Of a stretch of 64,000 nucleotides of DNA, positions 1 to 64,000 are shown one piece after another; the first letter of the stretch is position 1, and every line of letters begins with the position of its first letter. The stretch comes from Oleiharenicola lentus (GTDB lineage: Bacteria > Verrucomicrobiota > Verrucomicrobiia > Opitutales > Opitutaceae): contig NZ_SDHX01000002.1 of assembly GCF_004118375.1 (NCBI RefSeq), positions 795,001-859,000 of the forward strand, read 5' to 3'. The translations under genes and the position numbers were made by a program. The notes beneath the pieces were generated by a model. It searched no databases. It saw only the letters and a list, made by a program, of their open reading frames with translations, and was not told the DNA's origin.

Positions 1-1778
<1,778 letters not shown>

Positions 1779-1880
1779 GGTGGGGGCAAAGCATACAACG
1801 CGCCCGGCGGGATTTTATCCAGTCAGAAACCAATCCCGGTGTTGACCCTGCTCCGACGGAAGGGCTTAAGTCTGGGCACT

Positions 1881-3677
1881 ATGACGCGCTCCTACGTCCG
1901 CTGTGTCCTGGTCCTGGCGGGGATCCTGTTCAGCCACCTGACGGTCTCGGCCGTCGAATTCTGGGTCCGCAGCACCCCCGACGGCGCCATGGTGACCATC
2001 GAGGGCAAGTCCCTGCCGGCGCCCGCCAAGTTCGACCTCAAGCGCCGCGACGAGCCCTACACCATCGTCGTGCAGAAATCCGGCTTCCAGACGGAGACCG
2101 CCTCCTACTCGACCAAACAGAAGCTCAAGGAGATCACGGTCGCACTTTCCCCGCTCACCCTCGACCGCGAGGTGTCCATCAAGTCCAACGTGGAGGGCGC
2201 CACCGTCACCATCGACGGCAAGGCCGCCGGCACCACGCCCTTCACCAAGACCGTCACCTTCATCCGCACCGACAAGAACTCCCCCTGGCAGTCGCAGCTC
2301 GTGACGATCGCCAAGGCCGACTACCAGACCGAGTCGCTGCGCCTGACCGAGGACAAGCCCGCGCCCGCCCCCGTCACCCTCGCCCAGCTGCGCATCGAAC
2401 GGACGTTCCTCGTCAGCGCCAAGACCCCCGACAACGCCCCGGTCGAGGCCATCATCACCCTTGGCGACCGCGAGATCGGCGCCGCCCCGCAGAAGGTGCC
2501 GGTCACCTTTACCCGCGCCGACAAGACCAAGCCCTGGCCGGTCTTCAAGCTGAAGGCTGAGATCCCCACCATCTACCAGCCCGTCGAAACCGAGCTGAAG
2601 CACGACGGGTTCGACAATGTCGCCCTCACCCTCAAGCCCGTCACCGAGGTGCTCGTCGCGCTCTACGCCCCGGCGATCGAGATGACCGCCACCGGCGCCA
2701 AGCTTGCCGTGGACCAGTCCGCCCGCATCGGCACGCTCGACAGCAGCGAGCGCGGCGCCGACATCACCGGCCTTTCTCGCCTCACCCGTTTCACCCGCCG
2801 CGACCAGAACCCCACCGCCCCGCTCCAGGCCCTCAACGGCTACGCCATCACGCCCGACGGCCAGTCCGCCATCCTCGCCCTCACCGCGCAGGATGACGCC
2901 GGCAAGTTCTTCTCCGGCCTCTTCCTCAAGCGCGTCGAGGATGACGGCGGTGGCGTCGCCCGCCTCATCGACAACAACAAGCGCTACTTCGACTCCGCGC
3001 CCATCATCGCACCCGACTCGAGCAACATCCTCGTCTTCCAGTCCAACCGCGGCGACCTGAACAAGCCCGACGTCTTCCGCATCGGCTTCAGCGACAACCG
3101 CACCTCCGGAGGCGTCTCGCGCATCACCAACGACCAGCGCTTCAACTACTCGCCCACCTACACCGACAGCAACCGCGAGGTCGTCTACCTTTCCATCGAG
3201 CCCAACTACCCGCTCGCCCAGCCCCAGCTCAGCACGGTCAAGATCGACGGCGCCCTGCCCACGCAGTTCCAGATCACGGCCGACGAGGTCAGCCACCGCG
3301 AACCCACCAAGATCTTCTTCACCCGCCCCGACCAGTCCAACGGCAAGAAGCAGATCTACTCCGTCGAGCCCGACGGCCGCCTCGAGACCGCCATCATCTC
3401 CGACGACTCCTTCCTCAACGCCAACTGCTTCAACCCTGTCGCCAGCTACACCAACCCCGTCCGCATCCTCTTCGTTTCCGACCGCGACGTGGACGACCAG
3501 GGCCGACGCAACAACAACATCTACGTGATGAACGCCGACGGTTCGCAGATCCAGCAGCTCACCGCCAACGGCTCCGACGACATCATGCCCGCCTGGTCGC
3601 CGACCGACCCCGACACCGTCTATTTCCTCTCCAACCGCGGCGGCGCCTACAACCTCTGGCGGTTGCGGATCAAGTAA
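1881..3677 (+). CDS. Exported PEGA-repeat / TolB-like beta-propeller protein
   Basis: 598 aa, starting at the ATG at 1881, which begins a good signal peptide (residues 1-24, cleavage near VSA-VE). The frame is open further upstream, but that part is antisense to the kinase gene. Three PEGA-like modules occupy roughly residues 25-270; each has an initial V-x-I-x-S-like strand and a V-T-I-x-G-K/D turn. The rest carries TolB/PD40-type propeller blades, for example LFVSDRDVD, NIYVMNADGSQIQQLT and MPAWSPTDPDTVYFLSNRGG near the C-terminus. It is probably periplasmic or cell-surface associated and binds a protein or glycan; no enzymatic motif is seen. It shares PEGA modules with the divergent kinase and lies 7 nt upstream of the FHA-cyclase gene, so one transcript is likely. 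Confidence 0.85.
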   Translation: MTRSYVRCVLVLAGILFSHLTVSAVEFWVRSTPDGAMVTIEGKSLPAPAKFDLKRRDEPYTIVVQKSGFQTETASYSTKQKLKEITVALSPLTLDREVSIKSNVEGATVTIDGKAAGTTPFTKTVTFIRTDKNSPWQSQLVTIAKADYQTESLRLTEDKPAPAPVTLAQLRIERTFLVSAKTPDNAPVEAIITLGDREIGAAPQKVPVTFTRADKTKPWPVFKLKAEIPTIYQPVETELKHDGFDNVALTLKPVTEVLVALYAPAIEMTATGAKLAVDQSARIGTLDSSERGADITGLSRLTRFTRRDQNPTAPLQALNGYAITPDGQSAILALTAQDDAGKFFSGLFLKRVEDDGGGVARLIDNNKRYFDSAPIIAPDSSNILVFQSNRGDLNKPDVFRIGFSDNRTSGGVSRITNDQRFNYSPTYTDSNREVVYLSIEPNYPLAQPQLSTVKIDGALPTQFQITADEVSHREPTKIFFTRPDQSNGKKQIYSVEPDGRLETAIISDDSFLNANCFNPVASYTNPVRILFVSDRDVDDQGRRNNNIYVMNADGSQIQQLTANGSDDIMPAWSPTDPDTVYFLSNRGGAYNLWRLRIK

Positions 3678-3684
3678 GACCGCA

Positions 3685-4536
3685 ATGACGCCCCTGCCCC
3701 AAGCTTGGCTGGAGATGGCCGACGGCCGCATGCTGTGGCTGGACAAGGGCGTCAGCACGCTCGGCCGCGGCGCAAGCAACACGCATGTGCTGGACTTGCC
3801 CGGCATCTCCCGCAGCCACGCCATGGTCCAGCCCGGCCCCGGTGGCGGCCACCTCCTGGCGGACCTCCGCAGCACCAATGGCACCTACCACAACGGCCTC
3901 CGCCTCGAGCAGACCGTCCGGCTGCGCGACGGCGACAAGATCGAGCTGGGCGACGTCGTGCTCGTTTACCGCTGCCAGCAGGGCTCGGGCGGCTCGGCCG
4001 ACGCCGGCGCGACCTCCGTCATGATCCACTCGGGCAAGTGCTGGCTGCTGATGCTCGACATCATCGGTTTCACCTCCCACACGCAGAAAGTCGGCGCCGA
4101 GGCCGCGACCGAGGATTTCAAGAAATGGCTCGAGCAGGTGCGCCCCATTCTCGTGCGCGCCGGCTGCACGATCAACGCCTACCTCGGTGACGCCGTCTTT
4201 GCCTACTGGCGGCACGACAAGCACCCGTACGCCAAGGTCGCCACCGCGATGCGCGAGCTCGTCGCGCTCCAACCCTCCAGCCCGCGCCCCTTCCGCATTC
4301 TGCTCCATTTCGGCAACGTCCGCATCAGCGGCGGCCTGCAGGGCGAGAACCTCGCCGGCTCCGACGTGATCTACCTCTTCCGCATCGAGAAGTCCACGAA
4401 GCCGCTGGGCTCGACGTGCGTGCTCAGTGAGGCCGCCGCCGAATCCCTCGCCCTAACCGAGACCGCCCGCAACCTCGGCCGCCACGCCGTCACCGACTAC
4501 GAAGGCACCCACGGCTTCTACAGTTTGGAGGCCTGA
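3685..4536 (+). CDS. FHA domain - class III nucleotidyl cyclase-like protein
   Basis: 283 aa. The N-terminal FHA domain (about residues 15-95) has the expected STLGRG, ISRSHA and STNGTYHNG motifs, which bind phosphothreonine in this family. The C-terminal half (about 120-283) is class III adenylate/guanylate cyclase-like. It keeps both metal-binding aspartates (MLDIIGFT and LGDAVFAYW) and the Arg in VIYLFRIEK. The purine-specifying Lys that normally sits just before the GD motif is Ala/Asn here (INAYLGD), and the usual transition-state Asn four residues before the Arg is Ile. Substrate and activity are therefore uncertain. It is cytoplasmic and follows the PEGA/propeller gene by 7 nt. The divergently encoded kinase is the obvious candidate to make the phosphothreonine ligand, but that is inference. 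Confidence 0.85.
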   Translation: MTPLPQAWLEMADGRMLWLDKGVSTLGRGASNTHVLDLPGISRSHAMVQPGPGGGHLLADLRSTNGTYHNGLRLEQTVRLRDGDKIELGDVVLVYRCQQGSGGSADAGATSVMIHSGKCWLLMLDIIGFTSHTQKVGAEAATEDFKKWLEQVRPILVRAGCTINAYLGDAVFAYWRHDKHPYAKVATAMRELVALQPSSPRPFRILLHFGNVRISGGLQGENLAGSDVIYLFRIEKSTKPLGSTCVLSEAAAESLALTETARNLGRHAVTDYEGTHGFYSLEA

Positions 4537-4547
4537 CCCGTAGCCGC

Positions 4548-4582
4548 GCCTGAATCCCGTCGCGGGATGAAAGCGTGGTGGC
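4548..4582. repeat. Interspersed palindromic repeat, CGGGATGAAAG family, copy 1
   Basis: Short element with the perfect inverted repeat ATCCCG-TCG-CGGGAT (4554-4568) followed by GAAAGCGTGGTGG. Related copies lie at 8241-8274 and 10047-10080. It sits between the convergent FHA-cyclase and DUF1501 genes, where the hairpin could also help end transcription. Confidence 0.6.
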
Positions 4583-4598
4583 TTGCTCCGGACCGCAT

Positions 4599-6233
4599 TC
4601 AGGTCTGCGGCTTGGCCGCCTGCTCAGCATTGAGGCGCTCCTGCCGCTTCTGGCGCAGCCGCGCCAAGGCGAGCGCGCCGAGGGCACCGAGGAAAAGCGG
4701 GCTCGCGGCGCCGCCGCCGCCACCGCCACCCGAGGAAGGCGTGGAGGGCGCGGACGGCGTTGACGGGGTCGAGGGTGTGGTTGGCGGCGTCGGCGTGGAC
4801 GGGGTCGTGGGCGCGGTGGCCGGGCTGGAAAAAAGCCCGAGCGAGGGCCGGCCGCCGAAGCGGCTGCTGAAGGCCGGGAGCACGTAGTCCATGTCGCCGG
4901 CGGTGACGCCGAACCACGTCAGCAAGTCGCGCGCGTATTCGTCCACCGAGACGCCGGGGATCAAGCGGCCCTGACCCGTGTCGATCGCCGCGAGGTTCTG
5001 CAGGTCGGGGTAATGGCCGGCCGCAGCGTCGCCATAGACCTTCCCGCCGCCGACGGCGCCGCCCATGACGAGATGGTTGCCACCCCAGGCGTGGTCGGAG
5101 CCGTTGCCGTTGGAGGTGAGCGTGCGCCCGAAATCGGAGGCGGTGAAGAGCGTGACCCGGTCCGCGTAGCCGGTCTCGTTGAGCGCCGCATTGAAGAAGC
5201 CAACGGCCTGGCTGACGGTGCGCAACATGGTCAGCTGGTTCTCGACGACCTCGTCGTGATGATCCCAGCCACCGAGTTGGACGAAGAAGATCTGCCGGCG
5301 CGCGCCGAGGCGGCCGTTGGCCGCGATGATGCGGGCGATCATGGCCAGGTTGTTGGCGAGGGAATTGCCGGTGGGAATCGGCGTGGTCAGCGTACTGGTG
5401 CCGACGGCGGCGGAGAAGTCGTAGTAGGAGTCGATCGCGTCGCGCGTGCTGTCGGCGTAGGTCTGCTCGAGCAGGTTGCGGTAGCTCTGGTCCACGAGGT
5501 TCTGCACGCCCTTGGATCGGGTGGCCGTCAGGTTGTTGGTAGCGGTCGGGCTGTAGCCGCTGAGCGCCGTGGCGCCGGAGGAACCCACCGAGTAGGTGAA
5601 GGCCTGCTGGCCGGTGAGGAACACGTTCTGCCCGGAAAGGGAGATGTTCATCGAGACCAAACTCGGGCCGTTGAGCGAACGGATGATATCCGCCGCACGG
5701 CCGCCCCAGCCGATGGCGGTCCGCTGGTCGGGGATGCAGGTCTGCCACTGCTTGATCTGGTCGGCGTGCGAATAGAGCGAGAGCGGCAGGTTACGGCCGG
5801 CCTTCACGTCGGCGAGCGTCGTCGGGCGGACCAGCGAGCCGACATTTGACACGAAGGCCAGGCGTCCGGTGGTGAAGAGGTCGCGCACCTCCGTCATCGA
5901 CGGATGGATGCCGAGCGTGCGGCCGCCGAGATTCCCGGGGGTGATGGAGAGCAGGGTTTCCTTCGCGATGGCGAGGTTGCCGCGGACCTTGGCGTAGGCT
6001 TCGTATTCGCCGCTGGTGGTGGGCACCAGCATGTTGAAGGAGTCGTTGCCGCCGGCGAGGAACAGGCACACCAGCGCCCGGTAGTCGCCGCCGGTGCCGG
6101 TGCTCTGCGCCGCAAGGGAGTTGGCGAGGCGCAGCGTGATCAAGGTGGACATCAGCGCCGTCGAGCCGACACCGGCACAGCTGGCCTGGCCGATGAACTC
6201 GCGACGCGTGAGAGGGCGGGAAGAGGAGCTCAT
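4599..6233 (-). CDS. Tat-exported DUF1501 family protein
   Basis: 544 aa. The N-terminus has a twin-arginine signal (TRREFIGQASCAGVGS) followed by a hydrophobic stretch ending at LAAQ. The body fits DUF1501 (sulfatase-like fold): RALVCLFLAGGNDSFNMLVP near the N-terminus, QLGGWDHHDEV, TLFTASDFGRTLTSNGNGSDHAWGGN and MGGAVGGGKVYGD. The biochemical role of the family is unsettled. The C-terminus is unusual: a Pro/Thr/Ser-rich linker, seven consecutive glycines, a short hydrophobic stretch (SPLFLGALGALALA) and a basic tail, like GlyGly-CTERM-type sorting tails. It lies 7 nt downstream of the DUF1800 gene, the standard pairing in Verrucomicrobiota and Planctomycetota. Confidence 0.88.
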   Translation of the reverse strand: MSSSSRPLTRREFIGQASCAGVGSTALMSTLITLRLANSLAAQSTGTGGDYRALVCLFLAGGNDSFNMLVPTTSGEYEAYAKVRGNLAIAKETLLSITPGNLGGRTLGIHPSMTEVRDLFTTGRLAFVSNVGSLVRPTTLADVKAGRNLPLSLYSHADQIKQWQTCIPDQRTAIGWGGRAADIIRSLNGPSLVSMNISLSGQNVFLTGQQAFTYSVGSSGATALSGYSPTATNNLTATRSKGVQNLVDQSYRNLLEQTYADSTRDAIDSYYDFSAAVGTSTLTTPIPTGNSLANNLAMIARIIAANGRLGARRQIFFVQLGGWDHHDEVVENQLTMLRTVSQAVGFFNAALNETGYADRVTLFTASDFGRTLTSNGNGSDHAWGGNHLVMGGAVGGGKVYGDAAAGHYPDLQNLAAIDTGQGRLIPGVSVDEYARDLLTWFGVTAGDMDYVLPAFSSRFGGRPSLGLFSSPATAPTTPSTPTPPTTPSTPSTPSAPSTPSSGGGGGGGAASPLFLGALGALALARLRQKRQERLNAEQAAKPQT

Positions 6234-6240
6234 GGCGGGG

Positions 6241-7944
6241 TCACTTCAACACGGCAAAGTCGGGGGAGATCACGATGAGGTAGGCTGCCATCCGGGCCCG
6301 GGTCAGCTGCAGCGTGCTCCCGGAAGGCACCATCGCGGGGGTGATGCCGTTGACGGCGGTGAGGATCTTCTCGCGGCTCGCGGTGCTGAGCGTGCCGTGG
6401 GTCAGCAGCAGGTCGAGGTTGTCCACGAGGGAACCGGCGTTGTCCGCAATCGCCGCCTGCGGCGCGAGGTCGAGCGAGAAGCCGCCGGCGGTGGTGTGGA
6501 TGAGGTTGTAGAGGTTGTTCGGCGTGGTGATGCCGAACACGGAGTTCAGGATCTGGAACTCGGGCGCGAAGAGCCCGGCGTCGCCGATCGGCCCGGCGGG
6601 CTGGTAGTCGGGCAGGTAGAAATTGAAGACCGACGGCGACGACAGCGGGAACTGCCCGAGCGTGTTCTCCGAGATCGAGGAGCCGAAGTCGTAGGGCAGC
6701 ACCGTGCCCGAGAGCTTGTAGCGGCAGGCGCGGAGCAGGTGCGTGACGCGCAGGAAGGGTTCGCGGAGCTTGCCGTGCTCGGGATCGGTGAGGAACGAGA
6801 GGTTGCGCGCCTCGGCGTCGAGCAGGATGGCCTTGATCACCGCCACCATGTCGCCGCGCTGGCCGCGGCCGTTGTTGGCAAAGGCCGCCGCCACGCGGCC
6901 CACGTAGGCGTCGGAGGGATTCGAGGTGACCAGCCGCTGGATGAGCAGGCGGCCGATGAAGGGCCCGGTGTTGGAATGCTCCACGAGGTTGTCGATCGCG
7001 TCGCCCACATCCTGGAGGCCGGTCTGCCCGGCGGGGAGGGTGGCTTTGCGCACGCCCGGGTAGCTGAGCAGGGTCTTGGCCCCGGTGTCGTGCTGCAGCT
7101 CCCACATCTCCATCGGCTGCGTGTAGTTGGCCGGGCTGACCCGCGGGAAATCGACGCGCCCCGTGCCGGTGCCCACGGAGTTGGGATTGTTGTCCTCATC
7201 GGTGAAGCCGGTGAAGACCCGCGCGAACTCCGTGATCTGCTCGTTGGTGTACGCCTCGACCGGGCGGCCGCCCGCCGCGGTCACGTAGGTGCCGTCGGGG
7301 TTGAGCACATACAGGCCGATGCTGAAAAGCTGCATGCACTCCCGCGCGTAGTTCTCGTCGGGGCGGGTGCCGGTGGTGGCGTTGGCCTTGCGGTTGCGGT
7401 AGTGCGAAAGGTAACGCCCCATCATCGGGTGCCGCGTGACATCCATGAGCAGGTCGCGGAACGAGCCGAAGCAGCCCCGCAGCAACATGTCGTAATAGCT
7501 GCTGGAACCCTCCGCGGCGTTGCTGATGGTGGAGACGTTGTCGGAGATGACGAAAATCTGGCTGAGCGCATAGGCCACGCGCTGCCGGAGCTGGTCGTTG
7601 CCGGAAATCATCACCTGGTTGCGGGCGCGGCGGTTCTGGGCATTGCCGATCGAGGTGATCTGCCCGGCGGCAAGGGCGCCCGTGACCACCGGCACGGCGA
7701 AGGTCGCGGGCTTGGCCACCTCGCGGTCAATCCAGGCGCTGTAGTTGTAACCAAGATCGCGCAGCTCGGCGATCGCCTCGGTGGTGGGACCGAACGTGGC
7801 CTGCGCGAGGAAACGGGAGGCCTGCTCATCGGCGCTCAGCGTGGTGTCGGGCGACACGGTCTGGGCGAGCAAGGGAGTGCAAATCAGCAGCCAAACCAAA
7901 CGGGATACGAAGCGCACGGTGACGAGGGTGACAGTCGCCAGCAT
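6241..7944 (-). CDS. Secreted DUF1800 family protein
   Basis: 567 aa with an N-terminal signal peptide (hydrophobic core VSRLVWLLICTPLLAQ). DUF1800 features include FLAQATFGPTTEAIAELRDLGY near the N-terminus, LRQRVAYALSQIFVIS, NYARECMQLFSIGLYVLNPDGTY and the later EPFLRVTHLLRACRY. The function of the family is unknown; it is nearly always encoded next to DUF1501. Here it is the upstream member of a two-gene operon and the downstream DUF1501 gene starts 7 nt after its stop. The first Met at 7944 is adopted because it directly precedes the signal peptide. Export or association with an extracellular polymer is likely, but this is inference. Confidence 0.88.
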   Translation of the reverse strand: MLATVTLVTVRFVSRLVWLLICTPLLAQTVSPDTTLSADEQASRFLAQATFGPTTEAIAELRDLGYNYSAWIDREVAKPATFAVPVVTGALAAGQITSIGNAQNRRARNQVMISGNDQLRQRVAYALSQIFVISDNVSTISNAAEGSSSYYDMLLRGCFGSFRDLLMDVTRHPMMGRYLSHYRNRKANATTGTRPDENYARECMQLFSIGLYVLNPDGTYVTAAGGRPVEAYTNEQITEFARVFTGFTDEDNNPNSVGTGTGRVDFPRVSPANYTQPMEMWELQHDTGAKTLLSYPGVRKATLPAGQTGLQDVGDAIDNLVEHSNTGPFIGRLLIQRLVTSNPSDAYVGRVAAAFANNGRGQRGDMVAVIKAILLDAEARNLSFLTDPEHGKLREPFLRVTHLLRACRYKLSGTVLPYDFGSSISENTLGQFPLSSPSVFNFYLPDYQPAGPIGDAGLFAPEFQILNSVFGITTPNNLYNLIHTTAGGFSLDLAPQAAIADNAGSLVDNLDLLLTHGTLSTASREKILTAVNGITPAMVPSGSTLQLTRARMAAYLIVISPDFAVLK

Positions 7945-8240
7945 GGCCCAATTTTTCGGAAGGTCGAGGCCGCTGATGCCAAGAAGTGGTCAAAATTGTT
8001 CCGCGCCTCCGACCTGCAGCGTCCATCTCGAGGGCGATCCCGGGGGGAGGACACCCCGGCTCCAGGCCAATGCCGACCTGACCCGGATATTTCACCCCAA
8101 TGAAAGACGTTGAATCAGAAATATCCATTTTGCCTTCGGCAAAAGCGACTACGTCGCGGTAAACCCCGACAAGGTCGGCCCGACAAGGCGCATATTTCTC
8201 ACCTCTGGGTGCGAGATATGCGGGCTAAAGGTGGTTGCGC

Positions 8241-8274
8241 TTGAGTCCGGCCCCCGCGGGATGAAAGCGTGGCG
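8241..8274. repeat. Interspersed repeat, CGGGATGAAAG family, copy 2
   Basis: Shares GCGGGATGAAAGCGTGG with the copy at 4548-4582. The left arm (TTGAGTCCGGCCCCC) is degenerate, so the palindrome is imperfect. It lies between glgA and the DUF1800 gene. Confidence 0.5.
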
Positions 8275-8315
8275 GAGGACGGACCACGTTATCGCCGTTT
8301 CGACGAGCTCAAGCC

Positions 8316-8370
8316 GTTCGACAAGCTCAGGCCCTGAGCAGCCGCCGAAGGGGTCCCGAGCCTGTCGAGG
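8316..8370. repeat. Interspersed repeat, GTTCGACAAGCTCAGG...GAGCCTGTCGAG family, copy 1
   Basis: GTTCGACAAGCTCAGGCCC is followed 20-25 nt later by GAGCCTGTCGAGG, an inverted partner (CTCGACAGGCTC). The same arrangement recurs at 13973-14010. This type of dispersed palindromic repeat is found in many bacterial genomes. Confidence 0.6.
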
Positions 8371-8397
8371 GACTGCGCTCCAACGTTGCTACGCGAT

Positions 8398-9870
8398 TCA
8401 GCTGCCGAGGCGGGCGGAAATCGCCCAGCGGTAGAGCTGCACGTAGTGGCCGGCGCTGGCGCGCCAGGAAAAATCCTTGGCCATGCCGCGCTGCTGGAGG
8501 CCGGCGTATTCGGCGCGGCGATCATACCACGTCGCACAGGCCCAGCCGATGGTGTTGGTGAGCGCCTCGACACTGGCGTCGCGGAACACGAAACCCGTGC
8601 CATCCGGCCAGCCTTCGTTGAAGTTCTCGACCGTGTCCACCAGGCCGCCGGTGGCGCGCACGATGGGCGGCGTGCCGTAGCGCATCGCATACATCTGCGT
8701 AAGGCCGCAGGGCTCGGAGCGGCTGGGCATCACGAAGAAATCGCTGCCGGCCTGGATCAGCCGCGCCAGCGCGCCGTCGAAGCCGATGTGCGCGCCGAAG
8801 CGCCCGCGATAGGCGCCGGCGGCCCAGTTGAAGTCGTTTTCGAGCCGGGCGTCACCGTTGCCCAGGAGCACAAACTGCACGGCCATCTTCTCCATGATGC
8901 CGGCCATGGCGTCGGCCAGCAGGTCGAGGCCCTTCTGCGACGCGAGCCGCGAGACGACGCCGAATACCGGCAACTCGGGGCGCACCTCGAGCCCGAAGCG
9001 CTCCTGCAGCCGGGCCTTGCACGCGGCCTTGCCGCGCAGATCGGCGGCCGAGTAGTGCGCGGGCAGGAAGCGGTCTCGCGCCGGGTCCCACGAGGTGTCG
9101 TCGATGCCGTTGAGAATGCCCACGAGGTCGCCGGCCCGGTAACGCAGCACACCGTCGAGCCCGAAGCCGCCCTCGGGCGTCTTGATCTCGCCGGCGTAGG
9201 TCGGGCTCACGGTGGAGAGCTTGGTCGAGTGATAGAGCCCCGCCTTCATCAGGTTCACCATGCCGTTGGACGTGATGCCGTCGCGGGCCATCTCGCTCCA
9301 CGGAAGCCGCGCAAAATTGACGACGCGCTCCGGCACCCAGCCTTGGTGCTCAAGGTTGTGAATGGTGAAGACCGTCGCGGCACGCCCGAGCGGGGTGTCA
9401 CGCAGGGTGGAATTGAGCATCACGGGCAGCAGGCCGGTCGTCCAATCGTGACAGTGGATGACATCGGGGTGCCAGCCGAGCTGCTCGCACAGGGCCAGGG
9501 CGCCGCGACAGAGAAAAGCGAAGCGCAGGTCGTTGTCGGCGTGCGCGCCCCAGGGGCCGGTATAGACCTCGGGCCGGGCGAAGTGGTCGTGGTTCTCCAG
9601 GAAATACGCCGGCACCGCCGAGCCCGGCAGCACGGTTTGCCAGGTGCGCGCCCACTGCGCCGCCCCACCCACGTCCACCCCGAGCGGATCGGGCAACGCC
9701 TGCCACTCTCCCACCCGCTTCACCGAGCCATAAGCCGGACAGATCACGCGCACATCGTGGCCGAGGGCAGCCAGATCCTTGGGCAGCGCGCCCACCATGT
9801 CGGCCAAACCGCCGACCTTCACGAACGGCTCAACCTCGGGAGTGACAAAGAGGATTTTCAGGGAAACCAC
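8398..9870 (-). CDS. glgA: Glycogen synthase (ADP-glucose type, GT5)
   Basis: 490 aa, GTG start at 9870. The enzyme transfers glucose from ADP-glucose to growing alpha-1,4-glucan in the cytoplasm. It has the N-terminal KVGGLADMVGALPKDL motif (residues ~18-33) that binds ADP-glucose, the GT5 catalytic domain, KLSTVSPTYAGEI, the second Rossmann domain starting at VVSRLASQKGLDLL and the C-terminal donor-site region MPSRSEPCGLTQMYAMRYGTPPIV. The length is normal for GlgA. It stands apart from the upstream pheA gene by a 359-nt repeat-bearing gap, so it probably has its own promoter. No other glycogen gene is seen in the window. Confidence 0.97.
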   Translation of the reverse strand: MVSLKILFVTPEVEPFVKVGGLADMVGALPKDLAALGHDVRVICPAYGSVKRVGEWQALPDPLGVDVGGAAQWARTWQTVLPGSAVPAYFLENHDHFARPEVYTGPWGAHADNDLRFAFLCRGALALCEQLGWHPDVIHCHDWTTGLLPVMLNSTLRDTPLGRAATVFTIHNLEHQGWVPERVVNFARLPWSEMARDGITSNGMVNLMKAGLYHSTKLSTVSPTYAGEIKTPEGGFGLDGVLRYRAGDLVGILNGIDDTSWDPARDRFLPAHYSAADLRGKAACKARLQERFGLEVRPELPVFGVVSRLASQKGLDLLADAMAGIMEKMAVQFVLLGNGDARLENDFNWAAGAYRGRFGAHIGFDGALARLIQAGSDFFVMPSRSEPCGLTQMYAMRYGTPPIVRATGGLVDTVENFNEGWPDGTGFVFRDASVEALTNTIGWACATWYDRRAEYAGLQQRGMAKDFSWRASAGHYVQLYRWAISARLGS

Positions 9871-10046
9871 GGTGCAAAAGAAAACCGGAAGCGGGCGGCA
9901 TGGACGAGTCTAAATTGGCCCGGGTCAGGTGGAGGCGGGACCATCGGTCACGCGACAACCAAGTCACGCTTCCGTAACGGTTGCGTGAAGTTGCAGCCGG
10001 CCTGGCTGAGGACGGTCCGGGGTCAGATGCTTGGGTCCGCAGCAGC

Positions 10047-10080
10047 GCTTGAATCCCGGCTTGGCGGGATGAAAGTGGGG
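10047..10080. repeat. Interspersed repeat, CGGGATGAAAG family, copy 3
   Basis: GCTTGAATCCCGGCTTGGCGGGATGAAAG: the inverted repeat ATCCCG/CGGGAT with a 6-nt loop, then GAAAGTGGGG. It matches the copy at 4548-4582 in arms and 3' flank. Confidence 0.6.
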
Positions 10081-10150
10081 TCGCGAGCGCCACCACCTTG
10101 TCGCGGCGCTCCCATGCGGCTACACGCGTGCCATGCGATCGAAAGCTGGA

Positions 10151-10204
10151 GGGTCGGTCTCCGCACCGACCGCTCTTCAACCTTGGCCGGTGCGGAGACC
10201 GGCC
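10151..10204. repeat. Inverted pair of GGTCTCCGCACC palindromes
   Basis: GGTCGGTCTCCGCACCGACC (10152-10171) and GGCCGGTGCGGAGACCGGCC (10185-10204) are near reverse complements of each other and each is itself palindromic, so a long hairpin can form. A single copy lies at 16066-16085 and a diverged one at 11381-11400. It sits 25 nt downstream of the pheA stop. Confidence 0.65.
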
Positions 10205-10229
10205 CCCCACCACGGCAGGTTCCACCTGA

Positions 10230-11306
10230 TCACTTCCGCGCCACGGGATAGCTCCCCAGCCACTTCACCAGCGGGCACTTCTTGCTGAGCTCCTTGAGGG
10301 CCGCCTGCATCGCCGGGTCGTCGTAGTGGCCGGTGACGTCGAGGAAGAAGATGTAGTCCCACGGCTTCAGCTTGCTCGGACGCGACTCGATGCGCGTGAG
10401 GTTGAGCTTGCGGCGGTTGAAGGGCGCGAGCGCGTGCAGCAGTGCGCCGGGCTCGTGGTGCAGCGACACCAGCAGGCTCGTCTTGTCGTGGCCGCTGCCG
10501 GCCGAGCCCGAGGCCTCGCGGCCGAGGAAGACGAAGCGCGAGGTGTTGGTCTTGAGATCCTGGATGTGCGTGGCGGCAACCGGCACGCCGTAACGCTCGC
10601 CCGCCAGACGCGGGGCGATGGCGGCGGCGCCCTTCTCCTTGGCGGCGATCTGCACGCCGTAGGCCGTGCTGTCCACGTCCACGAGCTGCGCATGCGGCAA
10701 ATGGCGCTGCAGCCAGCGGCGGCACTGGGCGAGAGCCTGGTCCTTGGAATAGACCTTCTTGATCTTCGCCAGCGGCTCGTTCGAGAGGAGCGTGTGCTCA
10801 ATTTCCTGGTGCAGCTCGGCGACGATCTTGAGGGGGGTCTCGACGAAGAGGTCGAGCGAGTCGCGCACGGAGCCCTCGGTGGAATTTTCCACCGGCACGA
10901 CGCCGTAGTCGGCCTCGCCCTTTTCGACGGCGGTGAAGATGTCGGCGATGGTCGCCATCGGCCGGTAGTCCACGCTGGAACCGAACTTGCGGAGGGCGGC
11001 GGCGTGGGTGTTGGTCGCCTCGGGCCCGAGGTAGGCGACGCACATCGGCTTCTCGAGCGAGATGGCGGCCGACATGATCTCGCGGTAGATGGCCTGGAGG
11101 GCGGCGGGCTTGAGCGGGCCGGTGTTGGCGGCGGCCACGCGGCGAAGGACGTCGGCCTCGCGCTCGGCGACGTAGATGCGGGACTTGGCGCCGCGCTTCA
11201 GTTCGCCGATCTTCTGGGCGCACTTCAGGCGCGTGTTGAGGAGCCGCACGACCTTTTGGTCGATGGCGTCGATCTCGGTGCGAATCTGGGCGAGTTCCTT
11301 CTTCAT
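10230..11306 (-). CDS. pheA: Bifunctional chorismate mutase / prephenate dehydratase (P-protein)
   Basis: 358 aa. It converts chorismate to prephenate and then phenylpyruvate, the committed steps to phenylalanine. An AroQ-type mutase domain covers residues 1-85 (IRTEIDAIDQKVVRLLNTR, then KIGELKR and YREIMSAA). The prephenate dehydratase domain spans about 92-270 (VAYLGPEATNTHAAALRKFG, VPVENSTEGSV and the TSRF motif near its end). The C-terminal ACT domain (about 283-350) has PGALLHAL and the Phe-binding ESRPS motif, so feedback inhibition by Phe is expected. It is downstream of the DAHP synthase gene by 93 nt, probably co-transcribed and controlled by the Phe leader upstream. Confidence 0.97.
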   Translation of the reverse strand: MKKELAQIRTEIDAIDQKVVRLLNTRLKCAQKIGELKRGAKSRIYVAEREADVLRRVAAANTGPLKPAALQAIYREIMSAAISLEKPMCVAYLGPEATNTHAAALRKFGSSVDYRPMATIADIFTAVEKGEADYGVVPVENSTEGSVRDSLDLFVETPLKIVAELHQEIEHTLLSNEPLAKIKKVYSKDQALAQCRRWLQRHLPHAQLVDVDSTAYGVQIAAKEKGAAAIAPRLAGERYGVPVAATHIQDLKTNTSRFVFLGREASGSAGSGHDKTSLLVSLHHEPGALLHALAPFNRRKLNLTRIESRPSKLKPWDYIFFLDVTGHYDDPAMQAALKELSKKCPLVKWLGSYPVARK

Positions 11307-11380
11307 GACTGGGCGACGGAGCGAAAAGTAGGGCCGGTCTATGACCGGCAGATGGGAGAGATGGAAAGTTGGCGGAGGGA

Positions 11381-11400
11381 GTCCGGTCGGAGACCGGACC
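11381..11400. repeat. Short palindrome GTCCGGTCGGAGACCGGACC
   Basis: A diverged member of the GGTCTCCG family lying between pheA and aroF. Its last base is the final base of the aroF stop codon (11400-11402, minus strand). It could form a small hairpin within the aroF-pheA transcript. Confidence 0.45.
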
Positions 11401-12449
11401 TACAGGGTGGCGGTGCGTGGGGAGCGGCGGGCAGCATGGAGCGCCTTGGCGTCCTTAATCAACCCCGCAAGCACGGCGGGCGTGACGGCCTGCTTCGGGT
11501 CGTCGCCGAGCCCGCGGGACGGCTCGACATGGGCCTCGATGCAGAGGCCGTCGGCGCCATAGGCCACGGCCGCGAGCGCACAGGCCGGCACATAGTGGGC
11601 CTTGCCGACCGAGTGCGAGGGATCGACGACGACGGGCGCCCAGGTGCGCTCCTTGAGCAGCGGCGTGATGGATTCGTCGGGGTGGTTGCGGTAGCCATCG
11701 AGGCCGGGCTGCGTGCCGCGCGGGCAAAGGATGACGTTGGGGTTGCCGAAATTGACGATGTATTCGGCGGCGGAGATGAACTCGTTGAGCGTGCCGGTGT
11801 GCATGCCGCGCTTCAGGAGGACGGCGACGGGTTTGCCCGCGATGGCGGCGCCGACCTGGCGGAGGAGCGAATAGTTGAGGGCGTTGCGGGCGCCGATCTG
11901 CAGCACCTGCACGCCGGCGGCGAGGGCGAGCTTCAACTGCTCCTCGTCCATCACCTCGGTGTCCACCGGCAGGCCGGTGCGGCGCGAGCCCTCCATGAGG
12001 ATGTCGAGCGACTTGTTGTCACCCTGGAAGGCGTAGGGGTTGGTGCGGGGCTTCCACACGCCACCGCGGATGGCGTGCGCACCGGCCTCCTTCACGGCCG
12101 CGGCAGTCTCGTAGAAGAGGTTGGGGTTCTTCGGGTCGATCGTGCAGTGACCCGCCATGATGAGCAGATCCTGGCCGAGCGTGACGCCTCCGACCTTCAC
12201 CCGGTGCCGCGCCAGGTCGGACTTGATGTCCATCAGCTTGTGCGGCGACTGGATCGTGTCCACTCGGTCCACGAACTCGAGGCCCTCAAGCCGGTTGATC
12301 ATCAGCTCGTGCCGCTCGTCGCCGACGATGGCGTAGATGGTGCGCACATCGCCGACGATGGGCTGGATGCGGCAGCCGAACTCACCGACGATGGCGCGGA
12401 GCTGATCGACTTCGGGTTCAGTGAGGCGGTTGTTCTTCGGGAGGATCAT
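11400..12449 (-). CDS. aroF: 3-deoxy-7-phosphoheptulonate synthase, type I-beta
   Basis: 349 aa. It condenses PEP and erythrose-4-phosphate in the first step of the shikimate pathway. An N-terminal ferredoxin-like domain (about 1-70) precedes the TIM barrel, as in the Thermotoga-type enzyme. Conserved elements are IRGGVWKPRTNPYAFQG, IGARNALNYSLL, LLKRG, VVVDPSHSVGK (metal His), IEAHVEP (metal Glu) and LGDDPKQ (metal Asp). Two deviations from the canonical family are visible: AGHCTID replaces AGPCSVE (the metal Cys is kept), and LCPRG replaces LCERG. It is the first gene of the aroF-pheA operon, behind a Phe-rich leader and terminator. A type I-alpha enzyme is encoded at 21364. Confidence 0.93.
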   Translation of the reverse strand: MILPKNNRLTEPEVDQLRAIVGEFGCRIQPIVGDVRTIYAIVGDERHELMINRLEGLEFVDRVDTIQSPHKLMDIKSDLARHRVKVGGVTLGQDLLIMAGHCTIDPKNPNLFYETAAAVKEAGAHAIRGGVWKPRTNPYAFQGDNKSLDILMEGSRRTGLPVDTEVMDEEQLKLALAAGVQVLQIGARNALNYSLLRQVGAAIAGKPVAVLLKRGMHTGTLNEFISAAEYIVNFGNPNVILCPRGTQPGLDGYRNHPDESITPLLKERTWAPVVVDPSHSVGKAHYVPACALAAVAYGADGLCIEAHVEPSRGLGDDPKQAVTPAVLAGLIKDAKALHAARRSPRTATL

Positions 12450-12498
12450 GGCGGGGGATGAGGCTGGATAGCGAAGGTTGCGGGAGGGGTGGAGCGGA

Positions 12499-12526
12499 AA
12501 ATAAAAAAGCCGCCCGGGCGGGCGGC
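12499..12526 (-). terminator. Intrinsic terminator of the aroF-pheA attenuator
   Basis: On the minus strand GCCGCCC (12526-12520), a 4-nt loop and GGGCGGC (12515-12509) are followed by TTTTTTATTTT (12508-12498). The all-GC 7-bp stem and U-run make a strong Rho-independent terminator. It lies between the leader-peptide stop (12555) and the aroF start (12449). Its 5' arm GCCGCC (12526-12521) can instead pair with GGCGGC (12581-12576) inside the leader ORF, giving an alternative antiterminator. Confidence 0.85.
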
Positions 12527-12554
12527 GGTGGGTCGGGAAGGTCTGGGATTGGGT

Positions 12555-12644
12555 TCAGACGTTGCGCCGGGACAAGCCGCCGTGGTTCTGCGGGGTAAAG
12601 TAACCCGCAAACGTAAAGCTAAAGTTGGCGGCGAACCGGTTCAT
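12555..12644 (-). CDS. Phe/Tyr-rich leader peptide of the aroF-pheA operon
   Basis: A 29-codon ORF, ATG at 12642-12644 and TGA at 12555-12557. It begins MNRFAANFSFTFAGYF: five Phe and one Tyr fall within residues 4-16. It precedes a strong intrinsic terminator by about 28 nt, and the first structural gene by 105 nt. Leader codons around Thr-Phe/Tyr form a GGGU-UACUUU-ACCC hairpin. The following His-Gly-Gly codons can pair with the 5' arm of the terminator. This is the classical layout of amino-acid attenuation: stalling at Phe codons would favour the antiterminator. No strong Shine-Dalgarno sequence is visible in front of the ATG. The function is inferred from architecture; the peptide itself needs no activity. 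Confidence 0.78.
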   Translation of the reverse strand: MNRFAANFSFTFAGYFTPQNHGGLSRRNV

Positions 12645-12651
12645 TGGCCAA

Positions 12652-12681
12652 TGACAGAGCCCGGCCGAAGGCTCGCTGTCA
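12652..12681. repeat. Imperfect hairpin upstream of the Phe leader
   Basis: TGACAGAGCC and GGCTCGCTGTCA form an interrupted inverted repeat just 5' of the leader ATG on the minus strand. It could be the 3' end signal of the upstream FAD oxidoreductase gene, an operator, or another dispersed repeat; the sequence alone does not decide. Confidence 0.45.
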
Positions 12682-12712
12682 ATGCTGGAGGGCACGTCTC
12701 CCGATGTGCCGC

Positions 12713-12732
12713 GGCCCAGCTGGAGCTGGGCC
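12713..12732. repeat. CAGCTGGAGCTG-family palindrome, copy 1
   Basis: GGCCCAGCTGGAGCTGGGCC, a near-perfect 20-bp palindrome immediately downstream of the FAD oxidoreductase stop codon. Relatives are at 16093-16112 and 16140-16159. The position suggests a role at transcript 3' ends. Confidence 0.6.
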
Positions 12733-12752
12733 CTCCCAAAGGGATTCGCCCT

Positions 12753-13901
12753 CTAAAATTCACGCCCCGCCCGCCGCGCATGCTCGCGGGCTTTCGCCAG
12801 CGCTCCGGCCCAGGCCGAAGTCTGCCCGCAGGCCAGCCGCGCTGCCGCGCGAGCGCCGAGCACACCGACGATGTTGCCCGTGCCGTTGTAGCCGCCCACG
12901 GCCCAGATCTTCGGGCGGACTTCTTCCAGGATCGGCAAACCGTCGGGCGTATAGCCGACCGAGGCGGCCCACCGATGCGTGATCGGGGCGCGGACTTTGA
13001 GGTGTTGGCGGAGAAACTTCTCCTGCAAGGCCTGGATGCGCTCGGTGGGAAAATCGTCCGCCGTCCATTCCTCGCCCAGCGCGTGATCGCGGAACCCGCC
13101 CAACGCGATGCTCCGGTCGGGCAGCTGCTGCCAGTATTCATAACCCTGCCGGTAGTAAACCGGCCGCGGAAAGTCCGCCTCCGGCGCCGGGGCGGTCGCG
13201 AGCATCTGCAGGCGTGCCGTGCGCACCCGGCCGGCCAGTTCGGGCAGCACCTGTTCCAACCGGCCGTCCACCGCCACGATCACCGAATCGCAATAGACCG
13301 TGCCCTTGTCGGTCACGACGGAGCCCGGCACGATTTTCCGCACGGCAGAATCCTCGTAAAGCCGCACCTCGCGCTGGCGCAGGCGCTGCGCCACGGCGCG
13401 CACCCGGTGCAGCGGTTGGATGACGCCATCCGTGGGGAGCAGCAGCCCCTCGCCCTCGGGTCCGGCGTAGGGCTCGGCGGCGAAACCGCAGTAGCGCAGC
13501 GCCGCGAGGTGCTTGGCGCAGTCGGCCTTTTCGTCCGCATCCGCGGCGATGCGCAGAGAACCGGTCACGCGCACGATGGCGGGCATGTCTTCGGCCTGCC
13601 GTTCGATTTCCCCGGCCGTCAGGCGGTAGAGGGTGCGCGCGGCCTCCTCGCCAAACTGCGCCACCGTCTCGTTGAAAAACTTCGCCAGCCCCGCGAGCAC
13701 GAAGCCGCCGTTGCGTCCCGCCGCGCCCGCGCCCACCGAAAACGCATCGAGCCCGACCACCGCCACGTCCTGGGACACCAGCTCCTCCACCGCCGCCAGA
13801 CCCGAGGCCCCCAGGCCAATCACGCAGACATCGGCGCGCTGCGGGCCGGTGAGCTTCGGCAAGGGGCGCCAGTCGCGGTCATCCCAGATCGGCGTGTTCA
13901 T
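12753..13901 (-). CDS. FAD-dependent oxidoreductase (DAO family)
   Basis: 382 aa from the ATG at 13901. The reading frame is open further upstream, but that part overlaps a dispersed repeat at 13973-14010, so the internal Met is preferred. The N-terminal ADP-binding motif is CVIGLGASGLAAVEEL, followed by GAAGRNGGFVLAG, a signature of D-amino-acid-oxidase-like flavoproteins such as the gamma-glutamylputrescine oxidoreductases. C-terminal motifs RWAASVGYTPDGLPIL and VGGYNGTGNIVG fit the FAD-binding closure of the family. It likely oxidises an amine or amino acid; the substrate is unknown. It is convergent to nothing and monocistronic by appearance, lying upstream of the aroF leader on the same strand. 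Confidence 0.85.
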   Translation of the reverse strand: MNTPIWDDRDWRPLPKLTGPQRADVCVIGLGASGLAAVEELVSQDVAVVGLDAFSVGAGAAGRNGGFVLAGLAKFFNETVAQFGEEAARTLYRLTAGEIERQAEDMPAIVRVTGSLRIAADADEKADCAKHLAALRYCGFAAEPYAGPEGEGLLLPTDGVIQPLHRVRAVAQRLRQREVRLYEDSAVRKIVPGSVVTDKGTVYCDSVIVAVDGRLEQVLPELAGRVRTARLQMLATAPAPEADFPRPVYYRQGYEYWQQLPDRSIALGGFRDHALGEEWTADDFPTERIQALQEKFLRQHLKVRAPITHRWAASVGYTPDGLPILEEVRPKIWAVGGYNGTGNIVGVLGARAAARLACGQTSAWAGALAKAREHARRAGREF

Positions 13902-13972
13902 GCGGGCGAGTGTGCGCAGCCCGACGATGCCCGCCAGCGGATTGTTCCGCCGCGTGGGCGGCCGGCTCGCCC

Positions 13973-14010
13973 GTTCGACAAGTTCAGGGCCTCGAGCCTG
14001 TCGAGAGGCT
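13973..14010. repeat. Interspersed repeat, GTTCGACAAGTTCAGG...GAGCCTGTCGAG family, copy 2
   Basis: GTTCGACAAGTTCAGGGCC is followed at once by TCGAGCCTGTCGAGAGG, the same paired arms as at 8316-8370 but with a shorter spacer. It lies between the DUF481 gene and the FAD oxidoreductase. Confidence 0.6.
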
Positions 14011-14066
14011 GGCGACTCTCCGTTGGCCTGCGTGGCGTGAGCCAGCTCACCGCCCACATTCCAGCC

Positions 14067-15041
14067 TCACCAGATGTAACCGAGCGAGGTCGTCAGGCGC
14101 TGGTCGGCGCGGAGGTTGGCATCAATGACCGAACGGTCATAGTCGTATTCAAAGCGCAGGTTGAGCGACATCTTGTCGGTAACCTTGCTCTGCAGCCCGC
14201 TGTTGAACTTAACGCGGTAGCTGCCCTCGGCGGGCGCGTTCGCCACCGTGCTGCGCACGCCGAGCGCCCCTTTGTCGGAGATCATCAAACTCGACTCCTG
14301 GGTGAGCTTGACCCGGCTGTTGAGTTCGTAGGCGTAATCCTGGAAGAAAGAGCCCAGCAGCGCCGTTTCGGGTTTGGCCTCCTCCCGGTCGAGATACTGC
14401 AACACCGCGCCCAGGCCGACGTTGGCCTTGTGCCGCTTGCCGTCCACCACCCGGTAACCGCCGCCCACCTGTTGCTCCAGGCTGAGGTCGATCTTGCGCA
14501 CGCCGTCCTCGGCATAAGTGGTCAGTGCCTGGGCGAAGAGCCGCTTGTTGATGTCATAGCGCCAGCGAAAATCGGCCTCGCGGCGGTCGGTCACCGTCTT
14601 GCTGTCGGCCTCGGTCTCCAGCAGCTTGGCCGTGCCACGGAACGTGTTCTTGCCCTCCTTGCCGTCGATCTGGAAGCGGGCCGACAAGTCCTGCTTCTCC
14701 TTGGCGCCGGACTGCTGGGAGAACCCCACCTCGACCTGCCGCTTCCACTTGGGCACGGTCGGTTTCACGGCGGTCGAAGCCTCGGTCTTGGCCACGGGTT
14801 TGTCCGCCACGCCTTCCGGCTTCGTGGCGGGATCAGCCTTCAACGCCGAACGCGGCACTTTCAGCCGGCCGAGCTGCGGATGCTGCACCTCGATAAACAC
14901 ACTGTCCTCGCTGATCACCGTGCCGGTCAGCCGGTCGCCGTTGGCCAGCGTCCAAACCTCGGCCCGCCCGGCGATTGCTGCCGTCAGAAGGAGGATCAGG
15001 GAGGCGATTCGGGCGAAGGGAAAAGCGGTCATGGATTTCAT
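14067..15041 (-). CDS. DUF481-type outer-membrane beta-barrel protein
   Basis: 324 aa from the ATG at 15041 (MKSMTAFPFARIASLILLL). The signal peptide ends near AIAGRA. The mature N-terminus (VWTLANGDRLTGTVISEDSVFIEVQHPQLG, split here as WTLANGDRLTGTV and FIEVQHPQLG) is an SH3-like segment often found before DUF481. A charged Lys/Ala linker follows, then about 220 residues of alternating amphipathic beta strands ending in LTTSLGYIW, whose terminal aromatic residue is typical of outer-membrane barrels. The role is unknown, perhaps a salt-inducible porin-like protein. The start 5' region overlaps no other gene, and a methyltransferase is transcribed divergently. Confidence 0.82.
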   Translation of the reverse strand: MKSMTAFPFARIASLILLLTAAIAGRAEVWTLANGDRLTGTVISEDSVFIEVQHPQLGRLKVPRSALKADPATKPEGVADKPVAKTEASTAVKPTVPKWKRQVEVGFSQQSGAKEKQDLSARFQIDGKEGKNTFRGTAKLLETEADSKTVTDRREADFRWRYDINKRLFAQALTTYAEDGVRKIDLSLEQQVGGGYRVVDGKRHKANVGLGAVLQYLDREEAKPETALLGSFFQDYAYELNSRVKLTQESSLMISDKGALGVRSTVANAPAEGSYRVKFNSGLQSKVTDKMSLNLRFEYDYDRSVIDANLRADQRLTTSLGYIW

Positions 15042-15163
15042 CCTAGCAAAAGTTGGTGCGGCCGGGAACCCCGGATTTCGGCGAATTTGACTCACAACCG
15101 ACGATTTCGTTCCGGCGATTGACGCAGAACGTGCCGGCCGCCTTGATGCGGGCGCTCCGTCGC

Positions 15164-16024
15164 ATGAAACCCCTCTACGATTTTTCGCAACTCGCCGTGG
15201 ACCGCACCCTCGCCCCGCGCGACGGCATGCTGGCCAAGGACGCCGACGCCGTGCTGACCGAGCAGTATTTCGACCTCGGGCGCCGGGCACTGGAGCTGAT
15301 CCACTTCTCCGCCGAACTCTGCGACAAGCCCCATTACCCCAACATCCTCGACCTGCCCTGCGGCCACGGGCGCGTGCTGCGCTGGCTGCGGGCGCACTAC
15401 CATTACGCCAACATCACCGCCTGCGATCTCGAGCGCGACGGCGTGGATTTCTGCGCGCAACAGTTCGGCGCCAAGCCGGTTTACTCCGAGGTGGATCTGC
15501 ACCGCCTGCCTTTCCAGAACCAGTTCGACCTGATCTGGGTCGGCTCGCTCGTCACCCACCTGCGTCACGACCGCTGGCTGGCCACGCTGGACTGCCTCGT
15601 GAAGTGGACCAAGGAGTGCGGCGTCATCGTCTTCACCACCCAGGGCCGCACCGTCTCCAGCCTGCTGGCCCGCGGCCGGCGCAACGTCGCCGAAAACATC
15701 GACAAGCCCGCCCTGCTCGAGGAGTTCGCCCGCACCGGCTTTGCCTACCAGCGCTACTTCGAGAGCAACGCCGAGGAGGACTACGGCCTCGCCCTCTCCT
15801 CGCCCGAGTGGGTCATGCGCACCCTGCAACGCTACCCCGATGTCATCATGCGCGCCTACCTCGAGGAAGCCTGGGGCATGCAGGACGTCGTCATGCTCTA
15901 CAAGAAGGCCGGCCACTACGAACCGATCCTCGGCGTGCCGGAGATGAATGCGCAGGCCGAGCCCGGGCCAGCCAAGCCCGCCGCCAAATCCGGCGGCCTG
16001 CTCGGCAAGCTGTTCGGCAAGTAA
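15164..16024 (+). CDS. Class I SAM-dependent methyltransferase
   Basis: 286 aa with the ATG at 15164; a start at 15146 (six codons earlier) is also possible. Motif I is NILDLPCGHGRVLRWL and the acidic motif II residue is in ITACDLERD. Motif IV-like FDLIWVGSLVTHL follows. The C-terminus is Ala/Pro-rich and ends SGGLLGKLFGK. The substrate cannot be read from the sequence. It is divergent from the DUF481 gene and convergent with the SpoU methyltransferase, separated from it by palindromic repeats. Confidence 0.8.
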   Translation: MKPLYDFSQLAVDRTLAPRDGMLAKDADAVLTEQYFDLGRRALELIHFSAELCDKPHYPNILDLPCGHGRVLRWLRAHYHYANITACDLERDGVDFCAQQFGAKPVYSEVDLHRLPFQNQFDLIWVGSLVTHLRHDRWLATLDCLVKWTKECGVIVFTTQGRTVSSLLARGRRNVAENIDKPALLEEFARTGFAYQRYFESNAEEDYGLALSSPEWVMRTLQRYPDVIMRAYLEEAWGMQDVVMLYKKAGHYEPILGVPEMNAQAEPGPAKPAAKSGGLLGKLFGK

Positions 16025-16065
16025 CAGGCTCGGGGTGGAACCTGCGCTCCCCGCAGGCTTGGGAA

Positions 16066-16159
16066 GGCCGGTCTCCGCACCGGCCGGTGGAGGGCCCAGC
16101 TCCAGCTGGGCCGCGAACATCAAACAGGTCGCGAGGAACGGCTCAGCTGGAGCTGAGCC
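16066..16159. repeat. Cluster of three palindromes between convergent genes
   Basis: GGCCGGTCTCCGCACCGGCC (16066-16085), GGCCCAGCTCCAGCTGGGCC (16093-16112) and GGCTCAGCTGGAGCTGAGCC (16140-16159). The first matches the family at 10151-10204 and the other two match the one at 12713-12732. Two repeat families are therefore physically combined here, between the stop codons of two convergent methyltransferase genes. Confidence 0.7.
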
Positions 16160-16171
16160 CAAGAAACCACC

Positions 16172-16936
16172 TCACCGCTTCCCCACAAACTCCCAGCACA
16201 ACACCGCCGCCGCCGCCGACACATTCAGCGACTCGACCGTGTCGGCTCCGGGGATCTTCAGCAACCGGTCACACTGCGCGGCCAAGGCGGGGGCGATGCC
16301 CTTTTCCTCGTTGCCGAGGATGATCGCCGGCGGACGCGGCAGCCCGCGCTCCTTCACCTGCGCGGGCGAGAGCTGGTTGCCGCTCAGGCTCGTGCCGAGC
16401 AGGAAATGCGTGCGCTTCAGCTCCGCGCAGAACTCCGGCAGCGCCGGCACGCGGTAGAACTCTACAAACTCCATGCCGCCCTCCGCCACGCGATGGGCCG
16501 CCTCGCCGGGCAACGCCTGCTGCGGATGGTCGGCCACGATGACCGCCTTCACCCCGAAGAACGCCGCCGTGCGCACGATGGCGCCGACGTTGTTGGCGTT
16601 GCTCACGCGGTCGAGCAGCAGCAGCGGGGCCCGATCCTTCGCCCAGCCGGCCAGCACCTCGCGCGTGACCTTCTTGAGCGGACGCTCTCCGATCACCGCC
16701 ACGATGCCGCCGTGGTGGACGGTGCCGGCGATCTTCTCCAACTCCGCCGGCTCGACTTGGCGGTAAACTTTCCGGTTCTGCGCCAGCAGCCGGCACATCT
16801 CACCCGCGCGCTTCCCGGTGGGGGCGTCAAAAAACAGCCGCCGCACCTCCGTCGGATGGCGCGCGAACAACGTCGAGACCGCCTGCCAGCCGCAGATGTT
16901 GATTTCTTTTTGCTTGGGAGCGATGGGAGCTTTCAT
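16172..16936 (-). CDS. TrmH/SpoU-family RNA 2'-O-ribose methyltransferase
   Basis: 254 aa. SPOUT-class enzyme that methylates a ribose 2'-OH in tRNA or rRNA. An N-terminal substrate-binding domain (about 1-90, with GWQAVSTLFARHP) is followed by the knotted catalytic domain. Motif 1 is NANNVGAIVRTAAFFG, motif 2 is PAIILGNEEKGI and motif 3 is VESLNVSAAAAVL. All three are intact, so activity is expected. The target (for example G2251 of 23S rRNA or a tRNA) cannot be assigned from this sequence alone. It appears monocistronic. Confidence 0.92.
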   Translation of the reverse strand: MKAPIAPKQKEINICGWQAVSTLFARHPTEVRRLFFDAPTGKRAGEMCRLLAQNRKVYRQVEPAELEKIAGTVHHGGIVAVIGERPLKKVTREVLAGWAKDRAPLLLLDRVSNANNVGAIVRTAAFFGVKAVIVADHPQQALPGEAAHRVAEGGMEFVEFYRVPALPEFCAELKRTHFLLGTSLSGNQLSPAQVKERGLPRPPAIILGNEEKGIAPALAAQCDRLLKIPGADTVESLNVSAAAAVLCWEFVGKR

Positions 16937-17142
16937 GAACCGGCCGCAGCGTGGGGTCAGTTCACTGAAGGGTCAACGACAGTGCTTCCCCGGCGCAGCG
17001 CCGGTCCTTTCGGACCTTATCTCGGATAACCGATGGACATCAGGGCGCCTGACCGTATGCAGAGTGCGCCGATGCACACGACCTCCCGACCGAAGAAACG
17101 ACCACACTCCGGCCCCGAAACCGCCCCCTCCTGTCAACGGCC

Positions 17143-17868
17143 ATGAATCTGGAACCAGCCGACGGCCCCGTCGGACACCGCACGGCCAGACGATTGTTGA
17201 TCATGCTCATCTTTGGCGATGCGACCTTCGGCACGCTCCATGTGGTGAACGAACACACCGCCCTGCTGGGCGATCCGCGATTCGACATCGGGCTGGATCG
17301 CGGTTACCCGGAAATCTACCAATACTTGAAATATCTCTGGGCCGGAATGATCCTGACGCTTCATTCCTTCAGACGGGCGGCGTGGCCTTACCTGTCGTGG
17401 GCATCCGTCTTCGCCTATTTTCTGATCGATGACGCCGTGCGCATTCGCGAGCGCTTCGCGGGCCGGGTGACAGCCAATTTCGATTTGATCCCCATCCTGA
17501 ACCTGCGGCTCCAAGACTACGGCGAAATGATCATCGCCGCGACCGCCGCCTTGCTGCTGCTGATCCCGTTGGGGTGGACCTACCACAAGGGACCGACGAC
17601 CTTCCGAAAATTCTCTCAAACACTCTTCGTCATGGTGCTGATGCTCGTTTTCCTCGGGGTCTTGGTGGATGTGGGCCATGTCGCGATCGAACGGCACGTG
17701 GGTGAAGCGATCTTCTTCGTGGTGGGCATGATCGAAGACCTGGGCGAGATGCTCGTGGCAAGCATGATGCTGTGGTATGTGTTTGCGCAGTCGCGCACCC
17801 AATTTGCTTCGCCGCCCGGCCCCAAGCTTTGGCTCAAGCGCCTGTTTTCACGGACCCAGTGGACGTAA
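17143..17868 (+). CDS. Polytopic membrane protein of unknown function
   Basis: 241 aa. I do not recognise a family. Hydrophobic segments at about residues 18-38, 65-82, 85-100, 128-148, 165-185 and 195-215 suggest five or six transmembrane helices. His and acidic residues lie in or near them (TLHVVNEH, DVGHVAIERHVGE, GMIEDLGEM), which could bind a metal or pigment, but this is only suggestive. The base composition is lower in GC than that of its neighbours. It lies between the SpoU methyltransferase (divergent) and the ribonucleotide reductase (convergent). Confidence 0.75.
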   Translation: MNLEPADGPVGHRTARRLLIMLIFGDATFGTLHVVNEHTALLGDPRFDIGLDRGYPEIYQYLKYLWAGMILTLHSFRRAAWPYLSWASVFAYFLIDDAVRIRERFAGRVTANFDLIPILNLRLQDYGEMIIAATAALLLLIPLGWTYHKGPTTFRKFSQTLFVMVLMLVFLGVLVDVGHVAIERHVGEAIFFVVGMIEDLGEMLVASMMLWYVFAQSRTQFASPPGPKLWLKRLFSRTQWT

Positions 17869-17923
17869 GTTCCGCACGCCCCTGATTCCGCGCGGAGCAC
17901 CACGGGCTGGCCCGAAAGAGCCA

Positions 17924-20002
17924 TCATACCAGCTCGCACGCCCCACCTGCGCAGGCCGCGACCTGTTTCAGCTCGGTGATGTCCTCGGACTCCTCAAGGG
18001 TCGTGAAGTCCACCGGCACGTAGCCGAGGCGGTTCCACTTCTCGATGTCCTCCGGGGTCGCCACGCCCTCGCGCGGGGCCTGGGCATAGACCTTGTCGCC
18101 ACAGTCCTGGAACATCGCCACGCCGGTGAAATTGTGCCGGTGGTTCCAGATGTAGTCGGCGACGGCGGGCCACTCGTCGGGCTTTACCGAGACCGTGCAG
18201 GACACGTTGTGATGCAGCCCGGGCGAATGCTCCTCGTGGCGCCGGCCGGCCTGCACCCAGTTTTCCTGCACGAGGCGGATGTAGTGCAGGTGCTTCGTGG
18301 CGGACAACTCGTCGCGATAGACGCCGAACACCGGTCCCTCCACGGGAAACGTGATCACTTCCGTGCGGCCGTTGAGGTCATAGACGCTGGGCTCGACCAT
18401 GTGCGGGTTGGCCCGGCGGAAATGCCGGTAAACCGGATCGTGGACGTTGACCTGCACGCGGCGGAAGTAGCGCCGCGCGTGGTGCGGATGCAGACCGCTG
18501 CTGGTGCCCAACAGCAGGCTGGCCGTGCCCTCGGGCTTCACGCAGGTCGTGCGCGCCGCGGGATTGATCCCCAACGCGCGGGCGATGACGGCGTTGATAC
18601 CCTTCACCACGTCCGCCCCGGCCCGCAGTTCGGCGGCGTCGAGCAGCAACTCGGGTCGGTCGAGGATGCCGCAAAGGGAAATCCCCAGCAGCGCCTCGCG
18701 CTCGGTGATGAGCTGCGAGACCGGCGACAGGTATTTGAAATCGGTGTAGCCTGCCTGCAGCGTGCCGATGAGCGACGCCAGCGCACAGAGCCGGTGGAAG
18801 GCCGTCCGGTTTTCCGCAGCCGCGGCAGAGACGGTCGCCAGGTTGCAAAACTGCACGCCGGTGAGCACGTCGCCTTCCACGAGCGGGCCGGTGTGCCCGA
18901 GCTCGCGCAGACGCGCGATGGCGGGCTTGTCCAGCTTCACGCGCGGGTGCAGGCCGATCTCGACGCAGGGGTTCGCGCCGTAGTCCTCGTCCTCCACGAA
19001 ATAGAAACCCGGTTCGCCGAACTCCTTTTGCTGCTCGAATAGCTTCTGGAACTGCTCGCGCGTGGCCGTGGCGCGCACGACGACGGCGGAATTGTTGCTG
19101 GCCACGCGTTGGGGATTTTCGGCGAGCCAGTTGCCGGTCTTTGCCGCAGCCATGTCGGCGTCGTCCACCGAGAAGAGGCAGATCGTGGCCGAGCGGCGCA
19201 CCCCGCCGGAGAGCACGGCCTTGGCGGCCCAGCAGAGGATGTCGTAGGCCTCGACGGTCTTCAGACGCCGGCCGGCCGCGCCGCGCAGGATGCGGTCAAT
19301 CCGCGTGAGCGAATGGAACAGCGGTTCGGGTCCGGGCGCCTTGCCGCCCGTGGTGCGCAGGGGCGCGCCCTCGGGGCGGATGTGCGAGTAGTCAAAATCC
19401 ACGCCGCGGCCGGCCACGGCGTTTTCCATCAGCACATGCAGGGCATCGCCCCAGCCCTCGATGGTGTCGGCGATGACATGGCGCACCGCCGCCTCGCCCT
19501 CGCGGCGCGGCGCCAGGGCCGGCAACCGCGAGACATGCCGCTGCTGCACGGAGAAACCCACGCCACAGCCGCAGAGCAGCAGGTAAAACGCCTCGCGGAA
19601 GGCCTCGAGCCGGTCGAGGTAGGTGAAGGCGCAGTTGTAGATGCGGGCGTGCTTGCTGAGGATGGCCTCGCCGCCGAACTGCAGCGAGCGCATCGAAGGC
19701 AGGATCTCGCGCGCCTGCACGGCCGCGAAGGCCGCACGGATCGCCGCGTGCAGCGTGCGGTGCCCGCCAAGCGCGGCGGTCTGCGCGGACGTGATCTCGC
19801 CGGCTGCCACCGTATCGGCCAGAGCGTTGGCCAGCGGCCGGTCGGCGTAATGCGCGAGATGCATGTCGCGCACGCGATGCACCGCCTCGGTCCAGGTTTC
19901 ACGGCGGCGTTTCTCGGGGACGTAGCGGGCGTAACGGGAAATGGCGATGAAGTCCTGCAGACCGTTCGAGACATGAACCTTGGGGTGATGGGAATGAGAC
20001 AT
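17924..20002 (-). CDS. nrdJ: Adenosylcobalamin-dependent ribonucleoside-triphosphate reductase (class II, monomeric type)
   Basis: 692 aa from the ATG at 20002 (MSHSHHPKVHVSNG). It reduces ribonucleotides to deoxyribonucleotides using a radical generated from coenzyme B12. The length and motifs match the Lactobacillus leichmannii RTPR type. They include PSMRSLQFGG, the first redox Cys in RIYNCAFTYL, GCGVGFSVQ, the radical site NPCVEI (Asn, Cys and Glu all present), the partner Cys in GVQFCNLATVS and a C-terminal CAGGAC pair that recycles the active site through thioredoxin. No clear cobalamin riboswitch is visible in the 277-nt leader. Oxygen-independent DNA precursor synthesis is expected. 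Confidence 0.93.
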   Translation of the reverse strand: MSHSHHPKVHVSNGLQDFIAISRYARYVPEKRRRETWTEAVHRVRDMHLAHYADRPLANALADTVAAGEITSAQTAALGGHRTLHAAIRAAFAAVQAREILPSMRSLQFGGEAILSKHARIYNCAFTYLDRLEAFREAFYLLLCGCGVGFSVQQRHVSRLPALAPRREGEAAVRHVIADTIEGWGDALHVLMENAVAGRGVDFDYSHIRPEGAPLRTTGGKAPGPEPLFHSLTRIDRILRGAAGRRLKTVEAYDILCWAAKAVLSGGVRRSATICLFSVDDADMAAAKTGNWLAENPQRVASNNSAVVVRATATREQFQKLFEQQKEFGEPGFYFVEDEDYGANPCVEIGLHPRVKLDKPAIARLRELGHTGPLVEGDVLTGVQFCNLATVSAAAAENRTAFHRLCALASLIGTLQAGYTDFKYLSPVSQLITEREALLGISLCGILDRPELLLDAAELRAGADVVKGINAVIARALGINPAARTTCVKPEGTASLLLGTSSGLHPHHARRYFRRVQVNVHDPVYRHFRRANPHMVEPSVYDLNGRTEVITFPVEGPVFGVYRDELSATKHLHYIRLVQENWVQAGRRHEEHSPGLHHNVSCTVSVKPDEWPAVADYIWNHRHNFTGVAMFQDCGDKVYAQAPREGVATPEDIEKWNRLGYVPVDFTTLEESEDITELKQVAACAGGACELV

Positions 20003-20224
20003 GGCGGGTGGTTGGGTGGGTGGGTCATCCGCGGGAAGCAAAACGCCTCCGCCCTCTCCAGCGGTGCGGCTTCGCGGAGCCTTCGTTCAAGTCCTCGCGA
20101 CGGCCACGGTCAAACGCCCGCGCGGGCACTGGCCGACTTATGATCGCGACTCATGGTCGCGTCCGGCGCGCCGCAAACGGTGCGCAGCAAAAAATGCGGC
20201 GCGCTCACGGCCTGCTTAATCCTT

Positions 20225-20273
20225 TCACCCACGGATTGTGGCCTCAGCCCGCTGGCCACCCCACCCGTGGGGT
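20225..20273. repeat. Three adjacent palindromes between RlmM-like gene and nrdJ
   Basis: CCAC-GGATT-GTGG (20229-20241), GTGGCC...GGCCAC (20238-20259) and ACCCCA-CCCG-TGGGGT (20258-20273) overlap each other and are mutually exclusive as hairpins. They lie just 3' of the RlmM-like gene on the minus strand. A dispersed repeat or a structured leader/3' end are both possible. The rest of 20003-20224 shows nothing recognisable. Confidence 0.5.
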
Positions 20274-20279
20274 TTCCGC

Positions 20280-21275
20280 TCAGGCGCGCTCGCCCACGAG
20301 AGTAAACTCCTCGCGGTCGTGATAAAGATGGCGAATGCGCAGATTCGTCGCGTGCCGCGCGAACGGCGAGCCCGCGGCGCCGACCTCGCGCAGCAGCGCC
20401 AGCGGGTCCACGTGGCCGAACTTCAGGTTGATCACAAAGCGCCGGCACCAGCCGCCCGCGAGCCACGGCGCGACGATGTTCTGCACGACGTGGTGCGGTT
20501 CCTCGACGAGGTCGCAGAACAGCCAGTCAAAAACCTCGCCTTCCGCCGGGCGGAATTTGAACGCGTCCTCCATGCGGTGTGCGATCAGCGGATGCCCGAG
20601 CGCGCCACCTTTGAGCGGGCCGTTGTCCACCGCGATGACCTTCGCGCCGCGCTTGGCCGCGCTGTAGCTCCAGCCGCCGGGCGCGGCGCCGAGATCGACC
20701 ACCGTTTCACCCGGCTGCGGCTCGCGGCCGAGCACGAGGTAGGCTTCCTCGACCTTGAGGTAGGAGCGCGACGGCGCCGCGTCGTCATCGGCCATGCGGC
20801 GCTGCCCCCCCAGCACGGCCTCCCGCGCAGCAAACACCCGCCCGAAGTCCGCGAAAAACACGAAAAGACCCCGCGCCCGCCCCGGCCCGCGCGGCAGATC
20901 CGGTGTGGCGAGCTTGGCGACGCGGTTGAGCTTCTTGCGCAAAAGTTCCTCGAACGCCTTCTCCACCCCGCTGGCCCGGCGGCCAAGGCCGACCACCTCG
21001 GGCACAGTCGCGAAAAAGCAGGACCACGCCGAATCGATGCGCTCACCGCGCAGGCTCTCCAGGAAAAAGTCCGCCAGCTGCCGCGCCACCTCGTTGACCG
21101 ACTCACCCCGGAACTCCCGCGGCGCGAGCAGGGTGACCTGCGGAAAGGCCAGGTTCGCGATCTCGCCCTCGGCCGCCAAAGCCCAGCCCGGTCCCTTTTC
21201 CGAAACCGCCAGCCCGGCGCCCGCGAGTTCGCGCTCGAGAAAGGCTTCGTAACCGTGCTGGCAGAGAGAGAGCAT
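20280..21275 (-). CDS. RlmM-like (23S rRNA 2'-O-ribose) methyltransferase
   Basis: 331 aa from the ATG at 21275 (MLSLCQHGYEAFLERELAG). The N-terminal half resembles the THUMP-containing RNA-binding region of RlmM/YgdE. The C-terminal half is an FtsJ-type Rossmann domain with the SAM motif VVDLGAAPGGWSYSAAKRG, then VIAVDNGPL, FDWLFCDLVEEP and a Lys in FVINLKFG, which would complete a K-D-K-E-like catalytic set. RlmM of E. coli acts on C2498 of 23S rRNA, and the same target is plausible but not proven. The gene is divergent from the type I-alpha DAHP synthase, with 88 nt between the starts. Confidence 0.85.
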   Translation of the reverse strand: MLSLCQHGYEAFLERELAGAGLAVSEKGPGWALAAEGEIANLAFPQVTLLAPREFRGESVNEVARQLADFFLESLRGERIDSAWSCFFATVPEVVGLGRRASGVEKAFEELLRKKLNRVAKLATPDLPRGPGRARGLFVFFADFGRVFAAREAVLGGQRRMADDDAAPSRSYLKVEEAYLVLGREPQPGETVVDLGAAPGGWSYSAAKRGAKVIAVDNGPLKGGALGHPLIAHRMEDAFKFRPAEGEVFDWLFCDLVEEPHHVVQNIVAPWLAGGWCRRFVINLKFGHVDPLALLREVGAAGSPFARHATNLRIRHLYHDREEFTLVGERA

Positions 21276-21363
21276 CGCCGCAGCTTTGCTCCCGACTGTG
21301 CCGCCGCGAGGCGAAAATCTCCGTGCCTTTCCCTCCGGCCTGCGCTTGCCTCTCCCACCCGCC

Positions 21364-22425
21364 ATGCGCCAGCCGACCTCCGATCTTCGCATCCGCACCA
21401 CGCGTCCCCTGCTCTCGCCCGCCATCCTCGAGGAGGACCTGCCGCTGGGGGAGGCCGGCGCCGCGCTCGTGCAAACAGGCCGGCGCGCCGTGGTCGAGAT
21501 CCTGCATGGTCGCGACGACCGGCTCGTGGCCGTCGTCGGTCCCTGTTCGGTTCACGACCCCAAGGCGGCGTTGGAATACGCCCACAAGCTCAAGCCCGTG
21601 GCCGACCGCCTGGCCGCCGACCTGCTGGTGGTGATGCGCGTGTATTTCGAGAAACCCCGCACGACGGTCGGCTGGAAGGGCCTGATCAACGATCCGCGCC
21701 TCGACGGCAGCTTTCAGGTCAACACTGGCCTGCGCCTCGCCCGCCAGCTCATGCTCGACGTGAACGCCGCCGGCCTGCCCATCGGCACCGAGTTCCTCGA
21801 CACCACCCTCGGCCAATACTACGCCGACCTCGTATCCTGGGGCGCCATCGGCGCGCGCACGACCGAGAGCCAGATCCACCGCGAGCTCGCCTCCGGTCTC
21901 TCGATGCCGGTCGGTTTCAAGAACCGCACCGACGGCGACCTGCAGGTGGCGGTGGACGCCATTGTTTCCGCGCGGCACCCGCACTGCTTCCCGTCGCTCA
22001 CGCGCGAGGGTGCCCCCGCGATTCTCGCGACCTCCGGGAACCCCGACTGCCACCTCGTGCTCCGCGGTGGCGCAGCCGGGCCCAACCACGATGCCCTGCA
22101 CGTCACGCGCTCCGTCGCCCTGCTGACCAAGGCCGGCGCGGTTCCGTCCGTGCTCGTGGACTGCAGCCACGGCAACAGCGGCAAGCGCCACGACCAGCAG
22201 CCGGCGGTCGCGGCCGACGTCGCCGCGCAGGTGGCCGGTGGCTCGCGCGCAATCTTCGGGGTGATGCTCGAGAGCAACCTGATCGGCGGCGCCCAGAAAC
22301 ACGAGCCGGGCCGCCCGCTGACTTACGGCCAGAGCATCACCGACGCCTGCCTCGGTTTCGGCGAAACCATTCCCGTGCTGGAAAGCCTCGCCGCCGCCGT
22401 CGTGGCGCGGCGCAAGCACCGCTGA
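21364..22425 (+). CDS. aroG: 3-deoxy-7-phosphoheptulonate synthase, type I-alpha
   Basis: 353 aa starting at the ATG at 21364 (MRQPTSDLRIRTTRPLLSP). It catalyses the first shikimate-pathway step. Canonical motifs are all present: VVGPCSVHDPKAALEYA, RVYFEKPRTTVGWKGLINDP, GTEFLDTT, IGARTTESQ, PVGFKNRTDGD, LVDCSHGNSGK and MLESNLIGG. The N-terminal extension is the kind that carries feedback regulation in the E. coli AroF/G/H enzymes. No leader peptide or terminator precedes it, in contrast to the I-beta gene at 11400-12449. It is unlinked to other aromatic genes. Confidence 0.96.
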   Translation: MRQPTSDLRIRTTRPLLSPAILEEDLPLGEAGAALVQTGRRAVVEILHGRDDRLVAVVGPCSVHDPKAALEYAHKLKPVADRLAADLLVVMRVYFEKPRTTVGWKGLINDPRLDGSFQVNTGLRLARQLMLDVNAAGLPIGTEFLDTTLGQYYADLVSWGAIGARTTESQIHRELASGLSMPVGFKNRTDGDLQVAVDAIVSARHPHCFPSLTREGAPAILATSGNPDCHLVLRGGAAGPNHDALHVTRSVALLTKAGAVPSVLVDCSHGNSGKRHDQQPAVAADVAAQVAGGSRAIFGVMLESNLIGGAQKHEPGRPLTYGQSITDACLGFGETIPVLESLAAAVVARRKHR

Positions 22426-22430
22426 GGCTT

Positions 22431-24155
22431 TCAGTCGGTCTTGGTGCGCTCCGCCTGACGCTGACGGCGCACCAGGTTCAGATTGGCCACGGCCGACGGA
22501 TCTCCCGGACGCAAGCGCAAGGCCTGCTCGAAACAGACCTCCGCGCGGGCCAGTTGCCCGGACTTGGCCAGCAGCACCCCGAGATTGAGCTGCGCCTCGG
22601 GCAGGCGCGGATCGAGGCGCACCGCCTCTTCCAACAGGCGCAAACCCTCCCCGGTCCGGCCCACTTCGTCGAGGAGTGAACCCAAGGTGGAAAGCACGCG
22701 GGCATCCCGCGGGGCGCAAACCCGGGCCCGCTCCGCGAGCGTCACCGCTTCGGCGATCCGGCCGGTCTGGTGGGCGATGATCGCGAGATTGAGATGGGCG
22801 CGCGGATTGTCCGGCTCCAGGCGGGCGGCCGCCTGGAGTTCGGTTTCCGCCTCCTGCCAGCGACCGGCCGTCAGGAGGGCGTTGCCAAGATTCTGGTGCG
22901 TCGTTGCGGAAGCTGACGCGACGTCGGCCACGCGTTGCCAGAGCGCCACGGAATCCGCCCAATAATCCGCCTGGCGGTGCGCCTGCCAGCCCAGCAGACC
23001 CGCGGTCAGAATCGTCGCCGTCGCCGGCAGCCACGCAACCCGGGACATCAGCCCCGTGCGCGCCACCGTCCACACCCCCATCAGGAGCAGCCCGATGCCC
23101 GGCACATAAAGGTAGCGGTCCGCCACCGCGTGCTGTCCGGCGCGCAGCACTCCCGAGGAAGGCAGGATGAGCAGCAGGAACCAGCCCCAGCCAAGCAGCA
23201 GTTCCGGGCGCGTGTGCCGCCACCGCCACCCCAGCCCGGAAATCCCGGCGAGCAGCGCCACGGCCGCCAGCACCTGCAACGGCGAGTGTCCGAGTCGTTC
23301 CTCGTAGAAAACCGCCAGATCCACGGGCCAGACGTAGAGTCCGAGCGAGGCCACGATGTTCACCGGCACCGAGGCCAGCCGCCGCCAGTCGGGCGCCTGC
23401 ATGGCCGCCACGTCGTTCGCCGCCGGAGCGACCCACGGCAACACCGTGAAGGCGAGCAGCCCGGCCGCCACCAACACCGCCGGCAGGTGGCCACGCAGCC
23501 AGCGCCCCCAGGCGCCCGGTGCGGGTGCACGGCCCAGCGGCCAGCGATCGAGCAGCATGAGCAACCCGGGGAAAGTTCCGAGCATCGGCTTGGCCAGCAT
23601 GCTCAGACCGCAGCCCACCAGAGATGGCCAGCGTCCGGCGGGCTGCGAGTAGGCGAGCAACCCGGTCAGGAAAAAAGCCGTGCTGAGCGTGGTCTTCAGC
23701 TGGGAGGCCCAGGCGGCGACCTCGACGTTCACGGGATGCACGGCGAAAAGCAGGCCCGCCGCGAGGCTGCACCCCGCCCGGCCCGTGAGCCGGCGCAACA
23801 CCACGACAAGGAGTCCGGCGTTCAAGGCATGCAGGGCGACGTTGGCCACGAGGTGCGGTGCGGGAGCGACCCCGCCCACGGTGGCGACGGTCATGTGCCC
23901 CAGCCAGGCCAGCGGTTGCCAGAGCACCGCGTCCTTGTTGGTCCAGGCCCAGCGAAAACCCTCCCATGTCAGCCCGCCGGCCACGCGGGTGTTCTCGAAG
24001 ATGAACATCGGGTCGTCGAAGTTCACGAACCGGTGGTGCGGCACCCGGTGATAGACCGCCGCCACCGCCGCGAACACGAGCAGCCACGGCCACGGGCCCG
24101 TGAGGCACCGCCAAGCCTTGGGTTCAGGAGACGAGGTTCGCACGCCTCCGTGCAT
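22431..24155 (-). CDS. TMTC-like polytopic membrane protein with C-terminal TPR repeats
   Basis: 574 aa from the ATG at 24155; a TTG at 24179 would add eight residues. An N-terminal membrane region with 10-12 hydrophobic helices carries GT-C-like loop acids (FVNFDDPMFIFEN), the WQPLAWLGHM element and the ADRYLYVPGIGLLL motif typical of TMTC/O-mannosyltransferase-like proteins. About 190 C-terminal residues form at least five TPR units (NLGNALLTAGRWQEAETELQ and following). Role: probably transfer of a lipid-linked sugar to protein on the outer face of the inner membrane, by analogy only. It is convergent to aroG, 5 nt apart. Confidence 0.82.
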   Translation of the reverse strand: MHGGVRTSSPEPKAWRCLTGPWPWLLVFAAVAAVYHRVPHHRFVNFDDPMFIFENTRVAGGLTWEGFRWAWTNKDAVLWQPLAWLGHMTVATVGGVAPAPHLVANVALHALNAGLLVVVLRRLTGRAGCSLAAGLLFAVHPVNVEVAAWASQLKTTLSTAFFLTGLLAYSQPAGRWPSLVGCGLSMLAKPMLGTFPGLLMLLDRWPLGRAPAPGAWGRWLRGHLPAVLVAAGLLAFTVLPWVAPAANDVAAMQAPDWRRLASVPVNIVASLGLYVWPVDLAVFYEERLGHSPLQVLAAVALLAGISGLGWRWRHTRPELLLGWGWFLLLILPSSGVLRAGQHAVADRYLYVPGIGLLLMGVWTVARTGLMSRVAWLPATATILTAGLLGWQAHRQADYWADSVALWQRVADVASASATTHQNLGNALLTAGRWQEAETELQAAARLEPDNPRAHLNLAIIAHQTGRIAEAVTLAERARVCAPRDARVLSTLGSLLDEVGRTGEGLRLLEEAVRLDPRLPEAQLNLGVLLAKSGQLARAEVCFEQALRLRPGDPSAVANLNLVRRQRQAERTKTD

Positions 24156-24239
24156 GCACACACCGGCCGGGCGCGGCAAGTGCGGCGAAGCTCCGGAATC
24201 TCCTCGCCAATCCGCGCAGGCGTTTTCAGAAATCCGTCC

Positions 24240-25610
24240 GTGCTCCGCCGGTCACCCGCGTCCACCTTCCCCCGCCTGCTCCTGCTCGCCTTCCTCGCGT
24301 TGCTGGCGGGTTGCGCGACCGACACCAAGAAGTCCGACCAAAAGCCCGCGCCCAAACCGCCGGTCGCCCAGCCGGAGCCCAAGCCCGAGCCGCCGCCCGA
24401 AAAGCTCCCGCGCGTGATGCTCGGCATCGACGTGCTCGAGGCCGAGGGCTTCAAGGCCATCGCCGGCAAGCGGCTCGGCCTGCTCACCCACCGTGCCGGC
24501 GTGAACCGCCGCGGCGAGACCACGATCGACGTGCTCCGCCGCGCGCCGCAGTCGAAGCTGGTCTGCCTGTTCGCCCCCGAGCACGGCCTCGAGGGCCAGG
24601 TAAAGGCCGCCGAGAGCTTCGGCGACTCCGTGCACCCGCCCACGGGCCTGCCCATCTACTCACTCTACGGAAAGAACAAGCGCCCGACCAAGGAGCAGCT
24701 CAAGGGCCTGCACGCCGTTGTCGTGGATCTGCAGGACATCGGCGTCCGCTCCTACACCTTCATCAGCTGGATGCGCTACACGATGGAGGCCTGTTTCGAG
24801 GCCGGCGTGGAGGTGATCATTCTCGACCGTCCCAATCCGCTCGGCGGCCTCAAGGTGGACGGTCCGCCGCTCGATCCCGAATGGATGAGCGATGTCGGGG
24901 CGTTCCGGGTGCCTTACGTCCACGGCCTCACGATGGGCGAGCTGGCCACGATGGCCAAAAACGCCCCGCGGGTGCTGCCCACCATCAAGGACAGCGTGCG
25001 CGCGAAGGGTAAGCTCACCGTCATCCCCATGCGCGGCTGGACGCGCAGCATGCGCTGGCCCGAGACGGAACTCACCTGGGTGCCGACCTCGCCGATGATC
25101 ACCACCTACGACGCCATCATCGGCTACGCCATGATCGGCCTCGGTTGCGAGCAGACGCCCTGGGCACAGCTGGCCTTGCCGGCCGGACAGAGCTCACCGT
25201 ATCCGACCCGCGGCATCAGTTATCCCAAGAAAACGCCGGAGGAGATCATCGCCGCGCTGGAACCGTTCAAGATACCCGGCATCCGCTTCGTGAAGCGCGA
25301 GACCCGGGGGGGCAACGGCAAGCCCAACGCCGGCGTGTTTGTGGAAGTAGTCGATTGGGACGCCTGGCGTCCCACGGAGCTGTCCTTCTACATGCACAAG
25401 CTCGCCGAGAAGTGGTCGCCGATGAAGCTCTTCGGCACGCTCACCAGCGGCCAGCAGCGCACCTTCCAGATCCATGTCGGCTCCACCGCCTGGTATGACG
25501 CCCTGAGCAAGGAGGGCATGCGCGTGGACCCGGCGCTCTTCGTGAAGAACTGGAGCGAGCGCGCCAAGATTTCCCAGACGGCCAGCAAGAAATACTGGCT
25601 CTATCCCTGA
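24240..25610 (+). CDS. DUF1343 / NamZ-like exo-beta-N-acetylmuramidase lipoprotein
   Basis: 456 aa from a GTG at 24240. A lipoprotein signal peptide ends LLLLAFLALLAGC, giving a lipobox Cys, followed by a Lys/Pro-rich spacer. The DUF1343 body begins VMLGIDVLEAEGF. Family motifs are LGLLTHRAGVNRRGETTIDVL, LFAPEHGLEGQ, VVVDLQDIGVRSYTFISWM, VIILDRPNPLGG and FMHKL-like elements near the C-terminus. The characterised Bacteroidota/Bacillus member NamZ removes terminal MurNAc from peptidoglycan fragments. A similar cell-wall recycling role is likely in the periplasm. The gene is followed after 18 nt by a GT-C-like gene. Confidence 0.87.
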   Translation: MLRRSPASTFPRLLLLAFLALLAGCATDTKKSDQKPAPKPPVAQPEPKPEPPPEKLPRVMLGIDVLEAEGFKAIAGKRLGLLTHRAGVNRRGETTIDVLRRAPQSKLVCLFAPEHGLEGQVKAAESFGDSVHPPTGLPIYSLYGKNKRPTKEQLKGLHAVVVDLQDIGVRSYTFISWMRYTMEACFEAGVEVIILDRPNPLGGLKVDGPPLDPEWMSDVGAFRVPYVHGLTMGELATMAKNAPRVLPTIKDSVRAKGKLTVIPMRGWTRSMRWPETELTWVPTSPMITTYDAIIGYAMIGLGCEQTPWAQLALPAGQSSPYPTRGISYPKKTPEEIIAALEPFKIPGIRFVKRETRGGNGKPNAGVFVEVVDWDAWRPTELSFYMHKLAEKWSPMKLFGTLTSGQQRTFQIHVGSTAWYDALSKEGMRVDPALFVKNWSERAKISQTASKKYWLYP

Positions 25611-25628
25611 GGCCGACCCCGGTCCGTC

Positions 25629-27182
25629 ATGCGCGCTTCGCCGGAGTCACTCATCGTTCTGGCGCTCCTGCTGGGCGGTGGGCTGTGGCTCGGCGCCCGG
25701 GCGACCGGGCGGGCCGGGCCGGAACGGCTGGCGTGGGTACTCCTGCCGCTGCTACTCGGCGGGCTCGCCGTCGCGTACTGGGAAACGACCGCGCTGAACA
25801 CACGCTGGACCTGGAGCGCCTGCCGGCTGGCCCCGACGATCGGCCTGTTTCACGGCCAGCCACTCTATTCGCCGGAGCACAGCGGCGCCATCAACGGCTG
25901 GCTTTACGGCCCGGTCGCCGCGCTCGTTTGGACGCCGGCGGCGCTCGCCGGCTCGCCCCTGGCGGCGCTGACGATTGCCGCGCTCCTCAACCAGATTTTT
26001 CTGCTCACCCCACTCCTCGTTGCCGCGCAGCGCCTGGCGCCCACACGCGTCGCCGGCGGGGTGGCTTTTGTGTTCGGCGCGGCCGCGCTGCTGCAGGTTT
26101 ATCCCACCTGGTATATGGCGTCCGCGCTCAACGTGGATGCCATCGCCGTCGGACTCGGCGCCGGGTCGTGCCTGCTGCTGCTCACGGACCAACCGCCGTC
26201 GCGCCGCCGGCTCGGGCTGGCGGCCGCGCTCAGCGTGCTGGCCGTTTGGACCAAGCAGACCGAAGCGCCGCTGGTGCTCGCCCAGGCCGGCTGGCTGTGG
26301 CTGCGCCACGGACAGGCATCCGCCCGGAGCTATTTACTGGCTTACGGCGCAGCGTTGTTGGCGACGGCAGGAGTGTTCATCCTGTTTTTCCCGCTGCCCG
26401 ACCTGATCTTCAACCTGTGGACGGTGCCCTCGGCCCATGCCCGGCCCGGCGGCTGGCAGGCAGCGTGGGCGGAAGTTACGGATCTCGGCCGCTACTCGGT
26501 GCTTTTCTGGCTGCCCTGTGCCGCGGCGCTGTGGATTCGGTTCCGGGATCGGACGACTGTTGGAACTGACACAAACCGGTGGCATCCGCTGTGGCTCCCG
26601 TTGGCGGCCGCCACCGTGCTGCTCCCGACGGGGATCCTGGCGGCGATCAAGATCGGCGGCGACCGCAACTCCCTGCATTCCGTCTATTACCTCGCGCTGG
26701 CCGCAGTCTGTGCCGTCGCGCAGGGCTGGCCGACCGTCGCGCATCGCCGGGCGCTGGCGCAGGCGGTGGTCATCCTGCTGCTCGCCACCGGCACCGCTTT
26801 GCTAGCGGTTCGCCAGGTCGCCGGCTACCCGCACCTCACGATGCTGCCCGCACGTTGTCTGAGCGAGGAGGCCTGGAGCCATGCGCGTACCCAGCCGGAC
26901 CGGGTGTATTACCCGTGGGACCCGCTGGCCTCGCTCATGGCGGAGTCCCGCGCCTATCACTTCGAATATGGCGTCATCGACCGGATTCTCGCCGGCCGCC
27001 CGCCGAACGAGACCCACATCCGGGCGCATCTGCCCGGCCAGCTTGACCAGGTGGTTTATCCCAACGCCGACCACCAGCAGACGATGCGACTGCGCTACCT
27101 GACAGAGTATCGTTTTGCCACCGCCACCGCGGACTGGCTCATCTTCCGCCAAAATCCGCCCACCCGCGTCGCCCAACCCTGA
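25629..27182 (+). CDS. GT-C-like polytopic membrane protein
   Basis: 517 aa, about ten to twelve hydrophobic helices. Loop 1 after the second helix carries WSACRLAPTIGLFHGQPLYSPEHSGAINGWLYGPV, which fits the aspartate/tyrosine-poor variant of GT39/GT87-like loops; no canonical DD or DE pair is clear. The C-terminal ~110 residues are soluble. It starts 18 nt after the NamZ-like gene and ends 2 nt before the next GT-C-like gene, so the three probably form an operon. Expected to use a polyprenyl-phosphate sugar donor at the outer face of the inner membrane; substrate unknown. Confidence 0.75.
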   Translation: MRASPESLIVLALLLGGGLWLGARATGRAGPERLAWVLLPLLLGGLAVAYWETTALNTRWTWSACRLAPTIGLFHGQPLYSPEHSGAINGWLYGPVAALVWTPAALAGSPLAALTIAALLNQIFLLTPLLVAAQRLAPTRVAGGVAFVFGAAALLQVYPTWYMASALNVDAIAVGLGAGSCLLLLTDQPPSRRRLGLAAALSVLAVWTKQTEAPLVLAQAGWLWLRHGQASARSYLLAYGAALLATAGVFILFFPLPDLIFNLWTVPSAHARPGGWQAAWAEVTDLGRYSVLFWLPCAAALWIRFRDRTTVGTDTNRWHPLWLPLAAATVLLPTGILAAIKIGGDRNSLHSVYYLALAAVCAVAQGWPTVAHRRALAQAVVILLLATGTALLAVRQVAGYPHLTMLPARCLSEEAWSHARTQPDRVYYPWDPLASLMAESRAYHFEYGVIDRILAGRPPNETHIRAHLPGQLDQVVYPNADHQQTMRLRYLTEYRFATATADWLIFRQNPPTRVAQP

Positions 27183-27184
27183 GC

Positions 27185-28843
27185 ATGACTTTCCCTGCAA
27201 GCCTTCTCAGCTGGATTGACCGTCACCCCGGGGTGCAACTCGCGGTGGTGGCCGCCGTGATTCTCGCGGCGCTGTTCCAAACCGTGCGCCCACTGGGGCA
27301 TGGCCCGTCCGCCACCGAGCGGGGCCACGACTGGGCCTGGGGTTGGGTAATTGCCGCGGTGCTGCTCGCCGGCCGCTGGCCGATGCTCCTGTTGCCGCGG
27401 GAATTTAATCAGGACGAAAGTCTGCTGCTGGCCGGTGCGCACGCGCTGGCGCACGACCCGGTGTTTTGGCGCTCGGTGGAGGGCGGCACCGTTGGTCCTC
27501 TGCCCTTCTTCGCCCTCTGGCCGGCGGGCTGGTGGTGCGACTGGACCGGCTATTTTCCGGCCCGGATCACAGCGGTCGCCCTGCTCACGCTCAGTCTGCT
27601 CCTCGCGCACCAATGCCTGACCATTCTGCTCGACCGGCGCTCCGCGCGGCTGGCGGTGCTCGCGGCCCTGGCGTTCGAGGCCCTGACCCTGTCGCTGGAG
27701 CTCGTGCACTACTCCACCGAGCTGGTGCCCCTGGCGCTGCTGAGTGCGGCCGGCTACGCCGCGGTGCGCCGCTGGTCCCTGGGTGGGGGCCGCGGCTGGA
27801 ACTTTCTCGGCGGCGCGCTGCTGGGCGCACTGCCTTTCGCCAAACTCCAGGCCGTGCCGCTCGGGTTGGGTTTCGGCGGCGGCTGGCTGCTCGCAGAATT
27901 CCTGGCCGGGACGCGCAGTTCGGGCCGGCATCGCGTTTACCTGCTCGCGGGCGCCCTGTTGCCCGCCTTGCTCTTCTCCAGCCAGATCACGCTCGCCGGC
28001 GAGTGGGAGAACGTGCTCATCCCCTACTTCGCCTACAATGTCTTCTACACTGAACAGGGATTGCCGGCCGGACGCCTCGTCGCCGAAATCCTGCGCCTGT
28101 CCCGCGAGTCGGACAGCCTGCTGCACGTCTGGCTGCCCGCGGTCATGGCCTGGATCATTCTGCTGCAGTTCGTCCGCCACGGTCCGGCTCCGGCCGCCCG
28201 GCTGGGCGGGATCGCGCTGGCCAGCTGCGCCGTCGGCCTGGCCTGCACGCTCTACCCCGGCAAACCGTTTCTGCACTACTGGCAGTTCATGGTGCTGCCG
28301 CTGCTTTTTCTGCTGGGCGTAAGCCTGCACCGGGCGCTGCACGGCGCCGACACCGCCCGGACGCGGCTGGTTGCCGTCACGGCGACCGGTTTCTTGGCCC
28401 TGCTGCTGGGCACGCGGGCGCGCAGTCCGAATCCCTATCTCGGCAACCTGGCCTATTTCTCCGCAGCACCCCGCACCGAGCTGTCGGAACGCGTGCACCG
28501 GCTGGCCCGGCCGGGCGACACGCTCGCCGTGTGGGGCTGGTCGAGCTACGTGTTCGTGGAAACCGGGCTGCACCAGATCACCCGGGAAGCCTGCTCGGTG
28601 CGCTCGCTGGAGCCCTCGCCCTACCTGGAGTTCTACCGGCTCCGCTACCTGCGTGACTTCCTCCGCAAGCAACCCGACCTCTTCCTCGACTCGGTCGGCC
28701 CGAACAGCACGCGCTACCTCGATCCGCAGGCCGGCCACGACCACACTTTCCCCGCCCTGGCCGGGGAAATCCGCGCCAACTACATGTTGGTGGATGAATT
28801 CAACGGCGCCCGTCTCTACCGTCGGCGGGCACCGGGCAATTGA
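27185..28843 (+). CDS. GT39/ArnT-like membrane glycosyltransferase
   Basis: 552 aa with about eleven hydrophobic helices. The first periplasmic loop carries the acidic pair in REFNQDESLLLAGAHALAHDPVFWRSVEGG, the position of the catalytic Asp-Glu of GT39/GT83 enzymes. The soluble C-terminal region (from about residue 440) is short. It begins 2 nt after the previous gene and ends 9 nt before the convergent msrB stop. Likely a lipid-linked sugar transferase for envelope glycans; acceptor unknown. Confidence 0.8.
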   Translation: MTFPASLLSWIDRHPGVQLAVVAAVILAALFQTVRPLGHGPSATERGHDWAWGWVIAAVLLAGRWPMLLLPREFNQDESLLLAGAHALAHDPVFWRSVEGGTVGPLPFFALWPAGWWCDWTGYFPARITAVALLTLSLLLAHQCLTILLDRRSARLAVLAALAFEALTLSLELVHYSTELVPLALLSAAGYAAVRRWSLGGGRGWNFLGGALLGALPFAKLQAVPLGLGFGGGWLLAEFLAGTRSSGRHRVYLLAGALLPALLFSSQITLAGEWENVLIPYFAYNVFYTEQGLPAGRLVAEILRLSRESDSLLHVWLPAVMAWIILLQFVRHGPAPAARLGGIALASCAVGLACTLYPGKPFLHYWQFMVLPLLFLLGVSLHRALHGADTARTRLVAVTATGFLALLLGTRARSPNPYLGNLAYFSAAPRTELSERVHRLARPGDTLAVWGWSSYVFVETGLHQITREACSVRSLEPSPYLEFYRLRYLRDFLRKQPDLFLDSVGPNSTRYLDPQAGHDHTFPALAGEIRANYMLVDEFNGARLYRRRAPGN

Positions 28844-28852
28844 ACGGAGGGC

Positions 28853-29443
28853 TCAGCGGTTCGCCGCCGTCCATTTCGCATAGTCGGCGCGGGACATGAA
28901 TTTCAGCGAGGCCGAGTTGATGCAGTAACGCAGGCCGGTCGGGCGCGGACCGTCGTCGAAGACATGGCCGAGGTGGCTGCCGCAGACCGCGCAGTGCGAT
29001 TCAATGCGCGTCATGCCAAAACTCGTGTCGCGTTCCTCGCCGAGGAAGGCCTTCTCCAGCGGTTGCCAGAAGCTCGGCCAGCCCGTGCCGGAGTCGAACT
29101 TGTGCTTCGCATCGAAGAGCGGGGTGTCGCAGCCGACGCAGAAATACACGCCATCGGCCTTGTGGTCCCAGTAGGCGTTGCGGAAGGGCGGCTCGGTGCC
29201 CTGCTGGCGGGCCACGCGGTACTGCGCGGGCGTGAGCCGGGCGCGCCATTCCTCGTCGGTGCGCTGCACCTTCGCCTTGCTCAGGTCGATGACGACGTTG
29301 GACGGCAGGCCGCAGGCGGAGATTTCGCCCGGGGCGCATTCGAGCGTATCCTTGGCGGAGGGATTTTGGGTGGATTTCATTTCAGCGAAGCCCAGCACCC
29401 CGGCGGCAAGCAGAGGCAGCAGGAGCGGAAGACAGGTTTTCAT
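28853..29443 (-). CDS. msrB: Exported peptide-methionine (R)-S-oxide reductase
   Basis: 196 aa. It reduces the R epimer of methionine sulfoxide in proteins. An N-terminal signal peptide ([15 protein letters not shown]) indicates export. The MsrB domain has both zinc CxxC pairs ([11 protein letters not shown] and [14 protein letters not shown]), the GTGWPSFW motif and the catalytic Cys in [12 protein letters not shown]. All key residues are present. Exported MsrB fits repair of periplasmic proteins. It is convergent with the GT39-like gene and sits just downstream of xseA on the same strand (30 nt). Confidence 0.95.
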
Positions 29444-29473
29444 GTTCCCTGTCAGAGTAGCCAGAAACGCCGG

Positions 29474-30754
29474 TTATTCCACCCGCACCCGCACCTGGCC
29501 GTCGTGGAATTCGTTGACCAGCGGCTGGCCGGGTTTGACGGCCTGGGCGCGGGCCACCGGGCGGCCCTGCTCGTCGCGCACGATGGCATAGCCGCGCTTC
29601 AGCACCGACTGCGGGCTGGCCGACTCGAGGCGCTTCCACAGCGCCAGCAAGCGGTGCGACTCCAGTTGCACGCGCTTTTCCGGCGAGGCCGACGCCAGCC
29701 GGGTCCGGGCGGAAACCAGCGCCTGCCGGCCGCGCGACGTCGAGTCGCGGAGCGCCGCAGCCAGCCGGTTGCGCAGGTCGTCGAGCCGGAGGTGGTTTTG
29801 CTCGATGGCGGCGGTGGGCGACAGCAGGCGCAGGCGGCTGCGCAGGTGATCCAACTGCTGCCGCGCCTGCTCCAGCCGGGTGGCGGCAATGTCGTCGAGG
29901 TTGCCCCCGGCGTTGTCCAGCCGCTCGACGCAGGAAAGATAGTGGCTCGAAATGAGCTCGGCCGCGCCGCTGGGCGTCTCGGCCCGCACATCCGCGGCGA
30001 AATCACACAGTGTGTAGTCGATCTCATGGCCCACGGCCGAGATGATCGGCACGCCGCACGCGGCCACGGCGCGCACGAGGGATTCCTCGTTGAAGGCCCA
30101 GAGATCCTCGATGCTGCCGCCGCCGCGCCCGATGACGAGCAGGTCGAAGTGGCCGAGCGCCTCCGCCGTGCGCAACAGCGCGGCCATCTCCGCGGCGGCG
30201 CCCTCGCCCTGCACCTTGGCCGGCAGGACGACGAGCCGGCCGGTCCAGCGCCGGCGCTGGAGGATGCGGATGAAATCCTGCACCGCCGCGCCCGTCGGCG
30301 ACGTGATGAAGCCCACGGTGCGCGGCAAGAGCGGCAGAGGCTGCTTGCGGTCCGCATCGAAGAGGCCCTCCGCCGCGAGCCGCTGCTTCAGCTGCTCGAA
30401 CTCCTGCTGCAGCCGGCCGGTGCCGTGCTCGATGAGCGCGCGGGTGATGAGCTGATACTGGCCGCGCGCCTCATAGACATCCACCTCACCGTAAACCAGC
30501 ACCTGCAGGCCGTCGCGGAGTTTCACCGCCTGCCGCGCGGCATCGCCGCGAAACATCACGCAGCTGAGCTGCGCGCCGGCGTCCTTGAGCGAAAAATAAA
30601 CGTGGCCGCTGGCCTGCGCGCGGAGATTGGAGACCTCGCCCTGCACCCAGCACGGCGGCAGGCCGCCCTTGAGCAGCTCCTTCACCCGACGGGTGAAGTC
30701 GGTGACGCTCTGCACCCGCCCGGAGTCTTCGAGACTGGGGTCGGCCGGTTTCAT
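29474..30754 (-). CDS. xseA: Exodeoxyribonuclease VII large subunit
   Basis: 426 aa, ATG at 30754 overlapping the stop of the upstream TVP38 gene by one base (TGATG), which suggests translational coupling. With XseB it degrades single-stranded DNA from both ends. An N-terminal OB-fold spans about residues 15-110 (VQGEVSNLRAQASGHVYFSLKD). The catalytic domain holds VGFITSPTGAAVQDFI, VIGRGGGSIEDLWAFNEE and SAVGHEIDYTLCDFAADVR. A long coiled-coil-like region and the C-terminal VLKRGYAIV segment follow. No xseB gene is visible nearby. Confidence 0.95.
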   Translation of the reverse strand: MKPADPSLEDSGRVQSVTDFTRRVKELLKGGLPPCWVQGEVSNLRAQASGHVYFSLKDAGAQLSCVMFRGDAARQAVKLRDGLQVLVYGEVDVYEARGQYQLITRALIEHGTGRLQQEFEQLKQRLAAEGLFDADRKQPLPLLPRTVGFITSPTGAAVQDFIRILQRRRWTGRLVVLPAKVQGEGAAAEMAALLRTAEALGHFDLLVIGRGGGSIEDLWAFNEESLVRAVAACGVPIISAVGHEIDYTLCDFAADVRAETPSGAAELISSHYLSCVERLDNAGGNLDDIAATRLEQARQQLDHLRSRLRLLSPTAAIEQNHLRLDDLRNRLAAALRDSTSRGRQALVSARTRLASASPEKRVQLESHRLLALWKRLESASPQSVLKRGYAIVRDEQGRPVARAQAVKPGQPLVNEFHDGQVRVRVE

Positions 30755-31431
30755 CAGGGGGATTTTCTCTTCGCGCCGTAGTGCTTCCGCACGAGGTGTG
30801 CGCCGGTCATCAGCGCCAGCAGAAGCAACAGCGACACGAGCGCGATCTTGCCCTTGCCGTGCAGCAGGGCCTCGCCGAAGAAAATCACCGCGCCGTTGAT
30901 CGGCAGCTGGATCAGGCAGGACACAACCAGATACCGCACGAAGGGCACGCCGGCCAGACCCAGCAGGTAGTTTTGCGCCGGAAAGGGCACACCCGGCGTC
31001 ACCCGCAGCAGCACGATGAGGTCGGTCACATCGCCCGAGTCCACCTGCGGCAGGCGGTAGCCCAGCCGCTTGACCAGGGCCTCCAAAACCGGCCGGAAGG
31101 CCCGGCTCGCGAGCACGTAGCTGAGGGCCATGTTCAACGCGATGGCGGAGAGCGACAGTACCATCACCAGCGGCAGGCCGAGCTGCGGACCAAAGACCGA
31201 GCCGGCGGTCAGCGAGAAAAACGACAACGGCGCCCCGACCGCGGGGAGCAGCAACATCGCGAGGAAGAACGTCACCGGCCCCGCGCTGCGGATCAGGCCG
31301 AGGCCCTGCTGGACCAGCGCCATCACGTTGTAGCCGCGGGCCAGCAGCACGGCGCCCACCAGCACGACGGCGGCGACGATCGCGAGCTTGAGCAGGAGCG
31401 CCCGGTTGGGGCGTGCGGCAGTTTCGACCAT
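30754..31431 (-). CDS. TVP38/TMEM64 (DedA-like) family membrane protein
   Basis: 225 aa with five to six hydrophobic helices. The VTT domain motif region is visible: GPVTFFLAMLLLPAVGAPLSFFSLTAGSVFGP and, later, RVTPGVPFPAQNYLLGLAGV. Family members are inner-membrane proteins linked to lipid scrambling/undecaprenyl-phosphate recycling and proton-dependent transport, though individual roles differ. It is the first gene of a pair with xseA (1-nt stop/start overlap) and divergent from the O-antigen ligase-like gene. Confidence 0.88.
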   Translation of the reverse strand: MVETAARPNRALLLKLAIVAAVVLVGAVLLARGYNVMALVQQGLGLIRSAGPVTFFLAMLLLPAVGAPLSFFSLTAGSVFGPQLGLPLVMVLSLSAIALNMALSYVLASRAFRPVLEALVKRLGYRLPQVDSGDVTDLIVLLRVTPGVPFPAQNYLLGLAGVPFVRYLVVSCLIQLPINGAVIFFGEALLHGKGKIALVSLLLLLALMTGAHLVRKHYGAKRKSP

Positions 31432-31533
31432 GGGTGCGACGATGCCGCGCCTGTTTGCCCAGCGTCAAGGGCGCCTTGCCGTGAAATCTGACTCGCCCCC
31501 GCCGCGCGCCCGCCCTGTCATGGCCCGTCGCGC

Positions 31534-33543
31534 ATGAGTTCCGTCCTACAGGATCCGACCCGTCTTCCCCTCCGGGTTATGCTGGGCGCGGGACTGGCCG
31601 CCCTGGCCTGGCTGACCCTCGCGGAAAGCAGCGCCACCCGGATGTTCGCCACGCCGTGGAACGGGGTGCTGGTGGCGATCGTCGCGCTGCCGTCGCTGGG
31701 TCTGTTGCTCCGCCTGGGGGTGTCGTCCGGCACGATGAATCAGCCGGCGCTTGCCTGGCTGCTGACGGCCGGACTCGCGGGTCTGGGACCAACGCTCAGC
31801 GCGCTGGCAAGTCCTTACCGTGCCCCGAGCCTGCTGTCGGCGGGGCTGCCCTTGTCCGCGATCTGCCTGTTTCTGCTCGTGTATGACTGGGTGCTGACCG
31901 ACGAGGCCAGGCGACGCGCGCAACTGGGCCGGTGGCTGGCCGTCGGGGCGGGTTTGGTCGCGCTGGTGAGCGCGCTCTACTGGGTGCGCGATGTGGCCGA
32001 GCGGCTCGCCGCCGGCCGGACCGTCGCTTCGCTTTTCGAGACGCGGAACCCGCATCCGCTCGGTCACTCCAACTACACGGCCGGGCTGATGCTGCTGGGC
32101 CTGCCCTGGCTCGCGCTGCTGGCCTGGCGGGAAAGGGGCTGGGCGCGAACGGCAGCGACCATGGGCGGCCTGCTCAGCCTGCTGAATCTCTTCGCCTGCG
32201 GCAGCCGGGGCGGCTTGCTGGGCCTCGCGGCCCTTGCCGTCGCCGGGGTGGCCATGGCGCGGATTGGCTGGAAACGATTCTTGCTCGCCGCCGGCCTCGC
32301 CGTGGTGTTGGCGGGATTGCTGGCCGTGGCCAACCCCCGCGTGCGCGCCCTGCTCGGACCCGCCGATCCCGCGGCGGCGCCCAACGCCAGTGCGGTGCAG
32401 CGCCGGGCGATGTTCGACGCCGCAGTGCGGATGGGCGCCGACCGGCCGTTCCTCGGCTGGGGACCGGGCACGACCCCGCTTGCCTACCCGCGCTACCGCC
32501 AGTCGCTTGACGGCGGCGCGGAAAACGTGCTGCAGCTGCACAACACCCCGCTCCACGTGTGGGCGGAGAACGGCGTGCTCGGCCTGCTCGCAGCGGGTCT
32601 GTTCACCGGGCTGGTCGCCCTGAGCTGGCGGCGCTCGCCTCCGGCCGCCGCCACGCTCGCCGGCTACGGCGTATTGGCGCTGACGGATTTCCAGCTCGAC
32701 GTGCCGGTGATCGCCGCGGCCATTGCGGTGCTGGGCGCTCTGCTGGCCCGGCCAGCCCCGGCGGTCGCCGGACGTTCACTCCGCCTCGGGGTCAGCGTGG
32801 GCGTGGCGCTAGCCGCCGGTGCCATCCTCGTGCTGGGCGGACGCGATCCCGCGCCGGCCCTGAACGTCGAGGCCCTGCGCCTCGCCCGCGACCCGGCGCA
32901 ACACGCCCGTGCCGTCGCGTTGCTCAACGAGTCGCTCGCCCTGAATCCCGACCAGGAAATCGCCCACTTCAACCTCGCCTGGCTCCTGGTCGTGCCGGAG
33001 CCGGCGAAAGCCGAGGCGCATTTCCGTGCGGCCGCCCGGCTCGTGCCGGACAAGGGCGGCGTCTATTTCGGACTGGGCTTGGCGCGGCTGAACCAAGGCG
33101 ACCGCACCGGTGCCGCGCGGGCCCTCGCGCTTGAATGCATCAATGAGCCGCTCTTCCTCGCCTCGCCGTGGTGGACGGTGCCGGAAATCGGCACGCTGCG
33201 TGACGCATCCTCCCGCCACTTCGCCCACCTCATCGCCCAAATCCTTCCCCAACTTCACCAGATCAAGGCAACATGGAGCGAGAAACACGCTGCAGCCCTG
33301 CTGACCTTGGCCCCGCGCTTCGGAGAGGTCTCCGCGGGGCCCGAAACCAGCTACCGCCGCACGCGCCTCGGCTATCCCGTGCTCATGCGCAACGCCGACC
33401 TGGCTCCGCCCATCGATCTCTACGATGTGCGCGAGAACCCGCGCTTTGCTGCCGCGCTCCCGTTCCCGCTGCCACCCAAAGGCTGGTTGCCCTCCCCGCT
33501 GCTGCTCAAGCTGCTGGACGAGGCCGTCCCGGTGCGCCAGTAA
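31534..33543 (+). CDS. O-antigen ligase/polymerase-like membrane protein with C-terminal TPR region
   Basis: 669 aa. About eleven to twelve hydrophobic helices span residues 15-430. Wzy_C/WaaL-type features are NPHPLGHSNYTAGLML, FACGSRGGLLGL, FLGWGPGTTPLAYPRYR and QLHNTPLHVWAENGVLGLL; the large loop His residues are where WaaL acts on undecaprenyl-PP-glycan. The last ~230 residues are soluble with TPR-like units (ALLNESLALNPDQEIAHFNLAWLL). It could ligate an O-chain to lipid A-core, polymerise repeat units or glycosylate protein; the sequence does not decide. It leads the polysaccharide region, 6 nt upstream of the initiating sugar transferase. Confidence 0.85.
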   Translation: MSSVLQDPTRLPLRVMLGAGLAALAWLTLAESSATRMFATPWNGVLVAIVALPSLGLLLRLGVSSGTMNQPALAWLLTAGLAGLGPTLSALASPYRAPSLLSAGLPLSAICLFLLVYDWVLTDEARRRAQLGRWLAVGAGLVALVSALYWVRDVAERLAAGRTVASLFETRNPHPLGHSNYTAGLMLLGLPWLALLAWRERGWARTAATMGGLLSLLNLFACGSRGGLLGLAALAVAGVAMARIGWKRFLLAAGLAVVLAGLLAVANPRVRALLGPADPAAAPNASAVQRRAMFDAAVRMGADRPFLGWGPGTTPLAYPRYRQSLDGGAENVLQLHNTPLHVWAENGVLGLLAAGLFTGLVALSWRRSPPAAATLAGYGVLALTDFQLDVPVIAAAIAVLGALLARPAPAVAGRSLRLGVSVGVALAAGAILVLGGRDPAPALNVEALRLARDPAQHARAVALLNESLALNPDQEIAHFNLAWLLVVPEPAKAEAHFRAAARLVPDKGGVYFGLGLARLNQGDRTGAARALALECINEPLFLASPWWTVPEIGTLRDASSRHFAHLIAQILPQLHQIKATWSEKHAAALLTLAPRFGEVSAGPETSYRRTRLGYPVLMRNADLAPPIDLYDVRENPRFAAALPFPLPPKGWLPSPLLLKLLDEAVPVRQ

Positions 33544-33549
33544 AGCCCC

Positions 33550-34968
33550 ATGCCCGGCGCCAAGCCCGACACCCTGCGTGAGACCACCCTGCCCGCCCTG
33601 CTGCTGGGCGGAGACCTCGTGGTGGCCTTCGCCGGCCTGAGCCTTGGCTGGTGGCTGCGTTACCACTCGGCGCTGGGCCTGCTCGGTCTCGACGTGCCCG
33701 ACGCACGTTTCGCCGCCTACCTGCCGCTCGTGATCATGGGCGTGATTTTCCTCGTGGCCGCCTTCGCCCAGCAGGGTCTCTACGACGGGCGCATGCTTCT
33801 CCGCAAACAGCAGAGCCTGAACCTGCTCGCGCGCGGCACGGTATTCTGGGTCGTCGTGTATCTGGCGTTCTCGCTGGTCATCAAGTTCGACCCCCCGATC
33901 TCGCGACTCTTCGTGATCATCGCCGCGCTCGTCACCCTGCTGCTGCTCGGCCTGTGGCGGGAAATTTTCTACCGCGTGCTCACGCGCCCCGCACTCCTGC
34001 CGCGCCTCCAGCGTCGGGTCGCCCTGCTCGGCTGGAACCCCGCCGCCTACGGCCTCGTGCAGGAAATGCAGAAGGGCCCGGCCCATCCCTATGCGGTGGT
34101 CGGCTGCATTGACGAAGGCTCCGGCGTCGCGGACTGCCCGCTGCCCCGGCTGGGGGTGGTCGGAGACCTCGGCACCGTGCTCATCAGCGAACGCATCGAT
34201 GTCCTGATCGCCGCGCACCTGGACATCCCGGCGGACAGACTGCGCGCCATCACGGCCGTCTGCGAACGGACCTACGTGGAGTGGAAGGTCGTGCCGGCGG
34301 CGTTCCCGATTTTCCTCACCGGCCTGCGCCTGCAGACCGTCGGCAGCGTGCCCGTGATCGGCGTCGAGGACCTGGCCATTTCCCGGCTTTTCAACCGCGC
34401 CGCCAAGCGCCTGATCGACCTCACCGGCGCCCTGGTCGGGCTGATCGTCTCCACGCCCGTCATCGCGGTGCTGGCGGCGCTCATCAAGGCCGAGTCGCCG
34501 CGCGGCCCGGTGTTCTTCCGCCAGACGCGGATCGGCGCCGGCCACCAGGAGTTCACGCTCTACAAGTTGCGTTCCATGCGGCCCGATGCCGAGGCCAGCG
34601 ACCACCTGAACCAGAGCACGCAGAAAAATGACGCCCGTCTGCTCCGCATCGGCGGCTGGATGCGCCGCTGGAACCTCGACGAGCTGCCGCAATACTGGAA
34701 CGTCCTGTGCGGCGACATGAGCCTCGTGGGCCCGCGGCCCGAGCGCCCGCACCATGTCGAGCAGCTCTCCGCCGTCATCCCGCACTACTTGCCGCGCCAC
34801 CTCGTGAAGCCCGGCATGACCGGCTGGGCGCAGGTCAACGGCCTGCGCGGCGACACCGATCTCGCGGAGCGGATCCGCTACGACATTTTCTACATCGAGA
34901 ACTGGTCGCTCTGGTTCGACGGGCAGATCCTGCTGCTGACCTTCGTGCGCTGGCGCAACGGCGCCTAG
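33550..34968 (+). CDS. Polyprenyl-phosphate sugar-1-phosphate transferase (WcaJ/WbaP type)
   Basis: 472 aa. It starts glycan assembly by transferring a hexose-1-phosphate from a nucleotide sugar to undecaprenyl phosphate. The N-terminus has four hydrophobic helices, followed by a Rossmann-like central domain (RRVALLGWNPAAYGLVQEM). The C-terminal bacterial sugar transferase domain has a re-entrant membrane helix (LIDLTGALVGLIVSTPVIAVL), then PVFFRQTRIG, FTLYKLRSM, the WNLDELPQYWNVLCGDMSLV region, GPRPE and KPGMTGWAQVNGLRG. All conserved motifs are intact. The stop codon lies in a CTAG shared with the stop of the convergent gene. Confidence 0.95.
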   Translation: MPGAKPDTLRETTLPALLLGGDLVVAFAGLSLGWWLRYHSALGLLGLDVPDARFAAYLPLVIMGVIFLVAAFAQQGLYDGRMLLRKQQSLNLLARGTVFWVVVYLAFSLVIKFDPPISRLFVIIAALVTLLLLGLWREIFYRVLTRPALLPRLQRRVALLGWNPAAYGLVQEMQKGPAHPYAVVGCIDEGSGVADCPLPRLGVVGDLGTVLISERIDVLIAAHLDIPADRLRAITAVCERTYVEWKVVPAAFPIFLTGLRLQTVGSVPVIGVEDLAISRLFNRAAKRLIDLTGALVGLIVSTPVIAVLAALIKAESPRGPVFFRQTRIGAGHQEFTLYKLRSMRPDAEASDHLNQSTQKNDARLLRIGGWMRRWNLDELPQYWNVLCGDMSLVGPRPERPHHVEQLSAVIPHYLPRHLVKPGMTGWAQVNGLRGDTDLAERIRYDIFYIENWSLWFDGQILLLTFVRWRNGA

Positions 34969-36335
34969 CGCCCTAACAGCGTCCGCACTCCGCGTGAAAG
35001 CGGCCCCATGGGCTGCCCCGGCTGCAACGACGGCGGCAGCGCTTCTCTCATCCGCGGGTCCGTCAGCACCGCGCGCACCGATTCCGGATTCGGATGCGGC
35101 ACGAGCAGCCGCGGCTGTCCGATGAAAACCGCCGCATCACCTGTGCGTTGAAACTCCCGCACCAGCCGCACCGGCGTCTCGCGGTCGCTCGCTCGCGGCA
35201 GGATAATGCCGCGCATCACCTCAGCCGAGATCCCCGCCCAGCCGACGAGAAGAAACCCACCCCAAGCCGCCGCCAGCCATCGTTGCCGGGCCGTGTGCAC
35301 CAGCGCGATCACGCAGCCGAGGTTCGCCAACGGCAACAACAGCATGAAATCCGCGTAACGCGAAGGCACCCCGGAGCCGAATTCTCCGCCCCCGCCACGA
35401 GACCACGCAGCACCAGCCGCAATGAGAATGGTCCAGAACGCCAGCAACAGCGCGAAGTCAGCGGCGACCGCCGTCGGCGCTTTTTGCACCACGCGACGAA
35501 AGAGCACGATCGCCACCGGCAGGTTCAGCACCAGCGCCGCCCACGGCTGCCCCGTGTGCGGCCATGCCAGCATCCGCCCGAATGCGATGACGAATCCCGT
35601 CGGCGTGACGGATTGCAGCTCCGCATGGACCGGCACCGGCGCGTGCAGCCACCAGCCGCCAACCGAGAACAGCCCGGCCAACGCCAACAGCGACCAGCGG
35701 ACCGCACCCTCACGAATGCGCAGCAGGCAAAAAACACCCAACGCCACGGGCGCCAGCAGGCCCGGGCCCATGGCGAGCATGGACGCGCCGACGGCCAGCC
35801 AGCCGGCGATGTTTCTCCCCAAGGTGGATTCCCGCGAAGCCAGCAGGCCGAAGCCACCCACCGCGAATCCGACCGCGAAATAAACCTGCGACTGGAATCC
35901 CCACAGCGCGTTGTGCCAACCGACCAGCGGCAACGAGAACAGCCCCACCGCCGCCCCGGCGAGCCAGACCGGCCGGGCACTCAAACCAACTGTCAGAAAC
36001 CAGACCAGCAAACCTGCGATCACCGCATGCAGTCCGGCGCCGGCCGTTTGCTGCACCAGCGGGTCCCATTGCCCATTCGCGGCGAAGATCCCGCGGTTGA
36101 GCAGATGCGTCCACACGATGCGGTGTTCGTTGTGCGGAGCAATGACCGCCACCAGCGGCGCGCCGCCCTCGCGCATCGCCGGGTAAAGCCCCCGTCCTTC
36201 CACGTCCCACTGGTCGTGAAACGGGATGTCGGTGCCGGCAACAGTCACCAACGCGAGCTGCGCCACCAGCACGACCAGCGCCGCCAGGAGCGCGGCCGCC
36301 ACGCGCACAGGCTGTCGCGTCCGCTCCCCGCTCAT
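34965..36335 (-). CDS. GT-C-like polytopic membrane protein
   Basis: 456 aa from the ATG at 36335, which overlaps the end of the upstream GT2 gene by 4 nt (ATGA). About ten hydrophobic helices. The first loop contains GTDIPFHDQWDVEGRGLYPAM with a HDQWD acidic motif, and APHNEHRIVW, consistent with GT-C-type membrane proteins of polysaccharide loci. A short soluble tail ends SRGVRTLLGR. The exact family is not recognised. Coupled to a GT2 enzyme, it probably acts on the same glycan. Confidence 0.75.
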   Translation of the reverse strand: MSGERTRQPVRVAAALLAALVVLVAQLALVTVAGTDIPFHDQWDVEGRGLYPAMREGGAPLVAVIAPHNEHRIVWTHLLNRGIFAANGQWDPLVQQTAGAGLHAVIAGLLVWFLTVGLSARPVWLAGAAVGLFSLPLVGWHNALWGFQSQVYFAVGFAVGGFGLLASRESTLGRNIAGWLAVGASMLAMGPGLLAPVALGVFCLLRIREGAVRWSLLALAGLFSVGGWWLHAPVPVHAELQSVTPTGFVIAFGRMLAWPHTGQPWAALVLNLPVAIVLFRRVVQKAPTAVAADFALLLAFWTILIAAGAAWSRGGGGEFGSGVPSRYADFMLLLPLANLGCVIALVHTARQRWLAAAWGGFLLVGWAGISAEVMRGIILPRASDRETPVRLVREFQRTGDAAVFIGQPRLLVPHPNPESVRAVLTDPRMREALPPSLQPGQPMGPLSRGVRTLLGR

Positions 36336-37237
36336 ACCGGCCGCACCTGCCGGTGCCCCCGCTGCCGCGCCCGCCAGAGCGCCACCCGTTTCCACAGTCC
36401 GAACGCCGTCCGCCACTTCCAGCGCGCGAAGGCCGAGCGGCCAAAATGCTTCAGATAGACGTCGCGATTGGCATCGAAGATGACGGTCGCCATCCGGTCG
36501 TAGTCCTTGGCGACGCTGAGGCCCTTGAGGTGCGTGAGGCTCACGCGGCCGTCGTAAACCACGCGTTGGCCCGACCGGGCGACGCGAATGCACAGGTCGA
36601 GGTCGTCGCCATACATGAAGAAATTCTCGTCGAAGACCGCGCCGGCGCCGCCCGCAACCTCATCGAGCACGGCGCGACGCCCGAGCATGAAGGCACCGTT
36701 GATCGCGCCGACCTCGTAGGTGCCACCGACCGGCAGATGGGTGAGGTTGTAGCCGGCAAACCGCGCCGAGTTGGGAAACGCCGCCGCGAGACCGCTCGCG
36801 CGACAGAAACCATCCCACAATGTCGGGATTGAGCGCCGGCAGGCGGCGTCGAGGGTTCCGTCAGCCTGCACAAGCCGCGGTGAGATCAGCCCGATCTCCG
36901 GTTCGGCCAGCACCCGGCGCACACAGTGCTCCAGCGCCGCCGCGTTGCCGACCGTGTCGGGATTCAGAAACAGCACGCACTCGCCGGAAGTGGCGCGGAA
37001 ACCGGCGTTGTTGGCGCGGCCGAAGCCGAGGTTCGCGCCGGATTCCAGGAACTTCACGCCCGGGAAGGCACCGGCGATCCACGCCGCCACGCCGTCGCCG
37101 GGCGAATTGTTCACCACGCACACTTCCACCGATCGCCCCAGCAATTCACGCGGCAGCGAACCGAGGCAGGCCGGCAGTTCGTCCCGTGACCGGTAGGCCA
37201 CGATGATGACGGAGAGGAGGGGCGGAGCGGCGGACAC
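36332..37237 (-). CDS. Family 2 glycosyltransferase (rhamnosyltransferase-like)
   Basis: 301 aa, GTG start at 37237. GT-A fold with LLSVIIVAYRSRDELPACL at the N-terminus, ESGANLGFGRANNAGF, the metal-binding LFLNPDT motif and the acceptor-side motif FDENFFMYGDDLDLCIRV. This pattern is that of WbbL-like rhamnosyltransferases, although the sugar is not certain. Cytoplasmic face of the inner membrane. It overlaps the downstream membrane protein gene by 4 nt and is divergent from another GT2 gene. Confidence 0.9.
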   Translation of the reverse strand: MSAAPPLLSVIIVAYRSRDELPACLGSLPRELLGRSVEVCVVNNSPGDGVAAWIAGAFPGVKFLESGANLGFGRANNAGFRATSGECVLFLNPDTVGNAAALEHCVRRVLAEPEIGLISPRLVQADGTLDAACRRSIPTLWDGFCRASGLAAAFPNSARFAGYNLTHLPVGGTYEVGAINGAFMLGRRAVLDEVAGGAGAVFDENFFMYGDDLDLCIRVARSGQRVVYDGRVSLTHLKGLSVAKDYDRMATVIFDANRDVYLKHFGRSAFARWKWRTAFGLWKRVALWRARQRGHRQVRPV

Positions 37238-37287
37238 TCACTCCAGCCTTGTCGCTCCCCATGGCGACCGCAACGCTGCGCTGTCCC

Positions 37288-38034
37288 ATGCCCGCCCCCC
37301 TGATCAGCGTCATCATCGTATGCCGGAATCCGGGGCCGGCCCTGCGCACGGCCCTCGGCAGCGTGTGGCAGCAGGAAGCCGGTGACCACGAGGTCGTGGT
37401 CGTGGACGGCGCCTCGACCGACGGGACCCGCGAGTGGCTGGCGGAACAATCCGCCCGACTCGGCGCCTGGGTCAGCGAGCCCGACGGCGGCGTTTACGAC
37501 GCCATGAACAAGGCGTTCCGCCTCGCGCAAGGCGAGTGGGTATTGTTTCTCGGGGCCGACGACCGGCTGGCCGACCGCGGCGTGCTGACCGCCGTGAAGC
37601 CCGATCTGAAAAACCCGACCGCCGGCGTGGTCGTGGGTGAAGCAGCCTACGATGACGGGCGCGTCTATCGCTCCGGCGCCACGGGCTCGGCGGTGCAACG
37701 CAACTTCGTGCATCACCAGGCGGCGTTCTACCGGCGCACCCTTTTCGAGAAACACGGCGGTTTTGACGCCACGCTCCCCACGCGTGCCGACTACGATTTC
37801 AACCTGCGCCTGATGCAGGCCGGCACCGTCTTCCAAAGCGTCCGCGCGCGCATCGCCGTCTGCGGCAGCGGCGGCCTGAGCGACAGCGGCCGCTGGAGCG
37901 GCTACCGCGAGGAAATCACGGTGCGGCACCGCCATTTTCCCGCCTGGCGCTGCTGGCTCTGGGATGCCGGTTCCGGCGTGCGCTATCTGCGCAAGAAAAT
38001 CGTCCGCAGCTTCGCCAGCACCCGGCCCGAGTAA
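37288..38034 (+). CDS. Family 2 glycosyltransferase (WcaE-like)
   Basis: 248 aa from the ATG at 37288 (MPAPLISVIIVCRNPG); an ATG at 37261 would add nine residues. GT-A features are VVVVDGASTDGTREWL, WVSEPDGGVYDAMNKAFRLAQGEWVLFLGADD and HHQAAFYRRTLFEKHGGFD. This matches GT2 enzymes such as WcaE/WfgS used in colanic acid and O-antigen synthesis. The last 52 nt overlap, in antiparallel, the 3' end of the next gene; both C-termini look genuine. Confidence 0.9.
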   Translation: MPAPLISVIIVCRNPGPALRTALGSVWQQEAGDHEVVVVDGASTDGTREWLAEQSARLGAWVSEPDGGVYDAMNKAFRLAQGEWVLFLGADDRLADRGVLTAVKPDLKNPTAGVVVGEAAYDDGRVYRSGATGSAVQRNFVHHQAAFYRRTLFEKHGGFDATLPTRADYDFNLRLMQAGTVFQSVRARIAVCGSGGLSDSGRWSGYREEITVRHRHFPAWRCWLWDAGSGVRYLRKKIVRSFASTRPE

Positions 38035-39044
38035 CGGCCCAGACCGAGCCGGCCCGAAACGAAGCGGTCGCCCAGCCGCAGCCAGTCGCTGCCGAACAGC
38101 AAACGCAGCGGCAAGGAGCGCCAGAAGTCCCGGTCGTAGCGCGCCGCCCGCACGGGTTGACGCCACGCCGGCTCCGCCTGCCGGATCTCCGCCCGCGCCG
38201 CGACCAAGGCCCGCCAATAGGACCCATACACGGCCTGTCGCAGCGCCCAGGGCATGACACCGTAGTCGAGTTGTCCTGACTGCCACCACCAGTCGCCCGT
38301 GATCGCGCGGAAGCGCGCGAAGTGAAACAGCACGAGCGGACGACCGTCCACCGCAACGCTTCCCGGCCCGACGGCGCAAGGCTGGGCCGTCCAGTTCCAC
38401 GGAGCCAGATTCACGCCCGGATCGTCCAGCACCAGCACGGCCGCGCCGAATTTTTCGGGCCAGGCATCGAGATACTTTTGGTCGGCGTATTTCCCGTCCT
38501 CCAGCCGGTCATGGCACCAGGCCAGACATTGCGTCCGCCAGTCGTCGAGACAGGCCCGTCCGGAGTCGTCGTTGCGAAACGACAGCAGGCCCACGTTGTA
38601 GCGGCCGTGCTTTTCGTAGTGCCGAAGCCACTCGGGAAAGCGGTGGCCGGTGACCAGGATGCTCGCCCCGGCGGCGTCCATCGCGGTGAACACGCCCTCG
38701 GGGTTGGCGAAGAAGAGCATGTCCGCGTCGAGGTAGGTCACGCGCCCGAGGTCCGGCCGCTTGCGGAGCAGGTAACGCGGCCAGGAGGGCGAGAGTGTGA
38801 AATAGTATTCGGCGCGCGTGCGGGTGGATTTCACGCGTGCGAGTTCCGGATCGGCGGACTCGAGTTCGGCGAGTGTCACCACCTTCAGGAAGCTGCCGCC
38901 CAACCCACCCAGCACCCGCGCCGTCGTTTCATCCAGAGCCAGCACCCAGAGGACCGAGTCCGGATCATGCTTCGCCAGTGAGCGCCACAACGCGAGCCCC
39001 TGCGGAAGAAAACCGCCGTCGAAGTAGGTGCAGTAGTGGTTCAT
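37983..39044 (-). CDS. GT-A-fold glycosyltransferase-like protein (DXD)
   Basis: 353 aa from the ATG at 39044. The N-terminus MNHYCTYFDGGFLPQGLALW and the DXD motif in GRVTYLDADMLFFANPEGVF resemble GT8/nucleotide-diphospho-sugar transferase-like proteins found in LPS loci. PWNWTAQPCAV and VLFHFARFRAI follow. The exact family is uncertain. The start overlaps the stop of the FkbM-like gene by 4 nt (ATGA), so it is the last gene of a coupled trio with 39041-39997 and 39994-41691. The 3' end overlaps the convergent GT2 gene by 52 nt. Confidence 0.78.
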   Translation of the reverse strand: MNHYCTYFDGGFLPQGLALWRSLAKHDPDSVLWVLALDETTARVLGGLGGSFLKVVTLAELESADPELARVKSTRTRAEYYFTLSPSWPRYLLRKRPDLGRVTYLDADMLFFANPEGVFTAMDAAGASILVTGHRFPEWLRHYEKHGRYNVGLLSFRNDDSGRACLDDWRTQCLAWCHDRLEDGKYADQKYLDAWPEKFGAAVLVLDDPGVNLAPWNWTAQPCAVGPGSVAVDGRPLVLFHFARFRAITGDWWWQSGQLDYGVMPWALRQAVYGSYWRALVAARAEIRQAEPAWRQPVRAARYDRDFWRSLPLRLLFGSDWLRLGDRFVSGRLGLGRYSGRVLAKLRTIFLRR

Positions 39045-39997
39045 GACCGGCCGGTCAGCCGCCGCCACAACCACCCGGGCAACCCGAGCAGCATGGACCG
39101 GCGCAGGTGGCGCACGCTGGCCCTTGCCATCTCCGGGAAAAGGTCGCCGCCGAACCGCGCACCACCCTGTTCCGCCAGATCGAGCGCGGCACCGTGCTGC
39201 CCCAGGAGCGTGGCGAACACCCAGCCCAGGAGCCAGGCGCGCCGGTCAAGCGAGTCGGCAAGCCGGGAGAAATCCCGCAAATACCGGAGATTGCCCCATG
39301 CAGAAGCGGTCGGCGCCAGCCGGCGCACCCAGGGCAGCCAGCGGGGCCCGAGGTGCCGGGCGAACAAGTCGCGCCGACCGCGGACCGTGCCGACCACGTC
39401 CAGCCGCGCCAGCCAGAAGGGTTCCCGTTCCATCGCCGCCAGCACTTCGGCCAGCTTGTCCTCGCCCTCGTAGGCATCGATGAGTCCCGGTTCAAAATCC
39501 ACCGCCAGCAGGCGTTGCCGCCACGCCGGCGGCAGGCTGAGAAAGATGCCCAGATCCAGGCCCTGCGTGTCGCACTTCAGCCAGTCCACCCGGTCGATCC
39601 CGTTGGCCGCGAGGGCGGCCGGCAGGGTGACCGCCGGCACCGCCACGACTTTCTCCACCGTGAAGAAATCGGCGAACACCCAGTCCTGCAGACGGTCGGC
39701 CCGCGGCGTGAGCAGGCTGGAGCAATGTGGTGACTGGGTAAGGTTGAAGTTTTTGCGGCCGCCTTCCTCCACGGTCGGCGCCACCAGCCCCTCGCAGTAG
39801 ATCCAGCGGCCGAAGGCCCCGTGGGCCCGCCCCAAGCGCTCGGTGTCACGCGCGTCGGGCTCAAAACCCACGCCGATGGAGTGGCGCGCGATGCTGCGCC
39901 ACACCGGTGCCACGCCGCCCGCCGCCCCGATATCGACCAGCACCGGCGGCGTGGCCCGCAGCTCGGGTTCCTGTAAAATCCGGTCCACCAGACTCAC
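39041..39997 (-). CDS. FkbM-like SAM-dependent methyltransferase
   Basis: 318 aa from a GTG at 39997. Motif I is PPVLVDIGAAGGVAPVWRSI; the FkbM-type signature is VDWLKCDTQGLDLGIFLSL, where D and the following acid/Gln bind the methylated hydroxyl. FkbM members O-methylate sugars or polyketides, and a sugar methyltransferase fits this locus. The start overlaps the stop of the upstream GT/methyltransferase fusion gene by 4 nt (GTGA) and the stop overlaps the downstream GT start by 4 nt, so tight translational coupling is likely. Confidence 0.85.
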   Translation of the reverse strand: MSLVDRILQEPELRATPPVLVDIGAAGGVAPVWRSIARHSIGVGFEPDARDTERLGRAHGAFGRWIYCEGLVAPTVEEGGRKNFNLTQSPHCSSLLTPRADRLQDWVFADFFTVEKVVAVPAVTLPAALAANGIDRVDWLKCDTQGLDLGIFLSLPPAWRQRLLAVDFEPGLIDAYEGEDKLAEVLAAMEREPFWLARLDVVGTVRGRRDLFARHLGPRWLPWVRRLAPTASAWGNLRYLRDFSRLADSLDRRAWLLGWVFATLLGQHGAALDLAEQGGARFGGDLFPEMARASVRHLRRSMLLGLPGWLWRRLTGRS

Positions 39998-41691
39998 GCG
40001 TCCGCCCTCCGTTTCAACAGCATGCCCGTTGATTGCAGCATGCCCCAGCCAACGGGCCAGCGCGCTTCGGCGTCAAACTCCTTCACGATTTCGTAGTGCG
40101 CAGCCACCCGGCGCCGGAAGTCCGCGCGGTTGAAAAACCACACGGGATAACTGGCCGCATAGATGGAGGGCGGCACATGCTGGACACACAAGCGGTCGGG
40201 ACCGTGGTCGTGGAGCGGCAGGTTGTTGAGCAGCAGGCAGGGTATGCCGAGGCGGCTCCACTGCGCGAGGCAGCGAAACGGTTCATCCAGATACTGGAGG
40301 GCGCAGGAGCACAGCAGCACATCATGCGGCCCCGCGGCCTGCGCGGACGACACGTCGTGATAAAAGCCCAGCGGGGTGTCGGCGAGGTGTCGTCGGCCCG
40401 CCTCCACGTAGTCCGGCTGCTCGACCACATCCCAGCGCAGGTTTTCTCCCGACGGTAATTGGAACCGGTGCCGCCAGTAAGTGGAACCGAGCGAGCCGCC
40501 AAAATCCAGCACCCGCAGCCTGCCAGCGGAATTGGCGGCGATTGACTGCAAAATCCCAAGTAACGCCACGTCGGGCTCCGGCTGCGCAAACAGCACGCTG
40601 TCCCGCTCGAAAGCTGCACGCCCGGCCTTAACCTCCAGCGTGGCGGCGAGCACCTTCCGGAGAATGGCCCGATCGTCATATCCTCCGGAAACTGCGCGAG
40701 CCTCGACCCAAGTGCGGTAGTCGCCGCGAAACCAGCGCCAGCCGAAGATCGCCCGGAGGGAAGTTCGCAACGACAAGGGTGTGACGGTCCTGAACAGTCG
40801 GCGCAGACCGCCCTGTGCCCGGCGGCCCAACCGGGTGACCAAGCCGGTCGGTGGATAAGCGGCCCGCCACAAGGCCTGGCAACCCGGATGCACCTCCGGC
40901 GACGGCCAGACATCAGGCTGTCGCGGAGCCTTGCGCAAAGGCGGATTCTGCCATTCCTCCGCACCACCGGCATTCGTCGCACCCGCGTCGAAACCAATGT
41001 GCTCAACCATCGACCAAGGCGGTCGCAGACAAAGCCCACCCGACTGGAGATGGTGATACAGCCAGCGAACCGCCCAGACATTTCGCCGTTTTTCGCGGGC
41101 CGCCTGCATTGGGAGATCCGCCCCGTGCGCATCCGCAGCCACGCCCCTTCGCGCGGCCGAACGCATTTTATCCATGGCGCTTTCCTGATTCATACCCGTC
41201 CACGAACGGCTCCACGCCCCCCACACCCAGCAATCGGCGCGGGCATCGAAGTAGGGCCAGTCGCCCACATCCGCCGGCGTCACCCGCGGATGGGTCCAAG
41301 CCGACACGCTCATCACCCGCGGATCCGTCGCGTAGTGCCGGAGAGCGGCACGCATCCAATCATAGGTGCCCGGGACGCAAATCAGGTCATCCTCCCACAC
41401 GACGAAGGCCTCATGCTTGGCCGCCACCTCATCGACCCCGGCCAGCACATTGCGCCCCAGGCCGAGATTCTCCGGGCGCTCGGTCAACCGGAGGTCGCAC
41501 CAGGCAACATCGCGCAACAGGGCGCGCACCTCGGCCACCTTCGCGGCATCCTCCGGCCCTTTGGCCCCGTCGGAAAAGGCGTAGATCAGCGGAACCGCAT
41601 TTTCGCGCAAACATGCCAGCACCCGCGCCAGATGGGCGGGGCGGGCATAGGCAAAGAGCACCACCGGAATAAGTGCCGGTCCCTGGCTCAT
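39994..41691 (-). CDS. Fusion of a GT-A glycosyltransferase and a LIC12133-family methyltransferase
   Basis: 565 aa. The N-terminal ~290 residues look like a GNT-I/GT2-like transferase: IPVVLFAYARPAHLARVLACL, TERPENLGLGRNV, and the metal-binding VVWEDDLICVPG. The C-terminal ~260 residues fit the putative methyltransferase family TIGR04325 (LIC12133): GDYRTWVEARAVSGGYDD, AFERDSVLF, LRVLDFGGSLGSTYW (SAM motif I) and LLCSCALQYLDEP. One protein would then add a sugar and methylate it, or methylate a neighbouring residue. The stop overlaps the FkbM-like start; the gene is divergent from another methyltransferase. Confidence 0.82.
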   Translation of the reverse strand: MSQGPALIPVVLFAYARPAHLARVLACLRENAVPLIYAFSDGAKGPEDAAKVAEVRALLRDVAWCDLRLTERPENLGLGRNVLAGVDEVAAKHEAFVVWEDDLICVPGTYDWMRAALRHYATDPRVMSVSAWTHPRVTPADVGDWPYFDARADCWVWGAWSRSWTGMNQESAMDKMRSAARRGVAADAHGADLPMQAAREKRRNVWAVRWLYHHLQSGGLCLRPPWSMVEHIGFDAGATNAGGAEEWQNPPLRKAPRQPDVWPSPEVHPGCQALWRAAYPPTGLVTRLGRRAQGGLRRLFRTVTPLSLRTSLRAIFGWRWFRGDYRTWVEARAVSGGYDDRAILRKVLAATLEVKAGRAAFERDSVLFAQPEPDVALLGILQSIAANSAGRLRVLDFGGSLGSTYWRHRFQLPSGENLRWDVVEQPDYVEAGRRHLADTPLGFYHDVSSAQAAGPHDVLLCSCALQYLDEPFRCLAQWSRLGIPCLLLNNLPLHDHGPDRLCVQHVPPSIYAASYPVWFFNRADFRRRVAAHYEIVKEFDAEARWPVGWGMLQSTGMLLKRRADA

Positions 41692-41711
41692 GCTCCGGCG
41701 GGCGAGCGCGC

Positions 41712-42428
41712 GTGCTCGCTTGCCATGCCATCCGCGTTCTGTTGCATGACGGCATCAAAAGCATCCCCCTGCCATTGGGAAGTCTGTTTGCATCCTTGCG
41801 CCGCATCCTGCTCCGTCCCGGGACTCTGCTCCAAACCCGGCGGGACATCCGGCGTTTGCAGCAGGAAGTCACGGCCGGGCGGCCCCTGCGCATCGTGGTC
41901 GGGAGCGCCGGCATCACGCCCGAGGGCTGGATCCAGACCGACATCGAATTCCTCGACCTGCTCAAGCCGTCCGACTGGGAACGATTCTTCCGGCCTAACT
42001 CGATCGATGCGATTCTCGCCGAGCATGTGTGGGAACACCTGACGCCGGATAACGGCGCCCGGGCCGCCGCCGTCTGCTTCACCTACCTGAAGCCGGGAGG
42101 CTACCTGCGGCTGGCCGTCCCGGATGGCTTCAATCCCGATCCCGCCTACTTGAACTGGGTGCGCCCCGGCGGCAACGGCCCGGGGGCCGATGATCACAAG
42201 GTGCTCTACGACCACGAAAGCCTGGTCGCCCTGCTCACGGCCGCGGGGTTCGCGGTGGAGTTGCTGGAGCACTTTGACCGGACGGGGAAGTTTCATCACC
42301 GCGACTGGGCCCCCGCCGACGGGATGATCCACCGTTCCCGCCGCTTCGATGAGCGCAACCAGGGCGGCCGCCTCGCCTACACGTCACTCATGGTGGACGC
42401 CCGGAAACCCGCAGCCCGCACCGCCTAG
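41712..42428 (+). CDS. Class I SAM-dependent methyltransferase
   Basis: 238 aa from a GTG at 41712; the start is uncertain, because a GTG at 41673 would overlap the divergent gene and later TTG codons are possible. Methyltransferase features are RIVVGSAGITPEGWIQTDIEFLDLL, FFRPNSIDAILAEHVWEHLTP and YLKPGGYLRLAVPDGF, as in small type-11 methyltransferases of polysaccharide loci. It ends in a TAG whose bases form a CTAG with the convergent flippase stop. Confidence 0.78.
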   Translation: MLACHAIRVLLHDGIKSIPLPLGSLFASLRRILLRPGTLLQTRRDIRRLQQEVTAGRPLRIVVGSAGITPEGWIQTDIEFLDLLKPSDWERFFRPNSIDAILAEHVWEHLTPDNGARAAAVCFTYLKPGGYLRLAVPDGFNPDPAYLNWVRPGGNGPGADDHKVLYDHESLVALLTAAGFAVELLEHFDRTGKFHHRDWAPADGMIHRSRRFDERNQGGRLAYTSLMVDARKPAARTA

Positions 42429-43750
42429 CGACGACGCAAATAGGACCAGGCCCGCAGGGGGATGAGCAAAGCCAGGGTCTGGGCCCGGGCGGCCACCCGC
42501 ACGGCGGGGTGGCAATACGAGGCCAGCCATCCGGCCAGCGCGTAGGAAACCACGGTCGCATAAGCCGCCCCGAGCCCGCCCCAGCGCGGAATGAACAGGC
42601 AGTTGAGCAGCACATTGGCGACCGCCCCGCTCAGGGTGGCGGCGAGATAGAACTTCTGCAGACCCTCGTTGACCAGCCATTGCCCGCGCGCGACGCCCAG
42701 GAAGACAAACACACTGGCCCAGATGTGAACCGACAGAATGGGTGCGGCATCCGCGAACTTTTCGCCATAGGCAAGACGGACGATCCACGGCGCCGCCAGC
42801 GCAATGGGCACGGAGAGCAGATAAGCCACCCCCGCGCTGAGATCATAGTATTGCTGCTGCCGGGCCGCGTAAACCGCCGGGGCCTGCTCGCGGGCGCGCA
42901 GGAGGGCGGGCAGCACGCTGGCGGCAAGGGCCGTAGGCAGGAAATAGCAGAGTTCGCTCAGCTTCACCGCCGCAGCATAGACGCCCACCGCCTGCGCGTC
43001 GGCCAGATACCGCAGCATGACCTCGTCAATGCGCAGATAAATGATTACGGCGAGATTGGCGAACATCAGCGGCCAGGCCTCGGTGAGCAGCCACCGCGTG
43101 GTCGCCCCGTCGGCCGGGCGGAGCGGCCAGCGCAGGCCCAGTCCGCGGGCCGCCCAGTAGTACCCGGCCGTGCAGAGCACCAGTTCACCGATAATGACCC
43201 AGGCAAACGCCGGGACCGAGGCCCCGGAGGAAACCAGCCACAGCCGCAGGCACGCCGACACGGACAATGCGCCCAGTTGGACGATGGTGCCGCGTTTCGC
43301 CTGGAGCTGCACTTGCAGCCAAAGCTCGTTCAGGTAGGCCGCCGGCTGAAACAAGATGAGCCCGACGATGAGCAGCAAACGGCGCTCCACGCTGCTCCCG
43401 CCGAATCCGAGCGCGACCAAACCCACCAACCCGGCATAGGCCAGCGTCCCCGCACCCAACCGCAGCAGGAGAGCGGTGCAGAGGAGGGCAGGCGTGCGGT
43501 CGGGTGTCTTGAGCAGCTCGCGCCGCAGGACGGAATCCAACCCGAGCTCCGGCAGGAATCCCAACAGCGTGACCATCGCGATGGCATAGGTCAGGGAACC
43601 AAGTTCGGCCGGACCGAGGTAACGCGCCACGACCAAGCCCACCAGCACGCCGAGCACCAGGCGCCCGATGCGCTCGACCACCAGCCAGCCGAAATTCCGC
43701 ACCGCTTTTTGCGCGAGCGGTTTCGCCAGCAGGGCCCGGACTGATTGCAT
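42425..43750 (-). CDS. Polysaccharide flippase (Wzx/MOP superfamily)
   Basis: 441 aa from the ATG at 43750 ([19 protein letters not shown]). About twelve hydrophobic helices; the N-terminal helix pair [32 protein letters not shown] is the hallmark of Wzx/RfbX-type exporters. It would flip undecaprenyl-PP-linked oligosaccharide across the inner membrane, before the O-antigen ligase-like step. The gene is divergent from a GT2 gene and convergent with a methyltransferase, sharing the CTAG stop overlap. Confidence 0.93.
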
Positions 43751-43892
43751 GCCGAATGCGATGCCGTGCGCAGGTGGAACAGTCAAGGTTGCCGCCCGCC
43801 ACCGGCCGCTGCAAGGCGCCCGCCAGTTCCGGGGCAAACCCGCGCAAATGTGCTTTCCCCCCACCCGGGTTGCCCTAGCCTGCCCGCGCTTC

Positions 43893-44585
43893 ATGAAGCT
43901 CTCCGTCGTCATCCCCTGCTACAACGAGCGGAACACCATCCGCAGCATCGTGGAGGCGGTGCGTCATGCGCCGGTGAAGGCGAAGGAAATCATCGTCGTG
44001 GACGACTGCTCGACCGACGGCACGCGCGACATCCTCAAGGCCGAGATCGAGGCGCTCGTGGACCGGGTGATCTACCATTCCGTCAACCAGGGCAAGGGCG
44101 CGGCGCTGCGAACCGGTTTCGCGGCCGCGACGGGCGACGCCGTGATCGTGCAGGATGCCGATCTCGAATACGATCCGCAGGAATACCCGAAGCTGCTCAA
44201 GCCGATCCTCGACGGGAAGGCCGACGTCGTCTTCGGCTCGCGCTTCATGGGCGCCGACGCGCACCGCGTGGTCTATTTCTGGCACATGGTGGGCAACCGC
44301 TTCCTCACCCTCTGCTCGAACATGATGACCAATCTGAACCTCACCGACATGGAAACCTGCTACAAGGTGTTCCGCCGGGAAGTGCTGCAACAGATTCGGA
44401 TCCAGGAGAACCGCTTTGGCTTCGAGCCCGAGATCACCGCCAAGGTCGCGCGCCTTGAGGGCTGCCGGATCTACGAGGTCGGCATCAGCTATTACGGCCG
44501 CACCTACGCCGAGGGCAAAAAGATCGGCTGGCGCGACGGCATCCGCGCGCTCTACGCGATCGTGCGCTACAATTTCGGGGCCTGA
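43893..44585 (+). CDS. Family 2 glycosyltransferase (polyprenyl-phosphate sugar synthase-like)
   Basis: 230 aa. The sequence [21 protein letters not shown], then [40 protein letters not shown] (metal DXD-like) and [12 protein letters not shown] matches the dolichol/polyprenyl-phosphate mannosyltransferase (DPM1-like) branch of GT2. Such enzymes make the lipid-P-sugar donors that GT-C proteins use, so it may feed the many GT-C-like proteins of this region. No membrane anchor. It is followed by an ArnC/GtrB-like GT2. Confidence 0.92.
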
Positions 44586-44718
44586 GCCGGCCCGCGGCCC
44601 GGACAACTGAGCGCGAACAGCGGGGAAGCGACCACGGCTCACCGGCCTTTCCCTCACCGCCCAGACCGGCCCCTCCTTGCATCCCGCCGCCGAATCTGTC
44701 ATCGCTGCGCCTGCTCCC

Positions 44719-45663
44719 ATGACTCCTGCCGCCGTCAGCATTGTGATCCCGGTGTTCAACGAGGAAGCCGTGCTGCCCGAATTGTTTGCCCGGCTCGGCG
44801 CGTGCTTCGCCGCCCAGCCGGCGCTGCGCTGGAGCGCCGTGTTGGTGAACGACGGCAGCCGTGACCGTTCGGCGGAGCTGATCCGCCGGCAGGCGGCGAC
44901 CGACCCGCGCTTCGTGCTGGTCGAGCTTTCCCGCAACTTCGGTTTCCAGGCGGCGATCTCCGCCGGGCTCGCCGAGGCGCTGGCCCGCGGGAGCGACGCC
45001 GCCGTGACGATGGACGCCGACCTGCAGGACCCGCCGGAACTGATCGGCGAGATGGTCACCCGCTGGCAGCAGGGGGCGGAGGTCGTGCTCGCGGTCCGGC
45101 GTTCCCGCCAGGAAACCGGCCTGCGGCGTCTGGGCATGGACCTGTTTCACCGGACCTTCGGCGCGGTGGCCGACCTGCGCATGGACGCCAACACCGGCAC
45201 GTTCAGCCTGCTCGACCGCGCCGCGGCCGAGGCGCTGTGCCGGCTGCCCGAACGCAACCGCTTTTTCCCGGGCCTGCGCTCGTGGGTCGGATTCCCGACC
45301 GCCGAAGTGCTTTACGACCGGCAGGAACGCGCGGCCGGCCAGCCGCAGCAGACCTTCGGCCGCCTGCTGCGCTACGCCCTCGACGGGGTTTTCAGCTTTT
45401 CCTACCTGCCGCTGCGGCTCCTCACCTACGCCGGGTGTTTCATCGCGGTGATGGGTTTCGCCGCGGCGATTTTCTATGCCGTGCGGCGCATCCTGGGCAT
45501 CGAGACCGCGCCCACCGGCTACACCACGCTGGTGACGCTCGTGCTGTTTCTCGGCGGCGTGCAACTGATCGGCATCGGCGTGCTCGGTGAATATCTGGCC
45601 CGGGTTTACGACGAGGTGAAGCAGCGGCCGCCCTACATCGTGCGCAGGCCCCGGCGCGAATGA
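44719..45663 (+). CDS. ArnC/GtrB-like polyprenyl-phosphate glycosyltransferase with two C-terminal TM helices
   Basis: 314 aa from the ATG at 44719; an upstream TTG at 44677 is less likely. The GT2 domain has VSIVIPVFNEEAVLPELFARL, SRNFGFQAAISAGL, VTMDADLQDPPEL and NTGTFSLLDRAAAEAL. Two hydrophobic helices near the C-terminus (LTYAGCFIAVMGFAAAIFYAV and TLVTLVLFLGGVQLIGIGVLG, each shown in part) match GtrB/ArnC. It should make polyprenyl-phosphate-linked sugar on the inner face. The stop overlaps the ATG of the next GT-C-like gene by 4 nt. Confidence 0.94.
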   Translation: MTPAAVSIVIPVFNEEAVLPELFARLGACFAAQPALRWSAVLVNDGSRDRSAELIRRQAATDPRFVLVELSRNFGFQAAISAGLAEALARGSDAAVTMDADLQDPPELIGEMVTRWQQGAEVVLAVRRSRQETGLRRLGMDLFHRTFGAVADLRMDANTGTFSLLDRAAAEALCRLPERNRFFPGLRSWVGFPTAEVLYDRQERAAGQPQQTFGRLLRYALDGVFSFSYLPLRLLTYAGCFIAVMGFAAAIFYAVRRILGIETAPTGYTTLVTLVLFLGGVQLIGIGVLGEYLARVYDEVKQRPPYIVRRPRRE

Positions 45664-47873
45664 CGCAGCGGATCACCAGGATTGCGCTCTGGTCCGGCGT
45701 GGGGCTGGCGCTGACCGTCTGCGGCTACCTGCTCATCAGCACGACCTTCATGCCCTACGACGACGAGGGCTACGTGCTGATCTCCATCCGGAACTACCTG
45801 GCGGGACTGCGGCTCTACGACGACATCTTTTCCCAATACGGTCCGTGGCCCTTTGTTTACCATGAGCTGGCGACCACGCTGACCGGCCAGCCGCTGACAC
45901 ACGGCTTCGGCCGGATGCTGACGCTGCTGCACTGGGTGCTGGCCTCGATCCTCGGCGGAGCGATTTGCTGGCGGCTGATCCGCAGCCAGGTCGCAGCGGT
46001 CGTGGCGAGCCTGCTGATCTTCTCGCTCTGCTGGCAGAACACCTCGGAGCCCTCGCACCCCGGCAGCCACATCATGCTGCTGGTCGCGCTGGCCGCCACC
46101 CTGGTGGGCGGACTGCCGGGAGCGCGGCATCCTCGCACGCTCTATGCCGCGCTCGGCGTCATCACGGCGCTGCTGCTGTTAACCAAGATCAACGTCGGCT
46201 TGCTGCTCGCCGCGGGCCTGGGCTGCTTCGCGCTCCGTCACACGCCCTGGCCGGCGCGCGCGCAAGCGGCCGCCGCCGGAATCGCCCTCGCGGGCATGGT
46301 CGCCCTGCCCTGGGTGCTGATGGGGCGTCAGCTCGACCGGGGTTGGGTGCAGGTCTTCACGGGGCTGTTCACCGCCGCCGTCCTCGGTGTGTGGTGGACC
46401 CATCCGGTCAAAAGCGACGACCGCCGGCTGCCAGCGCGGGCGTGGCTCGGACTGCCGGTCGCTGCTCTCGTGACGGGCGGCGTGATCTGCCTGCAAGTGT
46501 GCCGCCATGGCACCGAGGCCGGATCGCTGCTGGAGGCGATCCTGCTGAATCCGTTGCGCATGCCCGCCCATTTCACCGTGGGCCTGCACTGGTATCCCGA
46601 GGTCTGGGTGCTGTTCGCCTTCGGTGCTGCGGTCGTGACCAAGGCCGGTTTTGAAATCCGCCGCTCCGGGGAAATCGCCCGGTTCACATGCTTGGCGGTG
46701 ATCGCCTGCCGAATCGCGGCGCTGGTCGTGTTGGCCGGGCTGGCCCGTCACTGGCCCACCCATGCCGGCATCTTTCACTTCTCGGCCTACTGTCTGCCGC
46801 TGCTGCCGGTATTTCTGCTGCCACTCACTCCGTCCGCGGAAAACGACTGCAACCTCGCGCGGCAAGGAGTCGCGTGGGTGGCGTTGCCGCAAATCCTGCA
46901 TGCCTTTCCGGTCGCCGGCAGCCAGCTGGCCTGGGCCACCTTTCTGTGCGTGCCGGTTTTTGTCGCCGGGTTGTTCGAGGCGGGTGGCGCGCTGACCGAA
47001 CGCTGGGGACCGGCCGGTCGCGCAGTCGCGCGGGGCACGGCCGCGGTGGCGCTGCTGGTGGCGGTGTTCCTGCTGGGGCTGCTGGGGCATACGGGCTGGC
47101 AACGCTACACGCAGTCACGCCCGCTCGATCTGCCCGGCGCGGGAGACATCCGGCTCGACGGCAAAACCCGCCAGGCGTTCCGCCTGCTGCACCTCAACGC
47201 CCAGGTCCACGCAGACCTGCTGTTTTCCCGTCAGGGCATGTTCAGCCACAACCTCTGGAGCGGCCTCCCGACCCCGACGGCGCAAAACGCCACGCACTGG
47301 TTCTGGCTGCTCAACCCCGCGCAGCAGCAGGCCATCATCGCCCGGCTGGCGGCGACACCCCGCACCGCGCTCATCACGTCGCAGTCGCTCGACGAGTTCA
47401 TGGTGCGCGAGAAAATTCCCTTCGGCGGACCGCTGCAGGATTTTGTGCGCGGCCACTACCAGCCGCTGTTCCGGTACGCGGACTTCACTTTTCATGTGCC
47501 GGCGGGCAGCCGGGCGGTCACGTTCGGACGCTTTGAGTTGCTCGAATCGGCGCAGGCAGCCGGCACCATGTTGCTGCGCACTCTGGTCCGCCTCGACGGC
47601 CAACCTGTTCGCATCCGGCTCGAAGGCATGGAGGCGCCCTGGGCCATTGGCCCGGAGCTGCTGACCCCGCCGTATCGCGGAGTGGCCGAACCGGTTGACC
47701 CGACAGGACAGCCGACCGGGCCCGCGGTGCCGCTGCCGGCCGTCCAAGCGCTCCACGGGCTTTATCGACTCTCGGTGATCTGCCCCCGACCGCCCGCCGG
47801 ATTGCCGTGGCAGGACTACCTTGTGGTGGTGAGAGACCCCACCGGCCGCACGCTGAGCGATTCGGCCTACTGA
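45660..47873 (+). CDS. GT-C-like polytopic membrane protein
   Basis: 737 aa, about twelve hydrophobic helices followed by a ~250-residue soluble C-terminal domain. The first loop has FMPYDDEGYVLISIRNYLAG, the DD/DE-type acidic pair expected in GT-C glycosyltransferases, and DDIFSQYGPWPFVYH. It is translationally coupled to the ArnC/GtrB-like gene (ATGA), so it is the natural user of that lipid-linked sugar; this is inference. The C-terminal 7 nt overlap the end of the convergent methyltransferase. Confidence 0.82.
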   Translation: MTQRITRIALWSGVGLALTVCGYLLISTTFMPYDDEGYVLISIRNYLAGLRLYDDIFSQYGPWPFVYHELATTLTGQPLTHGFGRMLTLLHWVLASILGGAICWRLIRSQVAAVVASLLIFSLCWQNTSEPSHPGSHIMLLVALAATLVGGLPGARHPRTLYAALGVITALLLLTKINVGLLLAAGLGCFALRHTPWPARAQAAAAGIALAGMVALPWVLMGRQLDRGWVQVFTGLFTAAVLGVWWTHPVKSDDRRLPARAWLGLPVAALVTGGVICLQVCRHGTEAGSLLEAILLNPLRMPAHFTVGLHWYPEVWVLFAFGAAVVTKAGFEIRRSGEIARFTCLAVIACRIAALVVLAGLARHWPTHAGIFHFSAYCLPLLPVFLLPLTPSAENDCNLARQGVAWVALPQILHAFPVAGSQLAWATFLCVPVFVAGLFEAGGALTERWGPAGRAVARGTAAVALLVAVFLLGLLGHTGWQRYTQSRPLDLPGAGDIRLDGKTRQAFRLLHLNAQVHADLLFSRQGMFSHNLWSGLPTPTAQNATHWFWLLNPAQQQAIIARLAATPRTALITSQSLDEFMVREKIPFGGPLQDFVRGHYQPLFRYADFTFHVPAGSRAVTFGRFELLESAQAAGTMLLRTLVRLDGQPVRIRLEGMEAPWAIGPELLTPPYRGVAEPVDPTGQPTGPAVPLPAVQALHGLYRLSVICPRPPAGLPWQDYLVVVRDPTGRTLSDSAY

Positions 47874-48613
47874 GGACCGGCCCTGCGCCGGGCCACGAGC
47901 AGCAGGCTGACCCCGAACGGTAGCGGCAGGCGCCAGAAGGCCATGGAAACGAACACGCGGCGCAGCAGGGCGTTGAGCCAGCCCGCGGGAACTTTGTCCT
48001 CGGACCGCAACTGGCCCGCGCGCGCCGGAAAGATCTTCCGCCACTTGCGCACCAGCCAGACCGCCGGATACACGACAACGTTGGTGTAGTTCACATGCAG
48101 GATTTCCCAATCCGGCTCGGGAAAGAGCGCGCGCAGTTGCGGACGGGAATAGCGGCGGAAGTGGTGCAGCACGACATCCCAGTCGCTCCACAAGGCCATG
48201 CCCGCCGGCACGGTCACCAACGCCACGCCGCCCGGTTTGAGCAGGCGGTGAAAGCCCTGCACCACCGCGCGATCGTCCGGCGTGTGTTCCAGCACATCGA
48301 GGGCCGTCACATAATCGAGCGATCCGTCGGGCAAAGGCACCCGGTCCCCGGCGATGCTCAGAATCTGCTCCGTGCGGAATTTCCTCCGCAGCAGCCGCAG
48401 GGCCTCCTCGTGATCATCCAGCACCATCACGCGGCAATGTGACTCCATCTCCGTGGCAAAACGGCCGGTGCCGGCTCCACAATCCAGCAACAGGTCCGAC
48501 GCGCGCGGAGGCCCCACGCGCTCCAGCCAGCGGATCGCGATCTCACGCTTCCCGGTGTAATACCAGTGCGTGGCCTCCCGCTGCTCCAGATTGGCGTATT
48601 CCGCGGCGTTCAT
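47867..48613 (-). CDS. Class I SAM-dependent methyltransferase (UbiE/COQ5-like fold)
   Basis: 248 aa from the ATG at 48613 (MNAAEYANLEQREATHWYYTGKRE begins here). SAM motif I is LLLDCGAGTGRFATEM, motif II MVLDDHEEALRLL and motif III LDYVTALDVLEHTPDD with LLKPGGVALVTVPA. A hydrophobic C-terminal stretch (AFWRLPLPFGVSLLLVA) may associate with the membrane. This type is common in polysaccharide loci next to GtrB-like and GT-C genes. It is divergent from the next GT39-like gene. Confidence 0.85.
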   Translation of the reverse strand: MNAAEYANLEQREATHWYYTGKREIAIRWLERVGPPRASDLLLDCGAGTGRFATEMESHCRVMVLDDHEEALRLLRRKFRTEQILSIAGDRVPLPDGSLDYVTALDVLEHTPDDRAVVQGFHRLLKPGGVALVTVPAGMALWSDWDVVLHHFRRYSRPQLRALFPEPDWEILHVNYTNVVVYPAVWLVRKWRKIFPARAGQLRSEDKVPAGWLNALLRRVFVSMAFWRLPLPFGVSLLLVARRRAGPQ

Positions 48614-48723
48614 GCGCGCGAAGTAGTGAGGCCAGCCCGGCACCGGCGGCAAGGCTAACCACCGGAGGCCGGGCCGGAAGTAATCTTGCCCGGCCGTTGC
48701 GTTCACCCAAAGTCGGCCCGCGC

Positions 48724-50640
48724 ATGGATCGCCCGCCGCCCACCCGACAACCGCAACCCGGCGGACCGTCCGCGCACCTGCCCGGCTGGCCGATGGTGGT
48801 GATGCTGGCGGCCGTGCTGATCCTGCATGCGGCGCTCGCCCGGTGGGCGATCACGGACAAAAGCGTGACCGCCGACGAAATCCTCCACGTCACGCAGGGG
48901 CATTTCGCGAACCGGCACGGCGACTTCCGCGTGCAGCCCGAGAACGGCATGCTGCCGCAGCGCCTGCATGGCGTGGCCGCCTGGCTGACGGGCGCCCCCA
49001 CGCCGGAACTGCGGGGCAACGAGGCCTGGCGGACCGCCTCGGGCACGATGATCAGCCACCAGTTCTTCTATGAGACCGGGCACGATCACTTCCCCATGCT
49101 GGTGCTCGCCCGCACGCTGAACCTGCTGTTTTCTCTGGGCACAACCCTGCTGGTGTTCTGGTGGGGCCGGCGGTTGGGCGGGCCTGCGGCCGGGCTCGTC
49201 GCGGCGGCATGCTACGCGCTCGACCCGAATGTGCTCGCCCATGCCGCCCTGGCCACTTCCGACCAGGCCGCCGGCTTTTTCCTGCTCACCAGCGGCACGC
49301 TCTTCTGGCTGCAACTGCTGCAGCCGCGCCGGGCCGCCATGCTCGCCAGCGCCGCGGTCTTCGGGCTCGCCTGCGTGGCCAAGTATTCCGCCGTGCTGCT
49401 GCTGCCGCTGATGGCCGGGCTGATCGCGATCCGCATTCTCGGCGACGATGACCGCCGCCGCTGGTGGCGGCTGGTGCCGTGCATGCTCCTGGTGCACGGG
49501 TTGGTGGCGATGGCGCTGATCTGGGCCTGCTACGGTTTCCGCTACACGGGATTCTCCGCGAACGTCCCGCCCGCCGCCCATTACGCCGCCCGCTGGGAGC
49601 AGGTGCTGCCTCATATCGGCATCCATGGAACCGTAGTGGAAGTCTGCCGCAAGCTGCAGCTGCTGCCCGAGGCCTTCCTTTACGGCTATGCCTGGGTGGT
49701 GCAATCCGCCCGCGCCCGGAGCGCTTTCCTCGCCGGCGAATACAGCATCTTCGGCTGGGTGTCCTTTTTCCCCCTGACCTTTCTGTGGAAATCCACCCCG
49801 GCCCTGCTGCTCGCGCTGGTGTCCGCTTTGATTGGCCTGACTTTGCGCTGGAAACGGCGGACCACCCCGATCCGGACGGACCTGTGGAGCATCGCCCCGC
49901 TGCTGCTGTTCCTTGTTCTCTACTGGGGGTTGTCACTGACGAGCCGCCTCAACATTGGACACCGACACATCCTGCCCACGTATCCAGTGCTGTATGTCCT
50001 GCTCGGCGTCGCATTCGTCCGGCTTCCGTTTGCGGGCATGGTCCGGGCCGGCGCCATCGGCCTGTTGGTCGCCGGCCAGGCGGTGTCGGCCGTGACGAGC
50101 GCGCCCCATTTTCTCGCGTATTTCAACTCCTTCGCCGGCGGCCCGGCCAACGGCTATCGCCTCCTCGTGGACAGCTCCCTCGACTGGGGCCAGGATCTCG
50201 CCGGTCTCGATCGCTGGCTGAAAGCCCACAACTCCGGTCCCTCGGCCGAACCGGTTTATCTCTCCTACTTCGGCTCCGGCGAGCCGAACTACTACGGCAT
50301 CCGCGCCACGCGCCTGCCGTTCATCAACGGATTCAAGTTCATGCACCCGCGCTATGAGCCGCGCCCCGGGCTCTACTGTATCAGCGCAACGATGCTGCAG
50401 CAGGTTTACAGTCGATACCGCGGACCATGGACGCCGGAATTTGAACAAACCTACCGGCGGCTGCGGCAGCAGACGCCCGATCTCGCGGCCTGGCCGCAAT
50501 CCCAATGGCAGGAATACGACGAGCTGCGATTTGCACGGCTCTGCCATCAATTGCGCACCCGTGCGCCGGATCACACTGTCGGGTATTCAATCCTCATTTA
50601 CCGCGTCTCAGCGGAGGAACTCGCGGCCGCGCTGGACTGA
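48724..50640 (+). CDS. GT39-like membrane glycosyltransferase
   Basis: 638 aa from the ATG at 48724. About ten to twelve hydrophobic helices. The first loop has VTADEILHVTQGHFANRHGDFRV with the catalytic DE pair. LNIGHRHILPTYPVLYVLLG and LLVDSSLDWGQDLAGLDRWL near the C-terminus are characteristic of an uncharacterised GT39-like branch in Acidobacteriota and Verrucomicrobiota. An outer-face transfer from polyprenyl-phosphate sugar to an envelope acceptor is expected; specificity unknown. Confidence 0.85.
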   Translation: MDRPPPTRQPQPGGPSAHLPGWPMVVMLAAVLILHAALARWAITDKSVTADEILHVTQGHFANRHGDFRVQPENGMLPQRLHGVAAWLTGAPTPELRGNEAWRTASGTMISHQFFYETGHDHFPMLVLARTLNLLFSLGTTLLVFWWGRRLGGPAAGLVAAACYALDPNVLAHAALATSDQAAGFFLLTSGTLFWLQLLQPRRAAMLASAAVFGLACVAKYSAVLLLPLMAGLIAIRILGDDDRRRWWRLVPCMLLVHGLVAMALIWACYGFRYTGFSANVPPAAHYAARWEQVLPHIGIHGTVVEVCRKLQLLPEAFLYGYAWVVQSARARSAFLAGEYSIFGWVSFFPLTFLWKSTPALLLALVSALIGLTLRWKRRTTPIRTDLWSIAPLLLFLVLYWGLSLTSRLNIGHRHILPTYPVLYVLLGVAFVRLPFAGMVRAGAIGLLVAGQAVSAVTSAPHFLAYFNSFAGGPANGYRLLVDSSLDWGQDLAGLDRWLKAHNSGPSAEPVYLSYFGSGEPNYYGIRATRLPFINGFKFMHPRYEPRPGLYCISATMLQQVYSRYRGPWTPEFEQTYRRLRQQTPDLAAWPQSQWQEYDELRFARLCHQLRTRAPDHTVGYSILIYRVSAEELAAALD

Positions 50641-50712
50641 GAACACGCGCCGCTTGGCGCCATCCTCACCGGCGCCGAGCATCCGCTCGCGTTGCCGCCC
50701 CGGGCCATCGTC

Positions 50713-52542
50713 TCACGGAGCCGCAGGCGGTGCCCGCAGCGCCAGCAGGATGTAGGTCTCGTTGGCCATCACGGGCGTCAGCTGCCCCTGCAGTTTTTTC
50801 CACGCGCCGGTGCGCTCAAGGAAATCAATGCTCGACTGGGCGCGCTTGAGCAGAAGGTGGCTGTAACCGAGCCGCCGGAGCCGCCCTCCCGCATCGCTGT
50901 CCGCCTCATTCGCGAACAAAAACCGCACATCCGGACTCCAGAGCGGCACAAAGTCGCGATCTCCCTCCTGAAAGAGGTGCTGCAATCCCGCGGAATCCGA
51001 GAGCACCCGCCCCTCGATGTGCGGTATTGCCGCCGCCACGAATGCCGCCGCCTCCCGCGCAAACTCGACCTGATAGGTGCCGCCGGCATCGGGCCAAGCG
51101 CGCACGGGTGTGCGGTAGGGGTTCAGCGGAATGGTGAGAGCCCGCAGGCTCGCATCCAGGCTCCAAACCACCAGCACCAGGCCGCAGGCCACACGGAGCC
51201 CTTTCCGCACCACGAGGGTGGCGAGCACCGCACCGCCCCAGGCACAGCCCAGCAGCAATACCGGACTCAGCACGCGCATCGAATAGAACAGGCCGCCTGC
51301 CGTGTAGGGGATGGAGATGATCCAGGTGCAGAGACCGGCGGCAACGAGCAGCAGACCGAGGCCGGCTTCCGGGCGCTTGCGCATGACCACGATACCGGCA
51401 GCCACACCGGCGGTCGCAGGCAACGCGCTGACGACGATCAGCCGACCCAGTTCCCGCCACCCCACCGCCTGCGCGAGAACCCCGCCATACGCTTCCATGT
51501 AAGCCTGCATCCACGCCGAGAAGACCGGGTTGCCGGGAAAGAGGCTCCCGAGATCGTGGGCATAAAGCGGGTTGCCAGTGATGATCCACACCCGCAGGTG
51601 CCATAAGCCCGGCAACAGCAACGCCGCCGCCACAAAACGCCCGCAGGTTCTCCAGCCCGACCCGCGCCACAGCAGCCACAGTGCGGAGACCCCGGGATAC
51701 AGCGGGCCATATTCCCGCGCGCATGCCACCAACCCGCCACACAGGGCCGCCAGGAGGAGCAAGCCTTCTCCCTCCCCTCGCTGCCATCGGGTCAGGTAAT
51801 ACATGAGGCCACCGACCCCGAGCGCGGTCAGTCCGGTTTCCTGCCCCAGGTTGAAGGCGAACTGCAGGAGCATGCAGCACCCCGCCAACGCGACCCCGAT
51901 CCAACCGGAGCGATGATCCGAAGACCACAGGCGGGACAGGGCCTGCACCAAAAAAACCAAGCCCAGCATCTGGGCGACCACCGGGATGGCGGTCCACACC
52001 TTAGCCGTGCTGCCGGCCGCCAGGTAGGTCCAGGCATAGAGGCCCGCCACCAGCGGAGAGATGCCATCGGCCCAGAAATAACGGGTGAAGTCCGGCGGCG
52101 AAACCGGCGGATAAAAATCCAGCCCCTGCTGCGCCACCAGTTGGAGGGCCAGATGGTTCCAGCGAAAATCCACATCCACGCCCGAAAGCGGCTGGGTCAG
52201 GGCCCGCCAACACGCCACGATCAGCATCGGCAGCACCGGCAGAGCCAGCCAGCAGTCCTGCCAATTCGTCCGGCTGGCCGGCGCAGAAATCCCGGGCCGG
52301 CTCCGCCAATACCATCCACCCGCCAAGCCGACCCCTGCCAGCCACAGCGAAAGGGAAACGAGGCTGATCGGGACGTGCGCAGCCGACAAACCGATCACGC
52401 CCGCCAACAACACCAGGGCGGAGATAATTCCGGCCGCCAGCCAAGGCAACGGCAGCCGAGCCCCGAAAGCCCAGCCCGCCCCCGGCAGGAGCAGTCCGGA
52501 GAGAACCAACATTCCCCGCAGAATCTGCTCAAGCACGCTCAT
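50713..52542 (-). CDS. GT-C-like polytopic membrane protein
   Basis: 609 aa from the ATG at 52542, overlapping the stop of the upstream gene by 4 nt (ATGA). Twelve or more hydrophobic helices. The first long loop is SGVDVDFRWNHLALQLVAQQ followed by PPDFTRYFWADGISPLV, with an Asp-rich motif compatible with a GT-C enzyme. A soluble C-terminal portion (from about residue 490) carries SSIDFLERTG. The exact family is not recognised. It is the last gene of a four-gene run from 57876. Confidence 0.75.
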   Translation of the reverse strand: MSVLEQILRGMLVLSGLLLPGAGWAFGARLPLPWLAAGIISALVLLAGVIGLSAAHVPISLVSLSLWLAGVGLAGGWYWRSRPGISAPASRTNWQDCWLALPVLPMLIVACWRALTQPLSGVDVDFRWNHLALQLVAQQGLDFYPPVSPPDFTRYFWADGISPLVAGLYAWTYLAAGSTAKVWTAIPVVAQMLGLVFLVQALSRLWSSDHRSGWIGVALAGCCMLLQFAFNLGQETGLTALGVGGLMYYLTRWQRGEGEGLLLLAALCGGLVACAREYGPLYPGVSALWLLWRGSGWRTCGRFVAAALLLPGLWHLRVWIITGNPLYAHDLGSLFPGNPVFSAWMQAYMEAYGGVLAQAVGWRELGRLIVVSALPATAGVAAGIVVMRKRPEAGLGLLLVAAGLCTWIISIPYTAGGLFYSMRVLSPVLLLGCAWGGAVLATLVVRKGLRVACGLVLVVWSLDASLRALTIPLNPYRTPVRAWPDAGGTYQVEFAREAAAFVAAAIPHIEGRVLSDSAGLQHLFQEGDRDFVPLWSPDVRFLFANEADSDAGGRLRRLGYSHLLLKRAQSSIDFLERTGAWKKLQGQLTPVMANETYILLALRAPPAAP

Positions 52543-54152
52543 GGCGGTGAGCGCCGACGCCACACACTGTAGTAGGCGTCGAAAAGCAGGAAGTCCCGCC
52601 CGGGCAGCCAGGCCACGGCTTCGATTTCAGGCCGTCGGTCGATGACTTGCCACAATTCATACTGTCGCTCGAACACCACCCTCTCGTCGGCGCCAAACCG
52701 CAGAAACTCCATGCCCCGCAGCACGACCCAATCCGCCTCCAGCTTGACCGCCAGGCCGCTCAGCGAGAGGAGCCCGCCCTTGCGCAAAGCGATAACCTCG
52801 GGCGAGCACAGTCCGGGCGTGTCGCGCATCGCGAGTCCGGAGAAAAACCCGATGTAGCCGAGCGGCTCCAGAAAGACCGTGTCGCCCGGCCCGCGGGCGG
52901 CTTGGGCGATCGAGCGGCCGAGCGGAGCGCGCAGCCCCCACTCGACCAGCCGCTGCTGCTCGCGCAACTGCACGGAAACCGCCACAAACAGCCAGGCTTG
53001 CAAAGCGATGACCCCCGCGACCGGCATGATCACCCACCAGCGTCGCGCGCCTCGCAGGGCCGGCAGTTCCAGCAAAGCGGCCACGCCTCCGCCGATCGCG
53101 ATGTAGGCCAGCACCTGCCAGGCGGGAAAATACCACGGCGCCCGTGCCGTCACCGTGAGGTAGGCGCCGCCCAGCACGAACGCCAGTCCGGCAACCCGCG
53201 CCGGGCGGACGCAACGCGGCCAAAATGCGACGGCGGCCGCTGCGACCGCCATTATCCGGCCAAACCATTCCAGCCAGACCGGCCAGCCGCCGAAAAAGAA
53301 GTAAGGCGGCAGAAACGCATCGTGAACCGTACTGTGACCGAAAACGTAGCGCCATGGATAGGTAAACAGCGCCCCCAGATTTTCGCTGCTGAGCAAGTGT
53401 GCGCCCTTGGCCCGGATAGTGTTGGGCACCGGTGTGCCGTAATATTGCCAGGCCCACAGAAACCACGGGGTGTAGAGCACGGCCGCGGTCAGCGCCATGA
53501 CCGCCCAGCCGCGCCAACCGGGTCGGTGCCCCGGGGAAAAGTGCCACACCCCGGCCGCCACGGCGCCGACAAACACAAATCCGTCGGGCCGGGTCCACAT
53601 TGCCCCACCCAGTGCCAGACCGGCCAGCAGCATCCGCCCGTCTAGCATCGCCCTCCAGGCCATCACCACAAACAGGACCAGCAGCGCGGTCTCCATGCCG
53701 TTGGTGGAAAAGGCCGCGAGTTTCGCATCCAGAATCCAGAACAAGCCCGTCACCAACAAGGCCCGCATTTCGCTCAGCCGGCCCGCGGCCAACCACCAGG
53801 CGCCCGCCAAGGCCGCACAGGATACCACACGGAAGGCAATCATGACCACGTGGGGATCTTCGGTGCCACAAAGCCGGGCGAGTCCGGCCGGCAACAGCAC
53901 GCCGAGCGGCGAGGTGAACACGTGCAACGGCCGGCCCGCCTCATACACCAGCCCGTTTCCATTCAGCAGATTCAGGCTGCACCGATAGGTGATGAAAAAG
54001 TCTTCCCAGATGTTGCCGGACACGAAGGCGAAAACCGCCGGCGCCGCCGCCGCGAGCAGAGCCAGCATCAGGGAAAAATTCCGCATCGAACCTTGGCCCG
54101 GGGCAGAGGGGCTTTCAACCGCAGCAGAAACAACCAGATCGTGGGCGGACAT
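52539..54152 (-). CDS. GT-C-like polytopic membrane protein
   Basis: 537 aa from the ATG at 54152; an internal ATG 22 codons later (MRNFSLMLALLAA) sits directly at the first helix and is an alternative. The first loop is GNIWEDFFITYRCSLNLLNGNGLVYEAG, where EDFFITYR fits a family of Planctomycetota/Verrucomicrobiota GT-C-like proteins. AMWTRPDGFVFVGAV and YTPWFLWAWQYYGTPVPNTIRAKGA follow. A C-terminal domain of ~140 residues is soluble. It is 10 nt downstream of the 54163 gene and overlaps the next gene by 4 nt. Confidence 0.8.
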   Translation of the reverse strand: MSAHDLVVSAAVESPSAPGQGSMRNFSLMLALLAAAAPAVFAFVSGNIWEDFFITYRCSLNLLNGNGLVYEAGRPLHVFTSPLGVLLPAGLARLCGTEDPHVVMIAFRVVSCAALAGAWWLAAGRLSEMRALLVTGLFWILDAKLAAFSTNGMETALLVLFVVMAWRAMLDGRMLLAGLALGGAMWTRPDGFVFVGAVAAGVWHFSPGHRPGWRGWAVMALTAAVLYTPWFLWAWQYYGTPVPNTIRAKGAHLLSSENLGALFTYPWRYVFGHSTVHDAFLPPYFFFGGWPVWLEWFGRIMAVAAAAVAFWPRCVRPARVAGLAFVLGGAYLTVTARAPWYFPAWQVLAYIAIGGGVAALLELPALRGARRWWVIMPVAGVIALQAWLFVAVSVQLREQQRLVEWGLRAPLGRSIAQAARGPGDTVFLEPLGYIGFFSGLAMRDTPGLCSPEVIALRKGGLLSLSGLAVKLEADWVVLRGMEFLRFGADERVVFERQYELWQVIDRRPEIEAVAWLPGRDFLLFDAYYSVWRRRSPP

Positions 54153-54162
54153 GGACCGGTGA

Positions 54163-56001
54163 TCAGTTCGGGGACCGGCCGGCGCCCGCTTCTCCACTAA
54201 CCATGGGCGGCGGGGTGGACGGTTTGAAATCCGGCGGCAAATCCACCGCCACCAGTCGGCTGATGCGGGCCAGTTTTGTGCCGAAGCGGCGCTCGGCGAG
54301 CGGCTCGGTCTTGAACCACTCTGGCAGGGCATCGCCCGGCTCGATCTCATAATCGCCCTCGCGCGTGGTCGGGCGCAGGCTCTGCGTCACCAGGATTTCC
54401 TGAAAATCCGGCATGCCCAGCTGCCAAGCCAGCCGGTCGGCAACGGCGCGGGATCGTTCCAGGAGAATGGACGGGGTCTTCTCAATCAACCAAGGCAGCG
54501 TGGATTTATTGCTGACGATCAGCCGGCTGCCGGCCGGTCGGGAGGCCACGAAGCGGCGCTCCCACTCGAGCTCGTCATTGCCAATATGGGAGTAGAAATG
54601 ATAGGCCTGCTTGGGCACCGCCGAGCCGAGGGTGAAGAGCCCCGCCAGCACCAGCAGAACGCGGCTGACCGGCCAACGGCGGTCCAAGGATGCAGCCGCC
54701 ACCACAACCGCCAGCACCAGCAGCAGATGAAACGGCAGGGCAAACCGCGAGGCCATCGGGTCGTTTAACGCGGCCCAATAGTAGAACATGATCAGCGAGG
54801 TGACCCCCAGAATGCCGCCGCCGAAGAGCAACAGCGCCCACCGGTCCGGGTTCAGGAAACCGGGGAGCCGGACACAGCGTACCAGCCGCCAGCCAATCCA
54901 GCCAAGAGCCGCGGCCCCAAGCGCCCCCAGCAACAGGGAGTTCCCGTGGGCGATGCCCGTCGAGCTAAAGAAGCCCCAGGCGCCCGAGAGATTTTCCGCC
55001 AGGTATTCCACACTGAAGCGGGTGGTCTGATTCTGCTTCAGCTCCCACATCACGGGGCTGCTGGAAATGACCTTCTGCAGGAGAGCCACCGGCACGAGCA
55101 GGAGCGGAGCCGCCACCGCGCTGAACGAAAGGACGATCCGCCGCGCCCGCCACCACCCCAGTGCAATCGCGAGGGCGGCCGGCAGCACATAGGCGGCTGA
55201 TTCGTAGCGCGACTGGCAGAACAACACCATGGACAGGACGAAGACGGAGAGTCGCGTCTCATCGGGCCGCGTCAGCCAGGCTCGCGCCGCATGCAACGCC
55301 ACCAGCAGCATGCCCAGGTTGAGCAGCTCCATCCCGGCCCCCGTGGCGTTTTGCGCGAAGAGTGGGAGCGAACCGAGCAGCACCACGGCCAGCACTCCCC
55401 CCAGCCGCCGATTGAGGCGCCAGCCGATCCGCCACACCAGGGCGAGCGCGCCCGCGCAAAGTGCTGCATTCAGCCAGAAGACATTCTGCGTCCTGAACCC
55501 GGTCAGGTCATGCACTGTGGCCAGAAGAAACGAGAAGAACACGGGGCGCTTGTCCACGTAGCTGTCGGTCGAGAGGAAGATACCCTGGAGTTCATAGCCG
55601 CGCACCATGGCGGAGTTGTCCCGGAAGTAGTGCAGGTTGTAGGCCGTGGATTGCAGCACATACTCGTCGTAGAGGATCTTGCTCCGGAAGGTTTCGTGCG
55701 CGAGCGCCAGGCCGGTCATCAGGCCGATCGCCCCGAGGGCCAGGAGCCAGTCGGTGCGCGTCATGCATTCGTCGGTCTCCGGCTGGTCCGGATCCCGGGC
55801 CTGCCACAGCGACCAGAGCCAGAGCGAGAAGGTCGTCAGGATGAAGTAATAACCTCCCTGCCGCAGGATCTGGCGGGATTCTTCCGGCGTGAAGCAGACA
55901 AATCCAAGATAGCCGGCGGCCAATCCCGCCCCGACAAAGGCCCCCAACCGGGGCCAGGGCACGGCCATCCGAAGGGACTGTGACTCAGGGGGCACGCTCA
56001 T
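54163..56001 (-). CDS. GT-C-like polytopic membrane protein, paralogue 1
   Basis: 612 aa with about twelve hydrophobic helices. Loop 1 has ETFRSKILYDEYVLQSTAYNLHYFRD, where YDE is the likely acidic pair, then DKRPVFFSFLLATVHDLTGFRTQN. LFCQSRYESAAYVLPA and SSPVMWELKQNQ follow. The next gene (56011) encodes a clear paralogue with the same order of motifs (DKRPLLHPFLVSVLHDLTGYRPEN). Both probably add sugars in the same glycan. It lies 9 nt downstream of its paralogue. Confidence 0.82.
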   Translation of the reverse strand: MSVPPESQSLRMAVPWPRLGAFVGAGLAAGYLGFVCFTPEESRQILRQGGYYFILTTFSLWLWSLWQARDPDQPETDECMTRTDWLLALGAIGLMTGLALAHETFRSKILYDEYVLQSTAYNLHYFRDNSAMVRGYELQGIFLSTDSYVDKRPVFFSFLLATVHDLTGFRTQNVFWLNAALCAGALALVWRIGWRLNRRLGGVLAVVLLGSLPLFAQNATGAGMELLNLGMLLVALHAARAWLTRPDETRLSVFVLSMVLFCQSRYESAAYVLPAALAIALGWWRARRIVLSFSAVAAPLLLVPVALLQKVISSSPVMWELKQNQTTRFSVEYLAENLSGAWGFFSSTGIAHGNSLLLGALGAAALGWIGWRLVRCVRLPGFLNPDRWALLLFGGGILGVTSLIMFYYWAALNDPMASRFALPFHLLLVLAVVVAAASLDRRWPVSRVLLVLAGLFTLGSAVPKQAYHFYSHIGNDELEWERRFVASRPAGSRLIVSNKSTLPWLIEKTPSILLERSRAVADRLAWQLGMPDFQEILVTQSLRPTTREGDYEIEPGDALPEWFKTEPLAERRFGTKLARISRLVAVDLPPDFKPSTPPPMVSGEAGAGRSPN

Positions 56002-56010
56002 GAAACGGGC

Positions 56011-57876
56011 TCAGGGCAGGCGCCTGATCAGGTTGTCGAAATATTCCTGCCGGATCTTCTCCCTCTGCGCCGGCGTGAGGGTATCGGCCTTGACCGGCGC
56101 GGGCGGCATGGTGGTGGGGCCACCCTTGATCGCCACAACCCGGCTGATTCGGCTGACGGTCATGGGCGTGAACCGCCGCTCCCACACGGTCTCGAGCTGA
56201 TAATCCGGCCCCAGGTCGTAATCAGGCTGAACGTTCAGATGGCCGGTGTCCGGATCCACCTGGTAGCGTTGAAACACATAGAAGGCGGTGAACGTGTGAT
56301 TGCGGAAATTGAATTCCAGGATGTCCTTCCGCTCCAGCGCCTGGCGCACCGGCGTGGCCGATACCTTGTGGGTGATCCAGATCAGCGCCTCGGGATCGAT
56401 GAAAAGATAGTCCTTTTCCGGATGGGCGCTCATGAACTCCCGGCGCCACTCCGTTTCCCTTCCGACATAGTAGTCCAGCGAGTAGTCATGCCGGGCCATG
56501 GCCGGCAGCGAGAAAGAAAAATAGCCGACACCCGTGAGCCCGAGCAGGACGGGCCAGAGCCACTTGAAGCGGGCGAACTGGGTTGCCACCGTGACAATCG
56601 CAAACACGAGCCAGAGGTTCAGCGGCAGGCTGAGGCGGCGGATGACCGGATCGTCGAAGCGGCCCCAGAAATAGAAAAGCATCAGGAGGGTGTGCGCGGC
56701 AAATCCCGTGGCGAAGATCGCATGCGCAACCGGAATCGTGGGCCCAGTCGTGCGGGCTGCGCTCAGCGTGCGCCACCACCAGAGCAGGAGGAAGGGCAGC
56801 GCCACGAACCCGAGAGCCGACAAGATGAGGGCGTTGGAATGCTCACCGGTCGTGTCAAAAAAGAAGTTCAGCCAATGCGGCAGGTTCACCGCCGCATACC
56901 CCAGGGAGAAGGGGCGATCGAATCCCGGCTGGCTCGCCAATTCCCAGGCCGATTCACGGGCGCTGAAAATCTTCTGGTGCAATGCGACCGGCACAAAGAG
57001 CAAAGGGACAAAGACCGTTTCCCAACTCAGCAGCGGCCGACCTTGCCGCCACCAAACCCACCCCAGCATGATCCCGACCGGAATCAGGAAGAGCACCGAT
57101 TCATAGCGGGTCTGAGACAGCAGGACCACGGATAGCAACATGGCTTGCTGGCTCAATTGGTCCGGCCGGACAAAATAGCGCACGGCCAGCGTCAGCGTCA
57201 GGGTGATCATCACCAGGTTCAAAAGATCAAAACCTCCGCCCGTCGCGCTCTGCGCCAGCAGCGGCAGACTGCTCAGCAACAGAACCGCGAGCACCGCCCC
57301 CATCATCCCGGCCAGCTTGCGCACCACGGCATAGACAAGAAACAGCAATCCGAAGCCCAACCCGGCATTCAGCACGAAGGCGTTTTCCGGCCGGTAACCG
57401 GTCAGATCGTGCAACACGGAAACCAGGAACGGATGCAACAGCGGTCGTTTGTCCAGCTGGCCGTCCAGCAACTGGAAGGCCCCCTGAAGATCGTGGGCCC
57501 GAACCGGCACATAGGCCTGCTTGTCGAAGTGCATGCCCATCGACGTGCCAAGCAACATGATCTCATCCATCAGGATCTTGAAGCCGAACCGCTCGTGCAC
57601 GAGGAGCAGGGACCCGCAAGCCAACAACAGCAGAAGGATGCCCGGAGGGAATTCACTTCGCCACGAGGTCCAGGGTCGATCGGCCCGCAAAAGCTGAAAC
57701 AGCGACCAACCAAACCAGGCGAACGTGCCCAGCATGATCCAGTAACCGCCCTTGGTCATCACCTGGAGCGCGACAGCCGGTGGCACCACCACGAAGCCCA
57801 AAATAATCGCCAGCAGACCGGCCAATAGCAGGACACCCATGCGGCGGTCTTCTCGAACCAGTTGGAGTAGTTTCAT
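56011..57876 (-). CDS. GT-C-like polytopic membrane protein, paralogue 2
   Basis: 621 aa from the ATG at 57876 (MKLLQLVREDRRMG); a GTG 6 codons earlier is possible. About twelve hydrophobic helices. Loop 1 is ERFGFKILMDEIMLLGTSMGMHFDKQ, with MDE as the likely acidic pair, then DKRPLLHPFLVSVLHDLTGYR and LLSQTRYESVLFLIP. It is the first gene of a four-gene run (57876 to 50713) and paralogous to the next gene. The C-terminus ends in a charged tail (REKIRQEYFDNLIRRLP). Confidence 0.82.
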   Translation of the reverse strand: MKLLQLVREDRRMGVLLLAGLLAIILGFVVVPPAVALQVMTKGGYWIMLGTFAWFGWSLFQLLRADRPWTSWRSEFPPGILLLLLACGSLLLVHERFGFKILMDEIMLLGTSMGMHFDKQAYVPVRAHDLQGAFQLLDGQLDKRPLLHPFLVSVLHDLTGYRPENAFVLNAGLGFGLLFLVYAVVRKLAGMMGAVLAVLLLSSLPLLAQSATGGGFDLLNLVMITLTLTLAVRYFVRPDQLSQQAMLLSVVLLSQTRYESVLFLIPVGIMLGWVWWRQGRPLLSWETVFVPLLFVPVALHQKIFSARESAWELASQPGFDRPFSLGYAAVNLPHWLNFFFDTTGEHSNALILSALGFVALPFLLLWWWRTLSAARTTGPTIPVAHAIFATGFAAHTLLMLFYFWGRFDDPVIRRLSLPLNLWLVFAIVTVATQFARFKWLWPVLLGLTGVGYFSFSLPAMARHDYSLDYYVGRETEWRREFMSAHPEKDYLFIDPEALIWITHKVSATPVRQALERKDILEFNFRNHTFTAFYVFQRYQVDPDTGHLNVQPDYDLGPDYQLETVWERRFTPMTVSRISRVVAIKGGPTTMPPAPVKADTLTPAQREKIRQEYFDNLIRRLP

Positions 57877-57996
57877 AGGCGGTTCTGCATGCACTCTTCC
57901 GAAACGGCGTGTTTAAAGCCACAATGAAAGCCTTGGACAATAGTCCCTTTGAACAATCTTGTGCCGCTATTCGTCAGCCAAATCCGATACACCGGC

Positions 57997-58026
57997 AAAA
58001 AAAAGGCCGCCCCCGGAAGGGCGGCC
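57997..58026 (-). terminator. Intrinsic terminator of pilin gene 1
   Basis: On the minus strand GGCCGCCC-TTCC-GGGGGCGGCC is followed by eight T residues. The stem and the U-run make a strong terminator, 25 nt after the pilin stop. An identical terminator lies at 58769-58798. Confidence 0.9.
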
Positions 58027-58050
58027 GAAATAGCTTCTCAAGTGAGATAA

Positions 58051-58398
58051 TCAGGGAGCGTAGGTGATGGTGCGGAGACCAGCCACACCGGTGATCGTGA
58101 TCGTCTCGCCCTGCTGGTAGGTGGCAGGATAGCTCTCGCTGGCGACGGTGTTGAGCGCCTTCACGTAGTTGGTCGCGCCAACGAGGTTGCTAACGCCGAC
58201 GGACGAACCACCGTATTCCAGGTAATACTGGTCAGCGGCAGCGGACAGCTGGCGGGCGTTGTTCAACACGGCCTTGTCCTGGGAGGCCTGACGGACCTTC
58301 TGGAAGGCGGGAATGGCCATGGCGGCGAGGAGGCCGATGATGACCACGACGATCATGATTTCAACGAGCGTGAAGCCCTTGGAGGAACGAATGTTCAT
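58051..58398 (-). CDS. Type IV pilin-like / type II secretion pseudopilin, copy 1
   Basis: 115 aa, ATG at 58398. Leader MNIRSSKG is cut before Phe in the motif KGFTLVEIMIVVVIIGLLAA, with Glu at +5, so a prepilin peptidase processes it. The hydrophobic helix continues AMAIPAFQKVRQASQDKAVLNNARQLSAAADQYY. The rest is a small C-terminal beta domain ending LRTITYAP; no C-terminal Cys pair is present. It could be a major pilin or a GspG/H-like pseudopilin. No assembly genes are in the window. It differs from copy 2 only by Glu/Gln in the QQGETI segment. Confidence 0.92.
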   Translation of the reverse strand: MNIRSSKGFTLVEIMIVVVIIGLLAAMAIPAFQKVRQASQDKAVLNNARQLSAAADQYYLEYGGSSVGVSNLVGATNYVKALNTVASESYPATYQQGETITITGVAGLRTITYAP

Positions 58399-58421
58399 GG
58401 ATTTAACTTTATGATGTTTAT

Positions 58422-58756
58422 CCGCACAGATCGTGCGATTAACGCCCATCTCAGCCGAGTGTATCTTCCGTAACAAGGCTCATCTCATCTAGGCGTCGGT
58501 AAGAAAATGTAACGTTGGCCAATCAGGGCATTTCTACTCTACTGGCCCTCATCGCATACAGAGACTGCGAGCCGCAGCGAATCCAGATGGTCCTGAAACA
58601 GCAAAGGCTCATCTCTATTAGCCGATGCTGAGAATTCTCTAGCTTGGTTGTCCAACCTCCGTTGAGGCTCACCATTCCTGCCAAGGCGGGGCACGCACTG
58701 GAATTTCTACCCCTTGTTGGTTACCAACGGCAATCTGCCGCACATTTGGTCAGTCA
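58422..58756 (-). promoter_or_regulatory. Pilin 1 promoter and leader region
   Basis: No gene. Immediately 5' of the pilin leader is a hairpin CGCAC-AGATC-GTGCG (58423-58437). Further upstream a box reads TTACATTTTCTTACCGAC on the minus strand (58495-58512), preceded by GATTG at 58520-58524. Closely similar elements precede pilin 2 (59203-59223 and 59278-59306) although the rest of the sequence differs, so they are probably functional. No clear sigma54 pattern was found. From 58525 to 58756 I see nothing. Confidence 0.6.
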
Positions 58757-58768
58757 CGATACACCGGC

Positions 58769-58798
58769 AAAAAAAAGGCCGCCCCCGGAAGGGCGGCC
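58769..58798 (-). terminator. Intrinsic terminator of pilin gene 2
   Basis: Identical to the terminator at 57997-58026: GGCCGCCC, TTCC loop, GGGGGCGGCC and eight T on the minus strand. It isolates the two pilin genes into separate transcripts. Confidence 0.9.
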
Positions 58799-58822
58799 GA
58801 AATAGCTTCTCAAGCGAGATGA

Positions 58823-59170
58823 TCAGGGAGCGTAGGTGATGGTGCGGAGACCGGCCACGCCCGTGATGGTGATCGTCTGACCCTGCTGGTAGGTGGCAGG
58901 ATAGCTCTCGCTGGCGACGGTGTTGAGCGCCTTCACGTAGTTGGTCGCGCCAACGAGGTTGCTGACGCCGACGGACGAACCACCGTATTCCAGGTAATAC
59001 TGGTCAGCGGCAGCGGACAGCTGGCGGGCGTTGTTCAACACGGCCTTGTCCTGGGAGGCCTGACGGACCTTCTGGAAGGCGGGAATGGCCATGGCGGCGA
59101 GGAGGCCGATGATGACCACGACGATCATGATTTCAACGAGCGTGAAGCCCTTGGAGGAACGAATGTTCAT
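58823..59170 (-). CDS. Type IV pilin-like / pseudopilin, copy 2
   Basis: 115 aa, ATG at 59170, nearly identical to the gene at 58051-58398: the same class III prepilin leader and the same body except one residue (QQGQTI instead of QQGETI). The nucleotide differences I found lie in the C-terminal third and at the 3' end. It is followed by its own terminator and preceded by its own leader hairpin (59203-59223). Either gene could supply the bulk subunit. It lies 168 nt downstream of rsfS on the same strand. Confidence 0.92.
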   Translation of the reverse strand: MNIRSSKGFTLVEIMIVVVIIGLLAAMAIPAFQKVRQASQDKAVLNNARQLSAAADQYYLEYGGSSVGVSNLVGATNYVKALNTVASESYPATYQQGQTITITGVAGLRTITYAP

Positions 59171-59193
59171 GGATTTAACTTTATGATGTTTAT

Positions 59194-59306
59194 GTATGAG
59201 ATGCTCGCACAATACATGCGAGCGGTTTGCATCTGAATCGATGAAGGGACCCAAGACAAGATTCATTTCCCTTACGGGTCGGTAAATAAATGTAATGCTG
59301 ACAATC
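59194..59306 (-). promoter_or_regulatory. Pilin 2 promoter and leader region
   Basis: A 7-bp hairpin GCTCGCA-CAATACA-TGCGAGC (59203-59223) occupies the same place as the 5-bp hairpin of copy 1 but with unrelated loop and partly different stem sequence. The upstream box TTACATTTATTTACCGAC (minus strand, 59278-59295) matches copy 1 in 16 of 18 positions, and GATTGTCA follows the same spacing. Confidence 0.6.
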
Positions 59307-59338
59307 TCCCCGCACGGCCTACGCAAGGAAACAAAAGA

Positions 59339-59764
59339 TTACTTAAGTAACTTGATAACAGGAATATCCACGGCGTCCTTCCAAAGGCTCTCCATGCGAT
59401 ACTTGTCGCGATTTTCGGCGGTGAACAGATGTATCATGATCTCAAACGCATCCACGACCGTCCAGCCACTGCCCTTGGCGGCATCCATGCCGAGGATCTT
59501 GGCCCGATTTGAGTCCAACACCTTTTCCAACTCGACCCGCAACGCCCGCAGGTGCGGCTCGGAGGTCGCGGTGCCGAGCACCAGGTAGTCGGTGATGCTC
59601 GATTGGTCGCTGACATCCAAGACCTGGAGGGATTCGGCCTTTTTGGCGTCCATCGCCTGCACCACCAGCTTGAGCAGCTGCAGCGCGGGATCGGCCTTGC
59701 GGGCCGGCTTGGTTGACTTGGTCGGTTTCTTGGCGGCGGGCTTGCGGACGGTTTTGGATTTCAT
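59339..59764 (-). CDS. rsfS: Ribosomal silencing factor RsfS
   Basis: 141 aa. It binds L14 (uL14) of the large ribosomal subunit and blocks subunit joining under starvation. A basic, Lys/Ala-rich N-terminal extension (residues 1-25) precedes the core: LLKLVVQAMDAKKAESLQVLDVSDQSSITDYLVLGTATSEPHL (quoted only in part: QVLDVSDQSSITDYLVLGTA), then GSGWTVVDAFEIMIHLFTAE and YRMESLW. These are the conserved Iojap/RsfS motifs. It follows nadD by 6 nt, the usual bacterial gene pair. Confidence 0.96.
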   Translation of the reverse strand: MKSKTVRKPAAKKPTKSTKPARKADPALQLLKLVVQAMDAKKAESLQVLDVSDQSSITDYLVLGTATSEPHLRALRVELEKVLDSNRAKILGMDAAKGSGWTVVDAFEIMIHLFTAENRDKYRMESLWKDAVDIPVIKLLK

Positions 59765-59770
59765 CGGGCT

Positions 59771-60349
59771 TCAGCGATAGAGTTTCCGGCTCTCAATATA
59801 CGCGATCACTTTCTGCGGACAGAAATAATGCAGCGAAAGACCGTTTTTGACGCGCTCGCGCAGTTGGCTGGAACTGATTTCGATCAGATGGCCGTCGCAA
59901 CGGTGCAGTCGGAGGCCGTCGATTTCGACGTGGGGCTTCACCGGGTGCTTGGGCCGCTCCAGGAAAATGAACTCCACCAACTGCACCAACTCGGAAATAT
60001 CCTTCCACCGGTGCAGCAGTGGCAGCTGGTCACCACCAATAATCCAGAAAAGTTCATCCTGCGGATACTGCGCCTTGAAATGCCGCACCGAGTCCACCGT
60101 GTAACTGATGCCGCCTTTGCGCAGTTCGTAGTCGGAGATTTCCAGCCTTCGGTCCCACTCGGTGGCCGCCTGCAGCATGGTCAGGCGATCCTCGATCGTG
60201 GACTGCACATCGTTGGGTTTGAGCGGGGCCTGGGCCGCCGGCACGAGGAAAAGCCGGTCGAGGTGAAATTGTTCGAGCACATCCTGAGCGGCGATCAGAT
60301 GACCGAAGTGGACCGGATCGAAGCTGCCGCCCAGAAAGCCGATTTTCAT
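59771..60349 (-). CDS. nadD: Nicotinate-nucleotide adenylyltransferase
   Basis: 192 aa. It adenylates nicotinate mononucleotide to deamido-NAD in NAD synthesis. The ATP-binding GGSFDPVHFGH motif lies at residues 7-17, the substrate-binding FWIIGGDQLPLLHRWKD in the middle and ISSSQLRERV near the C-terminus (the ISST-x-hR motif). Length is normal. It is the first gene of the nadD-rsfS pair and divergent from the interrupted tRNA-Leu at 60457. Confidence 0.97.
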   Translation of the reverse strand: MKIGFLGGSFDPVHFGHLIAAQDVLEQFHLDRLFLVPAAQAPLKPNDVQSTIEDRLTMLQAATEWDRRLEISDYELRKGGISYTVDSVRHFKAQYPQDELFWIIGGDQLPLLHRWKDISELVQLVEFIFLERPKHPVKPHVEIDGLRLHRCDGHLIEISSSQLRERVKNGLSLHYFCPQKVIAYIESRKLYR

Positions 60350-60456
60350 GCGCGCTGACGCTTCGCTGGTTTAAGCAGCCCGCTTTGCCGGAGGGTGAAG
60401 TCTCTTGCCACGTCCCCACTTCATGCCGCTATCCTCCCTCGGCAATCCCAAACCTC

Positions 60457-60512
<56 letters not shown>

Positions 60513-60526
<14 letters not shown>

Positions 60527-60738
60527 GCAGTAAGAACAAGCTACTTAGGTAAACGTCGCTGACGGTCTTGTCCACAGTCTTGTCCACTTTTTCAGGACGT
60601 GATTGCGCCTCCAAATCTTGTGCTGGCCAACCTCCTCAAACACCGGAAATCTCAGGCTCATAAGCTTTGCCTGGGTGGCGGAATTGGTCAGACGCAACGG
60701 ACTTAAAATCCGTTGGCCGAAAGGCCGTGTGGGTTCGA
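60513..60738 (+). repeat. 12-bp direct repeat GTGTGGGTTCGA, probable attachment-site core
   Basis: Copies at 60513-60524 (in the broken tRNA) and 60727-60738 (in the complete tRNA), 214 bp apart. They cover the T-stem and T-loop, the common crossover site of tyrosine recombinases. Recombination between them would excise 214 bp and give one tRNA-Leu. The segment between holds the direct repeat TCTTGTCCAC (twice near 60569-60590), possibly an integrase-arm site. Confidence 0.65.
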
Positions 60739-60756
60739 TTCCCACCCCGGGCACCA
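60669..60756 (+). tRNA. tRNA-Leu (UAA), complete, CCA encoded
   Basis: Class II tRNA of 85 nt plus encoded CCA: GCCTGGG/CCCGGGC acceptor with one T-G wobble, anticodon arm CGGA-CTTAAAA-TCCG with TAA, extended variable arm GGCC-GAAA-GGCC, T-arm GTGGG-TTCGATT-CCCAC, discriminator A. The body differs clearly from the truncated tRNA upstream (acceptor, D-arm, anticodon stem, variable arm), so it did not arise by simple duplication. Confidence 0.95.
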
Positions 60757-60783
60757 ACTGCGTCATCAGGTCGATGCGTGCAG

Positions 60784-61092
60784 TTAAGCCGCCTTATTCG
60801 GAAGAACTGAGACCGTGGAGGCCTTGCTCCGGTTTAAGTAACGTGCGAGCTCTGACGGCCGGATGGCAGCACGCGACGCCACCTCTTCGAGGTGGAGCTG
60901 CCCCTCCGCTCGTGCCTTAAACGCCGCCGACCTTGAGATCACGAGCTTGAAAAGCTCCAAGGGGACCGGGACGTCATACATGAGGGCAAACGACATGATA
61001 GCCCCCGAAGATGCGTGTGGAGCAATCTCGTCGACCGAAGTGGTCGCCACGAGAGTGGCGCTGACTGACTTGCTTGATGGAATGGTGCTCAT
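60784..61092 (-). CDS. Hypothetical small protein in the mobile region
   Basis: 102 aa, ATG at 61092. No family recognised. Residues 62-90 (LHLEEVASRAAIRPSELARYLN) could form a helix-turn-helix. There is no clear ribosome binding site and the region is open on the other strand as well, so the call is tentative. Lower GC than the chromosome to the left, as in the rest of the element. From 61093 to 61370 there is no convincing gene. Confidence 0.35.
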   Translation of the reverse strand: MSTIPSSKSVSATLVATTSVDEIAPHASSGAIMSFALMYDVPVPLELFKLVISRSAAFKARAEGQLHLEEVASRAAIRPSELARYLNRSKASTVSVLPNKAA

Positions 61093-61370
61093 GGCATTCT
61101 TGAATATAGCACGGCCGATTTCACGGGCTGATCGGCCTTCCTGATGCTAGCCTTTGGCATGCCCGACCCATGTATGCGTTGGGTCTAAGTCTTGGGACGA
61201 AGCCTGCTGAATCGTGAAAGATCTTTCTGTCGAATCCCTGCCCCCGTGTCTGCGATCCGCTGTTCGAGGTCGATCGGCAACAACGAGGCGTCTTCCCCAT
61301 TACTATCTTTGTATAGTATAGAGATCGAACTGGTTGCTCCGGCGGTAGCACAATGAAAATCAATGAGGGT

Positions 61371-61931
61371 CTAAGATGCTGCTTCAAGCGCCTCGGACGC
61401 CTGATCAATCAGCTCAATGGGCTCCGCCAGATTACCGTCCTCGGCCAACGACTCGCGCGCAAGAACGAGATACTTGGCACCCCGCTGCCGCGGGGTGCTC
61501 TTCACCGGCTTTTCGGCCTTAATGCGTGCGGCAGGAGTCGCCGAATTCTTTGACACCGCCAGTTTAGCCAAGAGCGCATTCACGGGCTTTGTGGCAGTGG
61601 TAGGGCCTGTCAAGACCTCCTGGCAACGGACGCACAAAAGGCTGTGAATTCCCGCAATCCGACTATCCTTGGGGGTGACTCGCCGACCCAGACGGACCTG
61701 TTCCTCCACCCAAGCGCCCCGGCGAATCACGAATGCGGCGCATGATACCGCCCACGACCAGTCGGGGTCCTTAGCATATGCTCCGCCGGCAGGATCAGAT
61801 GCCGCTGTCACAAGCTCGCGCACTAAGGTGTCGCTGGGCTGACTGAGGATGCGTTGCACACTACGAAGGGCTCCCGAGAAGCTCTCCCCGGTGTGCTTAC
61901 GGTTCAGTTTATTGATGCTCTTCTTGGCCAT
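61371..61931 (-). CDS. Hypothetical protein of the mobilizable element
   Basis: 186 aa, no family recognised. A basic N-terminus (MAKKSINKLNRKHTGESF) is followed by an Ala-rich middle part with a CxxC (SLLCVRCQEVL). This could be a zinc knuckle, but only one pair is present. The C-terminal part is Lys/Arg/Ala-rich. It is encoded on the same strand as the relaxase, 76 nt downstream, and is probably co-transcribed. Confidence 0.6.
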   Translation of the reverse strand: MAKKSINKLNRKHTGESFSGALRSVQRILSQPSDTLVRELVTAASDPAGGAYAKDPDWSWAVSCAAFVIRRGAWVEEQVRLGRRVTPKDSRIAGIHSLLCVRCQEVLTGPTTATKPVNALLAKLAVSKNSATPAARIKAEKPVKSTPRQRGAKYLVLARESLAEDGNLAEPIELIDQASEALEAAS

Positions 61932-62007
61932 AGTCGCATAATTCTAGCACGCGATTTTTTTACCCGAGCAGCCCAAAGAGGCCTCTACTGCCCTCGGAAC
62001 GATTAGC

Positions 62008-63150
62008 TCATAACGGCGGCAAAAGATCTTTTTCGGGCCCCGTCGCACCATCGAGAGCCTCCGAAGCAAGCCGCAGTTCCTCCTCCAGTGATAGCGGTAG
62101 CAACTGGCTAGGAATTGCTGGGCCGCCGTCCCCAGATACCTCAGGCGGTTGGGTTTTATCGCCGTTTTGGGGTGGTGCCTGGTCGATGATAGGCAAGTTA
62201 CTCGGCTGGGGGCTCTCATTTCGCTCAGAGCCGGCGCCTACGGTTTTCCCGGTATCAAACTGCTTGGTCTGATTGGCCACGACTGGGGTATTGGCCGGGG
62301 GATTCCGACGCATCGGGGACAAATCCGCGATCAGCGCATCCGCTATCGCCAGCTCACGCTGCAGCCCTAGCTCACGTTGCCGATCAGCACGGCTTAGAAT
62401 CGAGGCAGGATTCAACTGGTTCTCGACTTTCATCCGCCGTTCGGCGATACGATCCAGTTTGTCGATTCTGCGATTGAAATTTCCGTAGCGCGTGGGAATC
62501 CCCTTGCGCTCCAGCTCTGTCGCCCGCTCACCGAGGTGGCGCCGCGGAATCCGGTTCCGGCCCGCCCGCGTGTGGGACAACCGACTCACTTTCGGCACTC
62601 CTGCTGGTAGCCCCGCGTTGACGATGTCCTCCCATTTTTTCCGGATACTCTCGATGATTACGGAGCCGGTCGTCGCCACATCGAGGGCGCGAGTCTTTCC
62701 ACCGAACGACTGCCCCCTTTCATTCCAGACCCGGGTAGCAAAGATTAGGTGACCGTGAGGGTTGCGCGGCTTGTCCAGCTCGCCGGCATTATCGTGGAGT
62801 GCAACCACCACCGGCACACCCAGCAACCGGCTGATCACCTCCGCCATAGCCACCAGCATTTTCCACTGTTCCTCTTGGGAATTTTCTCGAGGCAGGGCCA
62901 CGATCTGGTGACGTCCCTCGATGGAATTCTTCCGCCGCTCGGCGGACTCTGCCTTCTGCCAAAGGTCCTGAATCGGGAGATTCGACCCGACGCACGCGAA
63001 CCTGACCACATCACCGCGGGTGCGCCGGCGATAGGTCCTGCCGGTGCGCGTGCTCCGCAGCTTTAGCCCGGTTATGTAGCCAAGGAGTTGGATGACGCTC
63101 CGGCCCTTGCTGCGCTGAATCGGACGGATTTGGCAATGATAGTTGGCCAT
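62008..63150 (-). CDS. MobA/MobL-type (MOBQ) relaxase
   Basis: 380 aa. It nicks the origin of transfer and leads the strand into the recipient. The N-terminus ANYHCQIRPIQRSKGRSVIQLLGY matches the MobA/MobL start (shown in part), GREST-like motif III is NPHGHLIFATRVWNERG (two His), and RRHLGERATELERKGIPTRYG is the characteristic downstream block. The active-site tyrosine is probably the Tyr in QLLGYITG. About 150 C-terminal residues are Pro/Gln-rich and unlike other domains; no primase domain is present. It is divergent from a possible accessory gene, with an IncQ-like nic region between them. Confidence 0.9.
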   Translation of the reverse strand: MANYHCQIRPIQRSKGRSVIQLLGYITGLKLRSTRTGRTYRRRTRGDVVRFACVGSNLPIQDLWQKAESAERRKNSIEGRHQIVALPRENSQEEQWKMLVAMAEVISRLLGVPVVVALHDNAGELDKPRNPHGHLIFATRVWNERGQSFGGKTRALDVATTGSVIIESIRKKWEDIVNAGLPAGVPKVSRLSHTRAGRNRIPRRHLGERATELERKGIPTRYGNFNRRIDKLDRIAERRMKVENQLNPASILSRADRQRELGLQRELAIADALIADLSPMRRNPPANTPVVANQTKQFDTGKTVGAGSERNESPQPSNLPIIDQAPPQNGDKTQPPEVSGDGGPAIPSQLLPLSLEEELRLASEALDGATGPEKDLLPPL

Positions 63151-63227
63151 ACCCTCCCATATAGCACAGCTCCCGGCGGCAGGGCTTTGGCCGCGAACGG
63201 AGCAGATTGCTTAAGGTTGCGCAGGCA

Positions 63228-63244
63228 CAAGTGCGCACCCTCCC
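63228..63244 (+). other. Putative origin of transfer, IncQ/RSF1010-like nic region
   Basis: CAAGTGCGCACCCTCCC closely resembles the RSF1010/IncQ nic region (TAAGTGCGCCCTCCC), differing by one inserted base. It lies in the 277-nt gap between the divergent relaxase and accessory genes, the usual place of oriT in MOBQ systems. Upstream is TGCGCA...TGCGCA (63218-63237), which may provide the inverted repeat. The rest of 63151-63427 shows no gene. Confidence 0.6.
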
Positions 63245-63427
63245 GACCCCGAAAAATTCCCGAATCCACCTCACGCCAATCCCCGACCGTTCCACAGCCT
63301 GCCATCCCCCCCACCCCCTCATGCCCAACCCGTCATCTTGATTTATCCATCCGGCCGAACCCCACGCCACATGGGACCAACCTCCCGTCAGCGAGTGCTA
63401 TGATGAAAGCGAACCAATCCAATCATC

Positions 63428-63799
63428 ATGAAAAAAACCGCCCAAACACTCGCCCTACTCCAGCAGAAGAAAGCCCAGCTCCGGATCCGGGAGAAGCAGC
63501 TCAAGGCCGATCTCGAGGCCCAGATCGCAAACGAAAACCGGAAACTACGTCTCGCCATTGGTGGCTGCATTATCGAACAACTCACGGAGCCGGCCATCCG
63601 ACGCGCACTGAGCAAGGTCCTGCCCAGCCTTCGTCCTGATTACCGCGAGAGGCTGTCGGGCCTGATGACCGCAGCGGTCAACACCAAGCAGGGACAGGCT
63701 CAGATCAACTTCTCAGAACCAGCCCAGCCGGCGACCCCAGCCCTTCCCAAACCCCCACCCGCCGCTGCATCCGGCGTGGCCCCGGATCCCGGAACCTGA
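63428..63799 (+). CDS. Possible mobilization accessory protein (TraD/MobC-like)
   Basis: 123 aa. The N-terminal half is a charged coiled coil (LLQQKKAQLRIREKQLKADL) followed by ENRKLRLAIGGCIIEQL, which resembles the IGG-centred C-terminal region of small TraD/MobC-type accessory proteins of IncQ and Ti-like systems. The C-terminus is Pro/Ala-rich. It is divergent from the relaxase and flanks the putative oriT, which supports the role. The family assignment is by pattern only. From 63800 to the window end I see no supported gene. Confidence 0.55.
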   Translation: MKKTAQTLALLQQKKAQLRIREKQLKADLEAQIANENRKLRLAIGGCIIEQLTEPAIRRALSKVLPSLRPDYRERLSGLMTAAVNTKQGQAQINFSEPAQPATPALPKPPPAAASGVAPDPGT

Positions 63800-64000
63800 A
63801 CGTCCCCCCCAGCCCGGCTCTACCCCACCCCCGCTTCCCTCTCCGCTACCGGACCCTAACCAACGGCCATCCCCCTTCAGACCGCAGCCTTCGGTTCCGT
63901 CCGGCCCCGGCAAGCCTGCCCAAAGAGGGAAAACGGCAGGGTTGGCCGGTGGGGGATGGAGGGCGGGGCGCGGGCGGAGGTGGTCATGGGGGAAAGATGC

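Follow-up and report, generated by a model that had tools for sequence, protein, structure and literature searches.

Attenuation by translation of a leader peptide is a textbook kind of mechanism, and Phe_leader is the Rfam name for the attenuator family of Escherichia coli pheL-pheA. In E. coli, the leader peptide controls pheA by the mechanism outlined in PMC11802643. The aroR-aroF attenuator of Corynebacterium glutamicum was reported by Neshat et al. 2014 and is taken here as described in PMC11802643 and PMC7356990. These two are the nearest systems in function to the locus presented here. Leaderless leader peptides have been reported in Streptomyces lividans (PMC8079986), and Cys leaders of mycobacteria by Canestrari et al. 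2020, as referenced in PMC13236596. According to the available passages of Naville and Gautheret 2010, leader-peptide attenuation was known from Proteobacteria and Actinobacteria only before that study added a case in bacilli (PMC2965389), and there are clues to leader-peptide attenuation in a flavobacterium (PMC9723704). Neither PMC11683593 nor PMC11611912, in the portions available, concerns biosynthetic attenuators of Verrucomicrobiota, and a 2010 comparative study of attenuation cited in PMC4833913 may hold an earlier prediction. We found no description of leader-peptide attenuation in Verrucomicrobiota in the open-licence literature, in agreement with a sequence-only reading of the present locus, which knew of none in the phylum. 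The Verrucomicrobiota setting, the probable leaderless start and the shared switch module described below are apparently unreported.

The locus lies in a 64,000-nucleotide stretch of the Oleiharenicola lentus genome, which as a whole we call the window. Its aroF-pheA leader is, with high confidence, predicted to be a ribosome-mediated transcription attenuator that reads charged tRNA-Phe and, probably to a lesser extent, tRNA-Tyr.

The aroF-pheA leader of O. lentus

The sequence-only reading had described a 29-codon ORF with five Phe and one Tyr in residues 4-16, a strong GC-stem/U-run terminator behind it, and DAHP synthase and P-protein genes downstream. The ORF and the terminator were found as described, and both genes were confirmed by domain matches. 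The parts are as follows.

12555-12644 (-), leader peptide ORF, MNRFAANFSFTFAGYFTPQNHGGLSRRNV, 29 codons and a stop, from the sequence and the leaders of relatives
12597-12635 (-), control codons in the sequence: F4 TTC; F8, F10, F12 and F16 TTT; Y15 TAC
12509-12526 (-), terminator hairpin 3:4, 7 G-C pairs, loop of 4
12503-12508 (-), terminator T-run, TTTTTT
11400-12449 (-), DAHP synthase, aroF-like, first regulated gene, PF00793 and PF18152 (ferredoxin-like domain)
10230-11306 (-), pheA, chorismate mutase, prephenate dehydratase and ACT domains, second regulated gene

Phe thus occupies residues 4, 8, 10, 12 and 16 of the peptide and Tyr residue 15. Among the ATG or GTG ORFs 15-40 codons long, exactly one in the 64-kb window packs five or more Phe into 13 residues. 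It is the leader ORF, and a T-tailed hairpin lies no more than 80 nt from it. Twenty first-order Markov windows of equal composition contained zero ORFs of this kind. The leader peptide matched no Pfam or NCBIfam family. Two antisense ORFs, 12489-15122 (+) and 10326-12461 (+), matched no NCBIfam model and were set aside as mechanical.

Recurrence of the leader among relatives

DAHP synthase was searched in 100 genomes of the window's family, which as delimited here also includes Pelagicoccus, and the DNA upstream was read, together with 80 named GTDB loci. From the resulting 169 loci we dropped three with a partial 5' end, 16 duplicates (same first 600 bases of the gene) and two with less than 150 nt upstream. 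Of the 148 distinct loci that could be scored, 39, counting that of O. lentus, carry an aromatic leader ORF and a GCCGCC terminator ahead of DAHP synthase. No leader was found in the other 109 within the 420 nt upstream to which the search was limited, and displaced leaders may be missed. Leader-negative loci include Pelagicoccus and loci labelled Chthoniobacteraceae, Verrucomicrobiaceae and Spirochaetota. By DAHP synthase identity, an Opitutus MAG stands closest among the named relatives at 94%, followed by an Opitutaceae MAG at 92%.

The sequence-only reading had held that its proposal would fail if relatives lacked the ORF or its Phe codons. This is true of the 109 loci without a leader and untrue of the 39, which have ORF, aromatic codons and terminator and which comprise all 17 with pheA. 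Every one of the 39 leader ORFs keeps aromatic codons, with 3-7 Phe per peptide, and apart from the aromatic residues the sequence is free to vary. Of the 1057 residues in these leaders, 18.5% are F and 7.8% are Y; the leaders were themselves selected for aromatic content.

A co-directional oxidoreductase gene (12753-13898) ends about 226 nt before the hairpin, as would be expected if the hairpin were a mere terminator of that gene and the Phe-rich ORF accidental. However, just 11 of the 39 leader loci showed a relative of this gene upstream (flanks are unequal, one being 93 nt); the ORF, the switch and the terminator are retained regardless, and the aromatic codons kept in 39/39 leaders speak against an accidental ORF. 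With no oxidoreductase relative detected in the remaining 28 (unequal flanks), we rejected this reading as highly improbable.

The DAHP synthases labelled Spirochaetota (L163, L164, L166-L169, L171 and L172) are 64-67% identical to the O. lentus enzyme, which suggests transfer between phyla or mislabelled MAGs. The enzyme of L126, a locus that bears the label Akkermansia muciniphila, clusters with that of an Opitutaceae MAG.

Operon partner and control codons

The gene pheA adjoins aroF in 17 of the 39 leader loci, and all 17 pheA-adjacent loci found carry the leader. It was absent from the fetched DNA of all 109 leader-negative loci (6 of them with less than 600 nt downstream); one of the 22 leader loci without pheA likewise has less than 600 nt downstream. 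A Trp codon is present in the leader at 18 of the 22 aroF loci without pheA versus 0 of the 17 pheA-linked ones. This contrast fits the pathway, because DAHP synthase by itself supplies Phe, Tyr and Trp alike. It counts as one event since the 17 pheA-linked copies form one clade, and for that reason the Fisher value was not used as a probability.

The Phe codons are also distinctive in kind: TTT and TTC stand at 139:57 in the leaders versus 61:189 in the DAHP synthase genes that follow them. Attenuator sensitivity depends, in theory, on which synonymous codon is used, as the available part of PMC1183508 states. In the present leaders TTT would be the sensitive Phe codon.

Probable promoter and probable leaderless start

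The sequence-only reading was silent on three features: the probable leaderless start, an intra-ORF hairpin, and the further attenuators of the same genome. The first concerns the following elements.

12677-12682 (-), TTGACA, probable -35 element, placed 38 nt ahead of the leader ORF's start codon and identified by recurrence
12654-12659 (-), CTCTGT, probable -10 position after a 17-nt spacer, identified by column counts; relatives mostly have CA-N4-T

Of the 39 leaders, 38 have TTGACA, whose distance to the start codon is 36-38 nt in 37 and 41 nt in one; the leader search rewarded TTGACA within 34-43 nt of the start, and the start of L138 was set to GTG, not TTG. Among 36 tabulated leaders, C follows the 17-nt spacer in 36, A comes next in 33 and T stands five further on in 29. 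The -10 position of O. lentus is poor, lacking the usual A and T, and a strict scan for a sigma-70 consensus promoter at this locus found none. The usual sigma-70 geometry would place the transcript start 0-3 nt before the leader start codon.

We believe that the leader ORF is probably leaderless, with its start deduced from the sequence, because TTGACA sits 36-38 nt before the start in 37/38 leaders. This fixed distance is the strong part of the case. None of the 38 leaders has a 4-base Shine-Dalgarno core before the start, and their pairing to a 16S tail is no better than that of shuffled bases. This absence is weak evidence alone, since the DAHP synthase starts also lack such a core (0/38 loci).

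An inverted repeat, TGACA...TGTCA with an inner GAGCC...GGCTC (12652-12681, minus strand), overlaps the probable promoter. It was not seen by eye in the aligned relatives and may be an operator or chance. A REP-like element of ~50 bases with two palindromes (12686-12736, minus strand) occupies part of the stretch that separates the upstream gene from the leader promoter. Another 34 rows match it in the genome (E up to 1e-3), some of which represent a single place on both strands, and Y1_Tnp (REP-associated-transposase-like) has four matches there. By eye, a similar element stands between terminator and aroF in L012.

Alternative pairings in the leader RNA

The leader RNA contains three complementary regions upstream of the last terminator arm, and the hairpin P1.

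12627-12632 (-), region 1, GCCGCC, Ala-Ala codons 5-6, can pair with region 2 in the minimum-energy fold
12590-12608 (-), P1, GCGGG...CCCGC, hairpin inside the ORF from the fold, possible pause hairpin
12576-12581 (-), region 2, GGCGGC, Gly-Gly codons, 5' half of the antiterminator
12521-12526 (-), region 3, GCCGCC, common to antiterminator and terminator

GGCGGC had been read as His-Gly-Gly codons. Its position stands, and it comprises two Gly codons only, preceded by the His codon. As had been claimed, it can pair with the 5' arm of the terminator, being complementary to GCCGCC. The further claim of attenuation through mutually exclusive structures is supported by the 2:3 pairing, in which own partners match better than exchanged ones.

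The full-length fold of the O. lentus leader has regions 1 and 2 paired, P1 and the terminator (z-score -2.3 versus shuffles). The 1:2 hairpin of this fold is weak in truncated transcripts of most leaders, and region 1 is absent from some relatives' leaders. P1 is somewhat stronger than synonymous controls as a mean over 38 leaders (mean z -0.85 and -1.36).

The alignment consists of the 38 leaders with TTGACA, so that the invariance of TTGACA in it is a selection effect. Nor is there any variation in the C that follows the 17-nt spacer, in the TG within the start codon, in the second GGC triplet of region 2 or in the core of the terminator. The ORF ends early in L017, L024 and L053, where the CGGC switch element sits at or right after the stop codon; the switch is therefore conserved as RNA, not as a Gly-Gly peptide.

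The 2:3 pairing joins region 2 and the next 24 nt to region 3 and up to 28 preceding nt, and its extension is specific to clades. Ten leaders, all pheA-linked, pair GCAAA with UUUGC; another 11 pair GCGAA with UUCGC, and none of these is pheA-linked; the third form, in which UAAACUG around the stop codon pairs with CAGAUUUA, occurs in 6 leaders, all of them pheA-linked. One of these three extensions is present in 27/38 leaders and none in 11/38, O. lentus among the latter. A mean of -21.3 kcal/mol was obtained for own 2:3 pairs versus -19.0 for swapped ones, and 0 of 20000 permutations were as good, a figure inflated by relatedness. Against synonymous resampling controls the pairing is only mildly better, at a mean z of about -0.9. 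What the analysis shows is thus the set of parts, how often they recur, and pairings that suit their own partners.

The sequence-only reading had proposed an alignment across Opitutaceae for conserved Phe codons and covarying stems. Aromatic codons are indeed conserved; as to stems, RNAalifold applied to the whole alignment recovered just the terminator, in which both partners have changed at two of six pairs. P1 and the 2:3 helix escape it because their register differs from clade to clade. Swap, resampling and masking tests were therefore used.

Effect of the ribosome in the folding model

We modelled the ribosome as a 30-nt mask, either stalled on the aromatic codons or at the stop codon, with truncated transcripts ending in region 3. 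In these transcripts 37 of 38 leaders give the antiterminator a higher probability with a stalled ribosome than with one at the stop codon. The sole exception is the O. lentus leader (0.79 stalled, 0.84 at stop), whose stop codon lies 18 nt past GGCGGC. In full transcripts the terminator advantage is greater at the stop than stalled in 38/38 leaders, the gap having a median of 11.1 kcal/mol; for the 11 leaders with the stop 18 nt past GGCGGC the median is 5.0 kcal/mol, and for O. lentus the gap is only 2.4. The modelled block of the antiterminator at the stop codon is clear for stops up to 12 nt after GGCGGC and weak for the 18-nt tail of O. lentus. According to the model, a terminating ribosome in the O. 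lentus genus would have to act mostly on the extension, or kinetically while crossing region 2.

The ribosome-free state bears on a variant compatible with the attenuator, namely that read-through is the default. The antiterminator would form without a ribosome, only a translating ribosome would cause termination, and there would be no strong 1:2 anti-antiterminator of the kind known from enteric attenuators. Among the 38 truncated transcripts folded with no ribosome, 30 have an antiterminator probability above 0.5 (median 0.96), and the stalled state surpasses the ribosome-free one in 18, equals it in 19 and falls below it in 1. On the other hand, ribosome-free RNA prefers other pairings in 8/38 leaders (L012, L017, L065, L066, L078, L104, L138 and L144), and the O. 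lentus full-length minimum-energy fold contains 1:2 and the terminator. Complete transcripts at equilibrium also favour the terminator in most leaders and in every ribosome state; the switch would therefore have to be kinetic. We give default read-through a little less than an even chance.

Sister leaders in the O. lentus genome

A covariance model of the leaders was run over 273 genomes of the order. Among the matches listed, full-length ones fall in this family only, 17 with DAHP synthase behind them and five elsewhere. Of these five, the one in O. lentus precedes ilvD-ilvB, and a third leader was recognized by its sequence.

C1:1472737-1472939 (L208:3738-3940) (+), Ile/Leu/Val-rich leader MFSVVAIALITVVLALVAVDTNSTGRLAEVSNS before ilvD-ilvB, a covariance model match
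C1:170526-171086, L271 (-), His-run leader MNLHHHHHHV with hairpins and its own terminator, upstream of hisG

The ilvD-ilvB leader has the same GGCGGC/GCCGCC/GGCGGC switch and terminator as the aroF-pheA leader. The exact pattern of three arms and T occurs at three sites in the 4.7-Mb genome, namely the aroF leader, the ilv leader and one other, and the reversed three-arm pattern occurs nowhere in it. A pattern survey of 150 genomes returned many matches that lack a leader, and reversed ones in some genomes, and was not used as a count. We read ilv-type leaders in 11 genomes chosen by model or pattern matches, and all 8 ilvD orthologues (E up to 1e-200, 100 family genomes) fall among these 11. 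TTGACA or TTGACG stands 41-49 nt upstream in 7/11 and was not found within 60 nt in 4/11, so the leaderless reading is weaker for ilv leaders because the distance is not fixed. The folding model gives no block at the stop codon in 6/11, O. lentus among these.

Five or six consecutive His codons are present in the hisG leaders of 4/4 orthologues (E up to 1e-30, 61 genomes; O. lentus included). The trpE gene of O. lentus has no ORF with two or more Trp within 420 nt upstream.

Attenuators of every class would place a terminator ahead of a biosynthetic operon, and this one might be controlled by a ligand-binding riboswitch or a T-box, the ORF playing no part. Yet no Rfam family reached its gathering score at the leader (only a tRNA elsewhere in the window reached its own), the best permissive matches there being far below gathering scores. 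At another 12 loci, ten of them aroF and two ilv, Rfam leader families, riboswitches and the T-box likewise went unmatched. Codon identity, moreover, tracks the regulated pathway at three operons (aroF-pheA, ilvD-ilvB and hisG). Riboswitch and T-box were rejected for want of Rfam support at the O. lentus leader and the 12 further loci, and their chance of being right is very small.

A joint reading would be a small Opitutaceae attenuator regulon with leaderless or near-leaderless members: aroF with Phe/Tyr or Phe/Tyr/Trp codons, ilvDB with Ile/Leu/Val and hisG with His. Its Phe and ilv members would share the GGCGGC module, read-through would be the default with translation as the off-signal, and the control codons would have been re-tuned, to a set lacking Trp, where aroF shares its operon with pheA. 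This combined reading is made slightly less likely by the ilv leaders, since they do not keep a fixed promoter distance, and we offer it tentatively, with distinctly more doubt than belief.

Proposed mechanism of attenuation

The O. lentus locus has an ORF with codons of its own pathway, a terminator before the first gene and a computed antiterminator that excludes the terminator (by the swap test, with kinship kept; the O. lentus extension is atypical). In the predicted mechanism the promoter, the start point, translation of the leader and the regulatory response are all inferred. Transcription would start 0-3 nt before the leader start codon, and ribosomes would load on the leaderless end of the mRNA. 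When Phe is ample, the ribosome would reach the stop codon and hinder the stretch from GGCGGC onward from pairing with the stretch up to GCCGCC; the GCCGCCC-GCCC-GGGCGGC-U6 terminator would then form. When Phe is scarce, the ribosome would stall in codons 4-16, and GGCGGC and its downstream extension would pair with GCCGCC first. With this antiterminator formed, RNA polymerase would read on into aroF and pheA.

Comparison with known systems

The predicted attenuator extends translation-coupled amino-acid attenuation to Verrucomicrobiota, and it is a case in which peptide, RNA switch and operon vary together. The leader also offers a genetic handle on transcription-translation coupling in this phylum. 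If the leaderless start is true, attenuation without a Shine-Dalgarno start would be possible outside Actinobacteria too.

Like E. coli pheL-pheA, as far as the source describes it, the O. lentus locus places a leader with Phe codons and a predicted attenuation step before a chorismate mutase-prephenate dehydratase gene. Unlike it, the O. lentus leader matches no Rfam leader family, DAHP synthase comes first, and the ORF probably has neither a 5' UTR nor a Shine-Dalgarno sequence. With C. glutamicum aroR-aroF it shares a Phe/Tyr leader peptide before a DAHP synthase gene. The available accounts of aroR give a Phe-Tyr-Phe run in another phylum, whereas the Opitutaceae leaders have 3-7 spread Phe codons, pheA may follow, and the switch is common to an ilv operon. 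The likeness to Actinobacteria would lie in a leaderless short ORF acting as an amino-acid-responsive attenuator, there including trp and ilv/leu genes in the texts available; the phylum and the peptides differ, and the starts come from RNA-seq in those reports and from sequence in ours.
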